In this document: positions 1 to 64,000 of the stretch, in pieces
Numbering within the stretch: position 1 is the first letter of the stretch
How the letters are laid out: each line of letters begins with the position of its first letter
From: Brachybacterium ginsengisoli
Lineage (GTDB): Bacteria > Actinomycetota > Actinomycetes > Actinomycetales > Dermabacteraceae
Assembly: GCF_002407065.1 (NCBI RefSeq)
Contig: NZ_CP023564.1
Coordinates: 2,728,001 to 2,792,000, forward strand
DNA: 64,000 nucleotides
Direction: 5' to 3'
Translations under genes and position numbers: made by a program
The notes under the pieces: generated by a model
What the model saw: the letters and a program-made list of their open reading frames with translations, nothing else
Databases searched by the model: none
Told to the model about the DNA's origin: nothing

Positions 1-267
1 TCGCTCAGCGGCATGGACTGCTCCGGCCTGGTGAACTACGCCTACCGCTCCGCCGGCATCAGCATCCCGCGCACCTCGAGCCAGATCGCCAACGCCGGCA
101 CCTGGATCTCGCAGTCCTCGGCTCAGCCCGGCGACATCGTGGTCTGGTCCGGCCACGTCGCGATCTACGCCGGCAACGGCCAGATCATCGACGCCTCCGG
201 ATCCAAGCGCGTCGTCACCGAGCGCGCCATCTGGGGCAACCCGATCGGCTTCGTGACCTACCGCTGA
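1..267 (+). CDS. NlpC/P60 family endopeptidase, C-terminal part
   Basis: The reading frame is open at the left window edge, so only the last 88 codons are present. They hold the core of an NlpC/P60 cysteine peptidase: the MDCSGLVNYAY motif with the nucleophile Cys, and GHVAIYAGNG with the catalytic His, followed by a short end. Such enzymes are exported and cut gamma-D-Glu-diaminopimelate-type bonds in peptidoglycan stem peptides. The domain resembles the end of the second NlpC/P60 protein at 41173-42114 (shared AQPGD and GIYAGNG-type blocks), so the organism has at least two paralogues. The N-terminal part (signal peptide, any LysM or coiled coil) lies outside the window. Confidence 0.9.
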   Translation, partial: SLSGMDCSGLVNYAYRSAGISIPRTSSQIANAGTWISQSSAQPGDIVVWSGHVAIYAGNGQIIDASGSKRVVTERAIWGNPIGFVTYR

Positions 268-283
268 TCCTCGGCCCCTCGAG

Positions 284-320
284 CGACGGCCCGACACCCT
301 CCCAGGGTGTCGGGCCGTCG
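284..320 (+). terminator. hairpin terminator after the NlpC/P60 gene
   Basis: A perfect 17-bp GC-rich inverted repeat (284-300 with 304-320) encloses a 3-nt loop. It starts 17 nt after the stop codon. No T-tract follows, as for most hairpins in this window. It may also serve the convergent reductase gene that ends at 339. Confidence 0.75.
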
Positions 321-338
321 CCGTCGTCAGGGTGCCGC

Positions 339-926
339 TCAGCCGCGCAGCGGACGGTAGACGCGCCCGAGGGCGGCCTCGGCCCCCGGGATCCGCTCGA
401 CGAGCTCCCAGCGGACGACCCGCCCTCCCGGCACCGCGAAGGCGCGGGTGCCGTCCCCCAGGAACACCGGCGCAGAGAAGATCTGCAGCTCGTCGATGAG
501 GTCGTGCTCGAGCGCCTGACGACCGATGTCCGCGCTGATGATCTGGATGTCCCGTCCGTCGGCGATCTGCTGGGCACGGCCCACCGCCTCGACGATGTCG
601 ACGTCGAGGGCGGTCACCTGCGGATCGTCGGCGAGCTCCAGGGGCCGGTGGGTCAGGATCAGCTCGGTGCCGGACCAGGCCCCGCCGTACGCCTCAGCGG
701 TCAGCTCGTCACGCTCGGCGGCCTGGGCCCGGGCGGCGTCGTAGCCGCGGCGGCCCGAGATGATCACGCCCACCGGCTCCGCGAGCTTCGCCACGACGTC
801 GCCGTCCATGCGCGGCAGCGTCTCCATCCAGGACATGTCATGGTCGGGACCGGTGATGAAGCCGTCCAGGCTGACCGTGAACCCCCAGGTCACCTTGCTC
901 CTTACGGGTGCTTCCGAGCTCATCAT
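339..926 (-). CDS. RibD C-terminal/dihydrofolate reductase-like family protein
   Basis: A 195-residue protein of the RibD_C/DHFR-like fold, a stand-alone family of putative NAD(P)H-dependent reductases of unknown substrate. Visible family marks are the N-terminal strand with VSLDGFITGPDHD, the ISGRRGYDA block in the middle, the LIDELQIFSAPVFLGDGTR stretch near the end and a final positively charged strand. The start at 926 (Met-Met-Ser) was chosen because a GAGGAG ribosome site lies about 7 nt upstream; the frame is open further upstream, but that stretch is low-complexity Arg/Gly sequence. It stands alone, convergent with the NlpC/P60 gene and downstream of the trigger factor terminator. Confidence 0.8.
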   Translation of the reverse strand: MMSSEAPVRSKVTWGFTVSLDGFITGPDHDMSWMETLPRMDGDVVAKLAEPVGVIISGRRGYDAARAQAAERDELTAEAYGGAWSGTELILTHRPLELADDPQVTALDVDIVEAVGRAQQIADGRDIQIISADIGRQALEHDLIDELQIFSAPVFLGDGTRAFAVPGGRVVRWELVERIPGAEAALGRVYRPLRG

Positions 927-991
927 GGGATATCTCCTCGCGGCGCTGCGGGGACCTCCGGAAGGCCCGTGGCAGCGAGTCTCCCACCGAC

Positions 992-1056
992 GAGGACGGG
1001 CCGCCACCCCCGAAGGGATGACGGCCCGTCCTCATGCAGCGCCCCTAGGAGGGGCG
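992..1056 (-). terminator. double hairpin terminator of trigger factor
   Basis: Read on the minus strand just after the trigger factor stop codon: first a short stem (1040-1046 with 1050-1056), then a 12-bp stem (992-1003 with 1022-1033). Both are GC-rich without a clear T-tract. Confidence 0.6.
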
Positions 1057-1061
1057 GCGGG

Positions 1062-2600
1062 TCACTCGGTCTCGGTCGCCTCGGCGGCCTCGTCCTTCGA
1101 CGCCGCGGCCTTCTTGGCCGGAGCCTTCTTGGCGGCGGGCTTCTTGGCCGGAGCCTTCTTCGCAGGCGCCTTCTCCTCGGCGGCCTCGTCAGCCTCATCC
1201 TTCGAGGCCGCGGCCTTCTTGGCCGGAGCCTTCTTGGCGGCGGGCTTCTTGGCCGGAGCCTTCTTCGCAGGCGCCTTCTTCTCCGCGGGCTCCTCCTCGG
1301 AGGTCTCCCCCTCGGCGTCCTCGTCCTCAGCGCCCTTCAGGCCCAGGTCGAGCACCTCACCGGAGGCGTTCTTCACGACGACCTCCGCGAGGACGACGTC
1401 GAGCGCCTTGGAGCGCTGGACCTCGGAGAAGATCTGCTCGAGCTGACCGGACTGCGCGAGCATCTGCAGGAGCTGGTTGGGCTCGATGCCGTACTGCGCG
1501 GACAGCTGGGTCATGTAGCTCATGAGGTCGTTCTGGTCGACCTGCACCTCGCGGGTGCCGTTGATCTCGTCGAGCAGGAACTGGGCGCGGACAGCCTTCT
1601 CGGTGTCCTCGCGGATCTCCTCGCCGTGGGGATCGCCGGCCTCCTTGCCCTCGTTCTCGAGGTGGGAGGTGATCTCGTCCTCGACGAGCTGCTCCGGGAC
1701 CGGGATCTCGAGCTCCTCCAGGAGCTTCTCGAGAAGGGCGTTGCGGGCCAGGGCCACGCGGTTGCCCTCGGCGTCGGCGGCGGCCTGCTTCTTCAGGTCG
1801 TCCTTGAGCTCGTCGATGGTGTCGAACTCGGAGGCCATCTCGGCGAACTCGTCGTCGGCCTCGGGCAGCTCGCGCACCTTGACGGACTGCGCGGTGACCT
1901 TGACCTGGGCGGTCTCGCCCGCACGGTCGCCACCGGCGAGCGCGGACTCGAAGGTGGTGGTCTCCTCGGCGGAGAGCCCCACGAGCGCCTCGTCGAGGCC
2001 CTCGAGCATGTTGCCCTCACCGATCTGGTAGGAGACGCCCTCGACGGACTCGATCTCCTCGTCCTCGATGGTCGCGACCATGTCGAGGGAGACGAAGTCG
2101 CCGTCCTGGGCGGGGCGGTCGACTCCCACGAGGGTGCCGAAGCGCTCGCGCAGCTCGGTCAGGCGCACCTCGACGGCGTCCTCGTCGACCTCGGGCTCCT
2201 CGATCTCGACCTCATAGGTCGAGAACTCGGGCAGCGCGATCTCGGGGCGCACGTCCTGCTCGACGGTGAAGAGGAGGTTGCCCTCCTCGGAGCCGTCCAG
2301 GCCGGGGACCTCGACGACCTCGACCTCGGGACGACCGACGGGCTTGATCTCCGCCTCGGCCGCGGCCTTCTGGTAGAAGTCGGGCAGGGAGTCGTTGACG
2401 GCCTCCTGCATGATCGCGGGGCGGCCGAAGCGCTGCTCGACGAGCTTGGAGGGGACCTTGCCCTTGCGGAAGCCCGGGATCTGCACCTGGTCGGCGATCT
2501 TCGTGATGGCGGCCTCAACGGCCGGCTTGAGCTCGTCGAAGGGCACCTCGACGGTGAGCTTCACCCGGGTGGGGCTGAGCTTCTCGGACTCGGTCTTCAC
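1062..2600 (-). CDS. tig: trigger factor, ribosome-associated chaperone/PPIase
   Basis: Trigger factor binds ribosomal protein L23 and shields nascent chains. The N-terminal ribosome-binding domain carries the signature GFRKGKVP near residue 45; an FKBP-type PPIase domain spans roughly residues 150-245, and the helical C-terminal arms run to about residue 415. At 512 residues it is longer than usual (about 430-460). The excess is a tail from about residue 424: an acidic stretch, then two copies of a Lys/Ala/Pro segment of the KKAPAKK type, each closing with AAASKDEA. The two copies derive from a 105-bp tandem duplication in the DNA. The start is GTG at 2600 with a GGGAG site upstream. The usual clpP partner is not within the window. 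Confidence 0.97.
   Translation of the reverse strand: MKTESEKLSPTRVKLTVEVPFDELKPAVEAAITKIADQVQIPGFRKGKVPSKLVEQRFGRPAIMQEAVNDSLPDFYQKAAAEAEIKPVGRPEVEVVEVPGLDGSEEGNLLFTVEQDVRPEIALPEFSTYEVEIEEPEVDEDAVEVRLTELRERFGTLVGVDRPAQDGDFVSLDMVATIEDEEIESVEGVSYQIGEGNMLEGLDEALVGLSAEETTTFESALAGGDRAGETAQVKVTAQSVKVRELPEADDEFAEMASEFDTIDELKDDLKKQAAADAEGNRVALARNALLEKLLEELEIPVPEQLVEDEITSHLENEGKEAGDPHGEEIREDTEKAVRAQFLLDEINGTREVQVDQNDLMSYMTQLSAQYGIEPNQLLQMLAQSGQLEQIFSEVQRSKALDVVLAEVVVKNASGEVLDLGLKGAEDEDAEGETSEEEPAEKKAPAKKAPAKKPAAKKAPAKKAAASKDEADEAAEEKAPAKKAPAKKPAAKKAPAKKAAASKDEAAEATETE
1096..1305 (-). repeat. 105-bp tandem duplication in the tig tail
   Basis: Two adjacent 105-nt units (1096-1200 and 1201-1305) encode 35 residues each. 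From 1102 to 1174 the first copy matches 1207-1279 over 73 nt with no mismatch; the remainder differs slightly. Each unit is itself built of shorter repeats encoding Ala-Pro-Ala-Lys-Lys. The near identity implies recent duplication or ongoing conversion. Confidence 0.9.
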
Positions 2601-2684
2601 TGGTCAGGTCTCCCTGTGGATGGACATCGGATGGACGTTTCTGGCGGCGCACCGGGGCCCGCACGGCGGCGACCCGGTGCGGAG

Positions 2685-2758
2685 TCGGGGTGACAGGATT
2701 TGAACCTGCGACTTCCCGCTCCCAAAGCGGGTGCTCTACCAAGCTGAGCTACACCCCG
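2685..2758 (-). tRNA. tRNA-Pro (anticodon UGG)
   Basis: On the minus strand the 74-nt cloverleaf has a 7-bp acceptor stem (CGGGGTG with CACCCCG), discriminator A, a D-arm with AGCTTGGTAGAGC, an anticodon stem CCCGC/GCGGG holding the loop TTTGGGA (anticodon TGG) and the T-loop GGTTCAAATCC. The 3' CCA is not encoded. It lies between tig and tRNA-Gly. Confidence 0.96.
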
Positions 2759-2895
2759 GAGGGCAACCCAGGGGATATTACCCGGTCCCCGTGCATGGTG
2801 CCCGGATACGAGCGGGAGGCTGTGAGCAGATGCATGTCGGCTGTGCCACTGCGGATGTGCTCCGAGGCCGCTGATCTGGTTCAATGGTGCGGCAC

Positions 2896-2966
2896 GCGGG
2901 CGTAGCTCAATGGTAGAGCCTCAGTCTTCCAAACTGATTACGCGGGTTCGATTCCCGTCGCCCGCT
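2896..2966 (+). tRNA. tRNA-Gly (anticodon UCC)
   Basis: A 71-nt cloverleaf with a 7-bp acceptor stem GCGGGCG/CGCCCGC, D-arm AGCTCAATGGTAGAGC, anticodon loop CTTCCAA (anticodon TCC) and T-arm CGGGTTCGATTCCCG. The CCA end is not encoded. It is divergent from tRNA-Pro, 137 nt away, and is followed directly by a strong hairpin. Confidence 0.96.
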
Positions 2967-2972
2967 CCCGTT

Positions 2973-3011
2973 GACGAAGCCGCGGCATCCTGGGGATGCC
3001 GCGGCTTCGTC
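2973..3011 (+). terminator. hairpin terminator after tRNA-Gly
   Basis: A perfect 18-bp inverted repeat (2973-2990 with 2994-3011) around a 3-nt loop, starting 6 nt after the tRNA end; only a few T residues follow. Confidence 0.85.
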
Positions 3012-3127
3012 GTTCCTCAGGGCGCGTTCGAGAGCCCCGGCGTCGCGGACGGCGCGCGAGTCGCGCCCCGTCCCACCGTGGCCGAATCCCGCTGGTGCCC
3101 CAGGCCCGAGCGCGGTTCACTGGAGTC

Positions 3128-4663
3128 ATGGACACGATGACCGATGATGAGCGCTTCGCCGCGATCCGCGCGAGGGACACCCGTTTCGACGGCATGTTCT
3201 TCACCTGCGTGCGCTCCACCGGGATCTTCTGCCGCCCCTCCTGCCCCGCGCGGACCCCGCACCGGGCCGGGGTCGAGTTCGTCCCGTCGGCCGCGGCGGC
3301 GGTCGCCGCCGGGTACCGGGCGTGCAAACGCTGTGGGCCGACGGCCCCGCCCGGCAGCCCCGACGCGGATCCGGCCGGATCGCTCGCGGGCCGCGCGCTG
3401 CGGCTCATCGATGCCGGCGCGCTGGACGAGGACGGCACCGTTCCGGAGCTCGCGCGCCGTCTCGCCGTCTCCGAGCGCACCCTCCACCGAGCCCTGGTGG
3501 GGGCGACCGGTGCCGGAGCGCTCGCCCATGCGCGGATCCGTCGGGCCCGTCGGGCGCATGAGCTCGTGGTGGGCTCCGTGCTGCCGCTGGCGACCATCGC
3601 CCACGCCTCGGGCTTCGGCAGCGAGCGCCAGTTCCACGACACCTTCTCCCGCCTGTTCGGGCACGCTCCCTCGGTGGTGCGAGAGCGCTCCGCCGCCGGA
3701 GGGGCTCGGGCCGACGACGGGGCCGTCGTGCTCACCGCCCAGCTGGCGGTGCGCCATCCCTTCGACGGGGCCGGGCTCGCCGCCTGGTTCGCCCACCGCG
3801 CGGTGCCGGGTGTGGAGGAGGTCGAGGGACTGCGATGGACCCGCGCCGTGCACCTCCCCCACGGGCCCGGGGTGCTCGAGGTCGATCTCGGCGCCCCGGA
3901 TCCGCGCCCGTTGCCCCTCACCCTCCGACTCTCGGACCTCCGGGACCACGCCGCAGCGATCTCGCTGACCCGTCGGCTGCTGGATCTCGACGCCGATCCC
4001 GTCGGGATCGACGAAGGGCTCGGCCGGGCGCTGCCGGCGCTCGGCCCGCTGCTCGTGGCTCGGCCCGGGGTGCGCCTGCCCGGCACCTCGACCCTCGCCG
4101 AGGCTCTGCTGTGGGCGATCACCGGGCAGCAGATCTCGACCGTCCAGGCCCGCACGATGCTCACCCGCGCCACCGACCTGCTCACCACTCCCCTGCCGCC
4201 GGCGCTGCGCACCGGCACCGTGGACCGCCTGCCGGTCGATCCGGCGAGAGCCGCCGACCGCGTGGAGGACTGGTTCCGCGGGCCCCGCGCCCGGGCCCGG
4301 ACCCTGCACGATGCGGTCGGCGAGATCGCGGGCGCGGGCCTCGACGCGGCGCCGGACATCGACGAGCTGCGGGGCCGGCTGCTGGCGCTGCGCGGCGTGG
4401 GCCCCTGGACGGCCGACTACGTCCTGCTGCGCGGAGCACGGGCGATCGACGTGGCTCCCGCCCGCGACGTCGCGCTGCTCGCCGCGGCCCGCGACCTGGG
4501 GCTCGCCGAGGACCACGACGAGCTGCAGCAGGCCCTGGCGACCGCCTCGCCCTGGCGCTCCTACGCCGCCCTGCATCTGTGGCAGCACCAGGCGCAGCTG
4601 CGCCGCTCCTCGCCGACCTCCGCATCCCCTGCACGACCCGTCCCGGAAGGACAGAATCCATGA
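3128..4663 (+). CDS. alkA: Ada-AlkA fusion: methylphosphotriester sensor/AraC-type HTH/3-methyladenine glycosylase
   Basis: A 511-residue three-part repair protein. Residues 20-72 form the Ada zinc module with Cys35, Cys39, Cys66 and Cys69; Cys35 aligns with the residue that takes methyl from phosphotriesters. Residues about 85-180 form an AraC-type helix-turn-helix. The rest is an AlkA glycosylase: an N-terminal beta domain and a helix-hairpin-helix with GVGPWTADYVLLRG (from residue 423) and the catalytic Asp447 in PARDVAL. The fusion thus senses methylated DNA, can activate its own operon and excises alkylated bases. ogt follows with a 4-nt ATGA overlap, the same pairing as alkA-ogt of M. 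tuberculosis. The start chosen is ATG 3128; Met at 3137 is possible. Confidence 0.93.
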   Translation: MDTMTDDERFAAIRARDTRFDGMFFTCVRSTGIFCRPSCPARTPHRAGVEFVPSAAAAVAAGYRACKRCGPTAPPGSPDADPAGSLAGRALRLIDAGALDEDGTVPELARRLAVSERTLHRALVGATGAGALAHARIRRARRAHELVVGSVLPLATIAHASGFGSERQFHDTFSRLFGHAPSVVRERSAAGGARADDGAVVLTAQLAVRHPFDGAGLAAWFAHRAVPGVEEVEGLRWTRAVHLPHGPGVLEVDLGAPDPRPLPLTLRLSDLRDHAAAISLTRRLLDLDADPVGIDEGLGRALPALGPLLVARPGVRLPGTSTLAEALLWAITGQQISTVQARTMLTRATDLLTTPLPPALRTGTVDRLPVDPARAADRVEDWFRGPRARARTLHDAVGEIAGAGLDAAPDIDELRGRLLALRGVGPWTADYVLLRGARAIDVAPARDVALLAAARDLGLAEDHDELQQALATASPWRSYAALHLWQHQAQLRRSSPTSASPARPVPEGQNP

Positions 4664-5205
4664 CCCCCACGACCTCCAGCGCCCAGACTCCGGAGTCCTC
4701 GCGCACCACCGGTTCCGGGCCTCGCCACCGTCGCGTCGCCACCCCCCTGGGCGTGTACCTGATCGCCGCCGAGGGCGATGCGCTCGTCGGCGTCTGGCGA
4801 CTGGACCAGTCCCACTTCCCGCGCCCGGAGCGGCTCGGCTCCGCGGTCACAGGGACGGACCCGCTGCTCGATGCCGCCGAACGGCAGCTGCTGGACTACC
4901 TCGACGGCGCTCGCGAGGGCTTCGACCTCCCCCTGGACGCCCGGGGCACGGACTTCCAGCGTGAGGTCTGGGCGCAGCTGCGCACGATCCCGCGCGGTTC
5001 GACGACCACCTACGGCGAGATCGCCCGGGCGCTGGACCGCCCGCGGGCGGCGCAGGCCGTCGGCGCCGCCGTCGGCTCGAATCCGCTGTCGATCGTGGTC
5101 CCCTGCCATCGGGTGCTGGGCAGCGCGGGGGCGATGACCGGATACGCCGGGGGGATCGAGACCAAACAGGCACTGCTGCTGCTCGAGGGCGCCACGCTCG
5201 CGTGA
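4660..5205 (+). CDS. ogt: methylated-DNA--protein-cysteine methyltransferase
   Basis: A 181-residue Ogt/MGMT suicide enzyme that moves the methyl group of O6-methylguanine onto its own cysteine. The active-site motif is PCHRVLG with Cys149; TTTYGEIARAL upstream matches the helix-turn-helix and arginine-finger part of the family, and GYAGGIETKQALLLLEG closes the domain. The first ~20 residues are a Ser/Thr-rich extension. The start codon overlaps the alkA stop, and GGAAGG lies upstream, so the two repair activities are translationally coupled. Confidence 0.95.
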   Translation: MTPTTSSAQTPESSRTTGSGPRHRRVATPLGVYLIAAEGDALVGVWRLDQSHFPRPERLGSAVTGTDPLLDAAERQLLDYLDGAREGFDLPLDARGTDFQREVWAQLRTIPRGSTTTYGEIARALDRPRAAQAVGAAVGSNPLSIVVPCHRVLGSAGAMTGYAGGIETKQALLLLEGATLA

Positions 5206-5211
5206 CACCAT
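5206..5211 (+). promoter_or_regulatory. -10 element, leaderless promoter of the aminotransferase gene
   Basis: CACCAT ends 6 nt before the ATG at 5218; no Shine-Dalgarno sequence is present. It overlaps the end of ogt, so the aminotransferase may also be read from the alkA-ogt transcript. Confidence 0.4.
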
Positions 5212-5217
5212 GAGGCC

Positions 5218-6432
5218 ATGACCGTGCCCGATTCGCCGCAGCAGCCGTACCGCTTCCCCGTCGCCGCCCGTTACGCGGGGATGGAGTCCTCCCCGCTGAA
5301 GGACATCTTCGCCCTCGCCGCCCTCGACGGCGTGACCTCCTTCGCCGGCGGCATCCCGGACCCGGACCTGTTCGCTCTCGAGGACGTCACCGCGGCGTAC
5401 GACTGGGTGCTCAGCCACCAGGGCCATCGCGCGCTGCAGTACGGCGTGAGCGAGGGCGAGGTCGAGCTGCGGGAGCAGGCCGCGCGCCGGCTCTCCCGCG
5501 ATCTGCCGACCGACGCCTCCCAGATCCGGGTCACCTCCGGATCCCAGGAGGGGTTGTTCGTGGTGGCGCAGGCGATGCTCGAGCCCGGTGACGTGGTGCT
5601 GGTCGAGTCCCCCACCTACCTCGCGGCGGTCCAGGCGTTCTCCGTCCACGGCGCCCGGATGATCGGGGTCGACACCGACGACGACGGCGTGATCCCCGAG
5701 GCCCTCGAGGAGGCGATCCGCATCCACCATCCGCGGATGGTGTACCTGATCCCCACCTTCCAGAACCCGACCGGCCGCACCATGCCCGTCGAGCGCCGGC
5801 AGGCGGTGGCCGAGGTGCTGCAGCGCACCGACGTGCCGCTGATCGAGGACGACCCCTATGGCGCCCTGAGCTTCACGGGATCCACCTGGGCCCCGATCGC
5901 CGCGCTGCCCGGGATGAGCGAGCGCACGATCCTGCTGAACTCGATGAGCAAGCTGATGAGCCCCGGGGTGCGGATCGGCTGGATGCGCGCCGAGGGCACG
6001 ATCCTGGACACCCTCGCGGTCGCCAAGGCCGCGATCTCGATGCAGTCCTCGGTGGTGGACCAGCTCACCGTCGCCCGCTACCTCGAGACCGCGGACCTCG
6101 ACGCCCACGTCGCGCGCGTCAGCGGGGTCTACCGCGAGCGCCGGGACGCGATGGCGGCGGCGATCGCCCCGGTGCTCCCCGACGGCGCGCACGTCACCCA
6201 TCCCGAGGGTGGGATGTTCCTGTGGGCGGCGCTCGGCGAGGGGTACGACGCGCAGGTCATGCTCGCCGATGCCGTCGCGGCCGGGGTCGCCTACCTCCCG
6301 GGCTGGTCCTTCTTCGCCGACCACCCGGACCGGTCGACGATGCGCCTGAGCTTCGTGACCCACTCCCCCGCGGTCATCGACGACGCGATCGGGCGCCTGG
6401 GCGAGGTCATCGCCGCTCACCCCCGGAGCTGA
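5218..6432 (+). CDS. PLP-dependent aminotransferase, fold type I (LysN/2-aminoadipate class)
   Basis: A 404-residue class I/II aminotransferase without a DNA-binding domain. Seen in order: the glycine-rich SFAGGIPDPDLF near the N-terminus, LQYGVSEGEVELREQ, the cofactor loop SGSQEGL, YLIPTFQNPTGRTM, the Asp/Tyr pair in EDDPYGALSF, and the Schiff-base Lys245 in SMSKLMSPGVRIGW. Close relatives act on 2-aminoadipate, aromatic or branched-chain amino acids; the sequence alone does not fix the substrate. It is a single gene 12 nt behind ogt and convergent with the methyltransferase gene at 6464. Confidence 0.88.
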   Translation: MTVPDSPQQPYRFPVAARYAGMESSPLKDIFALAALDGVTSFAGGIPDPDLFALEDVTAAYDWVLSHQGHRALQYGVSEGEVELREQAARRLSRDLPTDASQIRVTSGSQEGLFVVAQAMLEPGDVVLVESPTYLAAVQAFSVHGARMIGVDTDDDGVIPEALEEAIRIHHPRMVYLIPTFQNPTGRTMPVERRQAVAEVLQRTDVPLIEDDPYGALSFTGSTWAPIAALPGMSERTILLNSMSKLMSPGVRIGWMRAEGTILDTLAVAKAAISMQSSVVDQLTVARYLETADLDAHVARVSGVYRERRDAMAAAIAPVLPDGAHVTHPEGGMFLWAALGEGYDAQVMLADAVAAGVAYLPGWSFFADHPDRSTMRLSFVTHSPAVIDDAIGRLGEVIAAHPRS

Positions 6433-6463
6433 ACACCTCAGGGCGCGAGCGGGCGCGGCCTGC

Positions 6464-7168
6464 TCAGCCGGCGGGCTTCTGCCAGAGCAGCGTCGAGCGG
6501 AATCCCTGACGCCGGCGCAGCACCGCCCCGGGCAGCAGAGGTCGTGCCCGCTCCCGCAGCTCGCCGAAGGACCAGGCGGGATCCCGCACGGGCATCGCGT
6601 GCTCGGCGGGTGCCGTCGGCTGCGCGACCCGGGGGTGCTTCACGACGCCGATCAGCGGGTTGGTCAGCGCGTTGCCGACATCCCAGGCGTGATCGAACGC
6701 GGTCTCGGGCGTGGTGAGCGTGGCGACCAGCAGGCGTCCGCCGGGGCGCAGCAGGTCCCGGGCGTCGCGCAGCGCCGTCTCGAGCGGCATGTGGTGCAGC
6801 GAGGCGACCATCGTGATGGCGTCGTAGGAGCCGCCCGCCGCCGTGCTCCTGCGCTCGGCGGCGTGCTCCTCGAGCGTCCGCCGGTGGATCCGCACTCCGG
6901 GCAGCTCCTGGCAGCGCCGAGCCGCGGTGTCCACCATGCCCTGGTCGGGGTCGATGCCGTCCACCTCCCGGGCACGGGTCGACAGGGCGAGCAGGAGGTC
7001 GCCCGCCCCGCAGCCCACGTCCAGGACCCGCTGGCAGCCCTTCGGCAGGGAGCGCAGGATCCAGGGGTGGAAGTGGACGTTGTGATTCCACGGATGACGG
7101 TCGTTGAGGGTGCGCAGCATGCGACCCGCCCGGCGGATCACCGGGTTCGGTGTGGTGCGGATGTTCAT
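6464..7168 (-). CDS. class I SAM-dependent methyltransferase
   Basis: A 234-residue small-molecule methyltransferase of the UbiE/type 11 group. Motif I is VLDVGCGAGDLLLAL, the acidic end of strand 2 is DGIDPDQGMV, and ITMVASLHHMPLE corresponds to motif II. The ATG at 7168 has GAGGAG about 9 nt upstream. The substrate cannot be told. It lies downstream of the ABC transporter pair on the same strand, 56 nt from the permease, and could be the last gene of that operon. Confidence 0.85.
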   Translation of the reverse strand: MNIRTTPNPVIRRAGRMLRTLNDRHPWNHNVHFHPWILRSLPKGCQRVLDVGCGAGDLLLALSTRAREVDGIDPDQGMVDTAARRCQELPGVRIHRRTLEEHAAERRSTAAGGSYDAITMVASLHHMPLETALRDARDLLRPGGRLLVATLTTPETAFDHAWDVGNALTNPLIGVVKHPRVAQPTAPAEHAMPVRDPAWSFGELRERARPLLPGAVLRRRQGFRSTLLWQKPAG

Positions 7169-7224
7169 GGAAGGTCTCTCCTCGGTCTCGTCCCAGCCCG
7201 TCAGCGCTCTCAGCCCGTCGTCGC

Positions 7225-8739
7225 TCAGTCCGTCAGGGCTCTCAGCCGCTTCCTCGCGAGCAGGGCCAGCAGCGCGATCAGCATCGCCGCCCCGCACACC
7301 ATCATCCACGGTCCGGACGGGACGAGGAGGAGAAGCGCCGCGGCGACCGCCAGCGCGAGCACCACCGCGTCCGCGTGCCAGCCGAGCTGGAGCACGACGG
7401 AGAGGTCGCCCTGGGGCGTGGGCATCGGGGTGCTGAGCGCGAGCGGGATCGTGCCCTTCGCGGCCTCCCAGGCCCGAGCGACCACGAGCACTGCGGCGAG
7501 CAGCACCGGAAGCAGCACCGCGGCGACGCCGAGCCGGTCGGCCGCGGCGCCCAGGAGGCCCAGCGATCCGCTCCCGAGCCCGGCGAGCACGCCGAGCAGC
7601 AGCAGCGGCGCGGTGAGGTGCAGGAGCACCTGCGCCCCGGCGCTCTGCCCGAACAGCCGCGGGGCGCCCAGGGTGTGCACGCCGTGACGGATCCCGTCCA
7701 CGAACGCACCGCCGGCGGCCCGCAGGACGAGCGCGCCGACCAGCAGCATCGTCCAGGCCGTCGGGCCCGAGAGCAGCGTCGCCCCGCCCACGGCCGCTCC
7801 GCCGAGCAGGGCGCCGAGCACCGCGACCGCCGAGCGCTCCGGGGTGCGCAGCCAGGCCACCGCATCCCGTCGCGCATAGAGGACCACGAGCCCTCCCCCG
7901 CCGATCGCCGGCAGCCTCCGGCCTGCGAGCGGCAGCTCCCGGAAGGTGCCGGCGGCGGTGGTCAGGTCCATGGTCGTCGCCGCCTGGGCGGCGGCATCCC
8001 ACCGCGCCGCCTGCTGGGCCAGCACGGCGCCCCGCAGCCGGTCCAGCAGCGGGATCGACAGGCCGACGGCGAGGATCCCCGCACCGAGCAGACCGAGGGT
8101 CCAGGCCCCTCCGTGCTGCGAGCGCCCCGGGTAGACGGCCGCCACCCCCAGGTGCAGCGGCGCCGCGACGGCCCCCACGGCGCCGACGACGAGGACGAGC
8201 GCGACGAGGCGGCGGGCGCCGGCGAGCAGGAGCTGCCCGCCGAGCCAGGCGACGCCGAGCAGCATCCCCGCGCCGAGGCAGGCGAGGGCGAACAGCGCGA
8301 CCTCGGCGAGGCTCGCGCCCGCCCCTGCCCTCAGCGTGGACCCGACCAGCACCGCGGGCACCGTGAGGCTCAGCACCGGGATCAGCAGCGCGCGGAGGAA
8401 GGGACGCCACAGCACGGCTCGCCGGCGGATCCCGCTCGCCCCGAGGGTGGCGGTGAAGAACGGAGGCAGCAGCGCCGGCCCCCGAACAGCGCCGAGCAGC
8501 AGCAGGCCCGCCCCGCCGAGCAGGACGATCACCGTGGAGATCGACGGAGCTCCCTCCCGGAGCAGGAACGGCATCACGTCCGGCCGGGCGAGGAGCTCGC
8601 CGGCCCCGTGCAGGGCCGGGGCACCGACGATCCCGACGCTGAGCACCACCACGTACACGAGGTAGAGGACATCGGTCCGGGTACGGGCCTCCGAGCGTTG
8701 GGACCACACCTCCCGCACCGGCTCGAGGGAGGTGCTCAT
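7225..8739 (-). CDS. polytopic membrane protein, probable ABC permease
   Basis: A 504-residue integral membrane protein with about 12 hydrophobic segments rich in Leu, Val, Ala and Gly, and no recognisable soluble domain. It begins with a charged cytoplasmic end followed by a first helix at YLVYVVVLSVGIVG. It overlaps the upstream ATPase gene by 4 nt (ATGA), the main reason for calling it the membrane half of an ABC system of exporter-like (ABC-2-related) build. The cargo is unknown. The coding 3' end contains a short repeat that continues past the stop codon (see findings). Confidence 0.65.
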   Translation of the reverse strand: MSTSLEPVREVWSQRSEARTRTDVLYLVYVVVLSVGIVGAPALHGAGELLARPDVMPFLLREGAPSISTVIVLLGGAGLLLLGAVRGPALLPPFFTATLGASGIRRRAVLWRPFLRALLIPVLSLTVPAVLVGSTLRAGAGASLAEVALFALACLGAGMLLGVAWLGGQLLLAGARRLVALVLVVGAVGAVAAPLHLGVAAVYPGRSQHGGAWTLGLLGAGILAVGLSIPLLDRLRGAVLAQQAARWDAAAQAATTMDLTTAAGTFRELPLAGRRLPAIGGGGLVVLYARRDAVAWLRTPERSAVAVLGALLGGAAVGGATLLSGPTAWTMLLVGALVLRAAGGAFVDGIRHGVHTLGAPRLFGQSAGAQVLLHLTAPLLLLGVLAGLGSGSLGLLGAAADRLGVAAVLLPVLLAAVLVVARAWEAAKGTIPLALSTPMPTPQGDLSVVLQLGWHADAVVLALAVAAALLLLVPSGPWMMVCGAAMLIALLALLARKRLRALTD

Positions 8740-9404
8740 GCCTGCTCCTCGAGGTGGAGGCGCACGTCGGCGAGCTCGTCCACGAGGTGCGGGCTGTGAC
8801 TGGCGAGCACCACAGCGGTCCCGGCCCGGGTGCGGGCTCGGACCGCCCCGATCACCAGGTCGAGCCGTTCAGGGTCCAGGCGCTGCTCGGGCTCGTCGAG
8901 CAGGAGCACGCGGCTGGGACGGGCGAGGGTCAGGGCGAGAGCGACGAGCTGCGACTGCCCGCTGGAGAGCTCGTGCGGGAAGCGTCCCCCGAGATGCGTG
9001 ATCCCGAGCTCGTCGAGCAGAGCTCGCCCGTCCTCCTTCGCCCGTCGGGCGCCGGTCCCCCAGGTCGCCCCGATGAACTGGAGGTGCTCGAGCACCGTGA
9101 GGTCGCGCGCGGTCTGGGGCGGGCCGATCAGGGCCGCGAGATCGGTGCGGAACGCGCGATCCCGATCATCGGGTCGGCGGCCGCCGATCCGGATGGTGCC
9201 CGCCGTGGGCTCGAGGAGCCCTGCGAGGACCTTCAGCAGCGTGGTCTTCCCGCTCCCGTTCGCCCCGGTGAGGACGAGCACCTCGCCCTCGCTCGCGCTC
9301 CCCGTCGCCTCGAGCAGCAGCACGCTGTCGTCACGCACGACGCCGACGCCCGAGAAGCTGACGAGCGGTGCGGGGAGGACGTCGTGCGACGGGGTGCGGG
9401 CCAT
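8736..9404 (-). CDS. ABC transporter ATP-binding protein
   Basis: A 222-residue ATPase. Walker A is GANGSGKTTLL; the Q-loop lies in ALIGPPQTARDLTVLEH; the signature is ELSSGQSQLVAL (LSSGQ in place of LSGGQ); Walker B is VLLLDEPEQRLD, and the H-loop His is in VLASHSPHLVDE. It is short and lacks the C-terminal domain of importer ATPases, matching exporter ATPases. Two Met codons (9404, 9422) and an open extension upstream are possible; 9404 starts closest to the domain and has TTCGAT 6 nt upstream, which fits the leaderless pattern seen elsewhere. The stop overlaps the permease start. Confidence 0.9.
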   Translation of the reverse strand: MARTPSHDVLPAPLVSFSGVGVVRDDSVLLLEATGSASEGEVLVLTGANGSGKTTLLKVLAGLLEPTAGTIRIGGRRPDDRDRAFRTDLAALIGPPQTARDLTVLEHLQFIGATWGTGARRAKEDGRALLDELGITHLGGRFPHELSSGQSQLVALALTLARPSRVLLLDEPEQRLDPERLDLVIGAVRARTRAGTAVVLASHSPHLVDELADVRLHLEEQA

Positions 9405-9721
9405 GACCCCATCGAAGCGCATCGGCGGGCCGTCCGCCTCCGACGTCCGTCTGCGCTGGGAGGACGGAGCAGGCGAGGAGGCGAGGTGTGACCCACCAGG
9501 AAACGTCAACCTCTGGAATTGTTGTCAGATCCGTGAGATGATGTCGGGGCGCCGTCGTAGGTGCCGTCACCCTGTTCCTGCAGGTCGAGCGGCACTCGAG
9601 CTGCTCTGAGACCACTGCGATCCCGGGTCCTGCCCGGATCCGCATCGCGCCGTCCGCAGCCGCTTCGACCCCACCAGGGCCGCGGTACCGCCGGTGCGCA
9701 GATCCACCGAGGAGGATTCCC
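9405..9721. other. 317-nt divergent intergenic region
   Basis: It separates the ABC ATPase gene (minus) from the CarD paralogue (plus). I see no ORF with coding character, no RNA gene and no strong hairpin. A less GC-rich patch around 9505-9550 is the likeliest place for promoters, but no -35/-10 pair stands out. The last 20 nt carry the strong GAGGAGGA ribosome site of the next gene. Confidence 0.5.
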
Positions 9722-10261
9722 TTGCCCGTCGCCACTGCATCCGCCGACACCCCCGCCCCGAAGATCGATGACGTGCTCACCCACCCCGTCCACGGGCCGG
9801 TGCGCATCGTCTCCCAGTGCACGCGCACCGTGCGCGGCGTCGAGAAGCAGTACGTGGACCTGGTGGTCATCGGTGACGAGATGCGGATCTCCGTGCCCGC
9901 GGACGGCAAGGACGTCGTGGGCCTGCGCCCCCTGCTCGCCGAGGCCGAGATCGTCGAGATGATCGCCCAGCTCTCCGAGCCGATCCCCGCGCCCGAGAAG
10001 AAGGCCTCCTGGGCCCACCGCATCAAGTCCCTGCAGATGCAGCTGCAGACGGGCCGCCTCACCGATCGCGTCGAGGTCATCCGCTCGATCGTGCGCGACT
10101 CCGGCGGCACCCCGTCCAGCCTCGCCGAGCGCAACCTGCTCAAGCAGGCCATCGACCCGCTGGCTTCGGAGATCGCGATCGCCCGCTCCGTCTCCCGCGC
10201 GGATGCCCAGGAGCTCCTGCAGAGCACTGCCGAGAACGCCCTCGAGGTCGCGGCCGCCTGA
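9722..10261 (+). CDS. CarD/CdnL family RNA polymerase-binding protein (paralogue)
   Basis: A 179-residue protein that aligns along its whole length with the canonical CarD at 24294. The N-terminal Tudor-like RNA polymerase-interaction part reads HPVHGPVRIVSQ against [12 protein letters not shown] and keeps the closing VPADG...VGLRPLL. The C-terminal helical domain starts SWAHRIKSLQMQL, so Trp97 aligns with the Trp that CarD wedges into the promoter bubble. The polymerase-facing surface is much diverged. The start is TTG with a strong GAGGAGGA site, in frame after an Ala/Thr-rich ~14-residue extension. It is monocistronic and ends at a bidirectional hairpin. The role, perhaps modulating a subset of promoters, is inferred. 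Confidence 0.8.
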   Translation: MPVATASADTPAPKIDDVLTHPVHGPVRIVSQCTRTVRGVEKQYVDLVVIGDEMRISVPADGKDVVGLRPLLAEAEIVEMIAQLSEPIPAPEKKASWAHRIKSLQMQLQTGRLTDRVEVIRSIVRDSGGTPSSLAERNLLKQAIDPLASEIAIARSVSRADAQELLQSTAENALEVAAA

Positions 10262-10325
10262 TCCGTCGCCGCGCGCACCCGCCCCTGCGACAGGCGGACC
10301 GGATGCGCCGATCGACGACCACTGC

Positions 10326-10379
10326 GCTGCCCCGCCTCATCCCTTCCGGGTGCCCCCGGAGGGGATGAGGCGGGGCAGC
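10326..10379. terminator. bidirectional hairpin between the CarD paralogue and the MFS gene
   Basis: An 18-bp perfect stem (10326-10343 with 10362-10379) with a further 6-bp inner stem (10345-10350 with 10355-10360). It overlaps the last codons and stop of the MFS gene, so the sequence is coding and structural at once. Confidence 0.8.
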
Positions 10380-11647
10380 ACTCGCAGGAGCCACAGTCCC
10401 CCGGCGAAGCAGACGGCGCCGGTGGCCGCACCGGCCACGGCGACCGGGGCGAACAGCGTGACGCCGGTGACGATCATCGGCGCCGCCAGCCGGCCGGCAC
10501 CGAGCATGGTGTTCCACCAGGCGAGGTACCGGGTGCGGCCGTGCACCGGGGAGACGTCGATGCCGAGGGTCATCACGATCCCCGCTCCCAGACCGTTCCC
10601 CACCCCGATCAGCAGGCTGGGGATCAGCAGAGCGATCACCCCGAGCGCCGCCCCCTCGTCCGCGAGCACGGTGCCCAGCAGCCCCAGCAGCAGGAACCCC
10701 GCCCCCATCACCAGGGCGCAGGGGACGGCCACCGCCGCGCGCCCGTAGCGGTCCATGAGCGTCCCCGCCGGGATCACCAGCAGGATCTCCAGTGCCGCGC
10801 TGATCCCGAAGACCACCGAGATCCACACCGGGTCCAGGCCCATGGCGTCGCCGAGCAGCGGCACGATGACGGGGCGGTTCACGCGGGCGATCATCACCGG
10901 TGCGAGGCCCAGCCCCACCGAGACCATGCGACCCAGGACCGCCCGGTCCAGCCGGTGCCGGGCCGGGCTCGCGTCGCGGCGCGGCACCCGAGGGGCGGCC
11001 GCCCCGCCGGCCTCCCCCGGCGGCAGGAACACGGCGATCATCACCGTCGCCGCGGCGGAGCTCGTGGCCAGGAGGACGAACACCCAGGCCATCGATCCCA
11101 GCGCCATCACCAGCGCACCCAGCAGGGGCCCGATCACCTCGCCGATGCGGATCGTGCCGCCGAAGAGGGTCATCCCCCGTGCTCGCATCGCGGGCGGCAG
11201 GGCGGTGCCGAGGTAGCTCTGACGCCCCAGGTTCCACACCTGCATGCTGACCGCCATCACCAGCAGCAGCACGATCAGCATGAGCCGGTGATGCCAGGAG
11301 GCCTCGCCGCCGACCACCGGACCGATGACGACGAAGGCCACGATGTTCGAGAGCACCAGCAGACCGCCGGTGAGAATGAGCGCCGGACGGGCGCCGATGC
11401 CCGCGATCAGCCGACCGGCCGGGATCGGGCCCAGGAAGGACATCAGCCCGAAGATGGTGGTCAGCGCCGCCGCCTGCGGGACGGTGAAGCCCAGGTCCCG
11501 CGCGATCAGCGGGATCACGGGCATCAGCGCCGAGATCCCTGCGAACTCCATCAGCGTCGGTGCGTAGACGGAGGGGATCAGGCCCTTGATCACCTGCCCG
11601 GGTGTGCGCGGGTCCCGGGAGGGGCTGCGCGGTGCGGGGGTGGTCAC
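10337..11647 (-). CDS. MFS transporter
   Basis: A 436-residue, 12-helix major facilitator protein. Conserved marks are the helix 2-3 loop with GPIPAGRLIAGIGARP (motif A-like) and the second-half equivalent PAGTLMDRYGRAAVAV; the central loop is charged (PRVPRRDASPARHR). The GTG at 11647 was preferred over TTG 11683 because CAGAAT ends exactly 6 nt before it. The substrate is not recognisable; the closest visible type is a drug or metabolite exporter. It has no operon partner. Confidence 0.82.
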   Translation of the reverse strand: MTTPAPRSPSRDPRTPGQVIKGLIPSVYAPTLMEFAGISALMPVIPLIARDLGFTVPQAAALTTIFGLMSFLGPIPAGRLIAGIGARPALILTGGLLVLSNIVAFVVIGPVVGGEASWHHRLMLIVLLLVMAVSMQVWNLGRQSYLGTALPPAMRARGMTLFGGTIRIGEVIGPLLGALVMALGSMAWVFVLLATSSAAATVMIAVFLPPGEAGGAAAPRVPRRDASPARHRLDRAVLGRMVSVGLGLAPVMIARVNRPVIVPLLGDAMGLDPVWISVVFGISAALEILLVIPAGTLMDRYGRAAVAVPCALVMGAGFLLLGLLGTVLADEGAALGVIALLIPSLLIGVGNGLGAGIVMTLGIDVSPVHGRTRYLAWWNTMLGAGRLAAPMIVTGVTLFAPVAVAGAATGAVCFAGGLWLLRVLPRLIPSGGTRKG

Positions 11648-11653
11648 CGGGCG

Positions 11654-11659
11654 ATTCTG
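11654..11659 (-). promoter_or_regulatory. -10 element of the MFS gene
   Basis: On the minus strand CAGAAT ends 6 nt before the GTG at 11647, supporting a leaderless transcript and this start codon. Confidence 0.4.
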
Positions 11660-11734
11660 CCAGCAGATCGTGAGCCGGGGCAAAGAGTTCCGGGGGCCGG
11701 ACGCCCGGACAGGGCTCCGGCCGTGACCAGCTCC

Positions 11735-12412
11735 TCAGGCCGGGAGGTGTCGGCGCAGGGTCTCGGCCTCGCCCTGCCGGGCGGCGGCCTCCTCGACCCC
11801 GGCGGCGATGGCCTCCGCGGCCCAGCGCACCGACCAGGCGCGCAGGTACTGCTCGCCCTGCGCACCGTGCCGCCATCGGGGCGTGGGAGAGGGGACCGGG
11901 GCGAGGCAGGTGGCCTGCCAGCCGTCGGTGTGCGCCGCGAGCGCGAGCAGGGCGATCTCCCAGCCGAGGGCGAGGACCCCCGGTCCGGTGCGCGCGAACT
12001 CCTCCGCCTCGAGCTCGACGGCATGGCGCAGCATCAGCTGGGTGGTCCCGTCGTCCTCCGGATCGAGCTGGATCAGGAGCGGATCCTCTCCGGCGCCCTG
12101 GTCCCAGGTCAGGCTGATCCGATGCGGCTCCTGCACCTGCAGGATCCGGCCGAGGGCGCCGTCGGGCGCCTCGAACCGCCCACCCTCGATCAGCTCTCCG
12201 CTGACGGGGCCGAACCAGCGCTCGAGCTCTCCTGGCCTGGTGAGCAGCGGCCACAGCTGGGCCGGTGCGCAGGCGATGTTGGTGGTCAGGGTGAGGACGG
12301 CCCGCACTCGGCGGGGCACGTCGGGCGCGGTCGCGTCGGCGGGAACCTGCTCGTCGATCTCGAGAGCACGTCGCACCGCGTCCACCACGGGCAGCGACTC
12401 CGTGACAGTCAT
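11735..12412 (-). CDS. SRPBCC (AHSA1-like) domain protein
   Basis: A 225-residue protein with a START/SRPBCC fold. Family hallmarks are the first strand and helix at NIACAPAQLWPLLTRPGELE, the following WFGPVSGELIEGGRFEA, and ISLTWDQGAGEDPLLIQLDP. The N-terminal ~45 residues are an extra helical segment, and the C-terminal ~60 residues extend past the usual domain. Such proteins bind hydrophobic ligands; the ligand is unknown. GAGGAGAAG lies just before the ATG. Confidence 0.75.
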   Translation of the reverse strand: MTVTESLPVVDAVRRALEIDEQVPADATAPDVPRRVRAVLTLTTNIACAPAQLWPLLTRPGELERWFGPVSGELIEGGRFEAPDGALGRILQVQEPHRISLTWDQGAGEDPLLIQLDPEDDGTTQLMLRHAVELEAEEFARTGPGVLALGWEIALLALAAHTDGWQATCLAPVPSPTPRWRHGAQGEQYLRAWSVRWAAEAIAAGVEEAAARQGEAETLRRHLPA

Positions 12413-12539
12413 CTTCTCCTCGGAAGGGTCTCATCCGCTCCGCACCGGCGCGAGGCGCGGATGCGGACCCCCGAAGGGTAGCCCACTGCGGCCGCCGTGG
12501 TCACGGCCTCCGACGCATCCGGACCCTCACCGCCGTAGC

Positions 12540-13286
12540 ATGGCGCTCGTGACTGCTCAGAGCTCCTTCCGACCGGCCTCGTTCACCGCCCATCTCTTCG
12601 ATCTCGATGGGGTCATCACCCCCACGGCAGAGGTGCACATGCGGGCCTGGGCCCGCATGTTCGAGGGCTTCCTCGCCTCTCGGGGCGTCACCGAGCCCTA
12701 CACCGATGCCGACTACTTCGCCCACGTGGACGGCCGTCCCCGCTACGAGGGCGTGCGAGCGCTCCTCGCCTCCCGCGGCATCACCCCACCCGAGGGCGAG
12801 GACACGGACCCCGGGGACCAGCCCCCGGGCGAGGAGACCGTGCGCGGTCTCGGCAACCGCAAGAACGACCTTGTCCTGGCACTGCTCCGGGCCGACGGGG
12901 TCTCCCCGTACCCCGGCACCGTCGCCTTCCTCGACGCGCTCCCGGCCGACGCCCGCCTGGCGATCGTCTCCTCCTCCCGCAACGCCGAGGAGGTCCTGCG
13001 CGGAGCCGGCCTGCTGGACCGCTTCGAGCACATCGTCGACGGCAACGTCGCCGCCCGCGACGGCCTGCCCGGCAAGCCTGCGCCCGATACCTTCCTCCAC
13101 GCCGCGCGCCTGCTGGGCGTCGAGCCCGCGCAGTCGGTGGTCTACGAGGACGCCGTCTCGGGCGTTCAGGCCGGTGCCGCCGGAGACTTCGGGGCGGTGA
13201 TCGGCGTGGACCGCGGCGCCGGTGCCGCGGAGCTCTCCGCCGCCGGGGCCAATCTCGTCGTCGCCGACCTGGAGGAGATCGCATGA
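12540..13286 (+). CDS. HAD hydrolase, beta-phosphoglucomutase type
   Basis: A 248-residue HAD subfamily IA enzyme: motif I LFDLDGVITPTAEVH, cap domain residues about 25-100, motif II IVSSSRNAEEVL, and motif III/IV GLPGKPAPDTFLHAA and VVYEDAVSGVQAG. The genomic partner decides the call: it overlaps by 4 nt with a GH65 glycoside phosphorylase, whose beta-glucose 1-phosphate product this class converts to glucose 6-phosphate. No Shine-Dalgarno is visible; a GTG at 12549 is an alternative start. Confidence 0.88.
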   Translation: MALVTAQSSFRPASFTAHLFDLDGVITPTAEVHMRAWARMFEGFLASRGVTEPYTDADYFAHVDGRPRYEGVRALLASRGITPPEGEDTDPGDQPPGEETVRGLGNRKNDLVLALLRADGVSPYPGTVAFLDALPADARLAIVSSSRNAEEVLRGAGLLDRFEHIVDGNVAARDGLPGKPAPDTFLHAARLLGVEPAQSVVYEDAVSGVQAGAAGDFGAVIGVDRGAGAAELSAAGANLVVADLEEIA

Positions 13287-15829
13287 GCCGCCGCCGCACC
13301 GTCGCCGCCGATCCGGTGGACCGCACCCATCTGCCCCAGGACGAGTGGCGTCTGGTCGAGTCCCGCCCGGGCGGCGACCTGGGTCTGATGGAGACCCTCT
13401 TCACGACCGCCAACGGCTACCTCGGGATGCGGGGCACACCCTCCGAGGGGCGTGACGCCGAGAGCCACGGCACCTTCCTCAACGGCTTCCACGAGACCTG
13501 GACGATCAACCACGCCGAGTCCGCCTTCGGCTTCGCGCGCACCGGCCAGACCATGATCTCGGTGCCGGACTCCTCCGTGATGAAGCTGTACGTGGACGAT
13601 GAGCCGCTGCTGCTCTCGATCGCGGACCTCGAGGAGTACGAGCGCTGGATCGACTTCCGTGAGGGCGTGCTGCGCCGCGAGCTGATCTGGCGCACCCCGG
13701 CCGGAAAGCGGGTGCGGGTGAGCTCATCCCGGATGGTCTCCTTCCCCCAGCGCCACCTCGCCCTGATGTCGCTGCGTGTGGAGATGCTCGAGGGTTCCGC
13801 GCCGATCGCGATCTCCTCCCAGATCATCAACCGCGAGGACTTCCGCGACGACTTCGGCAAGGGGGTCGACGGCGGCCCGGTCACCGACAAGGACGATCCG
13901 CGCCGCACCACGGCCTTCAGCCATCGGGTGCTCGAGCCGCTGCAGGACTGGCACAGCGAGCGCCGCATGCTGCTGGGCTACCGGGTGGCCAACTCGGGGA
14001 TGACCCTGGCCGTCGGCGCGGACCACGAGGTCACCTCCGATGCCGAGGTGGAGGTGCTCGTGGACACGGTGCCCGACCGCGGGCGGCAGGTGACCCGCGC
14101 GCACCTCGAGGAGGGATCGTCGCTGACGGTCGACAAGGCGGTCTCGTACCACTCCTCCCGCTCGGTCCCGCATCGGGAGCTGTTCGACCGCTGCCGCCGC
14201 ACCCTGGACCGCGTGCGCGGCGACGGCTTCGAGGCCCAGTACCGCGAGCAGCGGGAGTACCTCGGAGACTTCTGGCGCAGCTCCGACGTCGAGCTCCCGG
14301 GCCAGCCGGCCGCCCAGCAGGCCACCCGCTGGAACCTCTTCCAGCTCGCCCAGGCGACCGCCCGCAGCGACCAGTGGGGCATCCCCGCCAAGGGCGTGAC
14401 GGGCTCCGGCTACGAGGGGCACTACTTCTGGGACAGCGAGGTCTACGTCGTCCCGTTCCTGACCTTCACCCAGCCGCGCTGGGCGCGCAATGCGCTCCGC
14501 TTCCGCACGACGATGCTGCCCAAGGCCCGCGAGCGGGCCCGTGAGCTCAATCAGCGCGGGGCGCTGTTCCCCTGGCGCACCATCAACGGCGACGAGGCCT
14601 CGGCGTACTACGCCGCCGGGACCGCGCAGTACCACATCGATGCCGACGTGGCCTATGCGTTCAGCCAGTACGTGGACGTCACCGGCGACCTCGACTTCCA
14701 GCATCGGGACGGGGTGCAGGTGCTGGTCGAGACCGCGCGGATGTGGGCCGATCTCGGCTTCTGGCGGCTGCGGTCCGATGGCACCTCGAGCTTCCACATC
14801 AACGGCGTGACCGGCCCGGACGAGTACACCACCGTGGTGAACAACAACATGTTCACCAACGTCATGGCGCGGTACAACCTGCGCCGCGCCGCCCGTGCCG
14901 TGCGCGAGCTGCGGGCGGCCGACGCCGATGCCTTCGAGGCGCTGCGGGTCGAGCTCGAGCTGGACGAGCTGGAGCTCGAGCAGTGGGACGCCTGCGCAGA
15001 GGGCATGCATGTGGCCAAGGACGAGGCGCTCGGGATCCATCTCCAGGAGGACCGCTTCCTGGAACGGGAGATCTGGGACCTCTCGGGCACGCCCGAGGAG
15101 GCCTTCCCGCTGCTGCTGAACTTCCATCCGCTGGTGATCTACCGCTTCCAGGTGCTCAAGCAGGCCGACGTCGTGCTCGCCCTGTTCCTGCGCGGCAGCG
15201 AGTTCACCCCCGAGGAGAAGCGCGCGGACTTCGAGTACTACGACCCGATCACCACCGGGGACTCCTCGCTCTCGGCGGTGGTGCAGTCGATCATGGCGGC
15301 CGAGGTCGGGCACCAGAAGGCGGCGCAGGACTACTTCCGGGCCGGTCTCTTCGTGGATCTCGCGAACCTCCACCACAACACCTCCGACGGGGTGCACATC
15401 GCCTCGGCCGGCGGGGTCTGGAACGCGCTGGTGCACGGCTTCGGCGGGATGCGGCACGACGAGGGACGGATCTCCTTCGACCCCCGCCTGCCCGCGGACT
15501 GGCCGGAGCTCGCCTTCCCGCTGACGGTGCGCGGATCCCGGTTCCGGGTGCGCCTGGTGCGCGAGGAGATCTCCTTCACCCTCGAGACCGGCGACGAGAT
15601 CGAGGTCACCGTGCGCGGGGAGCAGGTCACGGTGACCGCGCAGGGCGTCTCGGTCCCCCTCGCGGATCAGGGCCCGCTGCTGGACGACTCGGTGCTGGCC
15701 AGGCCCGTCGGGCTCGGCGACGAGCGGGCCGACGGCTCGATCATGACCTCCTTCGTCCCCACGGATCCCGAGGACCCCTGGGAGTACCCGGTCGCCAGCG
15801 ACCCCGACGACATCATCGAGCAGAGCTGA
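13283..15829 (+). CDS. glycoside hydrolase family 65 disaccharide phosphorylase
   Basis: An 848-residue GH65 protein in the usual size range. The N-terminal beta-sandwich domain holds LFTTANGYLGMRGTPSEG; the (alpha/alpha)6 barrel contains WDSEVYVVPF and the catalytic Glu in GVTGPDEYTTVVNNN; FHPLVIYRFQVLKQADVVLA and a C-terminal jelly-roll with HIASAGGVWNALVHGFGG follow. The family phosphorolyses alpha-linked glucose disaccharides (maltose, trehalose, kojibiose, nigerose) by inversion, giving beta-glucose 1-phosphate. The exact sugar cannot be read from motifs. Coupling to beta-phosphoglucomutase gives a complete route to glucose 6-phosphate; no sugar transporter is adjacent. Confidence 0.92.
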   Translation: MSRRRTVAADPVDRTHLPQDEWRLVESRPGGDLGLMETLFTTANGYLGMRGTPSEGRDAESHGTFLNGFHETWTINHAESAFGFARTGQTMISVPDSSVMKLYVDDEPLLLSIADLEEYERWIDFREGVLRRELIWRTPAGKRVRVSSSRMVSFPQRHLALMSLRVEMLEGSAPIAISSQIINREDFRDDFGKGVDGGPVTDKDDPRRTTAFSHRVLEPLQDWHSERRMLLGYRVANSGMTLAVGADHEVTSDAEVEVLVDTVPDRGRQVTRAHLEEGSSLTVDKAVSYHSSRSVPHRELFDRCRRTLDRVRGDGFEAQYREQREYLGDFWRSSDVELPGQPAAQQATRWNLFQLAQATARSDQWGIPAKGVTGSGYEGHYFWDSEVYVVPFLTFTQPRWARNALRFRTTMLPKARERARELNQRGALFPWRTINGDEASAYYAAGTAQYHIDADVAYAFSQYVDVTGDLDFQHRDGVQVLVETARMWADLGFWRLRSDGTSSFHINGVTGPDEYTTVVNNNMFTNVMARYNLRRAARAVRELRAADADAFEALRVELELDELELEQWDACAEGMHVAKDEALGIHLQEDRFLEREIWDLSGTPEEAFPLLLNFHPLVIYRFQVLKQADVVLALFLRGSEFTPEEKRADFEYYDPITTGDSSLSAVVQSIMAAEVGHQKAAQDYFRAGLFVDLANLHHNTSDGVHIASAGGVWNALVHGFGGMRHDEGRISFDPRLPADWPELAFPLTVRGSRFRVRLVREEISFTLETGDEIEVTVRGEQVTVTAQGVSVPLADQGPLLDDSVLARPVGLGDERADGSIMTSFVPTDPEDPWEYPVASDPDDIIEQS

Positions 15830-15928
15830 CGGGCGCGGCGGCGCGACGGAGCCCCTCCGGCCTGGTGGAATAGGCTCCACGAGCGCCCTTCCCGGGCGTC
15901 CCGCCCCCGAGCCCGGAGCAGCAGAACG

Positions 15929-17140
15929 GTGACATCCCCCAGCCCGCGTCGGTCGACGCCGATGGTCGAGATCCCCCGACCCCGGCTGAGCGTCCTGCAC
16001 GTCCTGAACCGGGTGCGGATGCGGCTGCTGGACATCCAGGTCTGGGACGTGGCCGGGACGATGACCTTCTACCTGTTGCTCTCGTTGTTCCCGGGCGCCG
16101 TCGCCGCCGTCTCCGTGATGTCGCTGATCGGCGTGGAGGCGACCACCCTCCAGGCGCTGTCCGGGATGATCACCGAGATCTTCCCGACCCTGGACCCCCG
16201 GCCCTACATCACGGCGATCGAGGCGGTCTCGACCACCCAGGGCGGCCTGCTCGGACTGCTGCTGGGCACCGCAGGCTCGCTGCTGTCCGCCTCGAACGGG
16301 GTCGCGGCCTTCCACCGTGCCCTGCACCGGGTGTTCGACACCCGCGAGGGCAGGCCGTTCCTCCTGTTCCGCACCATCGTGTTCGGGGAGACGGTGCTGA
16401 TCGTCTCGGTGGCCCTGCTGTCGATCGGCATGATCATCATGGGCGGCGAGGCCTCGCAGCGGATCGGCGAGTTCATCGGCATCCCCCGGTTCGCCTTCGC
16501 GACCTGGAACCTCGTGAAGTGGCCGATCCTGCTGGTCATCCTGATCATCGGCGTCTCGCTGGCCTACTACTCGTTCCCCAACGTGCGGCTGCCCCGCTAC
16601 CGGCTGATGACCCTGGGGTCCACGCTGAGCGTGCTGATGCTGTTCGGCCTCTCCCTGGTGGCCGGTCGCCTGATGGTCTATGCGACGCGCTTCGCCGAGA
16701 TCCTCACCGCGCTGAACGGGCTCATCGCCATCCTCATCCTGCTGTGGCTCGCCAACATCGTGGTGATCACCGGCGCCGCGCTGGATGCGGAGTTCCTGCG
16801 AGCGCGACAGATCGCGAGCGGCCTGGACGCCTGGCACCACATCGTGCTGGACCCGCATGCCTCGCACACCCTGGACTTCCTGGCGGCCGACGCCGCCGAG
16901 TCCGAGGAGCTCGGCCGGCTGGTCGCCGACGCCGCCCGCACCGGCGCCCCGCTGAGGCGCCCCCGCGGACTCCTGATCGTCGACGCCCTGAACCCCCTCG
17001 CGGTCAATCCGCCCGCCCGCCACCGCGTCACGAGCGGACCGATCGGCCCCGACCGGACCCCCACAGACCAGCCACCCACCGACCCGACCCACCCCGAGGA
17101 CCCCTCCGGTCCGCCGAGCGCAGGAGAGCCCACCGCATGA
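15929..17140 (+). CDS. YihY/BrkB-family inner membrane protein
   Basis: A 403-residue protein with six hydrophobic helices between about residues 40 and 285. Family signatures are DVAGTMTFYLLLSLFPGAVA at the first helix and the final WLANIVVITGAALDAEF. The last ~110 residues are soluble and end in a Pro/Thr-rich tail. The function of the family is unsettled (historically and wrongly called RNase BN). Start GTG 15929 with GGAG about 12 nt upstream; a TAGGCT -10-like element sits about 55 nt upstream. Its stop overlaps the peptide deformylase start by 4 nt. Confidence 0.85.
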   Translation: MTSPSPRRSTPMVEIPRPRLSVLHVLNRVRMRLLDIQVWDVAGTMTFYLLLSLFPGAVAAVSVMSLIGVEATTLQALSGMITEIFPTLDPRPYITAIEAVSTTQGGLLGLLLGTAGSLLSASNGVAAFHRALHRVFDTREGRPFLLFRTIVFGETVLIVSVALLSIGMIIMGGEASQRIGEFIGIPRFAFATWNLVKWPILLVILIIGVSLAYYSFPNVRLPRYRLMTLGSTLSVLMLFGLSLVAGRLMVYATRFAEILTALNGLIAILILLWLANIVVITGAALDAEFLRARQIASGLDAWHHIVLDPHASHTLDFLAADAAESEELGRLVADAARTGAPLRRPRGLLIVDALNPLAVNPPARHRVTSGPIGPDRTPTDQPPTDPTHPEDPSGPPSAGEPTA

Positions 17141-17703
17141 CCGTCCGCCAGATCACCGTCGTCGGCCACCGCGCCCTCTCCCAGCGCACCCGCCGGGTCC
17201 GCGAGGTCACCGACGAGCTCCGCACCCTGGTCGCGGACATGTTCGAGACCAACGACGCCGCCAACGGCGCGGGGCTCGCCGCCCCGCAGGTCGGCTCCCG
17301 CTGGCGCCTGTTCGTGTACTCCTGCGAGGACGCGAGCGGCACCCTGCGCCGCGGTGTGGTGCTGAACCCGGTCCTGGAGCGCTTCGGCGGGCTCACCCTG
17401 GACGAGGAGACCCTCGAGGGCTGCCTGTCCGTGCCCGGGGAGGGCTTCCCCACCGCCCGGCATCGTGGTGCGCGCGTCACCGGCACCGACCTCGACGGGG
17501 CGGAGGTCGTGGTCGAGGACGAGGGCGGCGTGCTCGCCCGGGCGCTGCAGCACGAGGTCGACCACCTCGACGGCTCGCTCTACCTCGACCGTCTCTCCCC
17601 GGCCCTGCGCCGTGAGGCTCTCGACGCGGTGCGGGATCGCGGCTGGCGCGCCCACGGGATCCTGGCCTGGGATCCGCGCGAGCTCGACGCGGCCGACGTC
17701 TGA
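17137..17703 (+). CDS. def: peptide deformylase
   Basis: A 188-residue deformylase that removes the formyl group from nascent N-terminal methionine. All three motifs are present: GAGLAAPQVG, EGCLSVPGE (metal-ligand Cys) and QHEVDHLDG (HExxH). A basic N-terminal helix and a short C-terminal extension ending in DAADV frame the domain. The ATG overlaps the YihY-like stop codon, so expression is coupled. Confidence 0.97.
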   Translation: MTVRQITVVGHRALSQRTRRVREVTDELRTLVADMFETNDAANGAGLAAPQVGSRWRLFVYSCEDASGTLRRGVVLNPVLERFGGLTLDEETLEGCLSVPGEGFPTARHRGARVTGTDLDGAEVVVEDEGGVLARALQHEVDHLDGSLYLDRLSPALRREALDAVRDRGWRAHGILAWDPRELDAADV

Positions 17704-17751
17704 GCGGTCACACCGCCGGGGCGCGTCCAGCGGCGCCGAGGGCGGGATCGC

Positions 17752-17757
17752 TATCCT
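17752..17757 (+). promoter_or_regulatory. -10 element, leaderless promoter of the Rieske gene
   Basis: TATCCT ends 6 nt before the ATG at 17764; no Shine-Dalgarno sequence. No good -35 is visible. Confidence 0.55.
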
Positions 17758-17763
17758 GACGAC

Positions 17764-18189
17764 ATGGAACGACCCTGCCTCTCCCGCCGCCATGCCCTCC
17801 TGATCCCCGCCACCGCGGCCGGTCTCGGCGGGCTCGCGGCCTGCGCCCCCGAGGACCAGGGCTTCGGCACCGCGGAGCCGCTGCGCGGCCAGGACGACAC
17901 GATCCCGCTCTCGGAGATCCCCGAGCAGGCGAGCACGCTGGTGAACTTCGGCGGCCAGGAGCCCTTCGTGCTGCTCGTCCGGGGCACCGGCGAGGACGTC
18001 GTGGGCTACTCCGGCTATTGCACCCACAACGGCTGCGCCCTGCGCCAGGAGGAGGCCGAGCTCGACTGCCCGTGCCACGGCTCGCGCTTCGACGCCGCGA
18101 CCGGGGACGTGCTGGCGGGTCCCGCCACCCGGCAGCTGCCCACGGTCGAGGTCGCCGTCGAGGGCGACGTCGTGCGCCGGGTGCGGTGA
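17764..18189 (+). CDS. Tat-exported Rieske [2Fe-2S] lipoprotein
   Basis: A 141-residue protein. The N-terminus has a twin-arginine signal ([10 protein letters not shown]), a hydrophobic stretch and a lipobox-like LAAC, so the mature protein is probably lipid-anchored outside the membrane as a folded holoprotein. The cluster ligands are in CTHNGC and CPCHGSRFD; the usual GPATRQLP loop closes the domain. It is not next to cytochrome bc genes, so it is not obviously the QcrA subunit. Small stand-alone Rieske proteins of this type occur in many actinobacteria with unknown partners. trmB begins 7 nt later, so both may share a transcript. Confidence 0.88.
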
Positions 18190-18196
18190 CCGACCG

Positions 18197-19015
18197 ATGA
18201 GCACGCACCGCGACGTCGTCTCCTTCGTGCGCCGGGGCGAACGGCTCTCCCAGGGCAGGCAGAACGCCTGGGACCGCCTCTCCCCCACCTATGTCATCGA
18301 TCCGCCGCGCGGCCATCGCGACACCCTGCCCGCGGACGGCACCCGGCTGGACCTCGAGGAGGTCTTCGGCCGCCGTGCCGAGCTCGTCGTCGAGGTGGGC
18401 AGCGGGACCGGCGACAACATCGTCGCCGCGGCCCTGGACCATCCCGAGCGGGATCACCTGGGCGTCGAGGTGTACCTCCCGGGACTCGCCCAGACCCTCA
18501 GCAGGGTGGAGCGCTCCGGGAGCCCGAGCAACCTGCGGATGCTGCCGCTGGATGCGCAGCGAGCCCTGCCCGCGCTGCTGCCCGAGGGGTCCATCGACCA
18601 GCTGTGGGTGTACTTCGCCGATCCGTGGCCCAAGCAGCGCCACCACAAGCGCCGGCTGATCAATCCGCCGTTCCTGGACGCGGTGCTCCCCCTGCTCGCC
18701 GACGGGGCGGTCTTCCGCCTGGCCACCGACTGGGCGCAGTACGCCCATCACATGAGGTCGCAGCTGGATGTGCGGCCCGAGCTCGAGCTGCTGCATCCCG
18801 AGGGTCCGCGGCCGGAGGGGACCTCCTCCGACGCGATCCCGCCGAACATCGAGAGCACCGGGTGGGCACCACGATTCGAGGGTCGTGTGAAGACCGGCTT
18901 CGAGAACAAGGGTCGCGCCGCCGGACGCCTAATATGGGATCTTGCGTACACCCGTGCGGCTCGGCCGTCGGGACCGGACGGCACCTCGGACGTCGAGGCG
19001 CCGACGGCGCAGTGA
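18197..19015 (+). CDS. trmB: tRNA (guanine-N7-)-methyltransferase
   Basis: A 272-residue TrmB, which makes m7G46 in the variable loop of tRNAs. Motifs: LVVEVGSGTGDNIVAAA for SAM binding and VYFADPWPKQRHHKRRLI, the family signature with catalytic Asp, followed by LATDWAQYAHHM. An N-terminal extension of ~50 residues and a C-terminal tail of ~30 residues are typical of actinobacterial members. It starts 7 nt after the Rieske stop codon. Confidence 0.95.
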   Translation: MSTHRDVVSFVRRGERLSQGRQNAWDRLSPTYVIDPPRGHRDTLPADGTRLDLEEVFGRRAELVVEVGSGTGDNIVAAALDHPERDHLGVEVYLPGLAQTLSRVERSGSPSNLRMLPLDAQRALPALLPEGSIDQLWVYFADPWPKQRHHKRRLINPPFLDAVLPLLADGAVFRLATDWAQYAHHMRSQLDVRPELELLHPEGPRPEGTSSDAIPPNIESTGWAPRFEGRVKTGFENKGRAAGRLIWDLAYTRAARPSGPDGTSDVEAPTAQ

Positions 19016-19062
19016 CCGCCCGGGCCCACGCCCCCGGGCGGCACCGTCAGAGAGGCACCTGA

Positions 19063-20112
19063 ATGAGCGATCGAGCCGACGTCGAACTCCCCGGCGACTG
19101 GGAGGACGACGACCAGCCCGAGCCCGGTCGGCGTCGAGGACGTCGCGGCGCGCTCATCGCCCTGGGGGTCGTCGTCGCCCTGGTGCTGGGCGTCGGCCTG
19201 GTCATCGGGAACTATCTCCACGGGCTCCAGAGCTCGTACGAGAAGCGCACCGTCGTGCAGATCACCCGCGGGGCCTCCGACGGCGAGCGGCCCGACCAGA
19301 TCGACGGCTCCGGCCGCAACTACCTGCTGCTGGGCTCCGACAAGCGCTCCGAGGAGGATGCCGCCTCGGAGGGCGTCAGCGGCCAGCGCTCGGACGTGAT
19401 GATGCTGGTGCACGTCTCCGACGACGGCAAGAGCGCCTACATCATGTCGTTCCCGCGCGACCTGTACGTCGACGTCCCCGGACACGGCAAGGACCGCATC
19501 AACTCCGCCCTCGCCTACGGCGGCGTGGGGCTCGCGGTCACCACGGTCGAGAACTACGTCGGGGTCCCCATCGACCACGTCAGCCTGATCGACTTCGAGG
19601 GCATCCAGGGCCTGGTCGACACGCTCGGCGGGATCGACGTCGAGATCCCGGTCAGCTTCGAGGCCGGGGGCCACCAGTACACCAAGGGTGTCCAGACGCT
19701 CAACGGCGAGGAGGCGCTGACCTTCGTGCGCCAGCGCAAGCAGTTCGCCGACGGCGACTTCCAGCGCAACCGGAACCAGCAGGCGGTGCTCAAGGGCATC
19801 GCGACCAAGCTGATCAGCGCCGACACCCTCAGCGACCCGAGGAAGCTGGCGAGCACCGTCGACTCGATCTCGCCGTTCCTGACCACCGACGACGGTCTGA
19901 GCGCACAGGCGATGGTGGAGCTGGGGCTGTCGATGCGCTCGATCCGCAGCAGCGATCTGTACTTCCTCTCGGTCCCCCACGGCGGCCCGACCACCACTAG
20001 CGGCGGCGCGAGCGTGGTCGCGACGGACGAAGGCAAGATGGACACCCTCCGGGACGCGCTGCGCACGGACGACATGGGAACCTATTACGCTCAGAACGCA
20101 GGGACCTACTGA
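19063..20112 (+). CDS. LytR-CpsA-Psr (LCP) family cell-wall ligase
   Basis: A 349-residue LCP protein. A short acidic/basic cytoplasmic end leads to one membrane helix (residues about 28-50), then the extracellular LCP domain: NYLLLGSDKR, MSFPRDLYVDVPG (Arg-Asp core), KDRINSALAYGG and FVRQRKQFADGDFQRNRNQQ. LCP enzymes attach lipid-linked glycopolymers such as teichoic or teichuronic acids to peptidoglycan. AGAGAGG lies before the ATG. A second, much larger LCP protein is at 31680. Confidence 0.92.
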   Translation: MSDRADVELPGDWEDDDQPEPGRRRGRRGALIALGVVVALVLGVGLVIGNYLHGLQSSYEKRTVVQITRGASDGERPDQIDGSGRNYLLLGSDKRSEEDAASEGVSGQRSDVMMLVHVSDDGKSAYIMSFPRDLYVDVPGHGKDRINSALAYGGVGLAVTTVENYVGVPIDHVSLIDFEGIQGLVDTLGGIDVEIPVSFEAGGHQYTKGVQTLNGEEALTFVRQRKQFADGDFQRNRNQQAVLKGIATKLISADTLSDPRKLASTVDSISPFLTTDDGLSAQAMVELGLSMRSIRSSDLYFLSVPHGGPTTTSGGASVVATDEGKMDTLRDALRTDDMGTYYAQNAGTY

Positions 20113-20170
20113 TCCATCCCGAACCCTGCACCGGCACCCGCGCCGATGCACCAGACGCCTGGAGGTACAA

Positions 20171-20536
20171 GTGGCCAATCCGCTCGTGAGCATCGTCGTC
20201 CCCATCGCCGGGATCGTCGCCGCGGCCGTCGGCAACAAGGCCGCCGCGGCCGGCTGGGGCGCCGTCTTCGGCGAGGACGCCCCCACCATGAAGTCGCAGA
20301 AGGCCGCGAAGAAGGACGTCGCCAAGCGCCGCAAGCAGGCGAAGAAGGACGGCCTGTCCGCGTCCGAGATCGCCGCGATCAAGGACCCCTCAGACGACCA
20401 GCCGGTCTGGAAGATGATGCTGTGGGCCCTGGTCTCCGGCGTCATCCTGCAGGGGCTGCGCGTCGCGGCCAAGCGCGGGGCGCAGAAGGGGACCGAGCGC
20501 CTGACCACGCGCCGTCCCCGGCCCAACCGCGGCTGA
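20171..20536 (+). CDS. DUF4235-type small membrane protein
   Basis: A 121-residue protein with two hydrophobic helices (residues about 4-28 and 78-96) flanking a Lys-rich segment (KAAKKDVAKRRKQAKKDG). This fits the actinobacterial DUF4235 family of unknown function. The start is GTG at 20171 with GGAGG 7 nt upstream. It follows the LCP gene by 58 nt and ends at a long palindrome. Confidence 0.7.
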   Translation: MANPLVSIVVPIAGIVAAAVGNKAAAAGWGAVFGEDAPTMKSQKAAKKDVAKRRKQAKKDGLSASEIAAIKDPSDDQPVWKMMLWALVSGVILQGLRVAAKRGAQKGTERLTTRRPRPNRG

Positions 20537-20556
20537 ACCGACCGGTCCACCGATGC

Positions 20557-20592
20557 CAGAGGGCGCCCCGCAGATCTGCGGGGCGCCCTCTG
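20557..20592. terminator. 36-bp perfect palindrome, bidirectional terminator
   Basis: An uninterrupted 18+18 palindrome between the convergent DUF4235 and phoU genes. In RNA either strand would fold into a hairpin with a tight loop, so it can stop transcription from both sides. Confidence 0.75.
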
Positions 20593-20612
20593 ACATGTGC
20601 GGGTGCGGAGGC

Positions 20613-21293
20613 TCAGATCTCCTGGACGTCCACGCCCTCGCTGAGCGTGTCCAGCGAGTCGCCGGTGACCAGGAAGCCGACGCGGCGCACGAGCGAGACC
20701 GCGTGGTCGCCGAGGCGCTCGTAGAAGCGGATCAGCAGCGTCAGATCGATGATCTGGGCGTTGGTGTACGACTGCTCGCTGCTGCTGGAGATCTCGCGGG
20801 AGATCTCGAGCATCAGGTCGTCGAGCTCCTCGTCCTGCTTCTCGACCTGGGCCGCGAGCGCCAGATCCCGGTTCTCGATGACCTGGGAGGCGGCCTGCAG
20901 CGCCGAGAGGCCGAGCTCGCACATCCGCGCGATCTGGGCCCGGTGCTGCTCGGGAACGGCGATCTCGGGGTGAGCACGGCGGGCGATCAGCGCGACGTGC
21001 GCGGCCAGGTCGCCCATGCGCTCGAGCGAGGAGCTCATGCGCAGGGTGGCGACCAGCAGCCGCAGATCCGTGGCGACCGGCGACTGCCGCGCCAGCAGCT
21101 CGACGGCCTTGGCGTCGAGCTCGACCTGTCGGGCATCCAGGTGCGGATCGGCGGTGACCACGCGCTCGGCCAGCGCGAGGTCTCCCTCGAGCAGCGAAGC
21201 GGTCGCGCTCTCGAGCGCCGTCCCGACCATCTCGGCCATGTCGAGCAGGTCGTCGACGATGTGTCGCAGGTCGCTCTGGTACGCCTCGCGCAT
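20613..21293 (-). CDS. phoU: phosphate signalling/transport accessory protein PhoU
   Basis: A 226-residue all-helical PhoU with the two symmetric three-helix bundles of the family. Repeated metal-binding motifs are visible: SSLERMGDLAAHVA in the first half and RFYERLGDHAVSLVRR in the second (E-x-x-x-D-x-x-x type). PhoU links phosphate uptake to the two-component system. The ATG at 21293 has GAGGAG upstream; a longer frame exists but is not supported. It is divergent from senX3-regX3 with a candidate PHO box upstream. Confidence 0.95.
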   Translation of the reverse strand: MREAYQSDLRHIVDDLLDMAEMVGTALESATASLLEGDLALAERVVTADPHLDARQVELDAKAVELLARQSPVATDLRLLVATLRMSSSLERMGDLAAHVALIARRAHPEIAVPEQHRAQIARMCELGLSALQAASQVIENRDLALAAQVEKQDEELDDLMLEISREISSSSEQSYTNAQIIDLTLLIRFYERLGDHAVSLVRRVGFLVTGDSLDTLSEGVDVQEI

Positions 21294-21330
21294 GTGGGGT
21301 CTCCTCAATCCGGTGGTGCTCTGCACCATC

Positions 21331-21336
21331 ATCCTC
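21331..21336 (-). promoter_or_regulatory. candidate -10 element of phoU
   Basis: GAGGAT on the minus strand, giving a leader of about 30 nt that includes the GAGGAG site. Its -35 position would lie just next to the PHO-box-like repeats. Confidence 0.35.
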
Positions 21337-21362
21337 TCAGGGCGGCATGAACGGGAGGCGGC

Positions 21363-21395
21363 GGATCGTGAACTCCAGGCGACCCGCACGTGAAC
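21363..21395 (-). promoter_or_regulatory. candidate PHO box, three 11-nt direct repeats
   Basis: On the minus strand three consecutive 11-nt units begin GTTCACG, GGTCGCC and GTTCACG. This matches the layout of actinobacterial PHO boxes (11-nt units with a G(T/G)TCACC-like core) bound by PhoB/PhoP-type regulators. It lies just upstream of the predicted phoU promoter, in the gap shared with senX3-regX3. RegX3 is the natural candidate to bind it. Confidence 0.6.
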
Positions 21396-21453
21396 TCATG
21401 GCCTGATCGGCCGCGCCGTCCGGACGACGGGGCTCGATGCGGCTCGCGGGGCC

Positions 21454-21459
21454 TAGGCT
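21454..21459 (+). promoter_or_regulatory. -10 element, leaderless promoter of senX3
   Basis: TAGGCT ends 6 nt before the GTG start codon at 21466; no Shine-Dalgarno sequence precedes the GTG. Confidence 0.55.
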
Positions 21460-21465
21460 GTACAG

Positions 21466-22734
21466 GTGCCCCTGTCTGCTCTTCTCGTGCTCGCCGGCGC
21501 GATCGGTCTGGTGATCGGCGTCGCCGCGACGCTGACGCTCGCCCGCACGGATCGGCGCCGCCCGGCGGACCCGGCACCCTTCAGCCCCGCGATCCCGGAG
21601 GCCGCGACGGAGGTCCTGGCGATCCTCTCCTCCGCCTACGTGGTGCTCGATGCCGCCGGGGACGTGCTGCGCGCCTCCCCGCTCGCCTACTCCTACGGGA
21701 TCGTCCGCGCCTCCGAGGGCGACTACCCGCGGCTGGCGAGCAGCGAGCTGATGGAGCTGGCCACCGACGTGGGGCGCAACGGCGGCTTCCGTGACGAGCG
21801 GCTGACCCTGAAGCGCTCGAGCCAGGGAGATTCCGATGCGGTGATCGACGTGCGGATCGGCGCGCTCGGCGAGCACGGCACGCTCCTCCTGGCCGACGAC
21901 CTCACCCGCGCCGTGCGCGTCGAGGAGACCCGCCGCGACTTCGTGGCCAACGTGTCCCACGAGCTGAAGACGCCTGTGGGGGCGATCACTCTGCTGGCGG
22001 AGACCATGGAGGACGCCGCCGAGGATCCGGATGCCGTGCGCCGCTTCGCCGGGCGCATGCAGAGCGAGACCCATCGGCTCTCCCACCTCGTCCAGGAGAT
22101 CATCGAGCTCTCCCGGGTCCAGGGCACCTCCGCGCTGCCCGATGCGGAGCCGGTCGAGATCGACGACGTGGTCTCGGAGGCGGTCTCCCTGAACCGCAAC
22201 TACGCGCTCGGGGCAAAGATCGAGGTCGCCCTCGGCGGCGCCGACGGTCTGCAGGTGTTCGGCTCCGCCCCGATGCTCACCACCGCGCTGTCCAACCTGA
22301 TCTCCAACGCCATCGCCTACTCCGATCCGCGCACCCGCGTCGGGGTGTCCGTCCGGCGCGACGGCGGCATGGTCGAGATCTCCGTGAAGGACCAGGGCAT
22401 CGGCATCTCCAAGGAGAACCTGGAGCGGGTGTTCGAGCGGTTCTACCGGGTGGACCGGGCACGCTCGCGATCCACCGGGGGCTCCGGTCTGGGCCTGGCG
22501 ATCGTCAAGCACATCGCGAACGACCACGGCGGCGAGGTCACCGCCTGGTCGCTGCCCGGACAGGGCTCGACCTTCACGCTCCGGCTGCCCGAGATGGGCC
22601 GCACCGAGACCATCACCGCAGGGGAACGACGGGCCGCGCCCGTCGAGGACGCGCCGGCCGAGGACGCCGCGCGCACCCCCGCACCAGCACCCACCATGGC
22701 GACCGGTCACCGGTCGGGGAAGGCACACACATGA
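21466..22734 (+). CDS. senX3: sensor histidine kinase, SenX3 type
   Basis: A 422-residue phosphate-responsive kinase. One N-terminal membrane helix (residues about 3-27), a degenerate PAS-like region (about 45-150), then HisKA with FVANVSHELKTPVGA (His165), and the ATPase with NLISNAIAYSDP (N box), DQGIGIS (G1) and GSGLGLAIVKHIAND (G2). An Ala/Pro-rich tail follows. The start is GTG, decided by the -10 element just before it. It overlaps regX3 by 4 nt. Confidence 0.93.
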   Translation: MPLSALLVLAGAIGLVIGVAATLTLARTDRRRPADPAPFSPAIPEAATEVLAILSSAYVVLDAAGDVLRASPLAYSYGIVRASEGDYPRLASSELMELATDVGRNGGFRDERLTLKRSSQGDSDAVIDVRIGALGEHGTLLLADDLTRAVRVEETRRDFVANVSHELKTPVGAITLLAETMEDAAEDPDAVRRFAGRMQSETHRLSHLVQEIIELSRVQGTSALPDAEPVEIDDVVSEAVSLNRNYALGAKIEVALGGADGLQVFGSAPMLTTALSNLISNAIAYSDPRTRVGVSVRRDGGMVEISVKDQGIGISKENLERVFERFYRVDRARSRSTGGSGLGLAIVKHIANDHGGEVTAWSLPGQGSTFTLRLPEMGRTETITAGERRAAPVEDAPAEDAARTPAPAPTMATGHRSGKAHT

Positions 22735-23420
22735 CGCGCATCCTGATCGTGGAGGACGAGGAATCCTTCTCCGACCCGCTGTCCTACAGCCTGCGGAAGG
22801 AGGGATACGAGGTCGCGGTGGCGGACAACGGCACCGACGGCCTGCGGATCTTCTCCACCCACGGCGCGGACCTGGTGCTGCTGGACCTCATGCTCCCCGG
22901 GATGAGCGGCACCGAGGTGTGCCGGGAGATCCGCCGCACCTCGAGCGTCCCGGTCATCATGCTCACCGCCAAGGACGACGAGTTCGACAAGGTGCTGGGG
23001 CTCGAGCTCGGGGCCGACGACTACGTCACCAAGCCCTACTCCTCTCGGGAGCTGCTGGCCCGGATCAAGGCCGTGCTGCGCCGCGGACAGGACTCCGCCG
23101 AGCAGGAGGACGACTCCGTCCTGAGCGCCGGCGGCATCATGATGGACGTGGAGCGGCACGTGGTCGAGGTGCGCGGCGAGGAGGTCGCGCTACCCCTGAA
23201 GGAGTTCGAGCTGCTCGAGATGCTGCTGCGCAACGTGGACCGGGTGCTCACCCGCGGCCAGCTCATCGACCGGGTCTGGGGCGCGAACTACGTCGGCGAC
23301 ACCAAGACCCTCGACGTCCACGTCAAGCGCCTGCGGGCGAAGATCGAGGACGACCCGCGGAACCCGGTGCACCTGGTCACGGTGCGCGGCCTGGGGTACA
23401 AGTTCGAGTCCGAGGCCTGA
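22731..23420 (+). CDS. regX3: OmpR-family response regulator, RegX3 type
   Basis: A 229-residue PhoB/OmpR-like regulator. The receiver domain has the acidic pair VEDEE, the phosphorylation site Asp52 in LVLLDLMLPG and the conserved Lys in YVTKPYSSREL. The C-terminal winged helix contains LPLKEFELLEMLLRN and DVHVKRLRAKIEDDP. Together with SenX3 it controls phosphate starvation genes in mycobacteria. Its ATG overlaps the senX3 stop; a strong hairpin follows 30 nt after its own stop. Confidence 0.95.
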   Translation: MTRILIVEDEESFSDPLSYSLRKEGYEVAVADNGTDGLRIFSTHGADLVLLDLMLPGMSGTEVCREIRRTSSVPVIMLTAKDDEFDKVLGLELGADDYVTKPYSSRELLARIKAVLRRGQDSAEQEDDSVLSAGGIMMDVERHVVEVRGEEVALPLKEFELLEMLLRNVDRVLTRGQLIDRVWGANYVGDTKTLDVHVKRLRAKIEDDPRNPVHLVTVRGLGYKFESEA

Positions 23421-23449
23421 TACCCGATGAGGGCCTGATCCCCGGCAGA

Positions 23450-23485
23450 CAGAACGCCCCGCAGCTCACGCTGCGGGGCGTTCTG
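23450..23485. terminator. bidirectional hairpin after regX3
   Basis: A 15-bp perfect stem (23450-23464 with 23471-23485) around a 6-nt loop, between regX3 and the convergent lipoprotein gene. Confidence 0.8.
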
Positions 23486-23505
23486 CGCGGATCGTCCGGG
23501 CCGGG

Positions 23506-24003
23506 TCAGCCGGCGGCGGGCTCCGGGGTCTCGTAGTACTCCAGGGAGCTGTCGATCACGGGCAGGGAGATCGAGGTGGACTCGCCTCCGGCGGTGACCT
23601 CGAGGTCCAGGATCGTGCCGGGGACGGCGTCGATCGCGCCGATCGGGACCACCTCGCGGCCCTCGCCCGTCCCGAGGCCGACGGTGCCCTGCGCCGGGAC
23701 CTGCACGTCGGCGGAGAAGATGGAGCTGCCCCCGTCCAGACCCTCGACGCTCACGGTGAGCTCCTCGGCCGAGTAGTTCGCGACCGTCGCGGAGAGCACG
23801 GGGGTGCCGTCCTCGCCGACGACCAGGACCGCGTTGCGCACTCCGGCGAGCAGAGCGCCGTTCTGCTCGATGTTCGCGTTGGTGCCATCGGCCGCCTGGT
23901 AGAAGTCCTTGGTCTGCACCGGGGACATGTACGTGCAGCCGGTGGCCGCGAGCGCCAGGCCCAGGGCTGCGGCTGAGAGCACGGAACGGCGGGAACGGCG
24001 CAC
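23506..24003 (-). CDS. conserved actinobacterial lipoprotein
   Basis: A 165-residue exported lipoprotein: basic start, hydrophobic stretch ALGLALAAT and lipobox with Cys at TGCTY. The mature part is a beta-rich domain (NAVLVVGEDGTPVLSATVAN and following strands), perhaps an immunoglobulin-like fold. I do not recognise a function. The start is GTG at 24003 with AGGAG 6 nt upstream. A TACCCT -10-like element at 24060-24065 would give a leader of ~50 nt. It is divergent from carD. Confidence 0.75.
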   Translation of the reverse strand: MRRSRRSVLSAAALGLALAATGCTYMSPVQTKDFYQAADGTNANIEQNGALLAGVRNAVLVVGEDGTPVLSATVANYSAEELTVSVEGLDGGSSIFSADVQVPAQGTVGLGTGEGREVVPIGAIDAVPGTILDLEVTAGGESTSISLPVIDSSLEYYETPEPAAG

Positions 24004-24240
24004 GGGGGACTCCTGTTCGATGCCGCTGAGCGGCGGGGACGTTCTGGGACAGCTCTGACAGGGTACCCCACCGAGGGGCCTCCAGGACGGCCCGCGGGCC
24101 CGCCGTGAGCAGGACGACCCCCCACATCCGAGAGGGGGTCGCGCACACCTCGTCGCAGCCCTCGGAACCTCGCCGGATCGCGGCCCGGAACAGGGTCTCG
24201 AAGTGCCTCACCGGACGGTGAGCAACCAGGTCGGCGCGGA

Positions 24241-24268
24241 TTTTACCACGACCCCCCGATGCTAGACT
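24241..24268 (+). promoter_or_regulatory. carD promoter
   Basis: TTTTAC (24241-24246) and TAGACT (24263-24268), 16 nt apart, in the least GC-rich patch of the 290-nt gap upstream of carD. The leader would be about 20 nt and includes the AAAGGGG ribosome site. Confidence 0.55.
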
Positions 24269-24293
24269 GATCCGCGGAAAGGGGACCCACCAC

Positions 24294-24776
24294 ATGAACT
24301 TTGCCGTCGGCGAGACCGTCGTCTACCCGCACCACGGTGCCGCGCTCATCGAAGAGGTCAAGACCCGCACCATCAAGGGCGAGGACCGCACCTACCTCAA
24401 GCTGAAGGTCGCCCAGGGTGATCTGACCATCGAGGTCCCTGCGGAGAACGTCGACCTCGTCGGCGTGAGGGACGTCGTGGACAAGGAGGGCCTCGAGGAG
24501 GTCTTCGAGGTGCTGCGTCAGCCCTACACCGAGGAGCCCACCAACTGGTCGCGCCGGTACAAGGCGAACGTCGAGAAGCTCGCTTCCGGCGACGTCAAGA
24601 AGGTCGCCGAGGTCGTGCGTGATCTGTGGCGCCGGGACCAGGACCGCGGCCTCTCCGCCGGGGAGAAGCGGATGCTCGCCAAGGCCCGCCAGATCCTCGT
24701 CTCCGAGCTCGCCCTCGCGGAGAAGACCGACGAGGCCAGCGCCGAGTCGATCCTCGACGAGGTCCTCGCCTCCTGA
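24294..24776 (+). CDS. carD: CarD, RNA polymerase-binding transcription regulator
   Basis: The canonical 160-residue CarD, which stabilises the RNA polymerase open complex, notably at rRNA promoters. The N-terminal polymerase-binding domain ([14 protein letters not shown]) keeps Arg25; the C-terminal helical domain has [17 protein letters not shown] with Trp85, then [20 protein letters not shown]. Numbering matches M. tuberculosis CarD. One difference stands out: residue 47 is Glu in [10 protein letters not shown] where M. tuberculosis has Arg. The next gene encodes an IspD-like protein, recalling the widespread carD-ispD-ispF order. Confidence 0.97.
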
Positions 24777-24790
24777 TCGCGTCCTCCCCC

Positions 24791-25525
24791 GTGTCGTCCG
24801 CTCCGCCCTCGGCCGCCGTGCAGCCGGTCGTCCTCGCGCTGGCACCTCCCGCCCCGGGCCTGTCCCGGGGCGCCTCGGTGCCGAGCCTGGAACGACTCGG
24901 GGGATCTCTCCTCATCGATCGCCTGCTGAGCACGCTGCACGGCGCCGGTCTGCCGGCTCCGCTCGTGCTCGCCGGGACGTCGGCCCATCCGGCGCTGCGC
25001 AGGACCCTGCCGCGGAGCCTGCAGGTGCTGGAAGCGCCCGGCGGTCGCCGGGAGGCCCTGCGGACCGCCCTCGAGCACTCCGGTGCCGAGCTCCTGCTGC
25101 TGCATGATGCGGAGCGGGCCCTCACCCCGGGCGAGGTGGTCCGCGAGGTGCTCGGTGCGCTGCACGAGGAGGACGACGCGGTGGTGCCGGTCGTCACGAT
25201 GACGGACTCCGTCAAGGAGGTCCGCGCGGACGGCCTGCGCAACATCGACCGCACCACCCTGTCCGGGCTGCAGAGCCCGCGGCTGGTGCGACGGTCGCTG
25301 CTCGAGGAGGTGCTGGCGACCGAGGGCTCGGGCGAGGACCCGGTGGACATTGGCGCATTCGACGAGATCCGATCGGCGCTCGAGCGCGGCGCGCAGGTGC
25401 GCACGGTGCACGGGTCCCACGCCGGCTTCGCGGTGCAGGATCGGCTCAGCCTCTGGCAGGCGCAGATCTCCCTGGGACTGGCGCGGGACACCTCCCACCG
25501 CCACGGCCTGGCTCGTCGCAGCTGA
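24791..25525 (+). CDS. degenerate IspD-like protein (probable pseudoenzyme)
   Basis: A 244-residue protein, 14 nt behind carD, aligning with the IspD cytidylyltransferase fold. Retained: LLLLHDAERALT (Asp106, same number as in E. coli), PVVTMTDSVKEV, and NIDRTTLSGLQSPRLV with Arg154. Lost: the CTP-binding loop (VVLAGGSGTR in the true enzyme, VVLALAPPAPGLS here), the first catalytic Lys (PSLERL replaces NKAFL) and the second (the FKIT block is FAVQD here). It should therefore not make CDP-methylerythritol. The frame is intact and codon use normal, so it is not a pseudogene. A functional ispD lies 340 nt downstream on the other strand. Start GTG 24791; GTG 24818 is possible; no clear ribosome site. 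Confidence 0.75.
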   Translation: MSSAPPSAAVQPVVLALAPPAPGLSRGASVPSLERLGGSLLIDRLLSTLHGAGLPAPLVLAGTSAHPALRRTLPRSLQVLEAPGGRREALRTALEHSGAELLLLHDAERALTPGEVVREVLGALHEEDDAVVPVVTMTDSVKEVRADGLRNIDRTTLSGLQSPRLVRRSLLEEVLATEGSGEDPVDIGAFDEIRSALERGAQVRTVHGSHAGFAVQDRLSLWQAQISLGLARDTSHRHGLARRS

Positions 25526-25540
25526 GTCGACGCCGAGCTG

Positions 25541-25852
25541 TCAGCGGCCGCGCCGGCTCCGCCACACCGTGCGGAACTCCTCGGCCATCCGACCGGGCTT
25601 GGACAGCGTGCTCTTGGGCAGGCTGCTCGCCAGCTCCCCCGGATCCCGGCGCAGGCGACGCATGAGGCGCCGCGGCTTGCTCGAGATGCGCTGACGCAGA
25701 TCGGGCAGATACGCCTCCGAGACGTCGAGCCTCGTCACGGCCCCGCACCCCGTGCACTGGATCTGGGAGACGAAGCGTCCCGCATAGACCACCACGTGCT
25801 CGGCCTCCTGGTCGCAGGCCGTGCACCGCAGGAAGCTCTCCTCGACGTTCAT
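25541..25852 (-). CDS. small zinc-ribbon protein of unknown function
   Basis: A 103-residue protein with two Cys pairs (RCTAC and QCTGCG, about 20 residues apart) that should form a zinc ribbon, followed by a strongly basic C-terminal half (RLMRRLRRDP and the final RSRRGR). This suggests nucleic-acid or ribosome binding, but I recognise no family. GAGGAGGAG precedes the ATG. It lies 10 nt downstream of the true ispD on the same strand, so the two probably share a transcript, and is convergent with the IspD-like gene. Confidence 0.6.
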   Translation of the reverse strand: MNVEESFLRCTACDQEAEHVVVYAGRFVSQIQCTGCGAVTRLDVSEAYLPDLRQRISSKPRRLMRRLRRDPGELASSLPKSTLSKPGRMAEEFRTVWRSRRGR

Positions 25853-25862
25853 CGGCTCCTCC

Positions 25863-26618
25863 TCACCCTGACCTCAAACCTAGCGCGCTGACCACGTCCT
25901 GGGCCAGGAGCAGATCCTGCGCGTAGGTGATCTTGAAGTTGGTCTCCTCGCCACGCACCCAGGAGACGGGGATGTCCGTGTACTCCTCCGCGCAGGACGC
26001 GGTGTCGGTGCCCACGAAGCCGTCCCGCGCCGCCGCCTCGTAGGCGTCGAGGATGGTCGCGGCGTGGAAGCCCTGCGGGGTCTGGACCCGCACCAGGGCG
26101 CCCTGACGCGGTCCGGGGGCGGGGGCGAGGTGATCACCGGATCCTGCGGTGGCGATGTCCGGGGCGGGGATCCCGGGGACCGCTCCCCCGGTCTCCCGCG
26201 CCGCGTGCAGCACGGCGGAGACCAGCCCGTGCGAGACGAGCGGCCGGGCGGCGTCGTGGATGAGGACGGTGTCGATGGCGCCGCTGTCGATGCGGTCGGC
26301 GAGGTGGCGCAGAGCGAGCAGCTCCGACTCCTGCCGGGTCTCCCCGCCGGTGATGATCTCCAGGGGGGAGTCCGTCTCACGGGCATCCACGAAGCGGGCG
26401 TGCTCGAGGTCGTCGGGCCGCACCACGAAGACCAGGATCCCCACGCCCTCCACGGCGGCGAGGGTGTTGAGCCCCCAGGCGGCGATGCTGTGACCGGCCA
26501 GCGGCAGGAAGGCCTTGTTGATCCCGGCCCCGACCCGGGTGCCGGAACCTCCCGCGAGCACCACGCCGGCGGCCCGGCCATGCAGGCGGGCGGCGCGGGG
26601 GCGGCGGGGCTGGGTCAC
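25863..26618 (-). CDS. ispD: 2-C-methyl-D-erythritol 4-phosphate cytidylyltransferase
   Basis: A 251-residue active-looking IspD, third step of the MEP isoprenoid route: MEP + CTP to CDP-ME. Catalytic features are VVLAGGSGTRVGAGINKAF (Arg28, Lys35), LIHDAARPLVS, VRVQTPQGFH and TNFKITYAQDL with the second catalytic Lys. The start is GTG 26618, supported by TACGAT ending 7 nt upstream; the open frame beyond is low-complexity. It is divergent from the IIB-ispF-ilvA operon, so ispD and ispF, usually adjacent in one operon, are here back to back. Confidence 0.95.
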   Translation of the reverse strand: MTQPRRPRAARLHGRAAGVVLAGGSGTRVGAGINKAFLPLAGHSIAAWGLNTLAAVEGVGILVFVVRPDDLEHARFVDARETDSPLEIITGGETRQESELLALRHLADRIDSGAIDTVLIHDAARPLVSHGLVSAVLHAARETGGAVPGIPAPDIATAGSGDHLAPAPGPRQGALVRVQTPQGFHAATILDAYEAAARDGFVGTDTASCAEEYTDIPVSWVRGEETNFKITYAQDLLLAQDVVSALGLRSG

Positions 26619-26625
26619 GCGGGCA

Positions 26626-26631
26626 ATCGTA
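26626..26631 (-). promoter_or_regulatory. -10 element, leaderless promoter of ispD
   Basis: TACGAT on the minus strand ends 7 nt before the GTG at 26618; no Shine-Dalgarno sequence. Confidence 0.55.
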
Positions 26632-26782
26632 GACGGCCGCGGACATCTCGTGGATCGTCCAGCGAGGACGTGACAGAATCGACCGTTCCCGGTGGCTCTC
26701 CGTCGGCCCGTCGCGCGTGCCCGGAGCACCGGCCCTCCAGCCCACCATTGTCCAGTCAGCCCACCACAGCCCAGGAGTTCGA

Positions 26783-27100
26783 ATGCTCACCATCGCCATC
26801 GTGTGCGGCGCAGGGATCGCCACCTCCGCACTGATCGCGGAGCAGGTGCGGGACCACATCGCCTCCCGCGGCCGCGAGGCGCACGTCGTCCAGGCCACCG
26901 TGATGGACCTCCTCTCCGCCGACTTCCGTGCCGACCTGGTCGTCAGCACCGTGGACCTCCCCGACGCGCTGGGCATCCCCCGGGTGTCCGGGATGCCGCT
27001 GCTGCTGGGCACCAACCCCCAGGTCACCTACGACGACATCGACCGCCTGCTGGCACGGATCGACGAGGCGGGCTCCGGGTCCGGGGCGGCGCAGCGATGA
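26783..27100 (+). CDS. PTS IIB-like protein (galactitol/lactose-type fold), orphan
   Basis: A 105-residue protein with a phosphotransferase IIB fold. The phosphorylatable Cys8 sits in [17 protein letters not shown], like the P-loop of galactitol-type IIB. The second half has [12 protein letters not shown] and a final helix after [17 protein letters not shown]. No IIA or IIC gene is near. It has an AGGAG ribosome site and its stop overlaps the ispF start by 4 nt. It could serve a PTS encoded elsewhere or act as a stand-alone phosphoprotein; the coupling to isoprenoid synthesis is unexplained. Confidence 0.8.
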
Positions 27101-27624
27101 CCGCCGCGGCCCCGACCCCGCTGCCCCGCGTGGGCATCGGGGTCGACGTGCATGCCTTCGCCCCGGCCGAGTCCGGGCGGGAGCTGTGGGTGGCCGGGCT
27201 GCTGTGGGAGGGCGAGCCCGGGCTGGCCGGCCATTCGGATGCCGATGTCGCCGCGCACGCCGCCTGCGACGCCCTCTTCTCCGCGGCGGGGATCGGTGAC
27301 CTCGGCTCGCACTTCGGGGTCGACCGGCCGGAGTGGTCGGGCGCCTCCGGGGTGCGCCTGCTCGGCGAGGCCGCGCGAAGGGTGCGCGGGGCCGGCTTCG
27401 AGATCGGGAACATCGCGGTGCAGGTGATCGGGAACCGGCCGCGCCTGTCGCGGCGTCGGGAGGAGGCCTGCGCCGTGCTCAGCGAGGCGGCCGGCGCACC
27501 GGTCACGGTCTCGGGCAGCACCACCGATGCGCTGGGGCTCACCGGCCGTGGTGAAGGCGTGGCCGCCATGGCGACGGCAGTGGTCGTCGCCCTCGCCGGA
27601 GCCGCGGAGAAGGCGTCCGCATGA
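27097..27624 (+). CDS. ispF: 2-C-methyl-D-erythritol 2,4-cyclodiphosphate synthase
   Basis: A 175-residue IspF, which cyclises CDP-ME 2-phosphate in the MEP pathway. Metal ligands are in [10 protein letters not shown] (Asp, His) and [13 protein letters not shown] (His); [16 protein letters not shown] is the C-terminal signature. It overlaps the IIB-like gene upstream and ilvA downstream by 4 nt each, a tightly coupled three-gene operon. Confidence 0.96.
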
Positions 27625-28943
27625 CCGCATCCCGGGAGTCCACGGACCTGCCGGTGCACGCACCCGACGTCGAGGCGGCCGCCGAGCGGCTCGCCCCCGT
27701 GCTGCGGCGCACCCCGCTGCAGCTCAGCGCCCGGCTCAGCGAGCGCGCCGGGGTGCCGGTGTGGCTCAAGCGCGAGGACCTGCAGTCCGTGCGCTCGTAC
27801 AAGCTCCGCGGCGCGCACCTGTTCCTCGCCACCCTCGACCAGGCCGCCCGCGAGGCCGGGGTCGTCGCGGCGAGCGCGGGCAACCACGCCCAGGGCGTCG
27901 CCCAGGCCTGCCGAGCCCTCGGCATCCGAGGGCGCATCTACGTGCCCGGCACCACGCCCCGCCAGAAGCGCGAGCGGATCACCGCGATCGGTGGCGAGCT
28001 GGTCGAGCTGGTGCTGATCGGGGACACCTTCGACGACGCGGCGGAGGCCGCGGCCGATGATGCCGAGCGCACCGGCGCCACCCAGGTCCCTCCTTTCGAC
28101 CACCCCACCATCATGGCCGGCCAGGGGACGGTCGCGCTCGAGGCGGCGGACCAGCTGCGCACCGAGCACGGCCGCGAGCTGGGCACGATGGTGCTTCCCG
28201 TCGGCGGTGGCGGCCTGCTGGGCGGCTGCGGCGCCTGGCTCCGCGAGCGCAGCCCGTCGACCCGGATCGTCGGCGTCGAACCCGCCGGGGCGGTCTCCAT
28301 GGCCGCCGCCGTGCGCGCGGGCCGCCCGGTCACGCTGAACGACATGGACCGCTTCGTCGACGGCGCCGCCGTGCGACGGGTCGGTGCCGGGCCGCTGCGG
28401 ATGGTGCAGGCCATCACCCCCGAGCTGATCTCCGTGGAGGAGGGAGCGATCTGCACCGAGATGCTCTCCCTCTACCAGGTGGAGGGGATCATCGCCGAGC
28501 CCGCCGGGGCGCTGGCCGCGACCGCCGTCGCGACGGGCGCGATCGAGCACCTCGGACGGGCCGGACTCGGCGCCGCCGATCCCGAGGAGGAGACCGGTGA
28601 CATCGTGGTGGTCGTCTCCGGCGGCAACAACGACGTCTCCCGCTACCACGAGATCATCGAGCGCTCCCTCGTGCACGAGGGCCTCAAGCACTACTTCCTG
28701 GTGACCTTCCCGCAGGAGCCGGGCGCTCTGCGCCGCTTCCTGGACCGGGTGCTGGGTCCGGACGACGACATCGTGCTGTTCGACTACATCAAGCGCAACA
28801 ACCGCGAGGAGGGCCCGGCCCTGGTCGGTCTCGAGATCGGGGACCGCGACGACCTCGAGCCGCTGATGGCGAGGATGGCCGCCTCGAACATGGAGATCGA
28901 ACGGGTCGATCCGCAGGACCCGATCTACCGCTACCTCACCTGA
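27621..28943 (+). CDS. ilvA: threonine ammonia-lyase
   Basis: A 440-residue PLP enzyme converting threonine to 2-oxobutyrate. The Schiff-base Lys is in [13 protein letters not shown]; the phosphate loop is [29 protein letters not shown] is also conserved. A single C-terminal ACT-like regulatory domain ([20 protein letters not shown]) makes it shorter than E. coli IlvA, which has two, and like the actinobacterial enzymes. It is the last gene of the IIB-ispF-ilvA operon, before a strong hairpin. Confidence 0.93.
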
Positions 28944-28976
28944 GGGTCCGCCCCCGCCGGTGCCCGGACCGCACCA

Positions 28977-29028
28977 CCGAGGGCCCGTCCCCGCACGCCG
29001 ACGAGCGGCGACGGGGGCGGGCCCTCGG
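28977..29028. terminator. bidirectional hairpin between ilvA and galE
   Basis: A 17-bp stem (28977-28993 with 29012-29028) with one G-U pair and an 18-nt loop, in the gap between convergent genes. Confidence 0.75.
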
Positions 29029-29042
29029 AGCAGGTGAGGCGC

Positions 29043-30041
29043 TCAGGACTCGGGGTAGGCCTCGACGTCGGGCTCGATCGCGCTCTCGCGCGCCTCGACG
29101 GCGGAGCGGACGATGTCGTCCAGCCCGTGCTCGGACTTCCAGCCCAGGGTCGCGGCGATGCGGTCGCCGGAGCAGATCAGGCGCGCCGGGTCGCCCGGGC
29201 GGGCCTCCCCGATCTCCGGGGTGATCTCGATGCCCTTGGCGCGGGCGATCGAGTCGATCACCTCGAGCACGCTGGACCCCTCGCCGGTGCCGACGTTGAA
29301 GGTGCGGTGCGGGCGCTCCTCGCCGCGGAGGTAGTCCAGGGCGGCGATGTGGGCGTGTGCGAGGTCGAGCACGTGCACGTAGTCACGGATGCAGGTGCCG
29401 TCGGGGGTGTCGTAGCCGTCGCCGAACACCACGGGGGCGAGGCCCTTCTCGAGGCGGTCCAGCACGATCGGCACCAGGTTCATCACCGCGGTGTCCGCCA
29501 GCTCGGGCCAGCCGGCCCCGGCGACGTTGAAGTAGCGCAGGGCGACGGTGCGCATGTCGTGGGCCCGCTCGGCGTCGGCGAGCATCCACTCCCCCACGTA
29601 CTTGGTCGCGCCGTAGGGGTTGATCGGCTGCGGGGCGAGGTCCTCGGTGACGAGGTCGACGTCCGGCACGCCGTAGACCGCCGCGGAGGAGGAGAACACC
29701 ACGTCGCGCACCTCGGCGCTCGCGCAGGCGGCCAGGACGTTGGCGAGCCCGGCGATGTTGTCGTGCCAGTACATCTCGGGGTTCGCGACCGACTCTCCCA
29801 CCTGCTTGTGGGCGGCGAAGTGGATCACCGAGTCCGCTCCCGAGGCCCGCATCAGGACGGCGAGCTTCTCCTTGGCGTCGGGGAGGGTGACGTCGAGCTC
29901 GATCAGCTCGGCACCCTCGGTGCGTCGACGCAGACCGGTCGAGAGGTTGTCGACCACGACCACCTCCTGCCCCTGCTCGAGGAGGAGTCGCACCACGTGC
30001 GATCCGATGTATCCAGCGCCACCGATCACGAGAGTCGTCAT
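29043..30041 (-). CDS. galE: UDP-glucose 4-epimerase
   Basis: A 332-residue short-chain dehydrogenase-type epimerase: NAD-binding GGAGYIGSHVVRLL at the start, the catalytic Ser/Tyr/Lys set with SSSAAVYG and YGATKYVGE, and the substrate part with NLVPIVLDRLEKG and VFGDGYDTPDGTCIRDYVHV, which points to GalE rather than another sugar-nucleotide enzyme. UDP-galactose would feed cell-wall glycopolymers. Confidence 0.94.
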   Translation of the reverse strand: MTTLVIGGAGYIGSHVVRLLLEQGQEVVVVDNLSTGLRRRTEGAELIELDVTLPDAKEKLAVLMRASGADSVIHFAAHKQVGESVANPEMYWHDNIAGLANVLAACASAEVRDVVFSSSAAVYGVPDVDLVTEDLAPQPINPYGATKYVGEWMLADAERAHDMRTVALRYFNVAGAGWPELADTAVMNLVPIVLDRLEKGLAPVVFGDGYDTPDGTCIRDYVHVLDLAHAHIAALDYLRGEERPHRTFNVGTGEGSSVLEVIDSIARAKGIEITPEIGEARPGDPARLICSGDRIAATLGWKSEHGLDDIVRSAVEARESAIEPDVEAYPES

Positions 30042-30047
30042 GGGGCG

Positions 30048-30053
30048 ATCGTA
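30048..30053 (-). promoter_or_regulatory. -10 element, leaderless promoter of galE
   Basis: TACGAT on the minus strand ends 6 nt before the ATG at 30041. Confidence 0.55.
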
Positions 30054-30123
30054 CCCGTCACGAGGGCACCCCCGTCCCGGTGACCGCCGTCGCGACCAAC
30101 GGGGACGAGGAGGTGGGGCGGGG

Positions 30124-31629
<1,506 letters not shown>

Positions 31630-31666
31630 TCACAGCCGGATGCACGAGGTTCCGGGATCGAGAATC

Positions 31667-31672
31667 TAGGAT
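31667..31672 (+). promoter_or_regulatory. -10 element, leaderless promoter of the large LCP gene
   Basis: TAGGAT ends 7 nt before the ATG at 31680. Confidence 0.5.
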
Positions 31673-31679
31673 GTAGCGC

Positions 31680-34304
31680 ATGACGGACCCCTCTTCGGAC
31701 CCCCGACGCAGGCGCCGCCGCTCCGGCAGACATCAGCAGCCGGCGCGTCGCCCGCAGTCGCCGCCGCTGCCTCCTGAGGAGGCGCGGCGGAACCGCGATG
31801 CCGCCTTCGGCTCCCCGAACCCGAAGCGCACGTGGCTCGGCGCCGAGTCGGCGGAGGAGCCGACGCCGGCCAGCGTGTCCACGCCCTCGACCGGTCCGAC
31901 CAACCCGGATGCTCCGGCGTCCGGTCGGCCGGCGACGCCCCGCCCCGACCCCGCCTCCGCGGCGGGATCAGCGGCCCGCCCGGATCACGAGGCGCCGACG
32001 CAGCGCCTGACCCCGGTCGAGGACGCCCCCGAGCCGTCCGACCAGGGCCGCCGCTCCCCGAGCGATCCCGCAGCGGATGCCGAGCCGCCGGCGCGGCCCG
32101 TCGTGCGCAGACCCCGCGGACGACGCGCGGCGTTCCCCCTCGAGCAGCTCCCGGAGGAGGCCGCGGCCCGCACCACCGAGGAACAGGCTGACGAGCAGGA
32201 CACGGCCGGGACCGCCGGCACCTGCGGCGCTCCGTCCGCCGGCCCTGCTGACCGGCCGGCCACGGCCGATGCCCCCGATCCCGCGGCCGAGCCGCTCGAT
32301 CGACCGGGTCGTCGTCGCGCGGCGGCGATCGCCGAGCCCGCCGCCGAGCAGGACGCGTGGTCCGCCGCGTCTCCCGCCGCAGCACCTCCCGCCGCAGACC
32401 CCGCCGCCTCGGATGCCCCCGCCGCGGGCGCGGGCGACTCGGATCCCGACGGCGCTCCCCTCACGTCGGGCGCCGCCGCCGGTGCCGCCGCGGGAGCGAC
32501 CTGGTCGGTCGGCGACGACGCCGCTGCCGCAGCGGCCGAGCACCCCGCCGAACCCCTCGCTCCCCCGGCCGATGCGCAGGCCGCCCGTGACACGGCGGCG
32601 ACCGCCGGCGGGTCGGCGGTCGCCGCGTCGAGCACCGGCACGACCGATGCCGGGGCTGCCGGTGCCGGAGCTGCCGGTGCCGGAGCTGCCGGCGACGGAG
32701 AGACCGGCGCCGACCGGACGTCCTCCGCGTCGGCCCCCGACGGCTCGCTGCCGAAGGTCGCGTTCTGGACGGTCCTGACGTCCCTGGTCCCGGGCTCCGG
32801 GCTCGTCGCGACCCGCATGCGCCGCGCGGGGCTGGTCATGCTGTCCCTGCTCGTGCTCGTGCTCGCGGTGGCGGGAGCCTTCCTGCTGTTCGGCGAGCCT
32901 CTGCGCACCGGGGCGCTGCTCGCCTCCCGGCGCGGGGTCCTCATCGGCGCGATGATCACGGTGGCCGTGGTCGGCGTGGTGTGGGCGCTGCAGATCGTGC
33001 TCGCGAACCTCGCCCACTCCACCCGCCAGAAGCTCGCCGGGACGAAGCGCTACGTGGCGCTCGCCCTCGCGGCCGTGATGGTGGTCTGCGTGGCCGTGCC
33101 CTTCGGCCGCGGCGTGCAGTCCCTGTGGGCGCTGCAGGGCCTCATGGGGTCCACGAGCGTGTTCGGCGGCGGCGAGAGCGGCGACCATCCCTTCGTCCCG
33201 GGCAAGGACCCGTGGGCCAATGCCGGTCGGGTGAACATCATGCTGCTGGGCCAGGACGCCGGTGTGGACCGCACCGGCACCCGACCGGACACGATCATGG
33301 TCGCCTCGATCGACACCACGACCGGCAAGACGGCGCTGTTCTCGATCCCCCGCAACCTCGAGAAGGTGCGCTTCCCCGAGGGCACGGCCGCGGCGAAGGA
33401 GTTCCCGGACGGCTTCGACTACTTCGGGAAGAACCAGGACCTCATCAACGCCGTGTGGACCTGGGCGGAGGACCGCAAGGACCTCTTCCCCGGCGATCCC
33501 GAGCCGGGTCTGACGGCGACCCGCTGGGCCGTCGAGGAGACTCTCGGCCTGGACACCGACTACTACGCGATGGTGAACCTGCAGGGCTTCGAGGATCTCG
33601 TCAACGCCCTGGGCGGCGTGGATCTGGTCGTCGAGCGGCGCATCCCGATCGGAGGCGGCGCCGCCGACATCGAGGGCTGGATCGAGCCGGGCGAGCAGAA
33701 GCTCGACGGCTTCCACGCCCTGTGGTACTCCCGCTCGCGCGAGGGCTCCAACGACTTCAACCGCATGTGCCGCCAGCAGCGCATGGTGCGCGCTGTCGCG
33801 GAGGAGGCGGATCCCGCCACCCTCGCCATGTCGATCCCCGGCCTGGTCAGCGCCACCGAGGAGAACATCGTCACCGACATCCCGATCTCCAACATCGACG
33901 CCTTCGTCGAGCTGGCGCTGCGGATCAAGGAGGGCGGCTTCTCCTCCTACCCGATCACCCAGGACGTCACCTTCTCCGGGAACCCTGACTACCCCCTCCT
34001 GAAGACCTGGGTCCAGGAGTCGATCCAGGACTCGATGACGCGGGGAGAGCCGACCTCCGTGCTCGGTGACACCGAGCCGGGCTCCACCGCTCCGGCGGAG
34101 ACCGGGAAGGCTCCCGAGGAGGAGGACGAGGACCCGTCGGCCGAGGCGACCACCACCGAGGAGGCGACCCCGAGCGACGCGCCGACCAGCGAGGAGAGCA
34201 CCGACGCCGGGACGCCGAGCTCGGGCGAGGAGAGCACTCCGGCGCCGCCGGTCGACAAGGACCCGCTGAAGTCCTGCCTCCCGGGTGCCGAGGCCGAGGG
34301 CTGA
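31680..34304 (+). CDS. large LCP family protein with long disordered cytoplasmic region
   Basis: At 874 residues this is over twice the usual LCP length. Residues 1 to about 355 are Pro/Ala/Glu/Arg-rich and surely disordered, with a basic start ([12 protein letters not shown]) and a Gly-Ala repeat. Three or four membrane helices follow (about 378-480: LVMLSLLVLVLAVAGAFLLF and two more). The extracellular LCP domain starts near residue 517 (VNIMLLGQDAG) with SIPRNLEKVRFPEG and YSRSREGSNDFNRMCRQQ. The end is an acidic Ser/Thr/Pro tail closing in KSCLPG. Family role: ligation of glycopolymers to peptidoglycan. The cytoplasmic part may bind partners or be phosphorylated; that is inference. Confidence 0.9.
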   Translation: MTDPSSDPRRRRRRSGRHQQPARRPQSPPLPPEEARRNRDAAFGSPNPKRTWLGAESAEEPTPASVSTPSTGPTNPDAPASGRPATPRPDPASAAGSAARPDHEAPTQRLTPVEDAPEPSDQGRRSPSDPAADAEPPARPVVRRPRGRRAAFPLEQLPEEAAARTTEEQADEQDTAGTAGTCGAPSAGPADRPATADAPDPAAEPLDRPGRRRAAAIAEPAAEQDAWSAASPAAAPPAADPAASDAPAAGAGDSDPDGAPLTSGAAAGAAAGATWSVGDDAAAAAAEHPAEPLAPPADAQAARDTAATAGGSAVAASSTGTTDAGAAGAGAAGAGAAGDGETGADRTSSASAPDGSLPKVAFWTVLTSLVPGSGLVATRMRRAGLVMLSLLVLVLAVAGAFLLFGEPLRTGALLASRRGVLIGAMITVAVVGVVWALQIVLANLAHSTRQKLAGTKRYVALALAAVMVVCVAVPFGRGVQSLWALQGLMGSTSVFGGGESGDHPFVPGKDPWANAGRVNIMLLGQDAGVDRTGTRPDTIMVASIDTTTGKTALFSIPRNLEKVRFPEGTAAAKEFPDGFDYFGKNQDLINAVWTWAEDRKDLFPGDPEPGLTATRWAVEETLGLDTDYYAMVNLQGFEDLVNALGGVDLVVERRIPIGGGAADIEGWIEPGEQKLDGFHALWYSRSREGSNDFNRMCRQQRMVRAVAEEADPATLAMSIPGLVSATEENIVTDIPISNIDAFVELALRIKEGGFSSYPITQDVTFSGNPDYPLLKTWVQESIQDSMTRGEPTSVLGDTEPGSTAPAETGKAPEEEDEDPSAEATTTEEATPSDAPTSEESTDAGTPSSGEESTPAPPVDKDPLKSCLPGAEAEG
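32655..32699 (+). repeat. 15-nt tandem repeat in the large LCP gene
   Basis: Two exact copies and one near-copy of a 15-nt unit encode Ala-Ala-Gly-Ala-Gly repeats in the disordered region. Confidence 0.75.
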
Positions 34305-34331
34305 GCCGGACGGCTCCCCTCCCGCACGACG

Positions 34332-34369
34332 CAGCGGCCCCGGCCACCTTCGGGTGGTCGGGGCCGCTG
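34332..34369. terminator. bidirectional hairpin between the LCP gene and mtr
   Basis: A 17-bp stem (34332-34348 with 34353-34369) with one G-U pair and a 4-nt loop. Confidence 0.8.
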
Positions 34370-34387
34370 TCGTGAGGAGGCGGGCTG

Positions 34388-35815
34388 CTAGTCCACGAGC
34401 TGGAGCAGGGCGTTCTCGATCAGCTCCGGCATCGCCGGGTGGATCCAGTACTGGGTCGCGGCGATGTCGCGGGCGGTCTGCCCGGTGCTCATCGCCTGGA
34501 TGAGCAGCTGGATGAGTGTGGTCGCCTCCGGGCCGATCAGGTGGGCGCCGAGGATCTCGGTGGTCTCCGCGTCGACGATGATCTTCGCGAACCCGGTCGT
34601 GTCCTCCATCGCCCAGCCGTAGGCGATCGAGGCGTACTCCTGGACCGCCACCTTCACCGCACGGCCCTGCGCCCGGGCGGCGGCCTCGTCGATCCCCACC
34701 CAGGCGACCTGCGGATGGGTGAAGACACCGCTGGGGATCGGCATCGTGTCGCTGCGACGCAGCTGCTCGGGGTGGAGGATGTTGTGCCGCATGATCCGCT
34801 GCTCGTGATTGGCGACGTGCTTGAGCTGGTGCGGGCTGGAGAGGTCGCCGAAGGCCCACAGACCCTCGAGCACCTCCCCGCCGCCGAGCACGCGCTGGTG
34901 CGCGTCGACCTCGACGCGCCCGTCGGGCGCGGTGTCGATCCCGGCCGCGGCGACGTCCAGGAGATCGGAGCTGGGGCGACGGCCGACGGCGACCAGCAGC
35001 TCCTCGGCCCGGATCAGCACCTCGGCGCCGTCGCGCTCGCCCCGCAGCTCGACGCCCTCGACAGTGCGACGCACCGCGGTGGTGGACAGGTCCGTCTCCA
35101 GCCGCAGCCGGTCTCCGAGGATCTCGGTGAGCCGGGAGGAGACGTCGGCGTCGGCGGCACGCAGCACCCGGGAGGAGCGGGCGATCAGGGTGACCTCGAC
35201 GCCGAGGGAGGCGAAGACGTGCGCCATCTCCACCGCCACGACCCCGGAGCCGAGGATCGCCAGCGACGCCGGCAGCCGGTCGACCCGCATGATGGTGTCG
35301 GAGGTGTGGGGCTCCGCCTCGGCGAGGCCGTCGATCTCCGGGAGCACCGGCCGGGATCCGGCGCCGAGCACGATGGTGTCCGCCGTGATCGTCTGCTCGG
35401 TGCCGTCGTTCCCCGTCACGTGCAGGGTCTTCGGCCCGGTGAAGCGGGCGGTGCCGCGCAGCAGGGTGAGGTTCGCGTTGTCCTCGTGGTCACGGCGGTA
35501 CTCCTCGCCGCCGGTGGAGATCGCATCGATGCGGCCGAAGATGCGGTCGCGGATCGCGGGCCAGTCCACATGGTCCAGCTGCTCGGCGAGGCCGAAGCGG
35601 CCGGCCTCCGCGGGGGTGCGGGCGAGGTCCGCGGTGTGCACGAACATCTTGGTGGGGATGCAGCCGAGGTTGATGCAGGTCCCGCCGAAGACCCGATCGG
35701 GGCCTACGCCCCGGTCGATCTGGACGATGCTGCGGCCGGCGAGCTCGGGCCCGGGGAAGGAGTTCGCGGAGCCGGAGCCGATGAGGGCGATGTCGAAATG
35801 CGTCGTGTCGGTCAC
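34388..35815 (-). CDS. mtr: mycothione reductase
   Basis: A 475-residue flavoprotein disulfide reductase. FAD-binding IALIGSGSANS; redox pair Cys47/Cys52 in GGTCINLGCIPTKM; NADPH region LAILGSGVVAVEMAHVF; second FAD block EGLWAFGDLSSPHQLKHVANHE; and the C-terminal interface with WIHPAMPELIENALLQL carrying the catalytic His. The GSGSANS form and the missing glutathione-reductase features favour mycothione reductase, which keeps mycothiol reduced. This is the best marker here for an actinobacterium. The start is GTG, fixed by the -10 element 6 nt upstream. Confidence 0.9.
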   Translation of the reverse strand: MTDTTHFDIALIGSGSANSFPGPELAGRSIVQIDRGVGPDRVFGGTCINLGCIPTKMFVHTADLARTPAEAGRFGLAEQLDHVDWPAIRDRIFGRIDAISTGGEEYRRDHEDNANLTLLRGTARFTGPKTLHVTGNDGTEQTITADTIVLGAGSRPVLPEIDGLAEAEPHTSDTIMRVDRLPASLAILGSGVVAVEMAHVFASLGVEVTLIARSSRVLRAADADVSSRLTEILGDRLRLETDLSTTAVRRTVEGVELRGERDGAEVLIRAEELLVAVGRRPSSDLLDVAAAGIDTAPDGRVEVDAHQRVLGGGEVLEGLWAFGDLSSPHQLKHVANHEQRIMRHNILHPEQLRRSDTMPIPSGVFTHPQVAWVGIDEAAARAQGRAVKVAVQEYASIAYGWAMEDTTGFAKIIVDAETTEILGAHLIGPEATTLIQLLIQAMSTGQTARDIAATQYWIHPAMPELIENALLQLVD

Positions 35816-35821
35816 CGCCCC

Positions 35822-35827
35822 AGGCTA
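35822..35827 (-). promoter_or_regulatory. -10 element, leaderless promoter of mtr
   Basis: TAGCCT on the minus strand ends 6 nt before the GTG at 35815. Confidence 0.55.
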
Positions 35828-35910
35828 GTCCGACTCCGCACCGGCGGTGCGAGAATGACGGGGGCGTGGGATGCACCGCGCCGTCCCCCTGTGCCCGAGG
35901 AGCCCCGCCG

Positions 35911-38286
<2,376 letters not shown>

Positions 38287-38357
38287 GGCGCTCGGGCTCC
38301 TGCCCGGCGCCCCGCTCCGGGACCGACACCGAGACCGGGAGCGGGCCCGGCGCGACG

Positions 38358-38363
38358 TACCCT
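38358..38363 (+). promoter_or_regulatory. -10 element, leaderless promoter of the RlmA-like gene
   Basis: TACCCT ends 7 nt before the GTG at 38371. Confidence 0.5.
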
Positions 38364-38370
38364 GGCTGAC

Positions 38371-39234
38371 GTGCCCCGCCCCGCCCCTGCCGCCCTCCTC
38401 CCCTGGCTCGACGTCCTGCTGTGCCCGCACTGCCGGGAGCGCGTCGAGCTCTCGGAGCGCACTCTGCGCTGCCCGCAGGGCCACAGCTTCGACCTCGCCC
38501 GGGCCGGCTATGTCTCGCTGCTCACCGGGACCAGCCCCACCAGCGGGGACGATGACGACATGGCCCGCGCACGGGACGCCTTCCTCGCCACCGGCGCCTA
38601 CGCACCGCTCCAGCAGCTGATCGCCGAGCTCGCGGGCCAGGTCCTCCCCGCCGCGGATCCCGGCGACTCCTCCCGGGTGCTCGACATCGGCTGCGGCACC
38701 GGCTACTACCTCGGCGGCGTGCTCGACCGGGTCCCCTCGGCGCAGGGACTCGGGGTGGACACCGCCCCGCGCGCCCTGCGCTTCGCCGCCCGCGCCCATG
38801 AGCGGGCCGCCGCGGCCGGCTGGGACGTCTTCTCCCCGTTCCCCCTCGCCGACGGCGCCGTGGACCTCGTGATGGACGTGTTCGCGCCGCGGAACCCCGC
38901 GGAGTTCGCCCGCGTGCTGAACCCTGCGGGGCACCTGCTCGTGGTGCGCCCCGCGACGGACCATCTGGCCGAGCTGCGCGAGAGCGTGCCCGGGATGGTG
39001 CAGCTGGATCCACGCAAGGAGGAGCGCCTGCACGACGTCCTCTACCCGCTGTTCACCACCGCGGACACCCAGGACCTCCGGCTCTCGCTCGAGCTGGACG
39101 AGGCGATGGTGCGGGACCTCGTGGCGATGACCCCCAGCGCCCGGCACGTGGACCTCTCCACCCTCGCCGGATCCGGGGACGGATCGCGGGCGGTCACCGT
39201 CTCGGTGCGCGCGAGCCTGCACCGTCGCCGCTGA
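38371..39234 (+). CDS. RlmA/TlrB-like 23S rRNA (guanine-N1) methyltransferase
   Basis: A 287-residue protein with the two RlmA parts: an N-terminal zinc ribbon (LLCPHCRERVEL and LRCPQGHSFDLARAGY) and a class I SAM domain (VLDIGCGTGYYLGGVL, then VDLVMDVFAPRNPAEFARVL). The APRNPAEFARVL block is typical of RlmA, where the RNA-binding Zn domain presents hairpin 35 of 23S rRNA. The Gram-positive branch (RlmAII/TlrB) modifies G748 and gives tylosin-type macrolide resistance in producers. Whether it targets G745 or G748 cannot be told. The start is GTG. Downstream of a DrrC-like ATPase gene, both being kin of self-resistance proteins. Confidence 0.82.
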   Translation: MPRPAPAALLPWLDVLLCPHCRERVELSERTLRCPQGHSFDLARAGYVSLLTGTSPTSGDDDDMARARDAFLATGAYAPLQQLIAELAGQVLPAADPGDSSRVLDIGCGTGYYLGGVLDRVPSAQGLGVDTAPRALRFAARAHERAAAAGWDVFSPFPLADGAVDLVMDVFAPRNPAEFARVLNPAGHLLVVRPATDHLAELRESVPGMVQLDPRKEERLHDVLYPLFTTADTQDLRLSLELDEAMVRDLVAMTPSARHVDLSTLAGSGDGSRAVTVSVRASLHRRR

Positions 39235-39341
39235 CCGGAGGGCGTCATGCCCTGAACCCGTCCAGGGGACTCGCCTAGGCTGGTGGTCCCGCCCCTGCCT
39301 GGTCCTCCCCGGCTCCATCCCTCTGCTCACAAGGAGCGTCC

Positions 39342-40172
39342 GTGGCCGACAGCCGCTGTGTGTTCATCGATTACGACGGGACCCTCGCCCTCCAGGGCGT
39401 CGTCCCCCCGGCCCACGCCGAGGCCGTGCGCCGGGCCCGGGCGAGGGGCCACGTGATCCTGCTGTGCACCGGACGCTGCGCCTCGATCATCGCCCCTGAG
39501 GTGATGGCGCTCTTCGACGGCGTGGTGGCCTCCGCCGGCGGCTGGATCCGGCTGGGCGAGGAGCTGCTCGAGGATCAGCGCTTCCCCGATCAGCTCGGCC
39601 GCCGCGCCGTCGAGGTGCTGCAGAGCCACGACGTGCCCTTCGTGCTGGAGACCCCCGACGCCCTGGTGTGCACCGCCCGCTCCGCCGACGAGCTGCGCAG
39701 CCGGGTCGATCCCTCGTCGCCGGCACCGGCGGAGGGCTCGCTGGGACGCGGCATCCAGGACCTCGTCGAGGCGATCTCGGTGCCCGAGGATCCCGCCGAA
39801 TGCTCCTTCGCGAAGATCTCCGTGTGGGGCTCGCCGGTGCGGGTCGAGGACCTCGCCGAGGAGATCGGCCCCGAGGTGGGGGCCCTGCCCAACTCCATCC
39901 AGGACGAGGTGAGCTCCGGGGAGCTGCATCTGCGGGCGATCGACAAGGCCGACGGGGTGCGCCGGGTGGCCGAGCACCTCGGCATCGACCTCTCCGCGAC
40001 GGTGGGCATCGGCGACGGGATGAACGATCTGGGGATGCTGCGCGCGGCCGGCACGGCCATCGCGATCGAGGGTGCACCGGAGGCGGTCCTCGAGGCCGCG
40101 GAGGGCGTCACCGTCCCCGGTCCGCTCGAGCACGGCATCGTGGTCGCCTTCGAGCGCCTCGGGATGCTCTGA
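39342..40172 (+). CDS. HAD-superfamily sugar phosphatase, Cof type
   Basis: A 276-residue subfamily IIB phosphatase: nucleophile motif CVFIDYDGTLALQG, motif II LLCTGRC, alpha/beta cap at about residues 85-195, then KADGVRRVAEHL and GIGDGMNDLGMLRAAG, the Mg-binding end. Cof-type enzymes act on sugar phosphates or PLP; no specific substrate is evident. The start is GTG with AAGGAG 6 nt upstream; a TAGGCT -10-like element lies about 60 nt before. It converges with the membrane protein gene at 40188. Confidence 0.87.
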   Translation: MADSRCVFIDYDGTLALQGVVPPAHAEAVRRARARGHVILLCTGRCASIIAPEVMALFDGVVASAGGWIRLGEELLEDQRFPDQLGRRAVEVLQSHDVPFVLETPDALVCTARSADELRSRVDPSSPAPAEGSLGRGIQDLVEAISVPEDPAECSFAKISVWGSPVRVEDLAEEIGPEVGALPNSIQDEVSSGELHLRAIDKADGVRRVAEHLGIDLSATVGIGDGMNDLGMLRAAGTAIAIEGAPEAVLEAAEGVTVPGPLEHGIVVAFERLGML

Positions 40173-40187
40173 GGCCGTCGGCCCCGT

Positions 40188-41006
40188 TCAGCGCCGGTGC
40201 AGGCCCATCAGCACCACGCCGACCGCCGTCACCAGGGCCCCGGCGCCCACCAGGACCACTGCCTGGGGCGTCATCGCCGCCGTGAAGCGGAGCTCGAACT
40301 CCTGGACGATCGGCCCCAGGAACACCGCTCGGTCCACCGCATCGGGCACGACGCTCCCGATGCGGGCGGCGAGCCACCACAGCCCGGCGCCGGCGAGGAT
40401 GCCGCCGATCCCGGCGATCGCCAGAAGGGTGCGGCGATGGGCGCCCACCAGCAGCGCGAGGACCAGCAGCACGAGGGCCGCGGGACCGGCCCAGTGCGCC
40501 CAGGGGGTGACCGCCGTCGCGCCCGTCAGCAGGGGCACGTCCGGCACCTTCGCCACCGTGACGGTGGCATCGTCCGGGCGCGGGATGGCGACGGGCAGGT
40601 GCTCCTCGACGGGGGTGAGGATCCGGTCGATCACCGGAGCCAGGTCGACGTCCAGCTCGGAGGCGCCGGGGGTGAACAGCGCATCGTGCAGCTCCCCCAT
40701 CGTCGCCACCCAGACGGTCCCGTAGGTGTCCGTCCCGGTGAGCTTCGCGGCCTGCTCCTCCGCGAGCGGGGTCAGCTGCTCCTGGATCCACTCCGGGACC
40801 TGGTCGTCCCCCACGATCGTCTCGACGGCGCTGTCGCTCAGCGAGCGCTGGAACGCCGCGTCGTCGGCCAGGGGCGCCGTGACGGCGAGGAAGCCGTCCC
40901 GGACGACCACGTTCTCGTGCAGCCAGGTGCCCGGCAGCCAGAGGGCGCCGAGCACGGTGGCGCCCAGGAGGAGGGCGAGAGCGAGGAGATCACGGACGGT
41001 ATGCAC
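40188..41006 (-). CDS. membrane protein of unknown function
   Basis: A 272-residue protein with one N-terminal helix (residues about 6-26), an extracytoplasmic domain of ~130 residues (ENVVVRDGFLAVTAPLADDA at its start, EEHLPVAIPRP near its end) and three C-terminal helices around residues 170-265. The layout resembles actinobacterial membrane proteins with an exposed alpha/beta segment, but I do not recognise a family. The start is GTG at 41006, matching the -10 element 6 nt upstream. Confidence 0.7.
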   Translation of the reverse strand: MHTVRDLLALALLLGATVLGALWLPGTWLHENVVVRDGFLAVTAPLADDAAFQRSLSDSAVETIVGDDQVPEWIQEQLTPLAEEQAAKLTGTDTYGTVWVATMGELHDALFTPGASELDVDLAPVIDRILTPVEEHLPVAIPRPDDATVTVAKVPDVPLLTGATAVTPWAHWAGPAALVLLVLALLVGAHRRTLLAIAGIGGILAGAGLWWLAARIGSVVPDAVDRAVFLGPIVQEFELRFTAAMTPQAVVLVGAGALVTAVGVVLMGLHRR

Positions 41007-41012
41007 GCGCCC

Positions 41013-41018
41013 ACGGTA
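41013..41018 (-). promoter_or_regulatory. -10 element, leaderless promoter of the 40188-41006 gene
   Basis: TACCGT on the minus strand ends 6 nt before the GTG at 41006. Confidence 0.5.
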
Positions 41019-41124
41019 CCGGGACGACCCCGGGAGGAGCTCGGACGGGGGCCGGTCCGGTCGGTCAGGTCACGCCCGTCGGCAGGACGGCCGGGTCGGT
41101 TGTTCGCGCTGCCGGGAATGGGAG

Positions 41125-41157
41125 CGGCCCCGCACCACGGAACGTGGTGCGGGGCCG
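41125..41157 (-). terminator. hairpin terminator after the NlpC/P60 gene
   Basis: A 15-bp perfect stem (41125-41139 with 41143-41157) with a 3-nt loop, 15 nt after the stop codon. Confidence 0.8.
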
Positions 41158-41172
41158 AAGGAGCGCGGAGTG

Positions 41173-42114
41173 TCAGCCGACGCGGACGAAGGTCCAGCTG
41201 CCGGAGTAGATGTTGCGCTCGGTGGTGTCGACGCGGGGGTTGCCGGCGTCGACGAACTTGCCGTTGCCCGCGTAGATGCCGATGTGGCCGGGCTTCCAGA
41301 CCAGGTCGCCGGGCTGCGCCTCGGAGCGGGAGACGACGGTGCCGGAGGCGGCCTGGGCGTCGGCGCCGCGGGGCAGGGAGACGCCGTGCTGGGCGTAGAC
41401 CCACTGCACGAAGCCGGAGCAGTCCCAGCCGGAGGTGGAGGTGCCGCCGAAGACGTACGGGGTGCCGATGCCGGAGCGAGCGGTGGCGAGGACCGAACCG
41501 CCCTTGGCGGCCGACGGCGCCGGGGAGGACTTCTCCTCGGACTTCTGCTCCTGCGACTGATCGGAGGAGGAGTTCGAAGAGGAGCTGGAGCTCGAGGACG
41601 AGCTGGAGGAGGACGAGGAGTCCTCGTCGTCCTCACGGCTGGAGCGCTCCTCGGAGCGGGAGGAGCCCTCGTCCTGACGGGTCTCGGTCTCGTTCTCGGT
41701 GCTGTCCTCGGACTGCTGGTCCTGCTCGGCCTGCGCGTTCTCCTCGGCCTCCTGCTCTGCGGCGAGCTCGGCGGCCTCGCGCTCAGCGGCCTCGGCGGCG
41801 GCGATCTCCTCCTCCGTCGGGCCGACCTCGACGGAGATCTCGCCGGCGACGGGGGCCAGAGCGGGCCCGGCCTTCTCGGAGACGGCGGCCTTGGCGGCGG
41901 GGATGCCCACGGCCGGAGCGGCGACGGGGGCGATCAGCGCGGGGGCTGCGTCAGCCTGCGGGGCGTCGGCCTGGGGCTCGGCCGTCGCGGCGGCGGCGCC
42001 GCCGAACAGCATCGCCGCGGCCATGGCGGCTCCGGCACCTGCACGGCCCGCACGGGCGGCAGGGGTCACGGTGCGCGCGGCGCGGCGGTGGGTGTGGTTC
42101 GCAGTCTTCGACAC
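41173..42114 (-). CDS. secreted NlpC/P60 endopeptidase with poly-Ser linker
   Basis: A 313-residue exported cell-wall hydrolase. Basic start and hydrophobic stretch (AMAAAMLFGGAAAATAEP) give a signal peptide cut near residue 46. A Glu/Ala-rich, probably coiled-coil region (about 90-140) and an acidic Ser-rich linker with a run of 15 Ser lead to the catalytic domain (about 215-313): GTPYVFGGTSTSGWDCSGFV with the nucleophile Cys and GHIGIYAGNGKFVDAG with the His. The start is GTG 42114 with GGGAG upstream, preferred over an upstream ATG whose extension is Arg-rich and would spoil the signal. A ~190-nt gap to ideR may hold a long leader. Confidence 0.9.
   Translation of the reverse strand: MSKTANHTHRRAARTVTPAARAGRAGAGAAMAAAMLFGGAAAATAEPQADAPQADAAPALIAPVAAPAVGIPAAKAAVSEKAGPALAPVAGEISVEVGPTEEEIAAAEAAEREAAELAAEQEAEENAQAEQDQQSEDSTENETETRQDEGSSRSEERSSREDDEDSSSSSSSSSSSSSSSNSSSDQSQEQKSEEKSSPAPSAAKGGSVLATARSGIGTPYVFGGTSTSGWDCSGFVQWVYAQHGVSLPRGADAQAASGTVVSRSEAQPGDLVWKPGHIGIYAGNGKFVDAGNPRVDTTERNIYSGSWTFVRVG
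41559..41632 (-). repeat. poly-Ser linker repeat in the NlpC/P60 gene
   Basis: Near-continuous Ser codons broken by one Asn. Mixed use of AGC/TCC/TCG/TCT-type codons indicates a selected linker rather than fresh slippage. Confidence 0.7.
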
Positions 42115-42303
42115 GTGTGGCTCCCAGCCCCGGGATCTCGCCCTCGCGCGTGTGGATGTCTCGCCTCCCGATCCGGTGCGCGACGGGGCTCTCCGGGGGG
42201 AATGCCGTGGCTCTTGTCGCCGCGGCACGCCCTCGAGACTAGGGGGCGCGAAGCGTCATCGTCAGGATGACTGGAAGGTCCTGGGAAGAGCTTGACGGAT
42301 CCT

Positions 42304-43023
42304 TTACCCGGCGTCGAGCGGGCTCACGTGGAGCTGATCGGCGACGACCTCGGTCACCGCCACCTCTCCTCCGCCGGGACCCGTCAGCACGATGCTGCCG
42401 CCGACCCGCTCAGCGCTGACCTCGGCCCCTGGAATCATGCCGTGACGTGCGAGGTCACCGAGAAGATCCACATCGCTCTGGACCCGTTCCCCGATCCGCT
42501 CCAGCCGGACCCGGAGGGTCTGTCCATCGGCGAGGCTCTCACTCAGCTCACTGCTGCTGTTGGACTCGCCTTTACCCTCCTCTATGGCCTGGGTCTCCTC
42601 GATGCCGAGGGCCGCGAGGCCGGGGATCGGGTTGCCGTAGGGATCCACATAGGGCGGAGCGACCTGCTGCGCGATGCGCTTCTCGACCTCGAGGCTCATC
42701 ACGTGCTCCCAGCGGCAGGCCTCCTCGTGGACGTGGGCGTAGTCCAGCCCGATCACGTCCAGCAGGTGCCGCTCGGCCAGTCGGTGCTTGCGCATCACGT
42801 CGGTGGCGACCGCGGAGCCCTCGGAGGTGAGCCGGATCCGCCGCTGGTCGTCGAGATGGAGCAGCCCGTCGCGCTCCATCCGCGCGACCGTCTGGGAGAC
42901 GGTGGGTCCGGAGTGGCCCAGGCGCTCGGCGATCCGGGCCCGCATCGGCGCGACCCCGGCCTCGTGGAGTTCGAACACCGTCTTCAGGTACATCTCGGTG
43001 GTGTCGATGAGATCTCCGGACAC
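42304..43023 (-). CDS. ideR: iron-dependent transcription repressor, IdeR/DtxR type
   Basis: A 239-residue Fe2+-activated repressor. DNA-binding domain: DTTEMYLKTVFELHEAG and HSGPTVSQTVARMERDG. Metal sites: RKHRLAERHLL (His79/Glu83 equivalents) and HVHEEACRWEHVMS (His98, Cys102, Glu105, His106 equivalents). PYGNPIPGLAALG precedes a Ser/Glu-rich linker, then a full SH3-like third domain. The start is GTG with a strong GAAGGAGG site. No IdeR-type operator palindrome was seen in the window, so its targets lie elsewhere. Confidence 0.93.
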   Translation of the reverse strand: MSGDLIDTTEMYLKTVFELHEAGVAPMRARIAERLGHSGPTVSQTVARMERDGLLHLDDQRRIRLTSEGSAVATDVMRKHRLAERHLLDVIGLDYAHVHEEACRWEHVMSLEVEKRIAQQVAPPYVDPYGNPIPGLAALGIEETQAIEEGKGESNSSSELSESLADGQTLRVRLERIGERVQSDVDLLGDLARHGMIPGAEVSAERVGGSIVLTGPGGGEVAVTEVVADQLHVSPLDAG

Positions 43024-43111
43024 AGGGCCCCCTCCTTCGTCTGGCGCACAGCAGGCTTCGACCAGCTTAGTCTGCCCGCCGACACCGCGCGGGCGCGCCG
43101 GGACCTTGACG

Positions 43112-43151
43112 CAGGAGGCCCCGGACCCTGTGACGGGTCCGGGGCCTCCTG
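43112..43151 (-). terminator. hairpin terminator of the sucCD operon
   Basis: A 17-bp perfect stem (43112-43128 with 43135-43151) with a 6-nt loop, 45 nt after the sucD stop. Confidence 0.8.
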
Positions 43152-43195
43152 GGCGGCAGGAGCGGCCTCAGGGCCGGTCCTGCGGGTGGGTCAGC

Positions 43196-44086
43196 TCAGA
43201 CCAGACCCTTGATGATCTCGCGCATCAGGTCGGCAGTCTCGGTGGGGGTCTTGCCCACCTTGACGCCGGCGGCCTCGAGGGCCTCCTTCTTCGCCTGCGC
43301 GGTGCCCGCGGAGCCCGAGACGATGGCGCCGGCGTGGCCCATGGTCTTGCCCTCGGGGGCGGTGAAGCCCGCGACGTAGCCGACGACCGGCTTGGTGACG
43401 TTGGCCTTGATGTACTCGGCCGCACGCTCCTCGGCGTCGCCGCCGATCTCGCCGATCATCACGATGCCGGCGGTCTCCGGATCGTTCTCGAACGCCTCGA
43501 GCGCATCGATGTGCGTGGTGCCGATGACCGGGTCGCCGCCGATGCCGATGGCGGTGGTGAAGCCGATGTCGGCGAGCTCGTACATCATCTGGTAGGTCAG
43601 GGTGCCGGACTTGGAGACCAGGCCCAGCTTCCCCGCACCGGTGATGTTCGAGGGGGTGATGCCCGCGTTGGACTTGCCGGGGCTGATCAGGCCCGGGCAG
43701 TTCGGCCCGATGATGCGGGTGGTGCCCTTGGCCTGCGAGTAGTTGAAGAACTCGGCGGAATCCGTGACCGGGATGCCCTCGGTGATGATGACGAGGAGCT
43801 CGATCTCGGCGTCGATCGCCTCGATCGCGGCGCCCTTGGCGAACTTCGGCGGCACGAAGACCACCGAGACATTCGCGCCGGTGGCCTCCATGGCCTCGGC
43901 GACGGTCCCGAAGACCGGGACCTCCGTGCCGCCCTCGAAGGCGACCGACTGGCCGGCCTTGCGCGGGTTCACGCCGCCGACGATGTTCGTGCCCGAGTCG
44001 AGCATGCGCTGGGAGTGCTTCATGCCCTCCGAGCCCGTCATGCCCTGGACGATGACCTTGCTGTTCTCATCGAGAAAGATAGACAT
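43196..44086 (-). CDS. sucD: succinate--CoA ligase, alpha subunit
   Basis: A 296-residue TCA-cycle enzyme subunit that binds CoA and carries the phospho-His. Marks: [43 protein letters not shown] and the active-site His in [15 protein letters not shown]. It lies 12 nt downstream of sucC in the same operon. Confidence 0.97.
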
Positions 44087-44098
44087 GTCGGGTGCTGC

Positions 44099-45268
44099 TC
44101 ACTTTCCTGCGGCGGCGAGCTCGGCGACCTTGGCCGCGCCGCCGTCCATGGTGTCGGCCTGGGTGACGAGGGGGTGGGCGAAGTCCGCGAGGATCTTCCG
44201 CCCCTCCTCCACGTTGTTGCCGTCGAGGCGGACCACGAGCGGCTTGGTGGCGGCGTCGCCCAGCTTCTTCAGGGCGCCGACGATGCCGTTGGCGACCGCG
44301 TCGCAGGCGGTGATGCCGCCGAAGACGTTGACGAAGACGGCGGAGACCTGCTCGTCACCGAGGATGACGTCGAGTCCGTTGGCCATCACCTCGGCGGAGG
44401 CGCCGCCGCCGATGTCGAGGAAGTTCGCGGGCTTGACCGAGTGCTTCTCTCCGGCGTACGCGACGACGTCGAGGGTGGACATGACCAGGCCCGCGCCGTT
44501 GCCGATGATGCCGACCTCGCCGTCGAGCTTGACGTAGTTGAGGTCCAGGGCCTTGGCCTTGGTCTCCAGCGGGTCCTCGGAGGTGACGTCGACGAGCGCG
44601 GCGTGGTCCTCGTGGCGGAACTCCGCGTTGTCGTCGAGGGTGATCTTGCCGTCCAGCGCGACGATGTCCCCGGCGCCGGTCTTGACCAGCGGGTTCACCT
44701 CCACCAGGGTGGCGTCCTCGTTCTTGTAGACGTCCCAGAGCTTGACCAGCACGGGGGCGACCTTGACACCGGTCTCGGCGTCGAACTTCGCGGCCTCGAC
44801 GATCTCCTTCGCCTTCGCGTCGTCGATCCCGACGTTGGGGTCGACGGCCACGCGGGCGAGCGCCTCGGGGCGCTCGACGGCGAGCTGCTCGATCTCCATG
44901 CCACCCTCGACGGAGCACATGGCGAGGTAGTTGCGGTTGGCCCGATCCAGCAGCAGCGAGAAGTAGTACTCCTCGGCGATGTCGGCGCCCGCCGCGATCA
45001 TGACGCGGTGCACGGTGTGGCCCTTGATGTCCATGCCGAGGATCTCGGAGGCCTTCTGCTCCGCCTCCTCGGGGGACTTCGCGATCTTGACGCCACCGGC
45101 CTTGCCGCGGCCACCGGTCTTCACCTGGGCCTTGACGACGACGACCGGGGTGCCGAGCTTCTCTGCTCCGGCCTTGGCAGCTGCCGGATCTTCCGCGACG
45201 ACTCCTCCGAGCACGGGCACGCCGTGCTTCTCGAAGAGATCGCGGGCCTGGTACTCATACAGGTCCAC
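44099..45268 (-). CDS. sucC: succinate--CoA ligase (ADP-forming), beta subunit
   Basis: A 389-residue beta subunit with ATP-grasp and CoA-ligase domains. [19 protein letters not shown] at the start, [17 protein letters not shown] in the nucleotide site, [17 protein letters not shown] and [13 protein letters not shown] at the end. GTG 45268 (Val-Asp-Leu-Tyr-Glu-Tyr-Gln) matches homologues exactly; an ATG 9 nt upstream is the alternative, and both could use the GAGAGGA site. A TACGCT -10-like element at 45345-45350 would give a ~70-nt leader. sucC and sucD form one operon ending at the hairpin near 43130. Confidence 0.96.
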
Positions 45269-45481
45269 GGGGTGCATTTCCTCTCGATGTCGGCAGTGGG
45301 CGGCAGGCCGCACTGGCCTCGATGCCACCCCTGGGAACACGGTCAGCGTATCGCTTCCGCCTCGCGCATCGAGCCACGACGGGTGGTGTGCGGGGAGTCT
45401 CACTCCCCACGCGCTCCCCCGATGCGCGGGACCCCGCCGCCGACCGCCCGGCGGGCACGGTGCACGCCCAGCCCGGGCGAC

Positions 45482-45487
45482 TACGAT
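45482..45487 (+). promoter_or_regulatory. -10 element, leaderless promoter of the 45494 gene
   Basis: TACGAT ends 6 nt before the ATG at 45494. Confidence 0.5.
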
Positions 45488-45493
45488 GCCGTC

Positions 45494-45829
45494 ATGAGCC
45501 GACGCCCCCGCAGCCTCACCCAGCGCGTCCGCGACCACCTCGGATTCAGCGTGGTCGCGATCGGCGTGCTGTTCATCGTGCTGCGTCTGGTCGGAGTGCG
45601 CTCCACCTTCGCCGGCTTCGCGCTGTCCGTCGTGATCACGCTGGGACTGAACGTGGGGCTGTCCTACTTCAACGAGCATCGGGCGCGGAACCCGCGCCCG
45701 CAGCGCGAGGTGCGCGGTGGCGGCGACATCCGCTTCCGCGAGGAGGATCCCCGCGACGCCGAGGTCCGCAGGAGCGTCGAGGATCGTGCGGAGCGCCCCC
45801 GCCGGGAGCCCCGCGGCGAGCACCGCTGA
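45494..45829 (+). CDS. small two-helix membrane protein
   Basis: A 111-residue protein with a basic start, two hydrophobic helices (about 19-34 and 40-58) and a long charged tail rich in Arg/Glu ([19 protein letters not shown]). This shape fits actinobacterial DUF4229-like proteins, but I am not certain of the family. The start is set by the -10 element 6 nt upstream. The next gene begins 14 nt later, so the two are likely cotranscribed. Confidence 0.65.
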
Positions 45830-45843
45830 GTCGAGGAGACGTC

Positions 45844-46458
45844 ATGGCCGACTGGAAGACCTACGCGAAGGCGGCGCAGAACACCGCCCGCAAGCAGGCT
45901 CCCGGGGCGAAGGACGCCGCCCGTCGGGCCTCCGGCCGAGCCGGCGCCTATGTCCGTGCCGCCGAGCGGGCGATCGACGAGGGCCGCCGACCGGACGATG
46001 CGCCGCGCCGCGCCGAGCGGGACCGGGCGGACGATCGTCGCTCGCAGGACCACCGGGACCAGGAGCACCGCCCGGAGCACCACCGCCCGGAGGACCGCCG
46101 GGACCAGGAGCACAGGGACCGGGAGCACGGCACCGGCGGCACCCGCCCCACCTCCTCGCGCACGAGCACGGCGCCCCGGCCCGCCCTCGACACCGACAAG
46201 CTGTCACGGGACGCCGCGGCCTACTACACCGTGGCCAGCCGCCGCGTGTCCCGGGTGAACATCATCCCGAGGATCATGCGGGCGCTGCGCGACGCCCTGC
46301 TGATCGGCCTCTCGCTGTTCATCATCTGGGGCGTGCTGGCCGCCGCCGGCATTCCGATCCCCTTCACCACGGTGCTGATCATCGTCGGGGTGATCGTGGT
46401 GGTGAGCTTCGGCGCCGGGCTGTACGCGCAGTGGAAGCGATCTCGCGACGCCGGCTGA
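45844..46458 (+). CDS. membrane protein with charged His/Asp/Arg repeat
   Basis: A 204-residue protein in three parts: a basic amphipathic N-terminus (AAQNTARKQAPGAKDAARRA), a very polar region at about 55-98 made of D/E-R-H repeats (DHRDQEHRPEHHRPEDRRDQ), and two hydrophobic helices at about 145-195 (LLIGLSLFIIWGVLAAAGIP and the following one). No family recognised. The His-rich stretch could bind metal; that is speculation. It follows the 45494 gene by 14 nt. Confidence 0.65.
   Translation: MADWKTYAKAAQNTARKQAPGAKDAARRASGRAGAYVRAAERAIDEGRRPDDAPRRAERDRADDRRSQDHRDQEHRPEHHRPEDRRDQEHRDREHGTGGTRPTSSRTSTAPRPALDTDKLSRDAAAYYTVASRRVSRVNIIPRIMRALRDALLIGLSLFIIWGVLAAAGIPIPFTTVLIIVGVIVVVSFGAGLYAQWKRSRDAG
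46042..46130 (+). repeat. imperfect short repeats coding for D/E-R-H units
   Basis: Imperfect 6-12-nt units of the GACCACCGG/GAGCACCGC kind encode the polar repeat of the 45844 gene; two longer blocks (CCGGGACCAGGAGCAC) recur. Confidence 0.6.
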
Positions 46459-46480
46459 TGCCCCTCCCGCGGCGCACGGG

Positions 46481-46486
46481 TACCGT
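46481..46486 (+). promoter_or_regulatory. -10 element, leaderless promoter of the VOC gene
   Basis: TACCGT ends 6 nt before the ATG at 46493. Confidence 0.45.
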
Positions 46487-46492
46487 CGGCCC

Positions 46493-46912
46493 ATGACCTC
46501 TGCCCCACCGCCCCGCACCGGGCTCCATCACCTCGAGCTGTGGACGGCGGATCTCGCCGTGGCCGCACCGGCCTGGGACTGGCTGATGACGTCCCTGGGC
46601 TGGGCCCCGGAGCGCGTCGAGGGCTGGGAGCTGGGCCGCATCTGGCGCCACCGCGATGACTCCTACCTGGTGCTCGAGCAGTCCGACGACGTCCAGGGGG
46701 CATCCTCGGAGCGCCGCCGCCCCGGCATGAACCACCTCGCGCTGCGCGTCGCCGACCGGGGCGCTCTGGATGCGATCCGGGCCGAGGCGGCGCGGCACGG
46801 CTGGCACGAGCTGTTCGCCGACCGCTACCCGCACGCCGGCGGCGAGGACCACGTGGCGTGGTACGCCGAGGACCCCCACGGCATCGAGGTCGAGCTCGTC
46901 GCCGTCGGCTGA
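46493..46912 (+). CDS. VOC (glyoxalase/bleomycin-resistance fold) family protein
   Basis: A 139-residue single-domain VOC protein: LHHLELWTADLAVAAPAWDW with the first metal-type His, a central GMNHLALRVADRGALDAIRA with another, and DHVAWYAEDPHGIEVELVAV with the last Glu. This set fits metal-dependent lyases/dioxygenases or binding proteins; the substrate is unknown. It converges with pcrA with 8 nt between stops. Confidence 0.85.
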   Translation: MTSAPPPRTGLHHLELWTADLAVAAPAWDWLMTSLGWAPERVEGWELGRIWRHRDDSYLVLEQSDDVQGASSERRRPGMNHLALRVADRGALDAIRAEAARHGWHELFADRYPHAGGEDHVAWYAEDPHGIEVELVAVG

Positions 46913-46920
46913 GCCGATGC

Positions 46921-49770
46921 TCAGAGCTTGGTGATCGCGGCGTACCGCAGCACCAGGCGCTTGGTCCCGTGCGGGGCCTTGAACTGCACCTCGATCTGGG
47001 TCTTCTCGCCCTGCCCGGCGACCTCGGTGACGGTCCCCATCCCGAAGGAGTCGTGGGTGATCCGGTCCCCCACCGCGAGCTGCGGGAGCTGGTCGGCCGG
47101 GGTGGCCTTGCGGCCGGAGCCGAGGCTGGGGCGCTTGATGTCGCTGCGCCCGCCACCGATGCCGCCGCTGAAGGACGGGCCGCGCCCGCCGCCGCTGGAA
47201 TGGCCGCCCGAGCCTCCACGACCGCCGGAGCCGCCGTATCCGCCCGACCCGCCGGAGTAGCCGCCGCCGAAGCCGGCCCCGCCGAGGGTCGATCCCGCGC
47301 GCGCCACGTCGAGCACGCTCTCGGGCACCTCGTCGAGGAAGCGGCTGGCCGGCATGTACTGGGTCTGGCCCCAGAGGGAGCGCATCTGCGCCCGGGTCAG
47401 GTAGAGCTTCTCGCGGGCGCGGGTGATGCCCACGTAGGCCAGGCGGCGCTCCTCCTCGAGCTCGTCGGGATCGCTCAGGGTGCGGTTGTGGGGGAAGGTG
47501 CCGTCCTCCATGCCGGTGAGGAAGACGACCGGGAACTCGAGCCCCTTGGCCGTGTGCAGCGTCATCAGGGTGACGAACTGATCCTCCTCGCCGGGGATCT
47601 GGTCCGCATCGGCCACCAGCGAGACCTTCTCCAGGAAGCGGTCCACGAGGCTCGCCTCGGGATCATCCGGTGCGGTCAGCTCGGCGTCCGGTGCGGTCCC
47701 GACCTCCTGCGGAGCCGTGCCCCGGGCACCGGCGCTCCCCTGCTCGGCGCTCCCGGGCTCGGAGCTCTCCGCCTCACCGCTCTCGGCGCTCTCGCCGCTC
47801 TCGGCGCTCTCGGCGCTCTCGGCGTCCTCGTACTCGCTGGCGACGGCGTCGGCCTCCTCGACCTGCGCCTCGAACTCGGCGGCGACGCTGACCAGCTCGG
47901 CGAGGTTCTCCAGGCGGGACTCGTCCTGCGGGTCGTCGCTGTCCTGCAGCTCGGCGTAGTAGCCCGAGCGCTGCAGGATCGCCTCGATCAGATCCGCGGG
48001 ACCGGAGCCGTCCTCGGCCAGAGCGCGCAGGTCGTCGAGCATCGCCACGAAGGTGCGCACCGCGTTCAGCGACCGGGTGGCGATGCCGGGTGCCTCCTCG
48101 GCGCGGCGCAGGGCCTCGCCGAAGCCGATCCGCTCCCGCTCGGCGAGCATCGCGATGACGGCCTCGGCCCGATCGCCGATGCCCCGCTTGGGGACGTTGA
48201 GGATGCGGCGCAGGTTGATCTCGTCGGCCGGGTTGGTCAGCACCTGGAGATAGGCGATCGCGTCCTTGATCTCGCGGCGCTCGTAGAAGCGGGTCCCGCC
48301 GACCACGCGGTACGGCAGGCCCACACGGATCAGCTGGTCCTCGAGCGCCCGGGACTGGGCGTTGGCCCGGTAGAAGATCGCGATGTCACCGGCACCGCGG
48401 CCGTCGTCCACGAGGGCATCGATCTGCCGCCCGATGTACCGGGCCTCCTCGCGCTCGTCATCGGCGACGTAGAGGGTGATCTGCTCGCCCTCGCCCTGAT
48501 CGGTCCACAGGTTCTTCTTGCGCCGCCCGGCGTTCTCCTCGATCACGGAGTTCGCGGCGGTGAGGATGTTCTGGGAGGAGCGGTAGTTCTGCTCGAGCAC
48601 GATCGTGCGGGCCGAGGGGAAGTCCTGCTCGAACTCGACGATGTTGCGGATGGTCGCGCCGCGGAAGGCGTAGATCGACTGGTCCGAGTCGCCCACCACG
48701 GTGAGATCGGCGCGCGGGTCGTCCCCCACCAGCTCCCGCACCAGCTGGTACTGGGCGGTGTTGGTGTCCTGGTACTCGTCCACCAGCAGGTGGCGGAAGC
48801 GGCGGCGGTAGCCCTCGCGGATCGCCGGGTTCTCCCGCAGCAGCGTCACCGTCAGACCGATGAGGTCGTCGAAGTCCACCGCGTTGGCCTGACGCAGCCG
48901 CTCGGTGTAGTTCGTGTAGATCCGGGCGAGGGTGCGCTCGAAGGGGTTCTTCGCGCTCTCCGCCTGGTCGGCGAAGTCGATCGGGTCCACGAGGTCGTTC
49001 TTCAGCGTGGAGATCCGTGAGGCCAGGGCGCGCGGAGCATGCTTCTTCGTGTCCAGCTCGAGGTCCTTGGCGATCGTCGTGATCAGCCGCAGGGAATCGG
49101 CGCTGTCATAGATGGTGAAGGAGCTCTTCAGCCCGGCGGCGGCCGCGTCCCGGCGCAGGATCCGCACGCAGGCGCTGTGGAAGGTGGAGACCCACATGCT
49201 GCGGGCGACCGGACCCACCAGCTCGCCCACGCGTTCGCGCATCTCGGCGGCGGCCTTGTTCGTGAAGGTGATCGCGAGGATCTCGCCGGGCGAGGCCTCG
49301 CCCGAGCGCAGCAGATGGGCGATGCGCCGGGTGAGCACGCGGGTCTTGCCCGATCCGGCGCCGGCGACGATGAGCAGCGGGGATCCGCGATGCTCGACGG
49401 CCTCCCGCTGCGCCGGGTTCAGGCCATCGGTGAGCTCGGTGAGCCCGGCGGCGACGAATCCGGGCACCGGACCGCCCGGCACCGGACCGCCGGGGCCGGG
49501 CCGGTCCGCCGAGCGCTGCGGGCGGTGGTCCGCGGCGGGCGGGGGCAGAAGCTCGTCCTCGGGCGGCGGCGCGTCGTCGTACGGGGGCTCCTCGTCGTAC
49601 GGGGGCTCCTCGGGGGCCGGCGGCTCCTGCGCGAGCGGGGCCTCCTCATCGGGTTCCGACCCTCCCTGCGGCGCGACAGGATCGCCGTCGCGGGTCTGCG
49701 GCGCCACCGACACCCCGTCGAGGCGGCGGAAGGCGTCGGGCAGCGAAAGGTCGTCGAAGAGAGAGCTCAT
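46921..49770 (-). CDS. pcrA: ATP-dependent DNA helicase, UvrD/PcrA type
   Basis: A 949-residue superfamily 1A 3'-5' helicase, longer than the usual ~750. It opens with a ~115-residue acidic/Pro-rich extension (PPYDEEPPYDDAPPPEDE). Core motifs: Q-motif LNPAQREAVEHRGSPLLI, Walker A VAGAGSGKTRVL, LLVDEYQDTN, GDSDQSIYAFRGA, LTLMTLHTAKGLEFPVVFL and VGITRARE. About residues 635-690 hold an acidic Ala/Glu/Ser insert made of 9-nt DNA repeats. The C-terminus has a Gly/Ser-rich stretch, then a PcrA-type end (VGDRITHDSFGMGTVTEVAG), a Tudor-like module that binds RNA polymerase in known PcrA/UvrD. Roles: mismatch and nucleotide repair, transcription-replication conflicts. Confidence 0.95.
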   Translation of the reverse strand: MSSLFDDLSLPDAFRRLDGVSVAPQTRDGDPVAPQGGSEPDEEAPLAQEPPAPEEPPYDEEPPYDDAPPPEDELLPPPAADHRPQRSADRPGPGGPVPGGPVPGFVAAGLTELTDGLNPAQREAVEHRGSPLLIVAGAGSGKTRVLTRRIAHLLRSGEASPGEILAITFTNKAAAEMRERVGELVGPVARSMWVSTFHSACVRILRRDAAAAGLKSSFTIYDSADSLRLITTIAKDLELDTKKHAPRALASRISTLKNDLVDPIDFADQAESAKNPFERTLARIYTNYTERLRQANAVDFDDLIGLTVTLLRENPAIREGYRRRFRHLLVDEYQDTNTAQYQLVRELVGDDPRADLTVVGDSDQSIYAFRGATIRNIVEFEQDFPSARTIVLEQNYRSSQNILTAANSVIEENAGRRKKNLWTDQGEGEQITLYVADDEREEARYIGRQIDALVDDGRGAGDIAIFYRANAQSRALEDQLIRVGLPYRVVGGTRFYERREIKDAIAYLQVLTNPADEINLRRILNVPKRGIGDRAEAVIAMLAERERIGFGEALRRAEEAPGIATRSLNAVRTFVAMLDDLRALAEDGSGPADLIEAILQRSGYYAELQDSDDPQDESRLENLAELVSVAAEFEAQVEEADAVASEYEDAESAESAESGESAESGEAESSEPGSAEQGSAGARGTAPQEVGTAPDAELTAPDDPEASLVDRFLEKVSLVADADQIPGEEDQFVTLMTLHTAKGLEFPVVFLTGMEDGTFPHNRTLSDPDELEEERRLAYVGITRAREKLYLTRAQMRSLWGQTQYMPASRFLDEVPESVLDVARAGSTLGGAGFGGGYSGGSGGYGGSGGRGGSGGHSSGGGRGPSFSGGIGGGRSDIKRPSLGSGRKATPADQLPQLAVGDRITHDSFGMGTVTEVAGQGEKTQIEVQFKAPHGTKRLVLRYAAITKL
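47779..47824 (-). repeat. 9-nt tandem repeats in pcrA
   Basis: About five copies of a CTCTCGGCG-type unit encode Ala-Glu-Ser repeats in the acidic insert. Confidence 0.65.
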
Positions 49771-49779
49771 GAGGGTTCC

Positions 49780-49785
49780 AGGATA
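49780..49785 (-). promoter_or_regulatory. -10 element of pcrA
   Basis: TATCCT on the minus strand ends 9 nt before the ATG at 49770, so the leader would be absent or 2-3 nt. Confidence 0.45.
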
Positions 49786-49788
49786 GGG

Positions 49789-49822
49789 CCGGGCCCGACA
49801 GCGGGGAGGCTGTCGGGCCCGG
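49789..49822 (-). terminator. hairpin terminator after the 49879 gene
   Basis: A 14-bp perfect stem (49789-49802 with 49809-49822) and 6-nt loop, between the small membrane protein gene and the pcrA promoter. Confidence 0.7.
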
Positions 49823-49878
49823 TGCGGACGTGAGCAGGTGGATGCGAGCCTGTCATGGCAGGTCGCCTCGACAGAGGC

Positions 49879-50214
49879 TCAGACGAACACGGCGATGATC
49901 ACGTTGAGAACGATCGCGGTGGGGATGCCGAACCACACCGCGGAAGTGGTCTCGGGGCCCTTCTTCTTCGCGATGTAGGCGAGGACCAGGGCGACCACGC
50001 CGATCAGCAGCTTGACGCCCAGCTTCATGTGGTTCGGGTCGCCGACGATCGAGACCAGGGCGGCGAGCACGAGCCCGGTCACCACGGCACCGGCGACGGC
50101 ATGGGGCATCCCCGGGTTCGGCTGGCGGGTGCGGGCGGCGGCCACCCAGGTGCCGAGCGCGACGGCCCAGCAGATCAGGTGCAGCACGACGAGGAGGGAG
50201 AGCAGGAAGGACAT
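49879..50214 (-). CDS. small four-helix membrane protein
   Basis: A 111-residue very hydrophobic protein with four helices (LLSLLVVLHLICWAVALGTW; AVAGAVVTGLVLAALVSIVG; LGVKLLIGVVALVLAYIA; and a C-terminal AIVLNVIIAVF). A His in the first helix and another in GDPNHMKLG might bind haem or metal, but no known family is clear. The start is decided by the -10 element 6 nt upstream. Confidence 0.7.
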   Translation of the reverse strand: MSFLLSLLVVLHLICWAVALGTWVAAARTRQPNPGMPHAVAGAVVTGLVLAALVSIVGDPNHMKLGVKLLIGVVALVLAYIAKKKGPETTSAVWFGIPTAIVLNVIIAVFV

Positions 50215-50220
50215 GTCCGC

Positions 50221-50226
50221 ATGCTA
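50221..50226 (-). promoter_or_regulatory. -10 element, leaderless promoter of the 49879-50214 gene
   Basis: TAGCAT on the minus strand ends 6 nt before the ATG at 50214, although GGACATG sequences are also present. Confidence 0.5.
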
Positions 50227-50263
50227 GGTCCTCGCCCCTGGATGGAGCCTGCCCGCCGCGTGC

Positions 50264-50269
50264 GAGAAT
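50264..50269 (+). promoter_or_regulatory. -10 element, leaderless promoter of the 50276 gene
   Basis: GAGAAT ends 6 nt before the ATG at 50276. Confidence 0.4.
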
Positions 50270-50275
50270 CGCCGC

Positions 50276-51439
50276 ATGTCAGCGGCCTCCCCCGATCCCT
50301 CCGACTCCCCCGACCCCGGGGGCGCAGCGCCCCGTCCGCGGGCGGATCCCGGGCGGGCCGACGGGGGTGGGCATCATCCCGGCGGCCTCGGCCGGCTCGA
50401 GGACGAGCTCGCGGAGCTCGACGCGGAGCGCCCGCCGCGCCTGACCCGCGGCCGCGTGATCGCGGGCCTGGTCTCGGCCGCGCTCGTGATCGCACTGCTC
50501 GGCTGGGCCCTGCCCTGGGCCACGGGGACGAGCTGGGGCGACATCGCCGGGACGCTGGTGTCGCTGCCCGCCTGGGCGGTGCCCTCGGTGGTGATGCTCG
50601 GGGCAGGCGCACTGCTGCTCGAAGCCGTGACGGTGCGCGTGGCCCTGCCCGGATCGCGCTGGTCCGGTGTCCTGCTGGCGCATCCGGCCGCCGGGGCCAC
50701 CTCGCTCGCCATCCCGGGAGGGGGCATCCTCGGGCTGGGCCTGATGGGGTGGATCCTGCGCCGCTCCGGCCTCGCCCTGCCCGTCATCCTCACCGGGATC
50801 ATCGCCGCCTCGCTGGCGGAGATGGTGCTCACCTCGGTGCTCATCCCCCTGCTGGGCCTCGGCGCCTACGCGATCTCCCCGATGCTGTCCCCGGTCGGGG
50901 TCGCGCTGCCCGGGGCGGTCTGGGCCGCGGTGGTGGCCGTGCTCGGAGCGGTGATCGCCCTGGCCCTGACGCTCGTCCTGCTGCGCCGCGGCGTGCTGTC
51001 CGCCCTGCTGGACCAGTTCTCGACGCAGCTCCCGGAGGGCGTCGCCCCCGTGATCCTCGCCCAGCGCGATGTGCTCGTGGAGATGCTGCGTCGGCGGTGG
51101 GTGCCGCTGCTCGCACCGACCCTCGGGGCCCGGGTGCTGCAGTGGGTCGCGCTGGTCCTCGCGATCCAGGCGGTCGGCGCCGAGGTGCCGTGGCTGCTGA
51201 CGGTGGCGATCTTCGCGCTGGGCCGTGTGCTGTCCCTGGTCCCCCTGACTCCCGGCGGCGCCGGGGTCACCGAGACGGTCGGGGCTGCCGCGCTGGTCGC
51301 CCTCGGGGTCGTGGCGGCCGATGCCGCCGCCGCGATGCTCCTGCTGATGGTGACGATGCTGCTGGTCCCGCTGCTCGCCGGGGCGCTGACCACGGTCCTC
51401 ACCCTGACCCTCGCCCCGGACCGCCGCTCGGCGGCCTGA
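50276..51439 (+). CDS. YbhN/UPF0104-type (LPG synthase transmembrane region-like) protein
   Basis: A 387-residue membrane protein. A ~60-residue Pro/Asp/Arg-rich cytoplasmic start is followed by about eight helices. The family signature SLVPLTPGGAGVTETVG near residue 330 is typical of the transmembrane half of lysylphosphatidylglycerol synthases/flippases, here without the soluble transferase domain. It may act in lipid flipping or envelope transport; no substrate evidence. It converges with the 51459 gene. Confidence 0.8.
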   Translation: MSAASPDPSDSPDPGGAAPRPRADPGRADGGGHHPGGLGRLEDELAELDAERPPRLTRGRVIAGLVSAALVIALLGWALPWATGTSWGDIAGTLVSLPAWAVPSVVMLGAGALLLEAVTVRVALPGSRWSGVLLAHPAAGATSLAIPGGGILGLGLMGWILRRSGLALPVILTGIIAASLAEMVLTSVLIPLLGLGAYAISPMLSPVGVALPGAVWAAVVAVLGAVIALALTLVLLRRGVLSALLDQFSTQLPEGVAPVILAQRDVLVEMLRRRWVPLLAPTLGARVLQWVALVLAIQAVGAEVPWLLTVAIFALGRVLSLVPLTPGGAGVTETVGAAALVALGVVAADAAAAMLLLMVTMLLVPLLAGALTTVLTLTLAPDRRSAA

Positions 51440-51458
51440 CCGGGCCGGCACGGTCCGG

Positions 51459-51935
51459 TCAGTCGGCCTCGTCGTAGTCGGGGGTGTCGATGCCGAGGGT
51501 GTGGGACGGGTGCGCGAGGAAGCCGTCCTCCGCACCGGGCAGCAGCGGGAAGCCGCCGATGCTGGCGCCCTGCGCCGTGCCGACGAAGGCGGCGACGTCC
51601 TCCACGTGATGGTGGGCGTCGTCCCCGCGCCCCAGGAATCCCGCGCCGGCGTATCCGCCCAGGCGCCGTCCCGTGCTGCGTTCGGCGGCGGTGGCGGCGG
51701 CATCGAGCCGCCGCGCGCTGGACCGCAGACCGCTCGCGATGCGTCCCAGCTCGGGATACTCCTCGAGGGTCCAGCGCTGGTGGATCTCCTCGCCGACCCC
51801 GCGGACGCCCGGGTCCTGGGCGGCCGAGAGGTCCACGATGGTGTTCGCCAGCCGCAGCCGCAGAAGCGTGAGCCGGTCGGCGGCATGCCTCATCGAGGCG
51901 GCCTGTCCCCGCATCGAACGCGGTTCAGCGATCAT
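51459..51935 (-). CDS. hypothetical helical protein
   Basis: A 158-residue protein. The first ~90 residues look like two long helices (RHAADRLTLLRLRLANTIVD, then ELGRIASGLRSSARRLDAAA), slightly reminiscent of WXG100/ESX-type helical hairpins, but no W-x-G is present. The rest is Gly/His-rich and acidic (GRGDDAHHHVEDV). No recognised family. The start is taken as ATG 51935; GTG 51953 is possible. Either start overlaps the upstream hydrolase stop (51925), so translation is coupled to it. Confidence 0.55.
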   Translation of the reverse strand: MIAEPRSMRGQAASMRHAADRLTLLRLRLANTIVDLSAAQDPGVRGVGEEIHQRWTLEEYPELGRIASGLRSSARRLDAAATAAERSTGRRLGGYAGAGFLGRGDDAHHHVEDVAAFVGTAQGASIGGFPLLPGAEDGFLAHPSHTLGIDTPDYDEAD

Positions 51936-52992
51936 CGCTCCGGTCCTTCCCACGGCGATCCGTCGGCGCCTCGCCGAGGTCCTCGGCCCGATCGGACTCC
52001 CTCATCGTAGGCGCGGAGGGGAAGGACGTCTCCAGCCAGTCGTCCAGGAGATCGAGCGCCCTGGAGCGCGCGTCGGCGTCGGAGAGGAAGACGTCATGAC
52101 GGGCGCCGGCGACGGCCTCGACCCGCACCTGCGGTCCCAGGGCGCGGGCCGCCGCGGAGAGGGAGCGCACGTCCAGCACCGTATCCGCCCGGCGCATCTC
52201 CTCGGTGAACCGCGGCCGGATCCGCGTGCGGTCGGCATGGAGGACGAGGACGGGGAGCGCGAGCGGTCCGGCGGCGGCGAGCCGTCGCTGACCGTCGAGG
52301 ACCGCGTTGAAGGTGACCGCCGGGAAGGGGTGGCCGCCCGGGGGCTTCAGAGCGAGGTCGTACTCATAGGCGCCGCCGAAGTCGCGGTGGCTCGCGCGGG
52401 CGAGGTGGTCCCGTCCCGCGGGGAAGATCGGTCGGCTCTGCAGGCGCTCGGCGAGCAGGCGCACAGGTGCCTGGGCGAGCATCCGAGTGGTCGAGCCGAG
52501 ATGCATCTCGAGCCAGGGGGAGTTCAGCACCAGCCCGCTCACGGTGCGGGGATGGCGCTGGGCCCACAGCGCCGCGGTGAGGCCACCGGTGGAATGTGCG
52601 AGCAGCACCGGCGGCCGGTGTCGTCCGATGATCCGGAGCGCAGCACCGATCTCGGCGTCGTACCGGCTGAGGTGGTCGACCGCCGTGGCGGTCTGTCCGG
52701 GCAGGAGGCTGCGTCCGTGCTTGCGGAGGTCCAGCCCCCAGACGTCGTGCCCGCGTCGGCCCAGATGCGCCATCAGCGCGCCGTCGAGGATGTAATCGGA
52801 CCAGCCGTGCATGAGCAGCACCGGCGGTCGAGCGGGGTCAGCCGCCGGCGCGACACCGGGAGTCGCCCCGGAGTCTGCAGGGCCGTCGGCCTCGCGGTGG
52901 ATCAGTGTTGCGACCAGCGGGCCCTCGTCGTCGGCCCCGAGATCGATACGGTGCGTCTCGTACCCCTCCCCGAGGAACGGGTCGGTGCTCAC
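51925..52992 (-). CDS. alpha/beta hydrolase (monoacylglycerol lipase-like)
   Basis: A 355-residue serine hydrolase: PPVLLMHGWSDYI with the oxyanion region, nucleophile Ser in VLLAHSTGGLTAALWAQ, ALPVLVLHADRTRIRP for the acid and GARHDVFLSD with the His. The lid region is at about 180-230. The family cleaves lipid esters; the substrate is unknown. The start is GTG 52992, overlapping the bldC-type gene stop by 4 nt. The C-terminal ~25 residues are polar. Confidence 0.85.
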   Translation of the reverse strand: MSTDPFLGEGYETHRIDLGADDEGPLVATLIHREADGPADSGATPGVAPAADPARPPVLLMHGWSDYILDGALMAHLGRRGHDVWGLDLRKHGRSLLPGQTATAVDHLSRYDAEIGAALRIIGRHRPPVLLAHSTGGLTAALWAQRHPRTVSGLVLNSPWLEMHLGSTTRMLAQAPVRLLAERLQSRPIFPAGRDHLARASHRDFGGAYEYDLALKPPGGHPFPAVTFNAVLDGQRRLAAAGPLALPVLVLHADRTRIRPRFTEEMRRADTVLDVRSLSAAARALGPQVRVEAVAGARHDVFLSDADARSRALDLLDDWLETSFPSAPTMRESDRAEDLGEAPTDRRGKDRSDDR

Positions 52993-53207
52993 ACGTCCTT
53001 GGAGCTGTCGCGCAGCAGCTCGACGACCTCGTCCCGGCGGTAGCGTCGATGCCCGCCCAGGGTCCGCATGTAGGTCAGCTTCCCCGCCTGCGCCCAGCGC
53101 GTCACCGTCTTGGGGTCGACATGGAACATCTTGGCCACCTCCGCGGGGGTCAACAGCTCCGTCGCGCCCTCATCGTCCGCGGAGCTGTTCTCCGTGGCTC
53201 CATCCAT
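52989..53207 (-). CDS. bldC: BldC-type MerR-like DNA-binding protein
   Basis: A 72-residue small winged-helix protein matching Streptomyces BldC: ELLTPAEVAKMFHVDPKTVT, then RWAQAGKLTYMRTLGGHRRY. BldC oligomerises head-to-tail on direct repeats and sets the timing of development in Streptomyces; non-sporulating actinobacteria also carry it. The ATG at 53207 gives the family length. It overlaps the alpha/beta hydrolase gene by GTGA. A TAGTCT -10 with TTGCCA upstream predicts a ~70-nt leader with a hairpin. Confidence 0.92.
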   Translation of the reverse strand: MDGATENSSADDEGATELLTPAEVAKMFHVDPKTVTRWAQAGKLTYMRTLGGHRRYRRDEVVELLRDSSKDV

Positions 53208-53255
53208 AGGAGGTCCGACCTTTCGCTGCTGGTACCCGGGCGCATCCTCGCCGGC

Positions 53256-53275
53256 TCGGCATGACCTCATGCCGA
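53256..53275 (-). promoter_or_regulatory. inverted repeat in the bldC leader
   Basis: Nine-bp arms (TCGGCATGA and TCATGCCGA) separated by 2 nt. As DNA it is a dyad suited to a dimeric regulator; as RNA it would form a hairpin at the 5' end of the bldC leader. Confidence 0.45.
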
Positions 53276-53285
53276 CACGGGTCAC

Positions 53286-53316
53286 AGACTAATCGGTAAG
53301 ATCCCTGTCCTGGCAA
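53286..53316 (-). promoter_or_regulatory. bldC promoter
   Basis: On the minus strand TTGCCA (53311-53316) and TAGTCT (53286-53291) with a 19-nt spacer; the start of transcription would be near 53279. Confidence 0.45.
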
Positions 53317-53537
53317 ACGAACACCCAGGATTGCGCGAAGATTCCGCAGTTCGGACTTACCGGACAACTGTCGAGGCCTCGCCCTGCGCAGGGGCGCCGC
53401 GAAGGGATGTCCGGCACGTCTCACGCCTCGGAGTTCGCCGGACAGCAGGGCGCTCATGTACCCTGAGCGAACGAAACTAATGCCATCTTCCGGGCCGACA
53501 AGAACGCCCGGCAGCCGACGCACAGGGGGTCAGATCC

Positions 53538-53738
53538 ATGGGTCGCGGCCGACAGAAAGCCAAGCACACCAAGGTGGCACGGGACCTCAAGTACTACAGC
53601 CCGCCGACGGACCTCACGGCACTGCAGCGTGAACTGCAGTCCCAGCGAGGCGAGGTCTCCAGCATCGAGGGAGACGACCGGGCCGAGGACAGCGACGACT
53701 GGGCCGACGAGGACGCTCCGTCCGCACGACGTCGCTGA
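53538..53738 (+). CDS. DUF3073 family small protein
   Basis: A 66-residue very polar protein with the family's N-terminal signature MGRGRQKAKHTKVARDLKY, followed by YYSPPTDLTALQREL and an acidic tail (SIEGDDRAEDSDDWADEDA). Function unknown. The family is found near purM and bldC in many actinobacteria, as here. It ends at a strong bidirectional hairpin shared with purM. Confidence 0.85.
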   Translation: MGRGRQKAKHTKVARDLKYYSPPTDLTALQRELQSQRGEVSSIEGDDRAEDSDDWADEDAPSARRR

Positions 53739-53766
53739 GGACGCCGGCACGCGCCGGCAGCACCGT

Positions 53767-53812
53767 GACACAGCAGGAGGGCCGACCCGAGGGTCGGCCC
53801 TCCTGCTGTGTC
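53767..53812. terminator. bidirectional hairpin between DUF3073 gene and purM
   Basis: A 22-bp stem, 53767-53788 with 53791-53812, with almost no loop; the most stable hairpin in the window. Confidence 0.85.
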
Positions 53813-53849
53813 CGGCAGGGCTGATCCCCCGCCGGACCTGGCCCGACGG

Positions 53850-55013
53850 TCAGTCCCAGCCGGGATGCTGGCCGGCCATCAGCACGGCCCCGCCCTCGAC
53901 GCCCTTGGCGCCGGTGACGACATGCTCCAGGCGGGCGCCCGGCTCGGGCAGGGTCTCCTCGCCGACCACCTCGCCGATCACCCGGGCTCCGAGCCCGCGC
54001 TCGGCGAGGACGGCCAGCGCGGCGTCGGCCTTCTCGGCATCGACGACGGCGACCATGCCCATCCCCATGTTCAGCGTGCCCTCGAGGTCCAGCTGGGGCA
54101 CCGAGCCCCAGTCGGCCATGCGGGAGAACACCGCACCGGGCTCCCACCGCGAGCGGTCGATGCGGGCGGCGAGCCCGCGGGGCATCACCCGGGCGAGGTT
54201 CGCGGCGAGACCGCCGCCGGTGACATGGCTCAGGGCGTGGACAGCGCCGGCGGAGCGCTGGTCCCGCAGGGCGGCCAGGAGATCTCCGGTGTAGATCCGC
54301 GTCGGCTCGAGGAGCTCCTCCCCCAGCGTGCGCCCGAAGTCCTCGACGTGCGCGTCGAGGGCGAGCCCGGCCGAGGCCAGGACGGCGCGCACCAGCGAGT
54401 AGCCGTTGGAGTGCAGGCCGGAGGCGTCCATGCCGATCACCACGTCCCCGGAGCGGACCCGCTCCGGGCCCAGCAGATCCGCGGCCTCGACCACGCCCAC
54501 CGCGGCGCCGGCCACGTCGTAGTCCTCGGGCGCCATCAGGCCGGGGTGCTCCGCCGTCTCGCCGCCCACGAGGGCGCAGCCGGCCAGCCGACAGCCCTCG
54601 GCGATGCCGCGGACGATGTCCGCGATCCGCTCCGGCACCACGGCGCCGCAGGCGATGTAGTCGGTCATGGCCAGGGGCTCGGCACCCACCACGATGATGT
54701 CGTCGACCACCATGCCCACCAGGTCGCGGCCGATGGTGTCGTGGATGTCCATCTCGCGGGCGATCGCGATCTTGGTGCCGACGCCGTCGGTCGAGGAGGC
54801 CAGCAGCGGGCGCTCGTAGGCCTTCAGCGCGCTGACGTCGACCAGGCCGGCGAAGGCGCCGATCCCACCGAGCACCTGCGGGCCGTGGGTCGCCGCGACG
54901 GCCTCCTTCATGAGCTCGACGGCGCGGTCCCCCGCGGCGGTGTCGACTCCGGAGTCGGCGTAGGTGATCCCCGCGGGGCGGGAGTCCTGGGGGCTCTGGT
55001 GCGTGGAGTTCAT
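53850..55013 (-). CDS. purM: phosphoribosylformylglycinamidine cyclo-ligase (AIR synthase)
   Basis: A 387-residue AIR synthase of the purine pathway. N-terminal ITYADSGVDTAAGDRAVELM, then LLASSTDGVGTKIAIA, catalytic region HDTIGRDLVGMVVDDIIVVG, LVGGETAEHPGLM and HVTGGGLAANLARVMP. It is a little longer than usual through its first ~15 and last residues. Its ATG overlaps the purF stop by 4 nt. Confidence 0.97.
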   Translation of the reverse strand: MNSTHQSPQDSRPAGITYADSGVDTAAGDRAVELMKEAVAATHGPQVLGGIGAFAGLVDVSALKAYERPLLASSTDGVGTKIAIAREMDIHDTIGRDLVGMVVDDIIVVGAEPLAMTDYIACGAVVPERIADIVRGIAEGCRLAGCALVGGETAEHPGLMAPEDYDVAGAAVGVVEAADLLGPERVRSGDVVIGMDASGLHSNGYSLVRAVLASAGLALDAHVEDFGRTLGEELLEPTRIYTGDLLAALRDQRSAGAVHALSHVTGGGLAANLARVMPRGLAARIDRSRWEPGAVFSRMADWGSVPQLDLEGTLNMGMGMVAVVDAEKADAALAVLAERGLGARVIGEVVGEETLPEPGARLEHVVTGAKGVEGGAVLMAGQHPGWD

Positions 55014-56494
55014 GCGTCCTTCTCGGCGGAGACGGGCTGGGGGTTCTGGATGATGCCCTGGGCGCGGGCGACGGGCTCGGGCAGCGCGACCGGGTACTTC
55101 CCGGAGAAGCAGGCGGTGCAGAGGGTCTCCTCGGGCTGCTCGGTGGCCGCGATCATGCCCGCCTCGGTGATGTAGCCGAGGGAGTCGGCGCCGAGCGATC
55201 GGGCGATCTCCTCGGTGCCGAGACCGTTGGCGATCAGCTCCGCCCGCGAGGCGAAGTCGATGCCGTAGAAGCAGGGCCAGCGCACCGGCGGCGAGGAGAT
55301 CCGCACGTGGACCTCGGCGGCTCCGGCCTCCCGGAGCATCCGCACCACCGCGCGCTGGGTGTTCCCGCGCACGATCGAGTCGTCGACGACGACGAGGCGC
55401 TTGCCCTCGATGACCTCGCGCAGCGGGTTGAGCTTGAGCCGGATGCCGAGCTGGCGGATGGTCTGCGAGGGCTGGATGAAGGTGCGGCCCACATAGGCGT
55501 TCTTCACCATGCCCTGGCCGTAGGGGATGCCGGACTCCTGGGCATAGCCGATCGCCGCCGGGGTGCCGGACTCCGGGGTGGGGATGACGAGGTCCGCCTC
55601 GACGGGATGCTCGCGGGCGAGCTGACGCCCCATCTCGGTGCGGGCCTCGTTGACGCTGCGCCCGGCGATGCGGGTGTCGGGCCGAGCGAGGTAGGCGTAC
55701 TCGAAGACGCAGCCCTTGGGCTCCGGCGGCATGACCTGCTCGGAGCGCAGACCCTGCTCGTCGATGACGATCATCTCGCCGGGGACCACCTCGCGCACGA
55801 AGCTCGCGCCGCAGATGTCCAGGGCGGCGGTCTCGGAGGCGACCACCCAGCCGCGCTCGAGACGACCCAGCACGAGCGGGCGGATCCCCTGCGGGTCCCG
55901 CGCGGCGTACAGGGTGGTCTCGTCCATCAGGGTGAAGCAGTAGGCGCCGCGCAGCCGGGGCAGCACGTCGCGCAGGGAGTCCTCGAGCGGACCCTCGGAG
56001 TTCAGCAGCGCCGTCACCAGGGCGGTGTCGGTCGTGTTGCCGCGGGCGAGCTCGCCGGTGCGCGGCGTGCCGTGCCGCTCCGCGACCAGCTCCTGCAGCT
56101 CCTCGGTGTTGATGAGGTTGCCGTTGTGGGCGAGCGCGACGGTGCCCTCGGGGCGGGGCCCGAGGGTGGGCTGTGCGTTGGACCAGACCGATCCGCCGGT
56201 GGTCGAGTACCGGGCGTGCCCGATCGCGATGTGCCCCTGGAGCGCTTCGAGGGAGGCCTCGTCGAAGACCTGGGAGACCAGTCCCATGTCCTTGTAGACC
56301 ATGATCTGCGAGCCGTCGCTGGTCGCGATGCCCGCGGACTCCTGCCCGCGGTGCTGCAGAGCGTAGAGACCGTAGTAGGTCAGTTTCGAGACGTCCTCAC
56401 CGGGGGCGAAGACGCCGAAGACGCCGCAGGCATCCTGCGGCCCCTTCTCCCCGGGGAGCAGGTCATGGGAGAGTTTTCCGTCGCCGCGTGCCAC
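55010..56494 (-). CDS. purF: amidophosphoribosyltransferase
   Basis: A 494-residue enzyme of the first committed purine step. A 22-residue propeptide precedes the nucleophile Cys23 in QDACGVFGVFAPGE, typical of the processed class. The glutaminase domain continues with LYALQHRGQESAGIA; the PRPP site is LVVVDDSIVRGNTQRAVVRM. Cys residues in the end part (ETLCTACFSGKYP) match the iron-sulfur class. The start is GTG, 6 nt after CACTAT. Operon: purF-purM. Confidence 0.97.
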   Translation of the reverse strand: MARGDGKLSHDLLPGEKGPQDACGVFGVFAPGEDVSKLTYYGLYALQHRGQESAGIATSDGSQIMVYKDMGLVSQVFDEASLEALQGHIAIGHARYSTTGGSVWSNAQPTLGPRPEGTVALAHNGNLINTEELQELVAERHGTPRTGELARGNTTDTALVTALLNSEGPLEDSLRDVLPRLRGAYCFTLMDETTLYAARDPQGIRPLVLGRLERGWVVASETAALDICGASFVREVVPGEMIVIDEQGLRSEQVMPPEPKGCVFEYAYLARPDTRIAGRSVNEARTEMGRQLAREHPVEADLVIPTPESGTPAAIGYAQESGIPYGQGMVKNAYVGRTFIQPSQTIRQLGIRLKLNPLREVIEGKRLVVVDDSIVRGNTQRAVVRMLREAGAAEVHVRISSPPVRWPCFYGIDFASRAELIANGLGTEEIARSLGADSLGYITEAGMIAATEQPEETLCTACFSGKYPVALPEPVARAQGIIQNPQPVSAEKDA

Positions 56495-56500
56495 TGGTCC

Positions 56501-56506
56501 ATAGTG
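56501..56506 (-). promoter_or_regulatory. -10 element, leaderless promoter of purF
   Basis: CACTAT on the minus strand ends 6 nt before the GTG at 56494; no Shine-Dalgarno sequence. Confidence 0.45.
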
Positions 56507-56557
56507 CCACAGGCCCGCCCCCGCGCCGTGCTCCCGTCCACGGCGGGATCAGCGGCG

Positions 56558-57028
56558 TCAGGGCGCCTCCCTGCGGTGCCGGATCGCATCGATCAGCGCG
56601 GCGAGCGCGGCCAGCGGGAGGCCGACGAACACGGCGACCACGAGCATGAAGTTGAGCACGCCGCTGATGTCCGCGAACTCGAACAGCGGGGCGCTGAGCA
56701 GGGCCAGGACGGCAGGCACGATGATCGCCAGCGCGACCCAGAACCCCAGGGTGGGGACCCGTCCCCGGCGCACGTAGACCGTGGTGCCCCCGGCCGATGG
56801 GTCCTCGTCGGCCGGCGCTGCGGCGTCGGCGCTCGGGGCGGCGTCCGCGCTCTGGGCGGAGTCCGTGCTCTGGGTCTCCTCGGCGCCCGCGGTCCCCTCC
56901 GCGTTCTCCGCGCGGGCCGCGCCGTCGGCGCCGTCGGCGCCGTCAGGGCTCTCAGGGCTCTCAGGGCTCTCAGGTCCTTCGGGACCCGCGGTGCTCTCGG
57001 TGTTCTCCAGGTCGTTCACAGTGCTCAC
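56558..57028 (-). CDS. small membrane protein with acidic N-terminal repeats
   Basis: A 156-residue protein: the first ~80 residues are acidic, Ala/Ser/Pro-rich micro-repeats (GPESPESPESPDGADGADGA), then a basic turn VYVRRGRVP and two hydrophobic helices (FWVALAIIVPAVLALLSAPL and FMLVVAVFVGLPLAALAALI), ending in DAIRHRREAP. Function unknown. The start is GTG overlapping the cutC stop by 4 nt, so it is the last gene of the purA operon. Confidence 0.7.
   Translation of the reverse strand: MSTVNDLENTESTAGPEGPESPESPESPDGADGADGAARAENAEGTAGAEETQSTDSAQSADAAPSADAAAPADEDPSAGGTTVYVRRGRVPTLGFWVALAIIVPAVLALLSAPLFEFADISGVLNFMLVVAVFVGLPLAALAALIDAIRHRREAP
56925..56973 (-). repeat. 9-nt tandem repeats in the 56558 gene
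   Basis: Three GGGCTCTCA units and a repeated CCGTCGGCG unit encode the Pro-Glu-Ser and Gly-Ala-Asp repeats. Confidence 0.65.
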
Positions 57029-57822
57029 AGTTCTCCAGCGGCGTCGACCGCCGCGGCGACGGTCGCCGGGTCGGTGCAGGTCTTCGGAGCGCCGTCCTCG
57101 ACAGGGGCGCCGGGTCGCCGGCGGGCGGACAGGTGGATGTCGGCGGCGCCGGTGCGGCGCACCAGGTCGCCGATGTCGGCGGGGCGCACCCCTCCCCCGG
57201 CGCAGATGTCCAGCAGCCCCTCCGCGGCGTCGACCATGGCGGCGAGATCCTCTGCGCCGTCCAGGGCACGGGCCGCTCCCCCGGAGCTGAGCACCCGGTG
57301 CACGCCCAGGCCGAGCATCGTGCGCACCGCCTCCTCGCGCTGCGCACGGCCCCCCAGGGCGTCCACCGCACGGTGCACGGTGAGGGTCACGCCGCGCAGC
57401 GCGGAGCTGCCGGCCACCAGCGCTCCGTCACGGATCGCCTCGAGGGCGGGGATGTCGAGCTCTCCGGCAGGGGTGAGCGCTCCGATCACCACGCCGGCGG
57501 CGCCGGCGGCGACGCTCTCGCCGGCCTGGTCCGCCATCAGATCGATCTCCTCGGGCGAGAAGGTGAACTCCTCCGGCCGGTCCAGGAAGTCGCCGTGCTC
57601 GGCGCGGGAGCGGATCAGCACATGCACGTCGAAGTGGGGCTTCGCGTCCCGTGCGGCGACCAGGGCGGCGGCGCGGGCGGTGCACTCCTGGACCAGCTCG
57701 GCGGGCGGGGTGAGGCCGCCCCGGGCGAGGTCCACGCACAGCTCGACCCGGTCGGCGCCGGCGAGGGCGGCGACCTCGAGGCCGGCGAGGTCCTCCACGG
57801 CGATCTCGACGGCGACGCTCAT
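57025..57822 (-). CDS. cutC: CutC family protein (copper homeostasis-type TIM barrel)
   Basis: A 265-residue TIM-barrel protein. Signature parts: VAVEIAVEDLAGLEVAALAG, ADRVELCVDLARGGLTP, FDVHVLIRSRAEHGDF and VHRVLSSGGAARALDGAEDL, with LDICAGGGVRPADIG near the end. The family was linked to copper tolerance in E. coli, but its biochemical role is unsettled. It is coupled by 4-nt overlaps to the sterol-carrier-like gene before and the membrane protein gene after it. Confidence 0.9.
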   Translation of the reverse strand: MSVAVEIAVEDLAGLEVAALAGADRVELCVDLARGGLTPPAELVQECTARAAALVAARDAKPHFDVHVLIRSRAEHGDFLDRPEEFTFSPEEIDLMADQAGESVAAGAAGVVIGALTPAGELDIPALEAIRDGALVAGSSALRGVTLTVHRAVDALGGRAQREEAVRTMLGLGVHRVLSSGGAARALDGAEDLAAMVDAAEGLLDICAGGGVRPADIGDLVRRTGAADIHLSARRRPGAPVEDGAPKTCTDPATVAAAVDAAGEL

Positions 57823-58238
57823 CGCTGCTCCTGCTCCCGTGCGGACCGCTCGCGGGCGATGCGCACGATGCGGCGCGGTCCGAGCAGCGGCAGGAGCTCG
57901 CGCAGGTCGCTGCGCTCCCCGCTGGCGCGCACGCGCCCGTCGGCCGTCGCCGACTCCCAGTCCAGGTCTCCGCAGGCCAGCGCGAGCCAGGTCGCGGCGT
58001 CCGTCTCGACCACGGCCGGCGGGGTCCCGCGCGTGTGCCGGGTGCCGGCGATGGCCTGCACGGCGGCATGGGGCGGGACCCTCAGCTCGACGGCGCCGCC
58101 GGGGTACTCCTCCGCGAACATCTCCAGGGTGTGGCGCACGGCGGGGGCGAGCACCGAGCGCCCTGCGCTCTCGGGGGCGGTCGCCCACGCGCTCAGCGCG
58201 CTGCGGCCCGCTTCGGGATCGGTACGACGGGTCGCCAC
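57819..58238 (-). CDS. sterol carrier (SCP2-like) family protein
   Basis: A 139-residue protein of the bacterial SCP-like type found in actinobacteria: SALSAWATAPESAGRSVLAP, AVELRVPPHAAVQAI, a core TPPAVVETDAATWLALACGD and the C-terminal ELLPLLGPRRIVRIARER. Members may bind lipids; function unproven. The GTG at 58238 is 1 nt after the purA stop codon, and its own stop overlaps cutC. Confidence 0.75.
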   Translation of the reverse strand: MATRRTDPEAGRSALSAWATAPESAGRSVLAPAVRHTLEMFAEEYPGGAVELRVPPHAAVQAIAGTRHTRGTPPAVVETDAATWLALACGDLDWESATADGRVRASGERSDLRELLPLLGPRRIVRIARERSAREQEQR

Positions 58239-58239
58239 G

Positions 58240-59538
58240 TCAGCGGGTCGCCCCCGGCAGCAGGTCGTGGACGGCGATGGTGTCCGCACGGTCCGGGCCC
58301 ACGCCGATGGCGCTGATCCGGCAGCCTGCGAGCTCCTCGAGGCGCAGCACGTAGTTGCGGGCATTCTCGGGCAGCTCCTCGAAGGTGCGCGCCAGGGAGA
58401 GGTCCTCGGTCCAGCCCGGGAGCGTCTCGAAGACGGGCGTGGCGTGGTGGAACTCGGTCTGCGTCATCGGCATGTCGCGGTGGATCACGCCGTCCACGTC
58501 GTAACCGGTGCAGATCGGCACCTCGTCGATGCCGGTGAGCACGTCGAGCTTGGTCAGCACGATGTCGGTGAAGCCGTTGATGCGCACCGCGTGGCGGATC
58601 ATCAGGGCGTCGTACCAGCCGCAGCGGCGGGGACGCCCGGTGTTCACACCCACCTCGCCGCCGACGCGCTGGAGGTACTCGCCCCACTTGTCCTCGAGCT
58701 CGGTGGGGAACGGCCCGGCGCCCACGCGGGTGGTGTACGCCTTGACGATCCCGATCACCCGGTCGATGCGGGTGGGGCCGATCCCGGTGCCGGTGCAGGC
58801 GCCGCCGGCGGTGGGGTTGGAGCTGGTGACGAACGGGTAGGTGCCGTGGTCGACGTCGAGATAGGTGGCCTGGCCGCCCTCCATGAGCACGACCTCGTCG
58901 CGGTCCAGCGCCTCGTTGAGGAGCAGCGTGGTGTCGACCACCATCGGGCGCAGGCGCTCGGCGTAGGCGAGCAGCTCCTCGACGATCTCGTCGACCTCGA
59001 CCGCGCGACGGTTGTACAGCTTGACCAGCAGCTCGTTCTTCTGGCGCAGGGCGCCCTCGATCTTCTGGCGCAGGATCGACTCGTCGTAGAGGTCCTGGAC
59101 ACGGATGCCGAGGCGCCCGATCTTGTCCATGTACGCCGGGCCGATGCCGCGCCCGGTGGTGCCGATCGCCCGCTTGCCGAGGAACCGCTCGGTGACCTTG
59201 TCGAGGGTCTGGTGGTAGGGCGCGACGATGTGGGCGTTGGCGCTGATCCGCAGGCGGGAGGTGTCCACGCCGCGGGCCTCGAGCATGCCGATCTCCTCGA
59301 ACAGCGCCTCGAGGCTGATCACCACGCCGTTGCCGATGACCGGGGTCACCTGCGGCGAGAGGATGCCGGCGGGAAGGAGCTTGAGCTCGAACTTCTCGCC
59401 GTCGACGACCACGGTGTGGCCGGCGTTGTTGCCTCCGTTGGGCTTGACCACGAAGTCGACGCGCTCCCCGAGGAGGTCGGTGGCCTTGCCCTTCCCCTCG
59501 TCGCCCCACTGGGCTCCGACGATCACGACGGCGGGCAT
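58240..59538 (-). CDS. purA: adenylosuccinate synthase
   Basis: A 432-residue enzyme joining IMP and aspartate with GTP, the first step to [23 protein letters not shown] (P-loop), [31 protein letters not shown] and [18 protein letters not shown] are all present. The ATG at 59538 has CAGGAG 6 nt upstream; the longer frame is rejected because the protein starts right at the family N-terminus. First gene of the four-gene operon running to 56558. Confidence 0.97.
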
Positions 59539-59660
59539 GGCGACTCCTGAGGAACGGCGGGTGACTTTCCGGACGGGTGGCCGCGTGCGGTGCACAGGGC
59601 CGCGTGGATCCTACCAAGCACGGGTGGACGCACCCTGCACGAGGCAGGATCCTGCCGGGC

Positions 59661-60086
59661 TCAGCCGAGCAGGCTGGGATCGGCCTCGCGCAGGAAGTCG
59701 GTGACGCGGTCGGCCTCGGGCTGGTCGCCGAGGCGGCGCGAGGTCTCCCCCAGCATCGCGAGCGCACGGAGGAAGCCGCGGTTCGGGGCATGGGAGGCCG
59801 GGATCGGGCCCTGGCCGCGCCAGCCCGCGCGCCGCAGGGCGTCCAGGCCGCGGTGGTAACCGGTGCGGGCGAAGGCGTAGGCGGAGATCTCGTCGCCGTC
59901 GCTCAGCGCGTCCTCGGCGAGGGTGGCCCACGCGAGAGGGGAGTCGAGATGGCGGGCGGCGACGTCCCGCGGGTCGCCCTCGACGAGCTCCTCGGCCACC
60001 TGGGTGTCCACGAAGTCGTCGGGAAGTCGGGTCTCGGGAATGCCCAGGAGGTTCCCGCTGGTGAGGTTATCGGTACGATCAGCCAT
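59661..60086 (-). CDS. DUF3151 family protein
   Basis: A 141-residue soluble protein with the DUF3151 pattern: NLLGIPETRLPDDF at the start, DVAARHLDSPLAWATLAEDA, AYAFARTGYHRGLDALRRAG and the final FLRALAMLGETSRRLG. It is helical and resembles a short TPR-like fold. Function unknown; common beside purA in actinobacteria. The start is decided by TACGAT 6 nt upstream. Confidence 0.85.
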   Translation of the reverse strand: MADRTDNLTSGNLLGIPETRLPDDFVDTQVAEELVEGDPRDVAARHLDSPLAWATLAEDALSDGDEISAYAFARTGYHRGLDALRRAGWRGQGPIPASHAPNRGFLRALAMLGETSRRLGDQPEADRVTDFLREADPSLLG

Positions 60087-60092
60087 GCCAGC

Positions 60093-60098
60093 ATCGTA
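60093..60098 (-). promoter_or_regulatory. -10 element, leaderless promoter of the DUF3151 gene
   Basis: TACGAT on the minus strand ends 6 nt before the ATG at 60086. Confidence 0.55.
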
Positions 60099-60140
60099 GG
60101 CGGTGTCGCCCGATGACCCCATGATCAGATTGATTCACCC

Positions 60141-62066
60141 ATGTCACAGACGCAGGACGGTTCCGAGCTCCTCACCGGGCCCGGTGCGGGCGGATTGCTC
60201 CGCTCGGCCGTCGGCAACTCCGGCGGGGTGCTGCACAGCTGGCAGCTCGACCATGTCGATCACCGCCCCGGGCGCAGCACGAAGGCGCTCTACCGCACCC
60301 AGGTGTCCTGGCCCGAGCTGGACGGACCGCAGGCGCCCGCGCGCGAGGAGCTCTTCGGGGCCAGCGCCCACATCGGCGAGCGGGAGAAGAACCTCTACGT
60401 CGCCGAGCAGACCCTGGTGATGACCGACGGCGACATCAACGTCCGCGTATGGCGCTATCCCCACGACCCCTGGCTGCCGATGCTGCCGCTGGTCTGCTAC
60501 CCGGACATCGTCGGCCGCACCCTCCATGACCTGGGCGCCTCCATCGACGGAGACCCGTCGATCCCGATCGCGATCGACGTGGTCTCCTACCGTCCGGGGC
60601 GGCGCGCCGTGCTGCGCGCCTCGCAGGGCGACCGGGCGGTCTACCTCAAGGTGATGCAGCCCCACCGCAGCGGCGAGATCGTGGACCGCCACCGCCGGCT
60701 GCTGGCCGCCGGGGTCCCCGTGCCCGAGGTGATCGCCCATCACAACGGGCTGGTCGTGCTCGCGGAGCTGCCGGGCCGTCCGCTGGCCCGCGCCGTCATC
60801 GACGAGGGTGTGGACGCCTGCCGTGCGGAGGATCTGGTGGCGCTGGTCGACCGGCTCCCGGCCTCGATGTACTCGCTGTCGCTGCGACCGCCGTGGACGG
60901 ATTCGGTGGAGTTCTACTCCGGCATCGTCAGCTCGTCCGTCCCCTCTCTCGGTCCCCGGCTCGACGCCCTGGTGCGATCGGTCCGCGACGGGCTGACCGC
61001 GCTCGAGCAGCGCCTGGACATGCGCCCGCACGACGTGGTGCACGGGGACTTCTACGAGGCGCAGGTGTTCGTCGAGAACGGTCGCGTGGTGGGGCTGCTG
61101 GACATCGACACCGTGGGACCCGGCCGTCGGGCCGACGACCTGGCGTGCCTGCTCGCCCATCTCAGCGTCCTGGCCGACTACGGCAACGCCGGCCGCATCG
61201 ACCGCGCCACGCAGGAGCGGGTCGAGGAGGCCATCCGCACCTGGCACGAGATGTTCGCCGAGCGGGTGGATCCCACCGAGCTCGCCCTGCGCTCCGCAGG
61301 CGTGGTGCTGTCCCTGGCCACCGGGCCGCATCGCCAGCAGGAGGCCGCCTGGGAGGCGGCCACGGAGGCGATCGTGCGGGTCGCCGAGGAATGGGTCTCC
61401 GAGGCCCGACGGGCGGAGTCCCAGCGGCTCGAGGCCGCGGCCGCGAAGCAGGCCGCCGGGGGCCCGGTCACCGGGCAGCGTCCCCTCGAACAGGGCGACC
61501 CGCCGCAGGGGCCGACGGGGGTGCGCCAGGTGCCGCCGCAGGGCGCGCCGTCCCAGGCCCCCGAGGCGCAGCTGGCGGCGGCCGCCCAGCAGCAGCCGAT
61601 CCGACCGTCCGTCGCCCCGCAGCACGGCGCCCCCGCACCGGCCCAGCAGTCCGCGCCGCCGACGCGCTCGGCCCCGCCGGCACCTCAGCAGGCCGCACCG
61701 CCCCAGGCCGCACCCCAGCAGTCGGCCGGGCGGCACTCGGCGCCGCCTCCTCCCGCAGGCTCCGGGCAGGTGCCTCCCCGGACGGCCCCGCCGCAGTCCG
61801 CTCCGACGCATTCCGCCCCGCCGCAGTCGGCACCGCAGCAGCCGGCCCCGGGTGCGTACCCGGCGGTCCAACGTCCCTCGGGACCGTCCGCCCTCTCCGC
61901 ACCGGCGGAGAGGACGGCGCCGCTGCCGCCGTCCGCCCCGTCGGCGCAGCCCACCCAGGCCTCCGAGCAGGGCCGGGACCGCCCGCTGCCCGCACCGGAT
62001 CGTGGCGATGACGGTGACGACTCCCCCACGCAGGAACGTCGGATCGACACGATCCTCCCCGGCTGA
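60141..62066 (+). CDS. APH-fold phosphotransferase with Pro/Gln-rich tail
   Basis: A 641-residue protein. Residues about 1-140 form a distinct N-terminal part (with [16 protein letters not shown]) and about 145-435 an aminoglycoside-phosphotransferase-like kinase: [10 protein letters not shown] (ATP Lys), catalytic [12 protein letters not shown] and the Mg-binding [16 protein letters not shown]. The N-terminal cap recalls maltokinase-type enzymes, but the substrate is not evident. The last ~200 residues are disordered repeats of Ala/Pro/Gln/Ser ([14 protein letters not shown]). dtd follows 56 nt later, and a small protein gene diverges upstream. Confidence 0.82.
61590..61870 (+). repeat. Pro/Gln/Ala codon repeats in the phosphotransferase tail
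   Basis: Imperfect repeats of CCGCAGTCCGC-type units encode a disordered APPQSAP-like tail. Confidence 0.6.
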
Positions 62067-62110
62067 GCCCGGCCGTCGCCGGGGTCCTGCAGCCTCAGGC
62101 GGGGCTGTGC

Positions 62111-62116
62111 CACCAT
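62111..62116 (+). promoter_or_regulatory. -10 element, leaderless promoter of dtd
   Basis: CACCAT ends 6 nt before the ATG at 62123. Confidence 0.4.
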
Positions 62117-62122
62117 CGGGGC

Positions 62123-62548
62123 ATGCGTGCAGTGCTCCAGAGGGTCGACGGTGCCCAGGTCGAGGTCGATGGCGAGGTGGTCGGCGACATCGAGGGCGAG
62201 GGACTGCTGGCCCTGGTGGGCGTGACCCACGAGGACGGCCCGGACCAGGTCGCCACCATCGCCCGCAAGATCTGCGAGCTGCGGATCCTCGACGGCGAGC
62301 GCTCGGTGCTCGACGCCGGCGCACAGGTGCTCGTCGTCTCCCAGTTCACGCTCTACGGCGATGCGCGCAAGGGGCGGCGGCCGTCATGGAGCGCCGCCGC
62401 CCCCGGCCCCCTCGCCGAGCCCCTGGTGGATCAGCTGGTGGAGGCGATCCGTGAGCGCGGGGTCACGGTCGCGACCGGCCGCTTCGGCGCGATGATGCGG
62501 GTGGGGCTGACCAACGACGGCCCCTTCACGATCCTGCTCGAGGCCTGA
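62123..62548 (+). CDS. dtd: D-aminoacyl-tRNA deacylase
   Basis: A 141-residue Dtd that frees tRNA from D-amino acids and glycine. Both active-site motifs are intact: [18 protein letters not shown] and [17 protein letters not shown] (the GP cis-proline loop). Normal family length. Confidence 0.96.
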
Positions 62549-62559
62549 GTCCGGAGCGT

Positions 62560-63255
62560 TCAGCCCCGCAGCAGCGCGGAGAGCTCCGGGACGGTCTCGG
62601 CGACGGGCAGGCCGGAGGCTCGTTCGAGCTCCCCGCCGTATCCCCAGCCCACGAGCACGGCGGGCAGGCCGTGCGCCGCCGCGCCCTCCGCGTCATGGAG
62701 CCGGTCCCCCACCATCACGGCGCCGGCCCGCACACGGTCCCCGAGCCGCAGCAGCACGTCCTCGATCACGGCGGCCTTGTCGCGCCGACCCGCGGCGGCA
62801 TCGGTGCCGCCGATGAGGTCGAGCTCGTCGGCGAGACCCTGGTTCCGCAGGAGCCGGATCGCCGTGGACTCCGGCTTGTTCGTCGCCACCGCGACCGTGC
62901 GGCCCTCGGCGCGCAGGGCGGCGATGAGCTCGCGCATCCCGGGGTACGGGGCGCTGGAGAGCACGCCGTGCTCGAGATAGTGGTCGTTGTACGCCTGTCG
63001 CAGCCGTTCCGCGCGCGCGGCGCTCAGTCCGAGCACTCCGCGGAACGAGTCCGAGAGCGGCGGGCCGATGAACCCCTGGAGGACCTCATCCCCGGGGTGC
63101 TGCTCCCCGCAGACCGCGAAGGCATGGTCGAGGGCGGCGAGGATCCCGGGACCGGACTCGACGATCGTGCCGTCGAGGTCCAGCAGCACCACGGGCACCT
63201 GGCGAAGGTCCGGTGAGGTGGGCAGCGGCGGGGCGGTGTGCGCGGGGACGGCCAT
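62560..63255 (-). CDS. HAD phosphatase, Gph/PpaX type
   Basis: A 231-residue HAD IA phosphatase: [17 protein letters not shown], helical cap with [34 protein letters not shown] for motif II, and [15 protein letters not shown] and [17 protein letters not shown]. This pattern is typical of phosphoglycolate phosphatase-like enzymes. It is divergent from gpmA and convergent with dtd. Confidence 0.87.
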
Positions 63256-63261
63256 TCCTCG

Positions 63262-63267
63262 AGCCTA
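63262..63267 (-). promoter_or_regulatory. -10 element of the Gph-like gene
   Basis: TAGGCT on the minus strand ends 6 nt before the ATG at 63255; the spacer CGAGGA includes a weak ribosome site. Confidence 0.5.
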
Positions 63268-63342
63268 TCCGCGCCGGCGCGGGCCCTGCTGCCCAGGATC
63301 CGCCGGCGCTGGTCCCGACGTGCACCGCCGGGACGCTCCACG

Positions 63343-63348
63343 TACCCT
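63343..63348 (+). promoter_or_regulatory. -10 element, leaderless promoter of gpmA
   Basis: TACCCT ends 6 nt before the ATG at 63355. Confidence 0.5.
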
Positions 63349-63354
63349 GGGGCC

Positions 63355-64000
63355 ATGACCTACACACTCGTGCTGCTCCGCCACGGCGAGAGCGACTGGA
63401 ACGCCAAGAACCTCTTCACCGGCTGGGTCGACGTGGCCCTGACGGAGAAGGGCCGCACGGAGGCCGCCGAGGGCGGCGATCTGCTCAAGGAGGCCGGCAT
63501 CCTGCCGGACGTCGTGCACACCTCCCTGCAGCGCCGCGCCATCATGACCGCGAACCTCGCGCTGGACGCGGCGGACCGCCACTGGATCCCCGTCAAGCGC
63601 GACTGGCGCCTCAACGAGCGCCACTACGGCGCCCTGCAGGGCATGGACAAGGCGGAGATCCGCGAGAAGTACGGCGAGGAGCAGTTCATGGCCTGGCGCC
63701 GCTCCTACGACACCCCGCCGCCCGAGATCGAGTTCGGCTCCGAGTTCTCCCAGGATCAGGACCCGCAGTATGCGGACCTCGGTGACCAGCTGCCGAAGTC
63801 CGAGTGCCTCAAGGACGTCGTCGAGCGCTTCCTGCCGTACTGGGAGGAGGGCATCAAGCCCGACCTCGCCGCCGGGAAGACCGTGCTGATCGCCGCGCAC
63901 GGCAACTCGCTGCGCGCGCTGGTGAAGTACCTCGACGGCATCTCCGACGAGGAGATCTCCGGCCTGAACATCCCCACCGGCCAGCCGCTGGTGTACGAGC
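63355..64000 (+). CDS. gpmA: 2,3-bisphosphoglycerate-dependent phosphoglycerate mutase (partial)
   Basis: The first 215 codons of a phosphoglycerate mutase, cut by the window end; the full protein is about 245 residues. Active-site parts: [20 protein letters not shown] with the phospho-His, [19 protein letters not shown] (substrate Arg and Glu) and [19 protein letters not shown] with the second His. It acts in glycolysis and gluconeogenesis. The start is fixed by the -10 element upstream. Confidence 0.95.

Follow-up and report, generated by a model that had tools for sequence, protein, structure and literature searches.

Complementary loss of CTP-binding and β-arm residues in two neighboring IspD homologues suggests a heterodimeric MEP cytidylyltransferase in Brachybacterium and other actinobacteria

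The MEP pathway depends on the essential enzyme IspD, which is a target for antibacterial compounds and herbicides and is treated as a homodimer. In structures of the E. coli enzyme, R157 reaches the active site of the partner subunit. The β-arm (E. coli residues 137–159) connects the two IspD subunits and holds the site for MEP (PMC11770629), and it forms the main dimer interface (PMC11770629, PMC5099578, PMC3111433). For the B. subtilis dimer, the interface is described as an arm together with a C-terminal helix (PMC5099578). R157 and K213 of E. coli IspD contact MEP (PMC11770629), while T140 contacts the erythritol hydroxyls (PMC3111433). An explicit statement of R157 acting across the dimer was not found in the openly accessible literature, and neither was a report of a split or second IspD.

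Here, a DNA stretch of 64,000 nucleotides (the window) was analyzed, which belongs to a genome of 3.95 Mb in one contig with Brachybacterium as nearest named relatives. Beginning 15 nt after the carD stop codon, a reading frame with a GTG start at 24791 is open over 244 aa and encodes a pseudo-IspD (pIspD), and a minus-strand ispD lies at a distance of 338 nt (Table 1). A preliminary description of the locus had placed this ispD 340 nt away and called it complete, which it is not, since its β-arm is degenerate. Between ispD and ispF, the window also contains a gene for an orphan PTS IIB protein of the lactose/galactitol type (26783–27100, plus strand), and what looks like a similar PTS IIB gene is present at the equivalent place in genome G032 (L034).

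Table 1. Positions of carD, the two IspD homologues and neighboring features in the window.
Feature	Position	Strand	Basis
carD, marks the ancestral carD-ispD-ispF slot	24294..24776	+	Pfam CarD_C and CarD_TRCF_RID; order in other families
pIspD (pseudo-IspD), proposed arm-donor subunit, 244 aa	24791..25525	+	Pfam PF01128, AF2, 30 orthologues
pIspD β-arm, aa 137-156 (T138-DSVK142, N151-IDR154)	25199..25258	+	Invariant positions; AF2 hairpin E130-145/E148-160
Small zinc-ribbon-like protein	25541..25852	-	Kept between both IspD genes across the genus
Armless catalytic IspD, 251 aa, CTP site intact, β-arm degenerate	25863..26618	-	Pfam 154.2 bits; sequence comparison
Degenerate, near-neutrally evolving arm segment of catalytic IspD, aa 153-174	26097..26162	-	
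ispF, later MEP-pathway enzyme, remaining third of carD-ispD-ispF	27097..27624	+	PF02542, 166 bits

The full-length IspD-like fold that had been claimed for pIspD was confirmed. The protein matched the Pfam IspD profile (PF01128) with 52.9 bits (E = 5e-14), well above the cut-off, and fell far under the NCBIfam ispD cut-off in a profile search. Its AF2 model reached a pLDDT of 88 and had mycobacterial IspDs as top PDB fold matches, the best Foldseek match being M. smegmatis IspD (probability 1.00; TM 0.73/0.79), and both the Rossmann-like core and the β-arm of the IspD fold are present. Comparison of 30 orthologues with E. coli IspD agreed with the earlier statement that D106 and the Arg of IDR are kept and that the CTP glycine loop and both catalytic lysines are lost. 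Besides the glycine loop, pIspD is without G16, R20, K27, S88, and K213; the K27 position is a gap in 93% of the aligned orthologues and never Lys, and the K213 position is Ala in 80%. D106 is retained in 93%, R109 in 97%, and K142 and R157, the latter corresponding to R154 in pIspD, in 100%. The CTP glycine-loop motif was found in 0 of 68 pIspD matches. Lacking the glycine loop with R20 and K27 as well as K213, pIspD is predicted not to be a catalytically competent IspD.

The minus-strand protein presents the complementary picture. Its score also remained below the NCBIfam ispD cut-off (161 vs. 181.3), and G16, G18, R20, K27, S88, D106, and K213 are present in 100% of 30 orthologues, the sole change among the CTP residues being A15G, which is uniform over 30/30. 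In the segment matching E. coli 137–159, T140, K142, and R157 are not conserved, and all 30 orthologues are degenerate here. The 30 pIspDs kept 4/4 arm residues and, on average, 0.9/9 CTP residues; the 30 catalytic IspDs kept 8/9 CTP residues in every case and, on average, 1.1/4 arm residues. Both sets are kept in 13 canonical IspDs of the same order, all encoded behind carD. The arm motif (D-T-x-K plus R157) occurs in 13/13 of these canonical IspDs and in 0/64 armless sequences, 60 of which contain the CTP loop, with two of the four exceptions being truncated sequences. The arm window of the catalytic IspD ranks 4 of 199 at the low end of conservation (0.43 vs. 0.87 elsewhere). In the AF2 models, pIspD has a confident arm hairpin; the catalytic IspD has none, although, at its modest pLDDT of 75, a shallow alignment may be partly responsible for the absence of the arm.

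Selection acts differently on the corresponding parts of the two proteins. According to Nei-Gojobori pN/pS values, the arm segment of the catalytic IspD evolves near neutrally (0.403/0.481, remainder 0.074/0.411), and the arm is the more constrained part of pIspD (0.147/0.434, remainder 0.298/0.479). The pIspD core is under weaker yet real constraint and may thus do more than hold the arm. Overall, pIspD evolves faster than IspD (median dN/dS 0.46 vs. 0.20). Positions invariant across 14 divergent pIspDs belong mostly to the arm (T138-K142, L149, N151, R154, Q161, P163) and to the C-terminal helix (L221, W222, A224, I226, L228, G229). T140 is replaced by Ser in Dermabacteraceae and mycobacteria and by Ala in most of the distant partners.

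Orthologues of pIspD were detected in 30 of 47 genomes of the family, including 25 of 38 Brachybacterium genomes, in which it is intact and located behind carD; with a dN/dS of about 0.46, the frame is under selection as had been supposed. Wherever the contig continues, pIspD is followed in the genus by the small zinc-ribbon gene and then by the minus-strand ispD. Divergent copies are also present in the four other family genera with ispF, the named carriers being Helcobacillus massiliensis and two Dermabacteraceae strains. In relatives from other families the gene order is carD-ispD-ispF, and ispF follows the canonical ispD in all but one of the 13 short loci, which bears out the proposal that pIspD occupies the ancestral ispD slot.

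Within the family, pIspD is present in 30 of the 31 genomes with dxr (31/47) and in 0 of the 16 genomes without it, all 16 of which contain HMG-CoA reductase; since the family genomes are related, these counts do not represent independent events. The lone dxr genome without pIspD is G032, in which the contig breaks off shortly after ispD and the zinc-ribbon gene. Where dxr and ispF are missing, pIspD and ispD are missing as well. HMG-CoA reductase was not found in the genome of the window, which therefore relies on the MEP pathway, so that this pathway must work. Differing isoprenoid pathways among species of the genus have already been published (PMC13001223). In our set, the genomes with HMG-CoA reductase and without dxr comprised 12 of the genus and 4/4 of the family genus g2, and both genes were found in four genomes (G001, G003, G004, and G030).

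The sole other close IspD homologue in the genome of the window is a TarI-like protein (L002). TarI-type ribitol-phosphate cytidylyltransferases belong to the same superfamily as IspD and are also present in these genomes; unlike the armless IspD, L002 keeps its own arm Arg (SLDRSRL). It is unlikely that the TarI-like homologue is the real IspD, because such genes, unlike pIspD, are also found where the MEP pathway is absent and are missing from the MEP-only genomes G019 and G022. In three non-MEP genomes (G005, G010, and G034; L056, L057, and L059), two opposed TarI-like cytidylyltransferase genes were found whose starts are separated by about 2.6 kb; they may represent a cell-wall polyol-phosphate locus.

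We propose, with a probability of about 0.83, that the products of both genes together form one MEP cytidylyltransferase, as the subunits of an obligate heterodimer that has a single active site. The proposal draws on the complementary loss and retention of residues, the selection on exactly those parts, the joint occurrence of both genes and their association with the MEP pathway, and the recurrence of the pair elsewhere. The minus-strand IspD would supply the CTP-binding Rossmann core (G-loop, R20, K27, S88, D106, R109, K213), and pIspD would supply the β-arm with K142, R157, and Ser in place of T140 in trans over the dimer interface. One site, composed of the IspD core and the pIspD arm, would then be complete, its MEP-binding half being finished by the arm; the other, composed of the pIspD core and the degenerate IspD arm, would be dead and unconstrained. 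Such an arrangement would explain why each half was lost exactly where it is. We infer the physical heterodimer, the action of the arm in trans, and the catalytic need for both subunits, and the trans geometry is suggested by IspD structures together with the evolutionary pattern.

If IspD without an arm depends on a partner for it, such a partner should also accompany the armless IspDs of other lineages, and this expectation was fixed before the phylum was searched with an armless-IspD profile. The search yielded armless IspDs in several other families. A separate arm-bearing homologue was present in 21/21 sampled genomes with armless IspD outside the family, comprising 20 genomes of a first batch and one (G474) of a second batch of 20 genomes; in G474 the arm-only gene adjoins the armless ispD, and such a gene was found in 0/19 genomes of this batch with an armed IspD. 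Together with 30/31 genomes in the family, co-occurrence of both subunits is thus obligate in these sets, the partner being canonical in G329. The partner is usually the adjacent gene on the opposite strand, convergent to the armless ispD. Other arrangements are a partner behind carD on another contig (f22), one beside ispF and several kb from the armless ispD (G431), and the carD-linked IspD itself (G329, canonical; G342, P-loop lost). In distant lineages, the partner is recognizable by the arm alone, e.g. PVTDALKRVDGRRIRGGVDR, with K/R142 and R157 kept. The arm motif is present in all pIspDs, including five (L163, L164, L179, L247, and L248) in which the true arm is visible and the motif counter had picked a chance upstream match (the first three) or an early match (the last two).

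Convergent pairs also occur in genomes of named Mycobacterium and Mycolicibacterium, among them M. llatzerense, and altogether pIspD and armless ispD were paired at 19 named mycobacterial loci, one of which (L170) covers only a fragment of IspD. Judged by sequence, the pair appears to recur in several actinobacterial groups, with many environmental mycobacteria among them. At the mycobacterial loci (L160–L179), the convergent frames often overlap by about 10–40 nt at their 3′ ends, so that co-regulation or mutual antisense effects may be possible.

In a phylogenetic tree, the armless IspDs form a single clade (support 85/82), and pIspD arose at least three times from canonical IspD: once among the canonical IspDs of actinobacteria (99/95), once as sister of the canonical G329a (100/100), and once as sister of the canonical L205 (99/97), with exact placements being uncertain owing to long branches. 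G329 (L211/L231), with a canonical carD-linked IspD in addition to the armless IspD, and its relative G342 (L212/L232), in which the carD-linked copy is without the P-loop and keeps the arm and K213, appear to be intermediates. The simplest story has a single origin of the armless IspD, after which the resident canonical enzyme was repeatedly free to lose CTP binding. It also seems probable to us that several actinobacterial lineages use an obligate heterodimer with a shared single site for the third MEP step, which came about when an armless IspD entered or spread among genomes and resident canonical IspDs, in at least three independent cases, degenerated into arm donors.

The preliminary description had suggested a new job for pIspD as regulatory subunit of IspD, nucleotide sensor, or CarD partner. 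Of this, the subunit of IspD is retained, but regulator, sensor, and CarD partner are not the best explanation; a catalytic arm donor is the best reading because the MEP-binding dimer arm is kept in pIspD and lost in the neighboring IspD. An allosteric or regulatory partner which binds MEP, CDP-ME, or a nucleotide, next to an IspD binding MEP in another, armless way, is unlikely. It would fit the retention of D106 and R109 in Dermabacteraceae pIspD, for which a need is not evident, and dead paralogues activating their enzyme are known from trypanosomatids (PMC5201418, PMC3663545), but it leaves unexplained that exactly the arm was repeatedly lost in one protein and retained in the other, down to arm-only remnants.

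We regard it as very improbable that the armless IspD functions as a homodimer or acts on another substrate, with pIspD serving an unrelated purpose such as nucleotide sensing or partnership with CarD. In favor of this, the arm loop of IspD could be no more than a variable segment, and pIspD lies directly behind carD here. Yet mycobacteria and other lineages maintain the pair at sites apart from carD, which does not support a CarD partner; moreover, an armless IspD without an arm-bearing partner was seen in 0/21 genomes, and both genes are missing jointly with dxr and ispF. Decay of an ispD duplicate is hardly credible: the loss of catalytic residues and the dN/dS of 0.46 vs. 0.20 in IspD would agree with it, but the frame is open in 30/30 orthologues and some 35 loci elsewhere, the arm motifs are invariant, and dN/dS is well below 1. 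A recent duplication of the neighboring ispD is ruled out, as pIspD and armless IspD lie in different parts of the tree.

A split IspD, if true, would alter how such genes are annotated, because armless IspDs and remnants consisting of the arm alone are readily labeled complete or hypothetical. An interface between two proteins would become available for study. The pair would also be a natural example of complementary degeneration that took place repeatedly and in parallel and of which living intermediates exist (G329 and G342), making it directly testable how homomers become obligate heteromers.

Compared with known IspD, the pair is alike in fold and in its MEP-pathway and carD/ispF context. 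Known IspD combines core and arm in one chain and has two equal active sites, whereas in Brachybacterium these two elements are kept by separate proteins, the armless subunit having the catalytic CTP residues and the pseudoenzyme the arm motif, and each dimer is predicted to have one active site. A catalytic subunit that is activated by a catalytically dead paralogue is also known from the AdoMetDC/prozyme pair and from deoxyhypusine synthase of Trypanosoma (PMC5201418, PMC3663545). The prozyme mechanism is relief of autoinhibition (PMC5201418, PMC3663545), in contrast to the donation of a substrate-binding arm proposed for pIspD, and the Trypanosoma systems are unrelated enzymes of eukaryotic parasites, while the IspD pair is actinobacterial.
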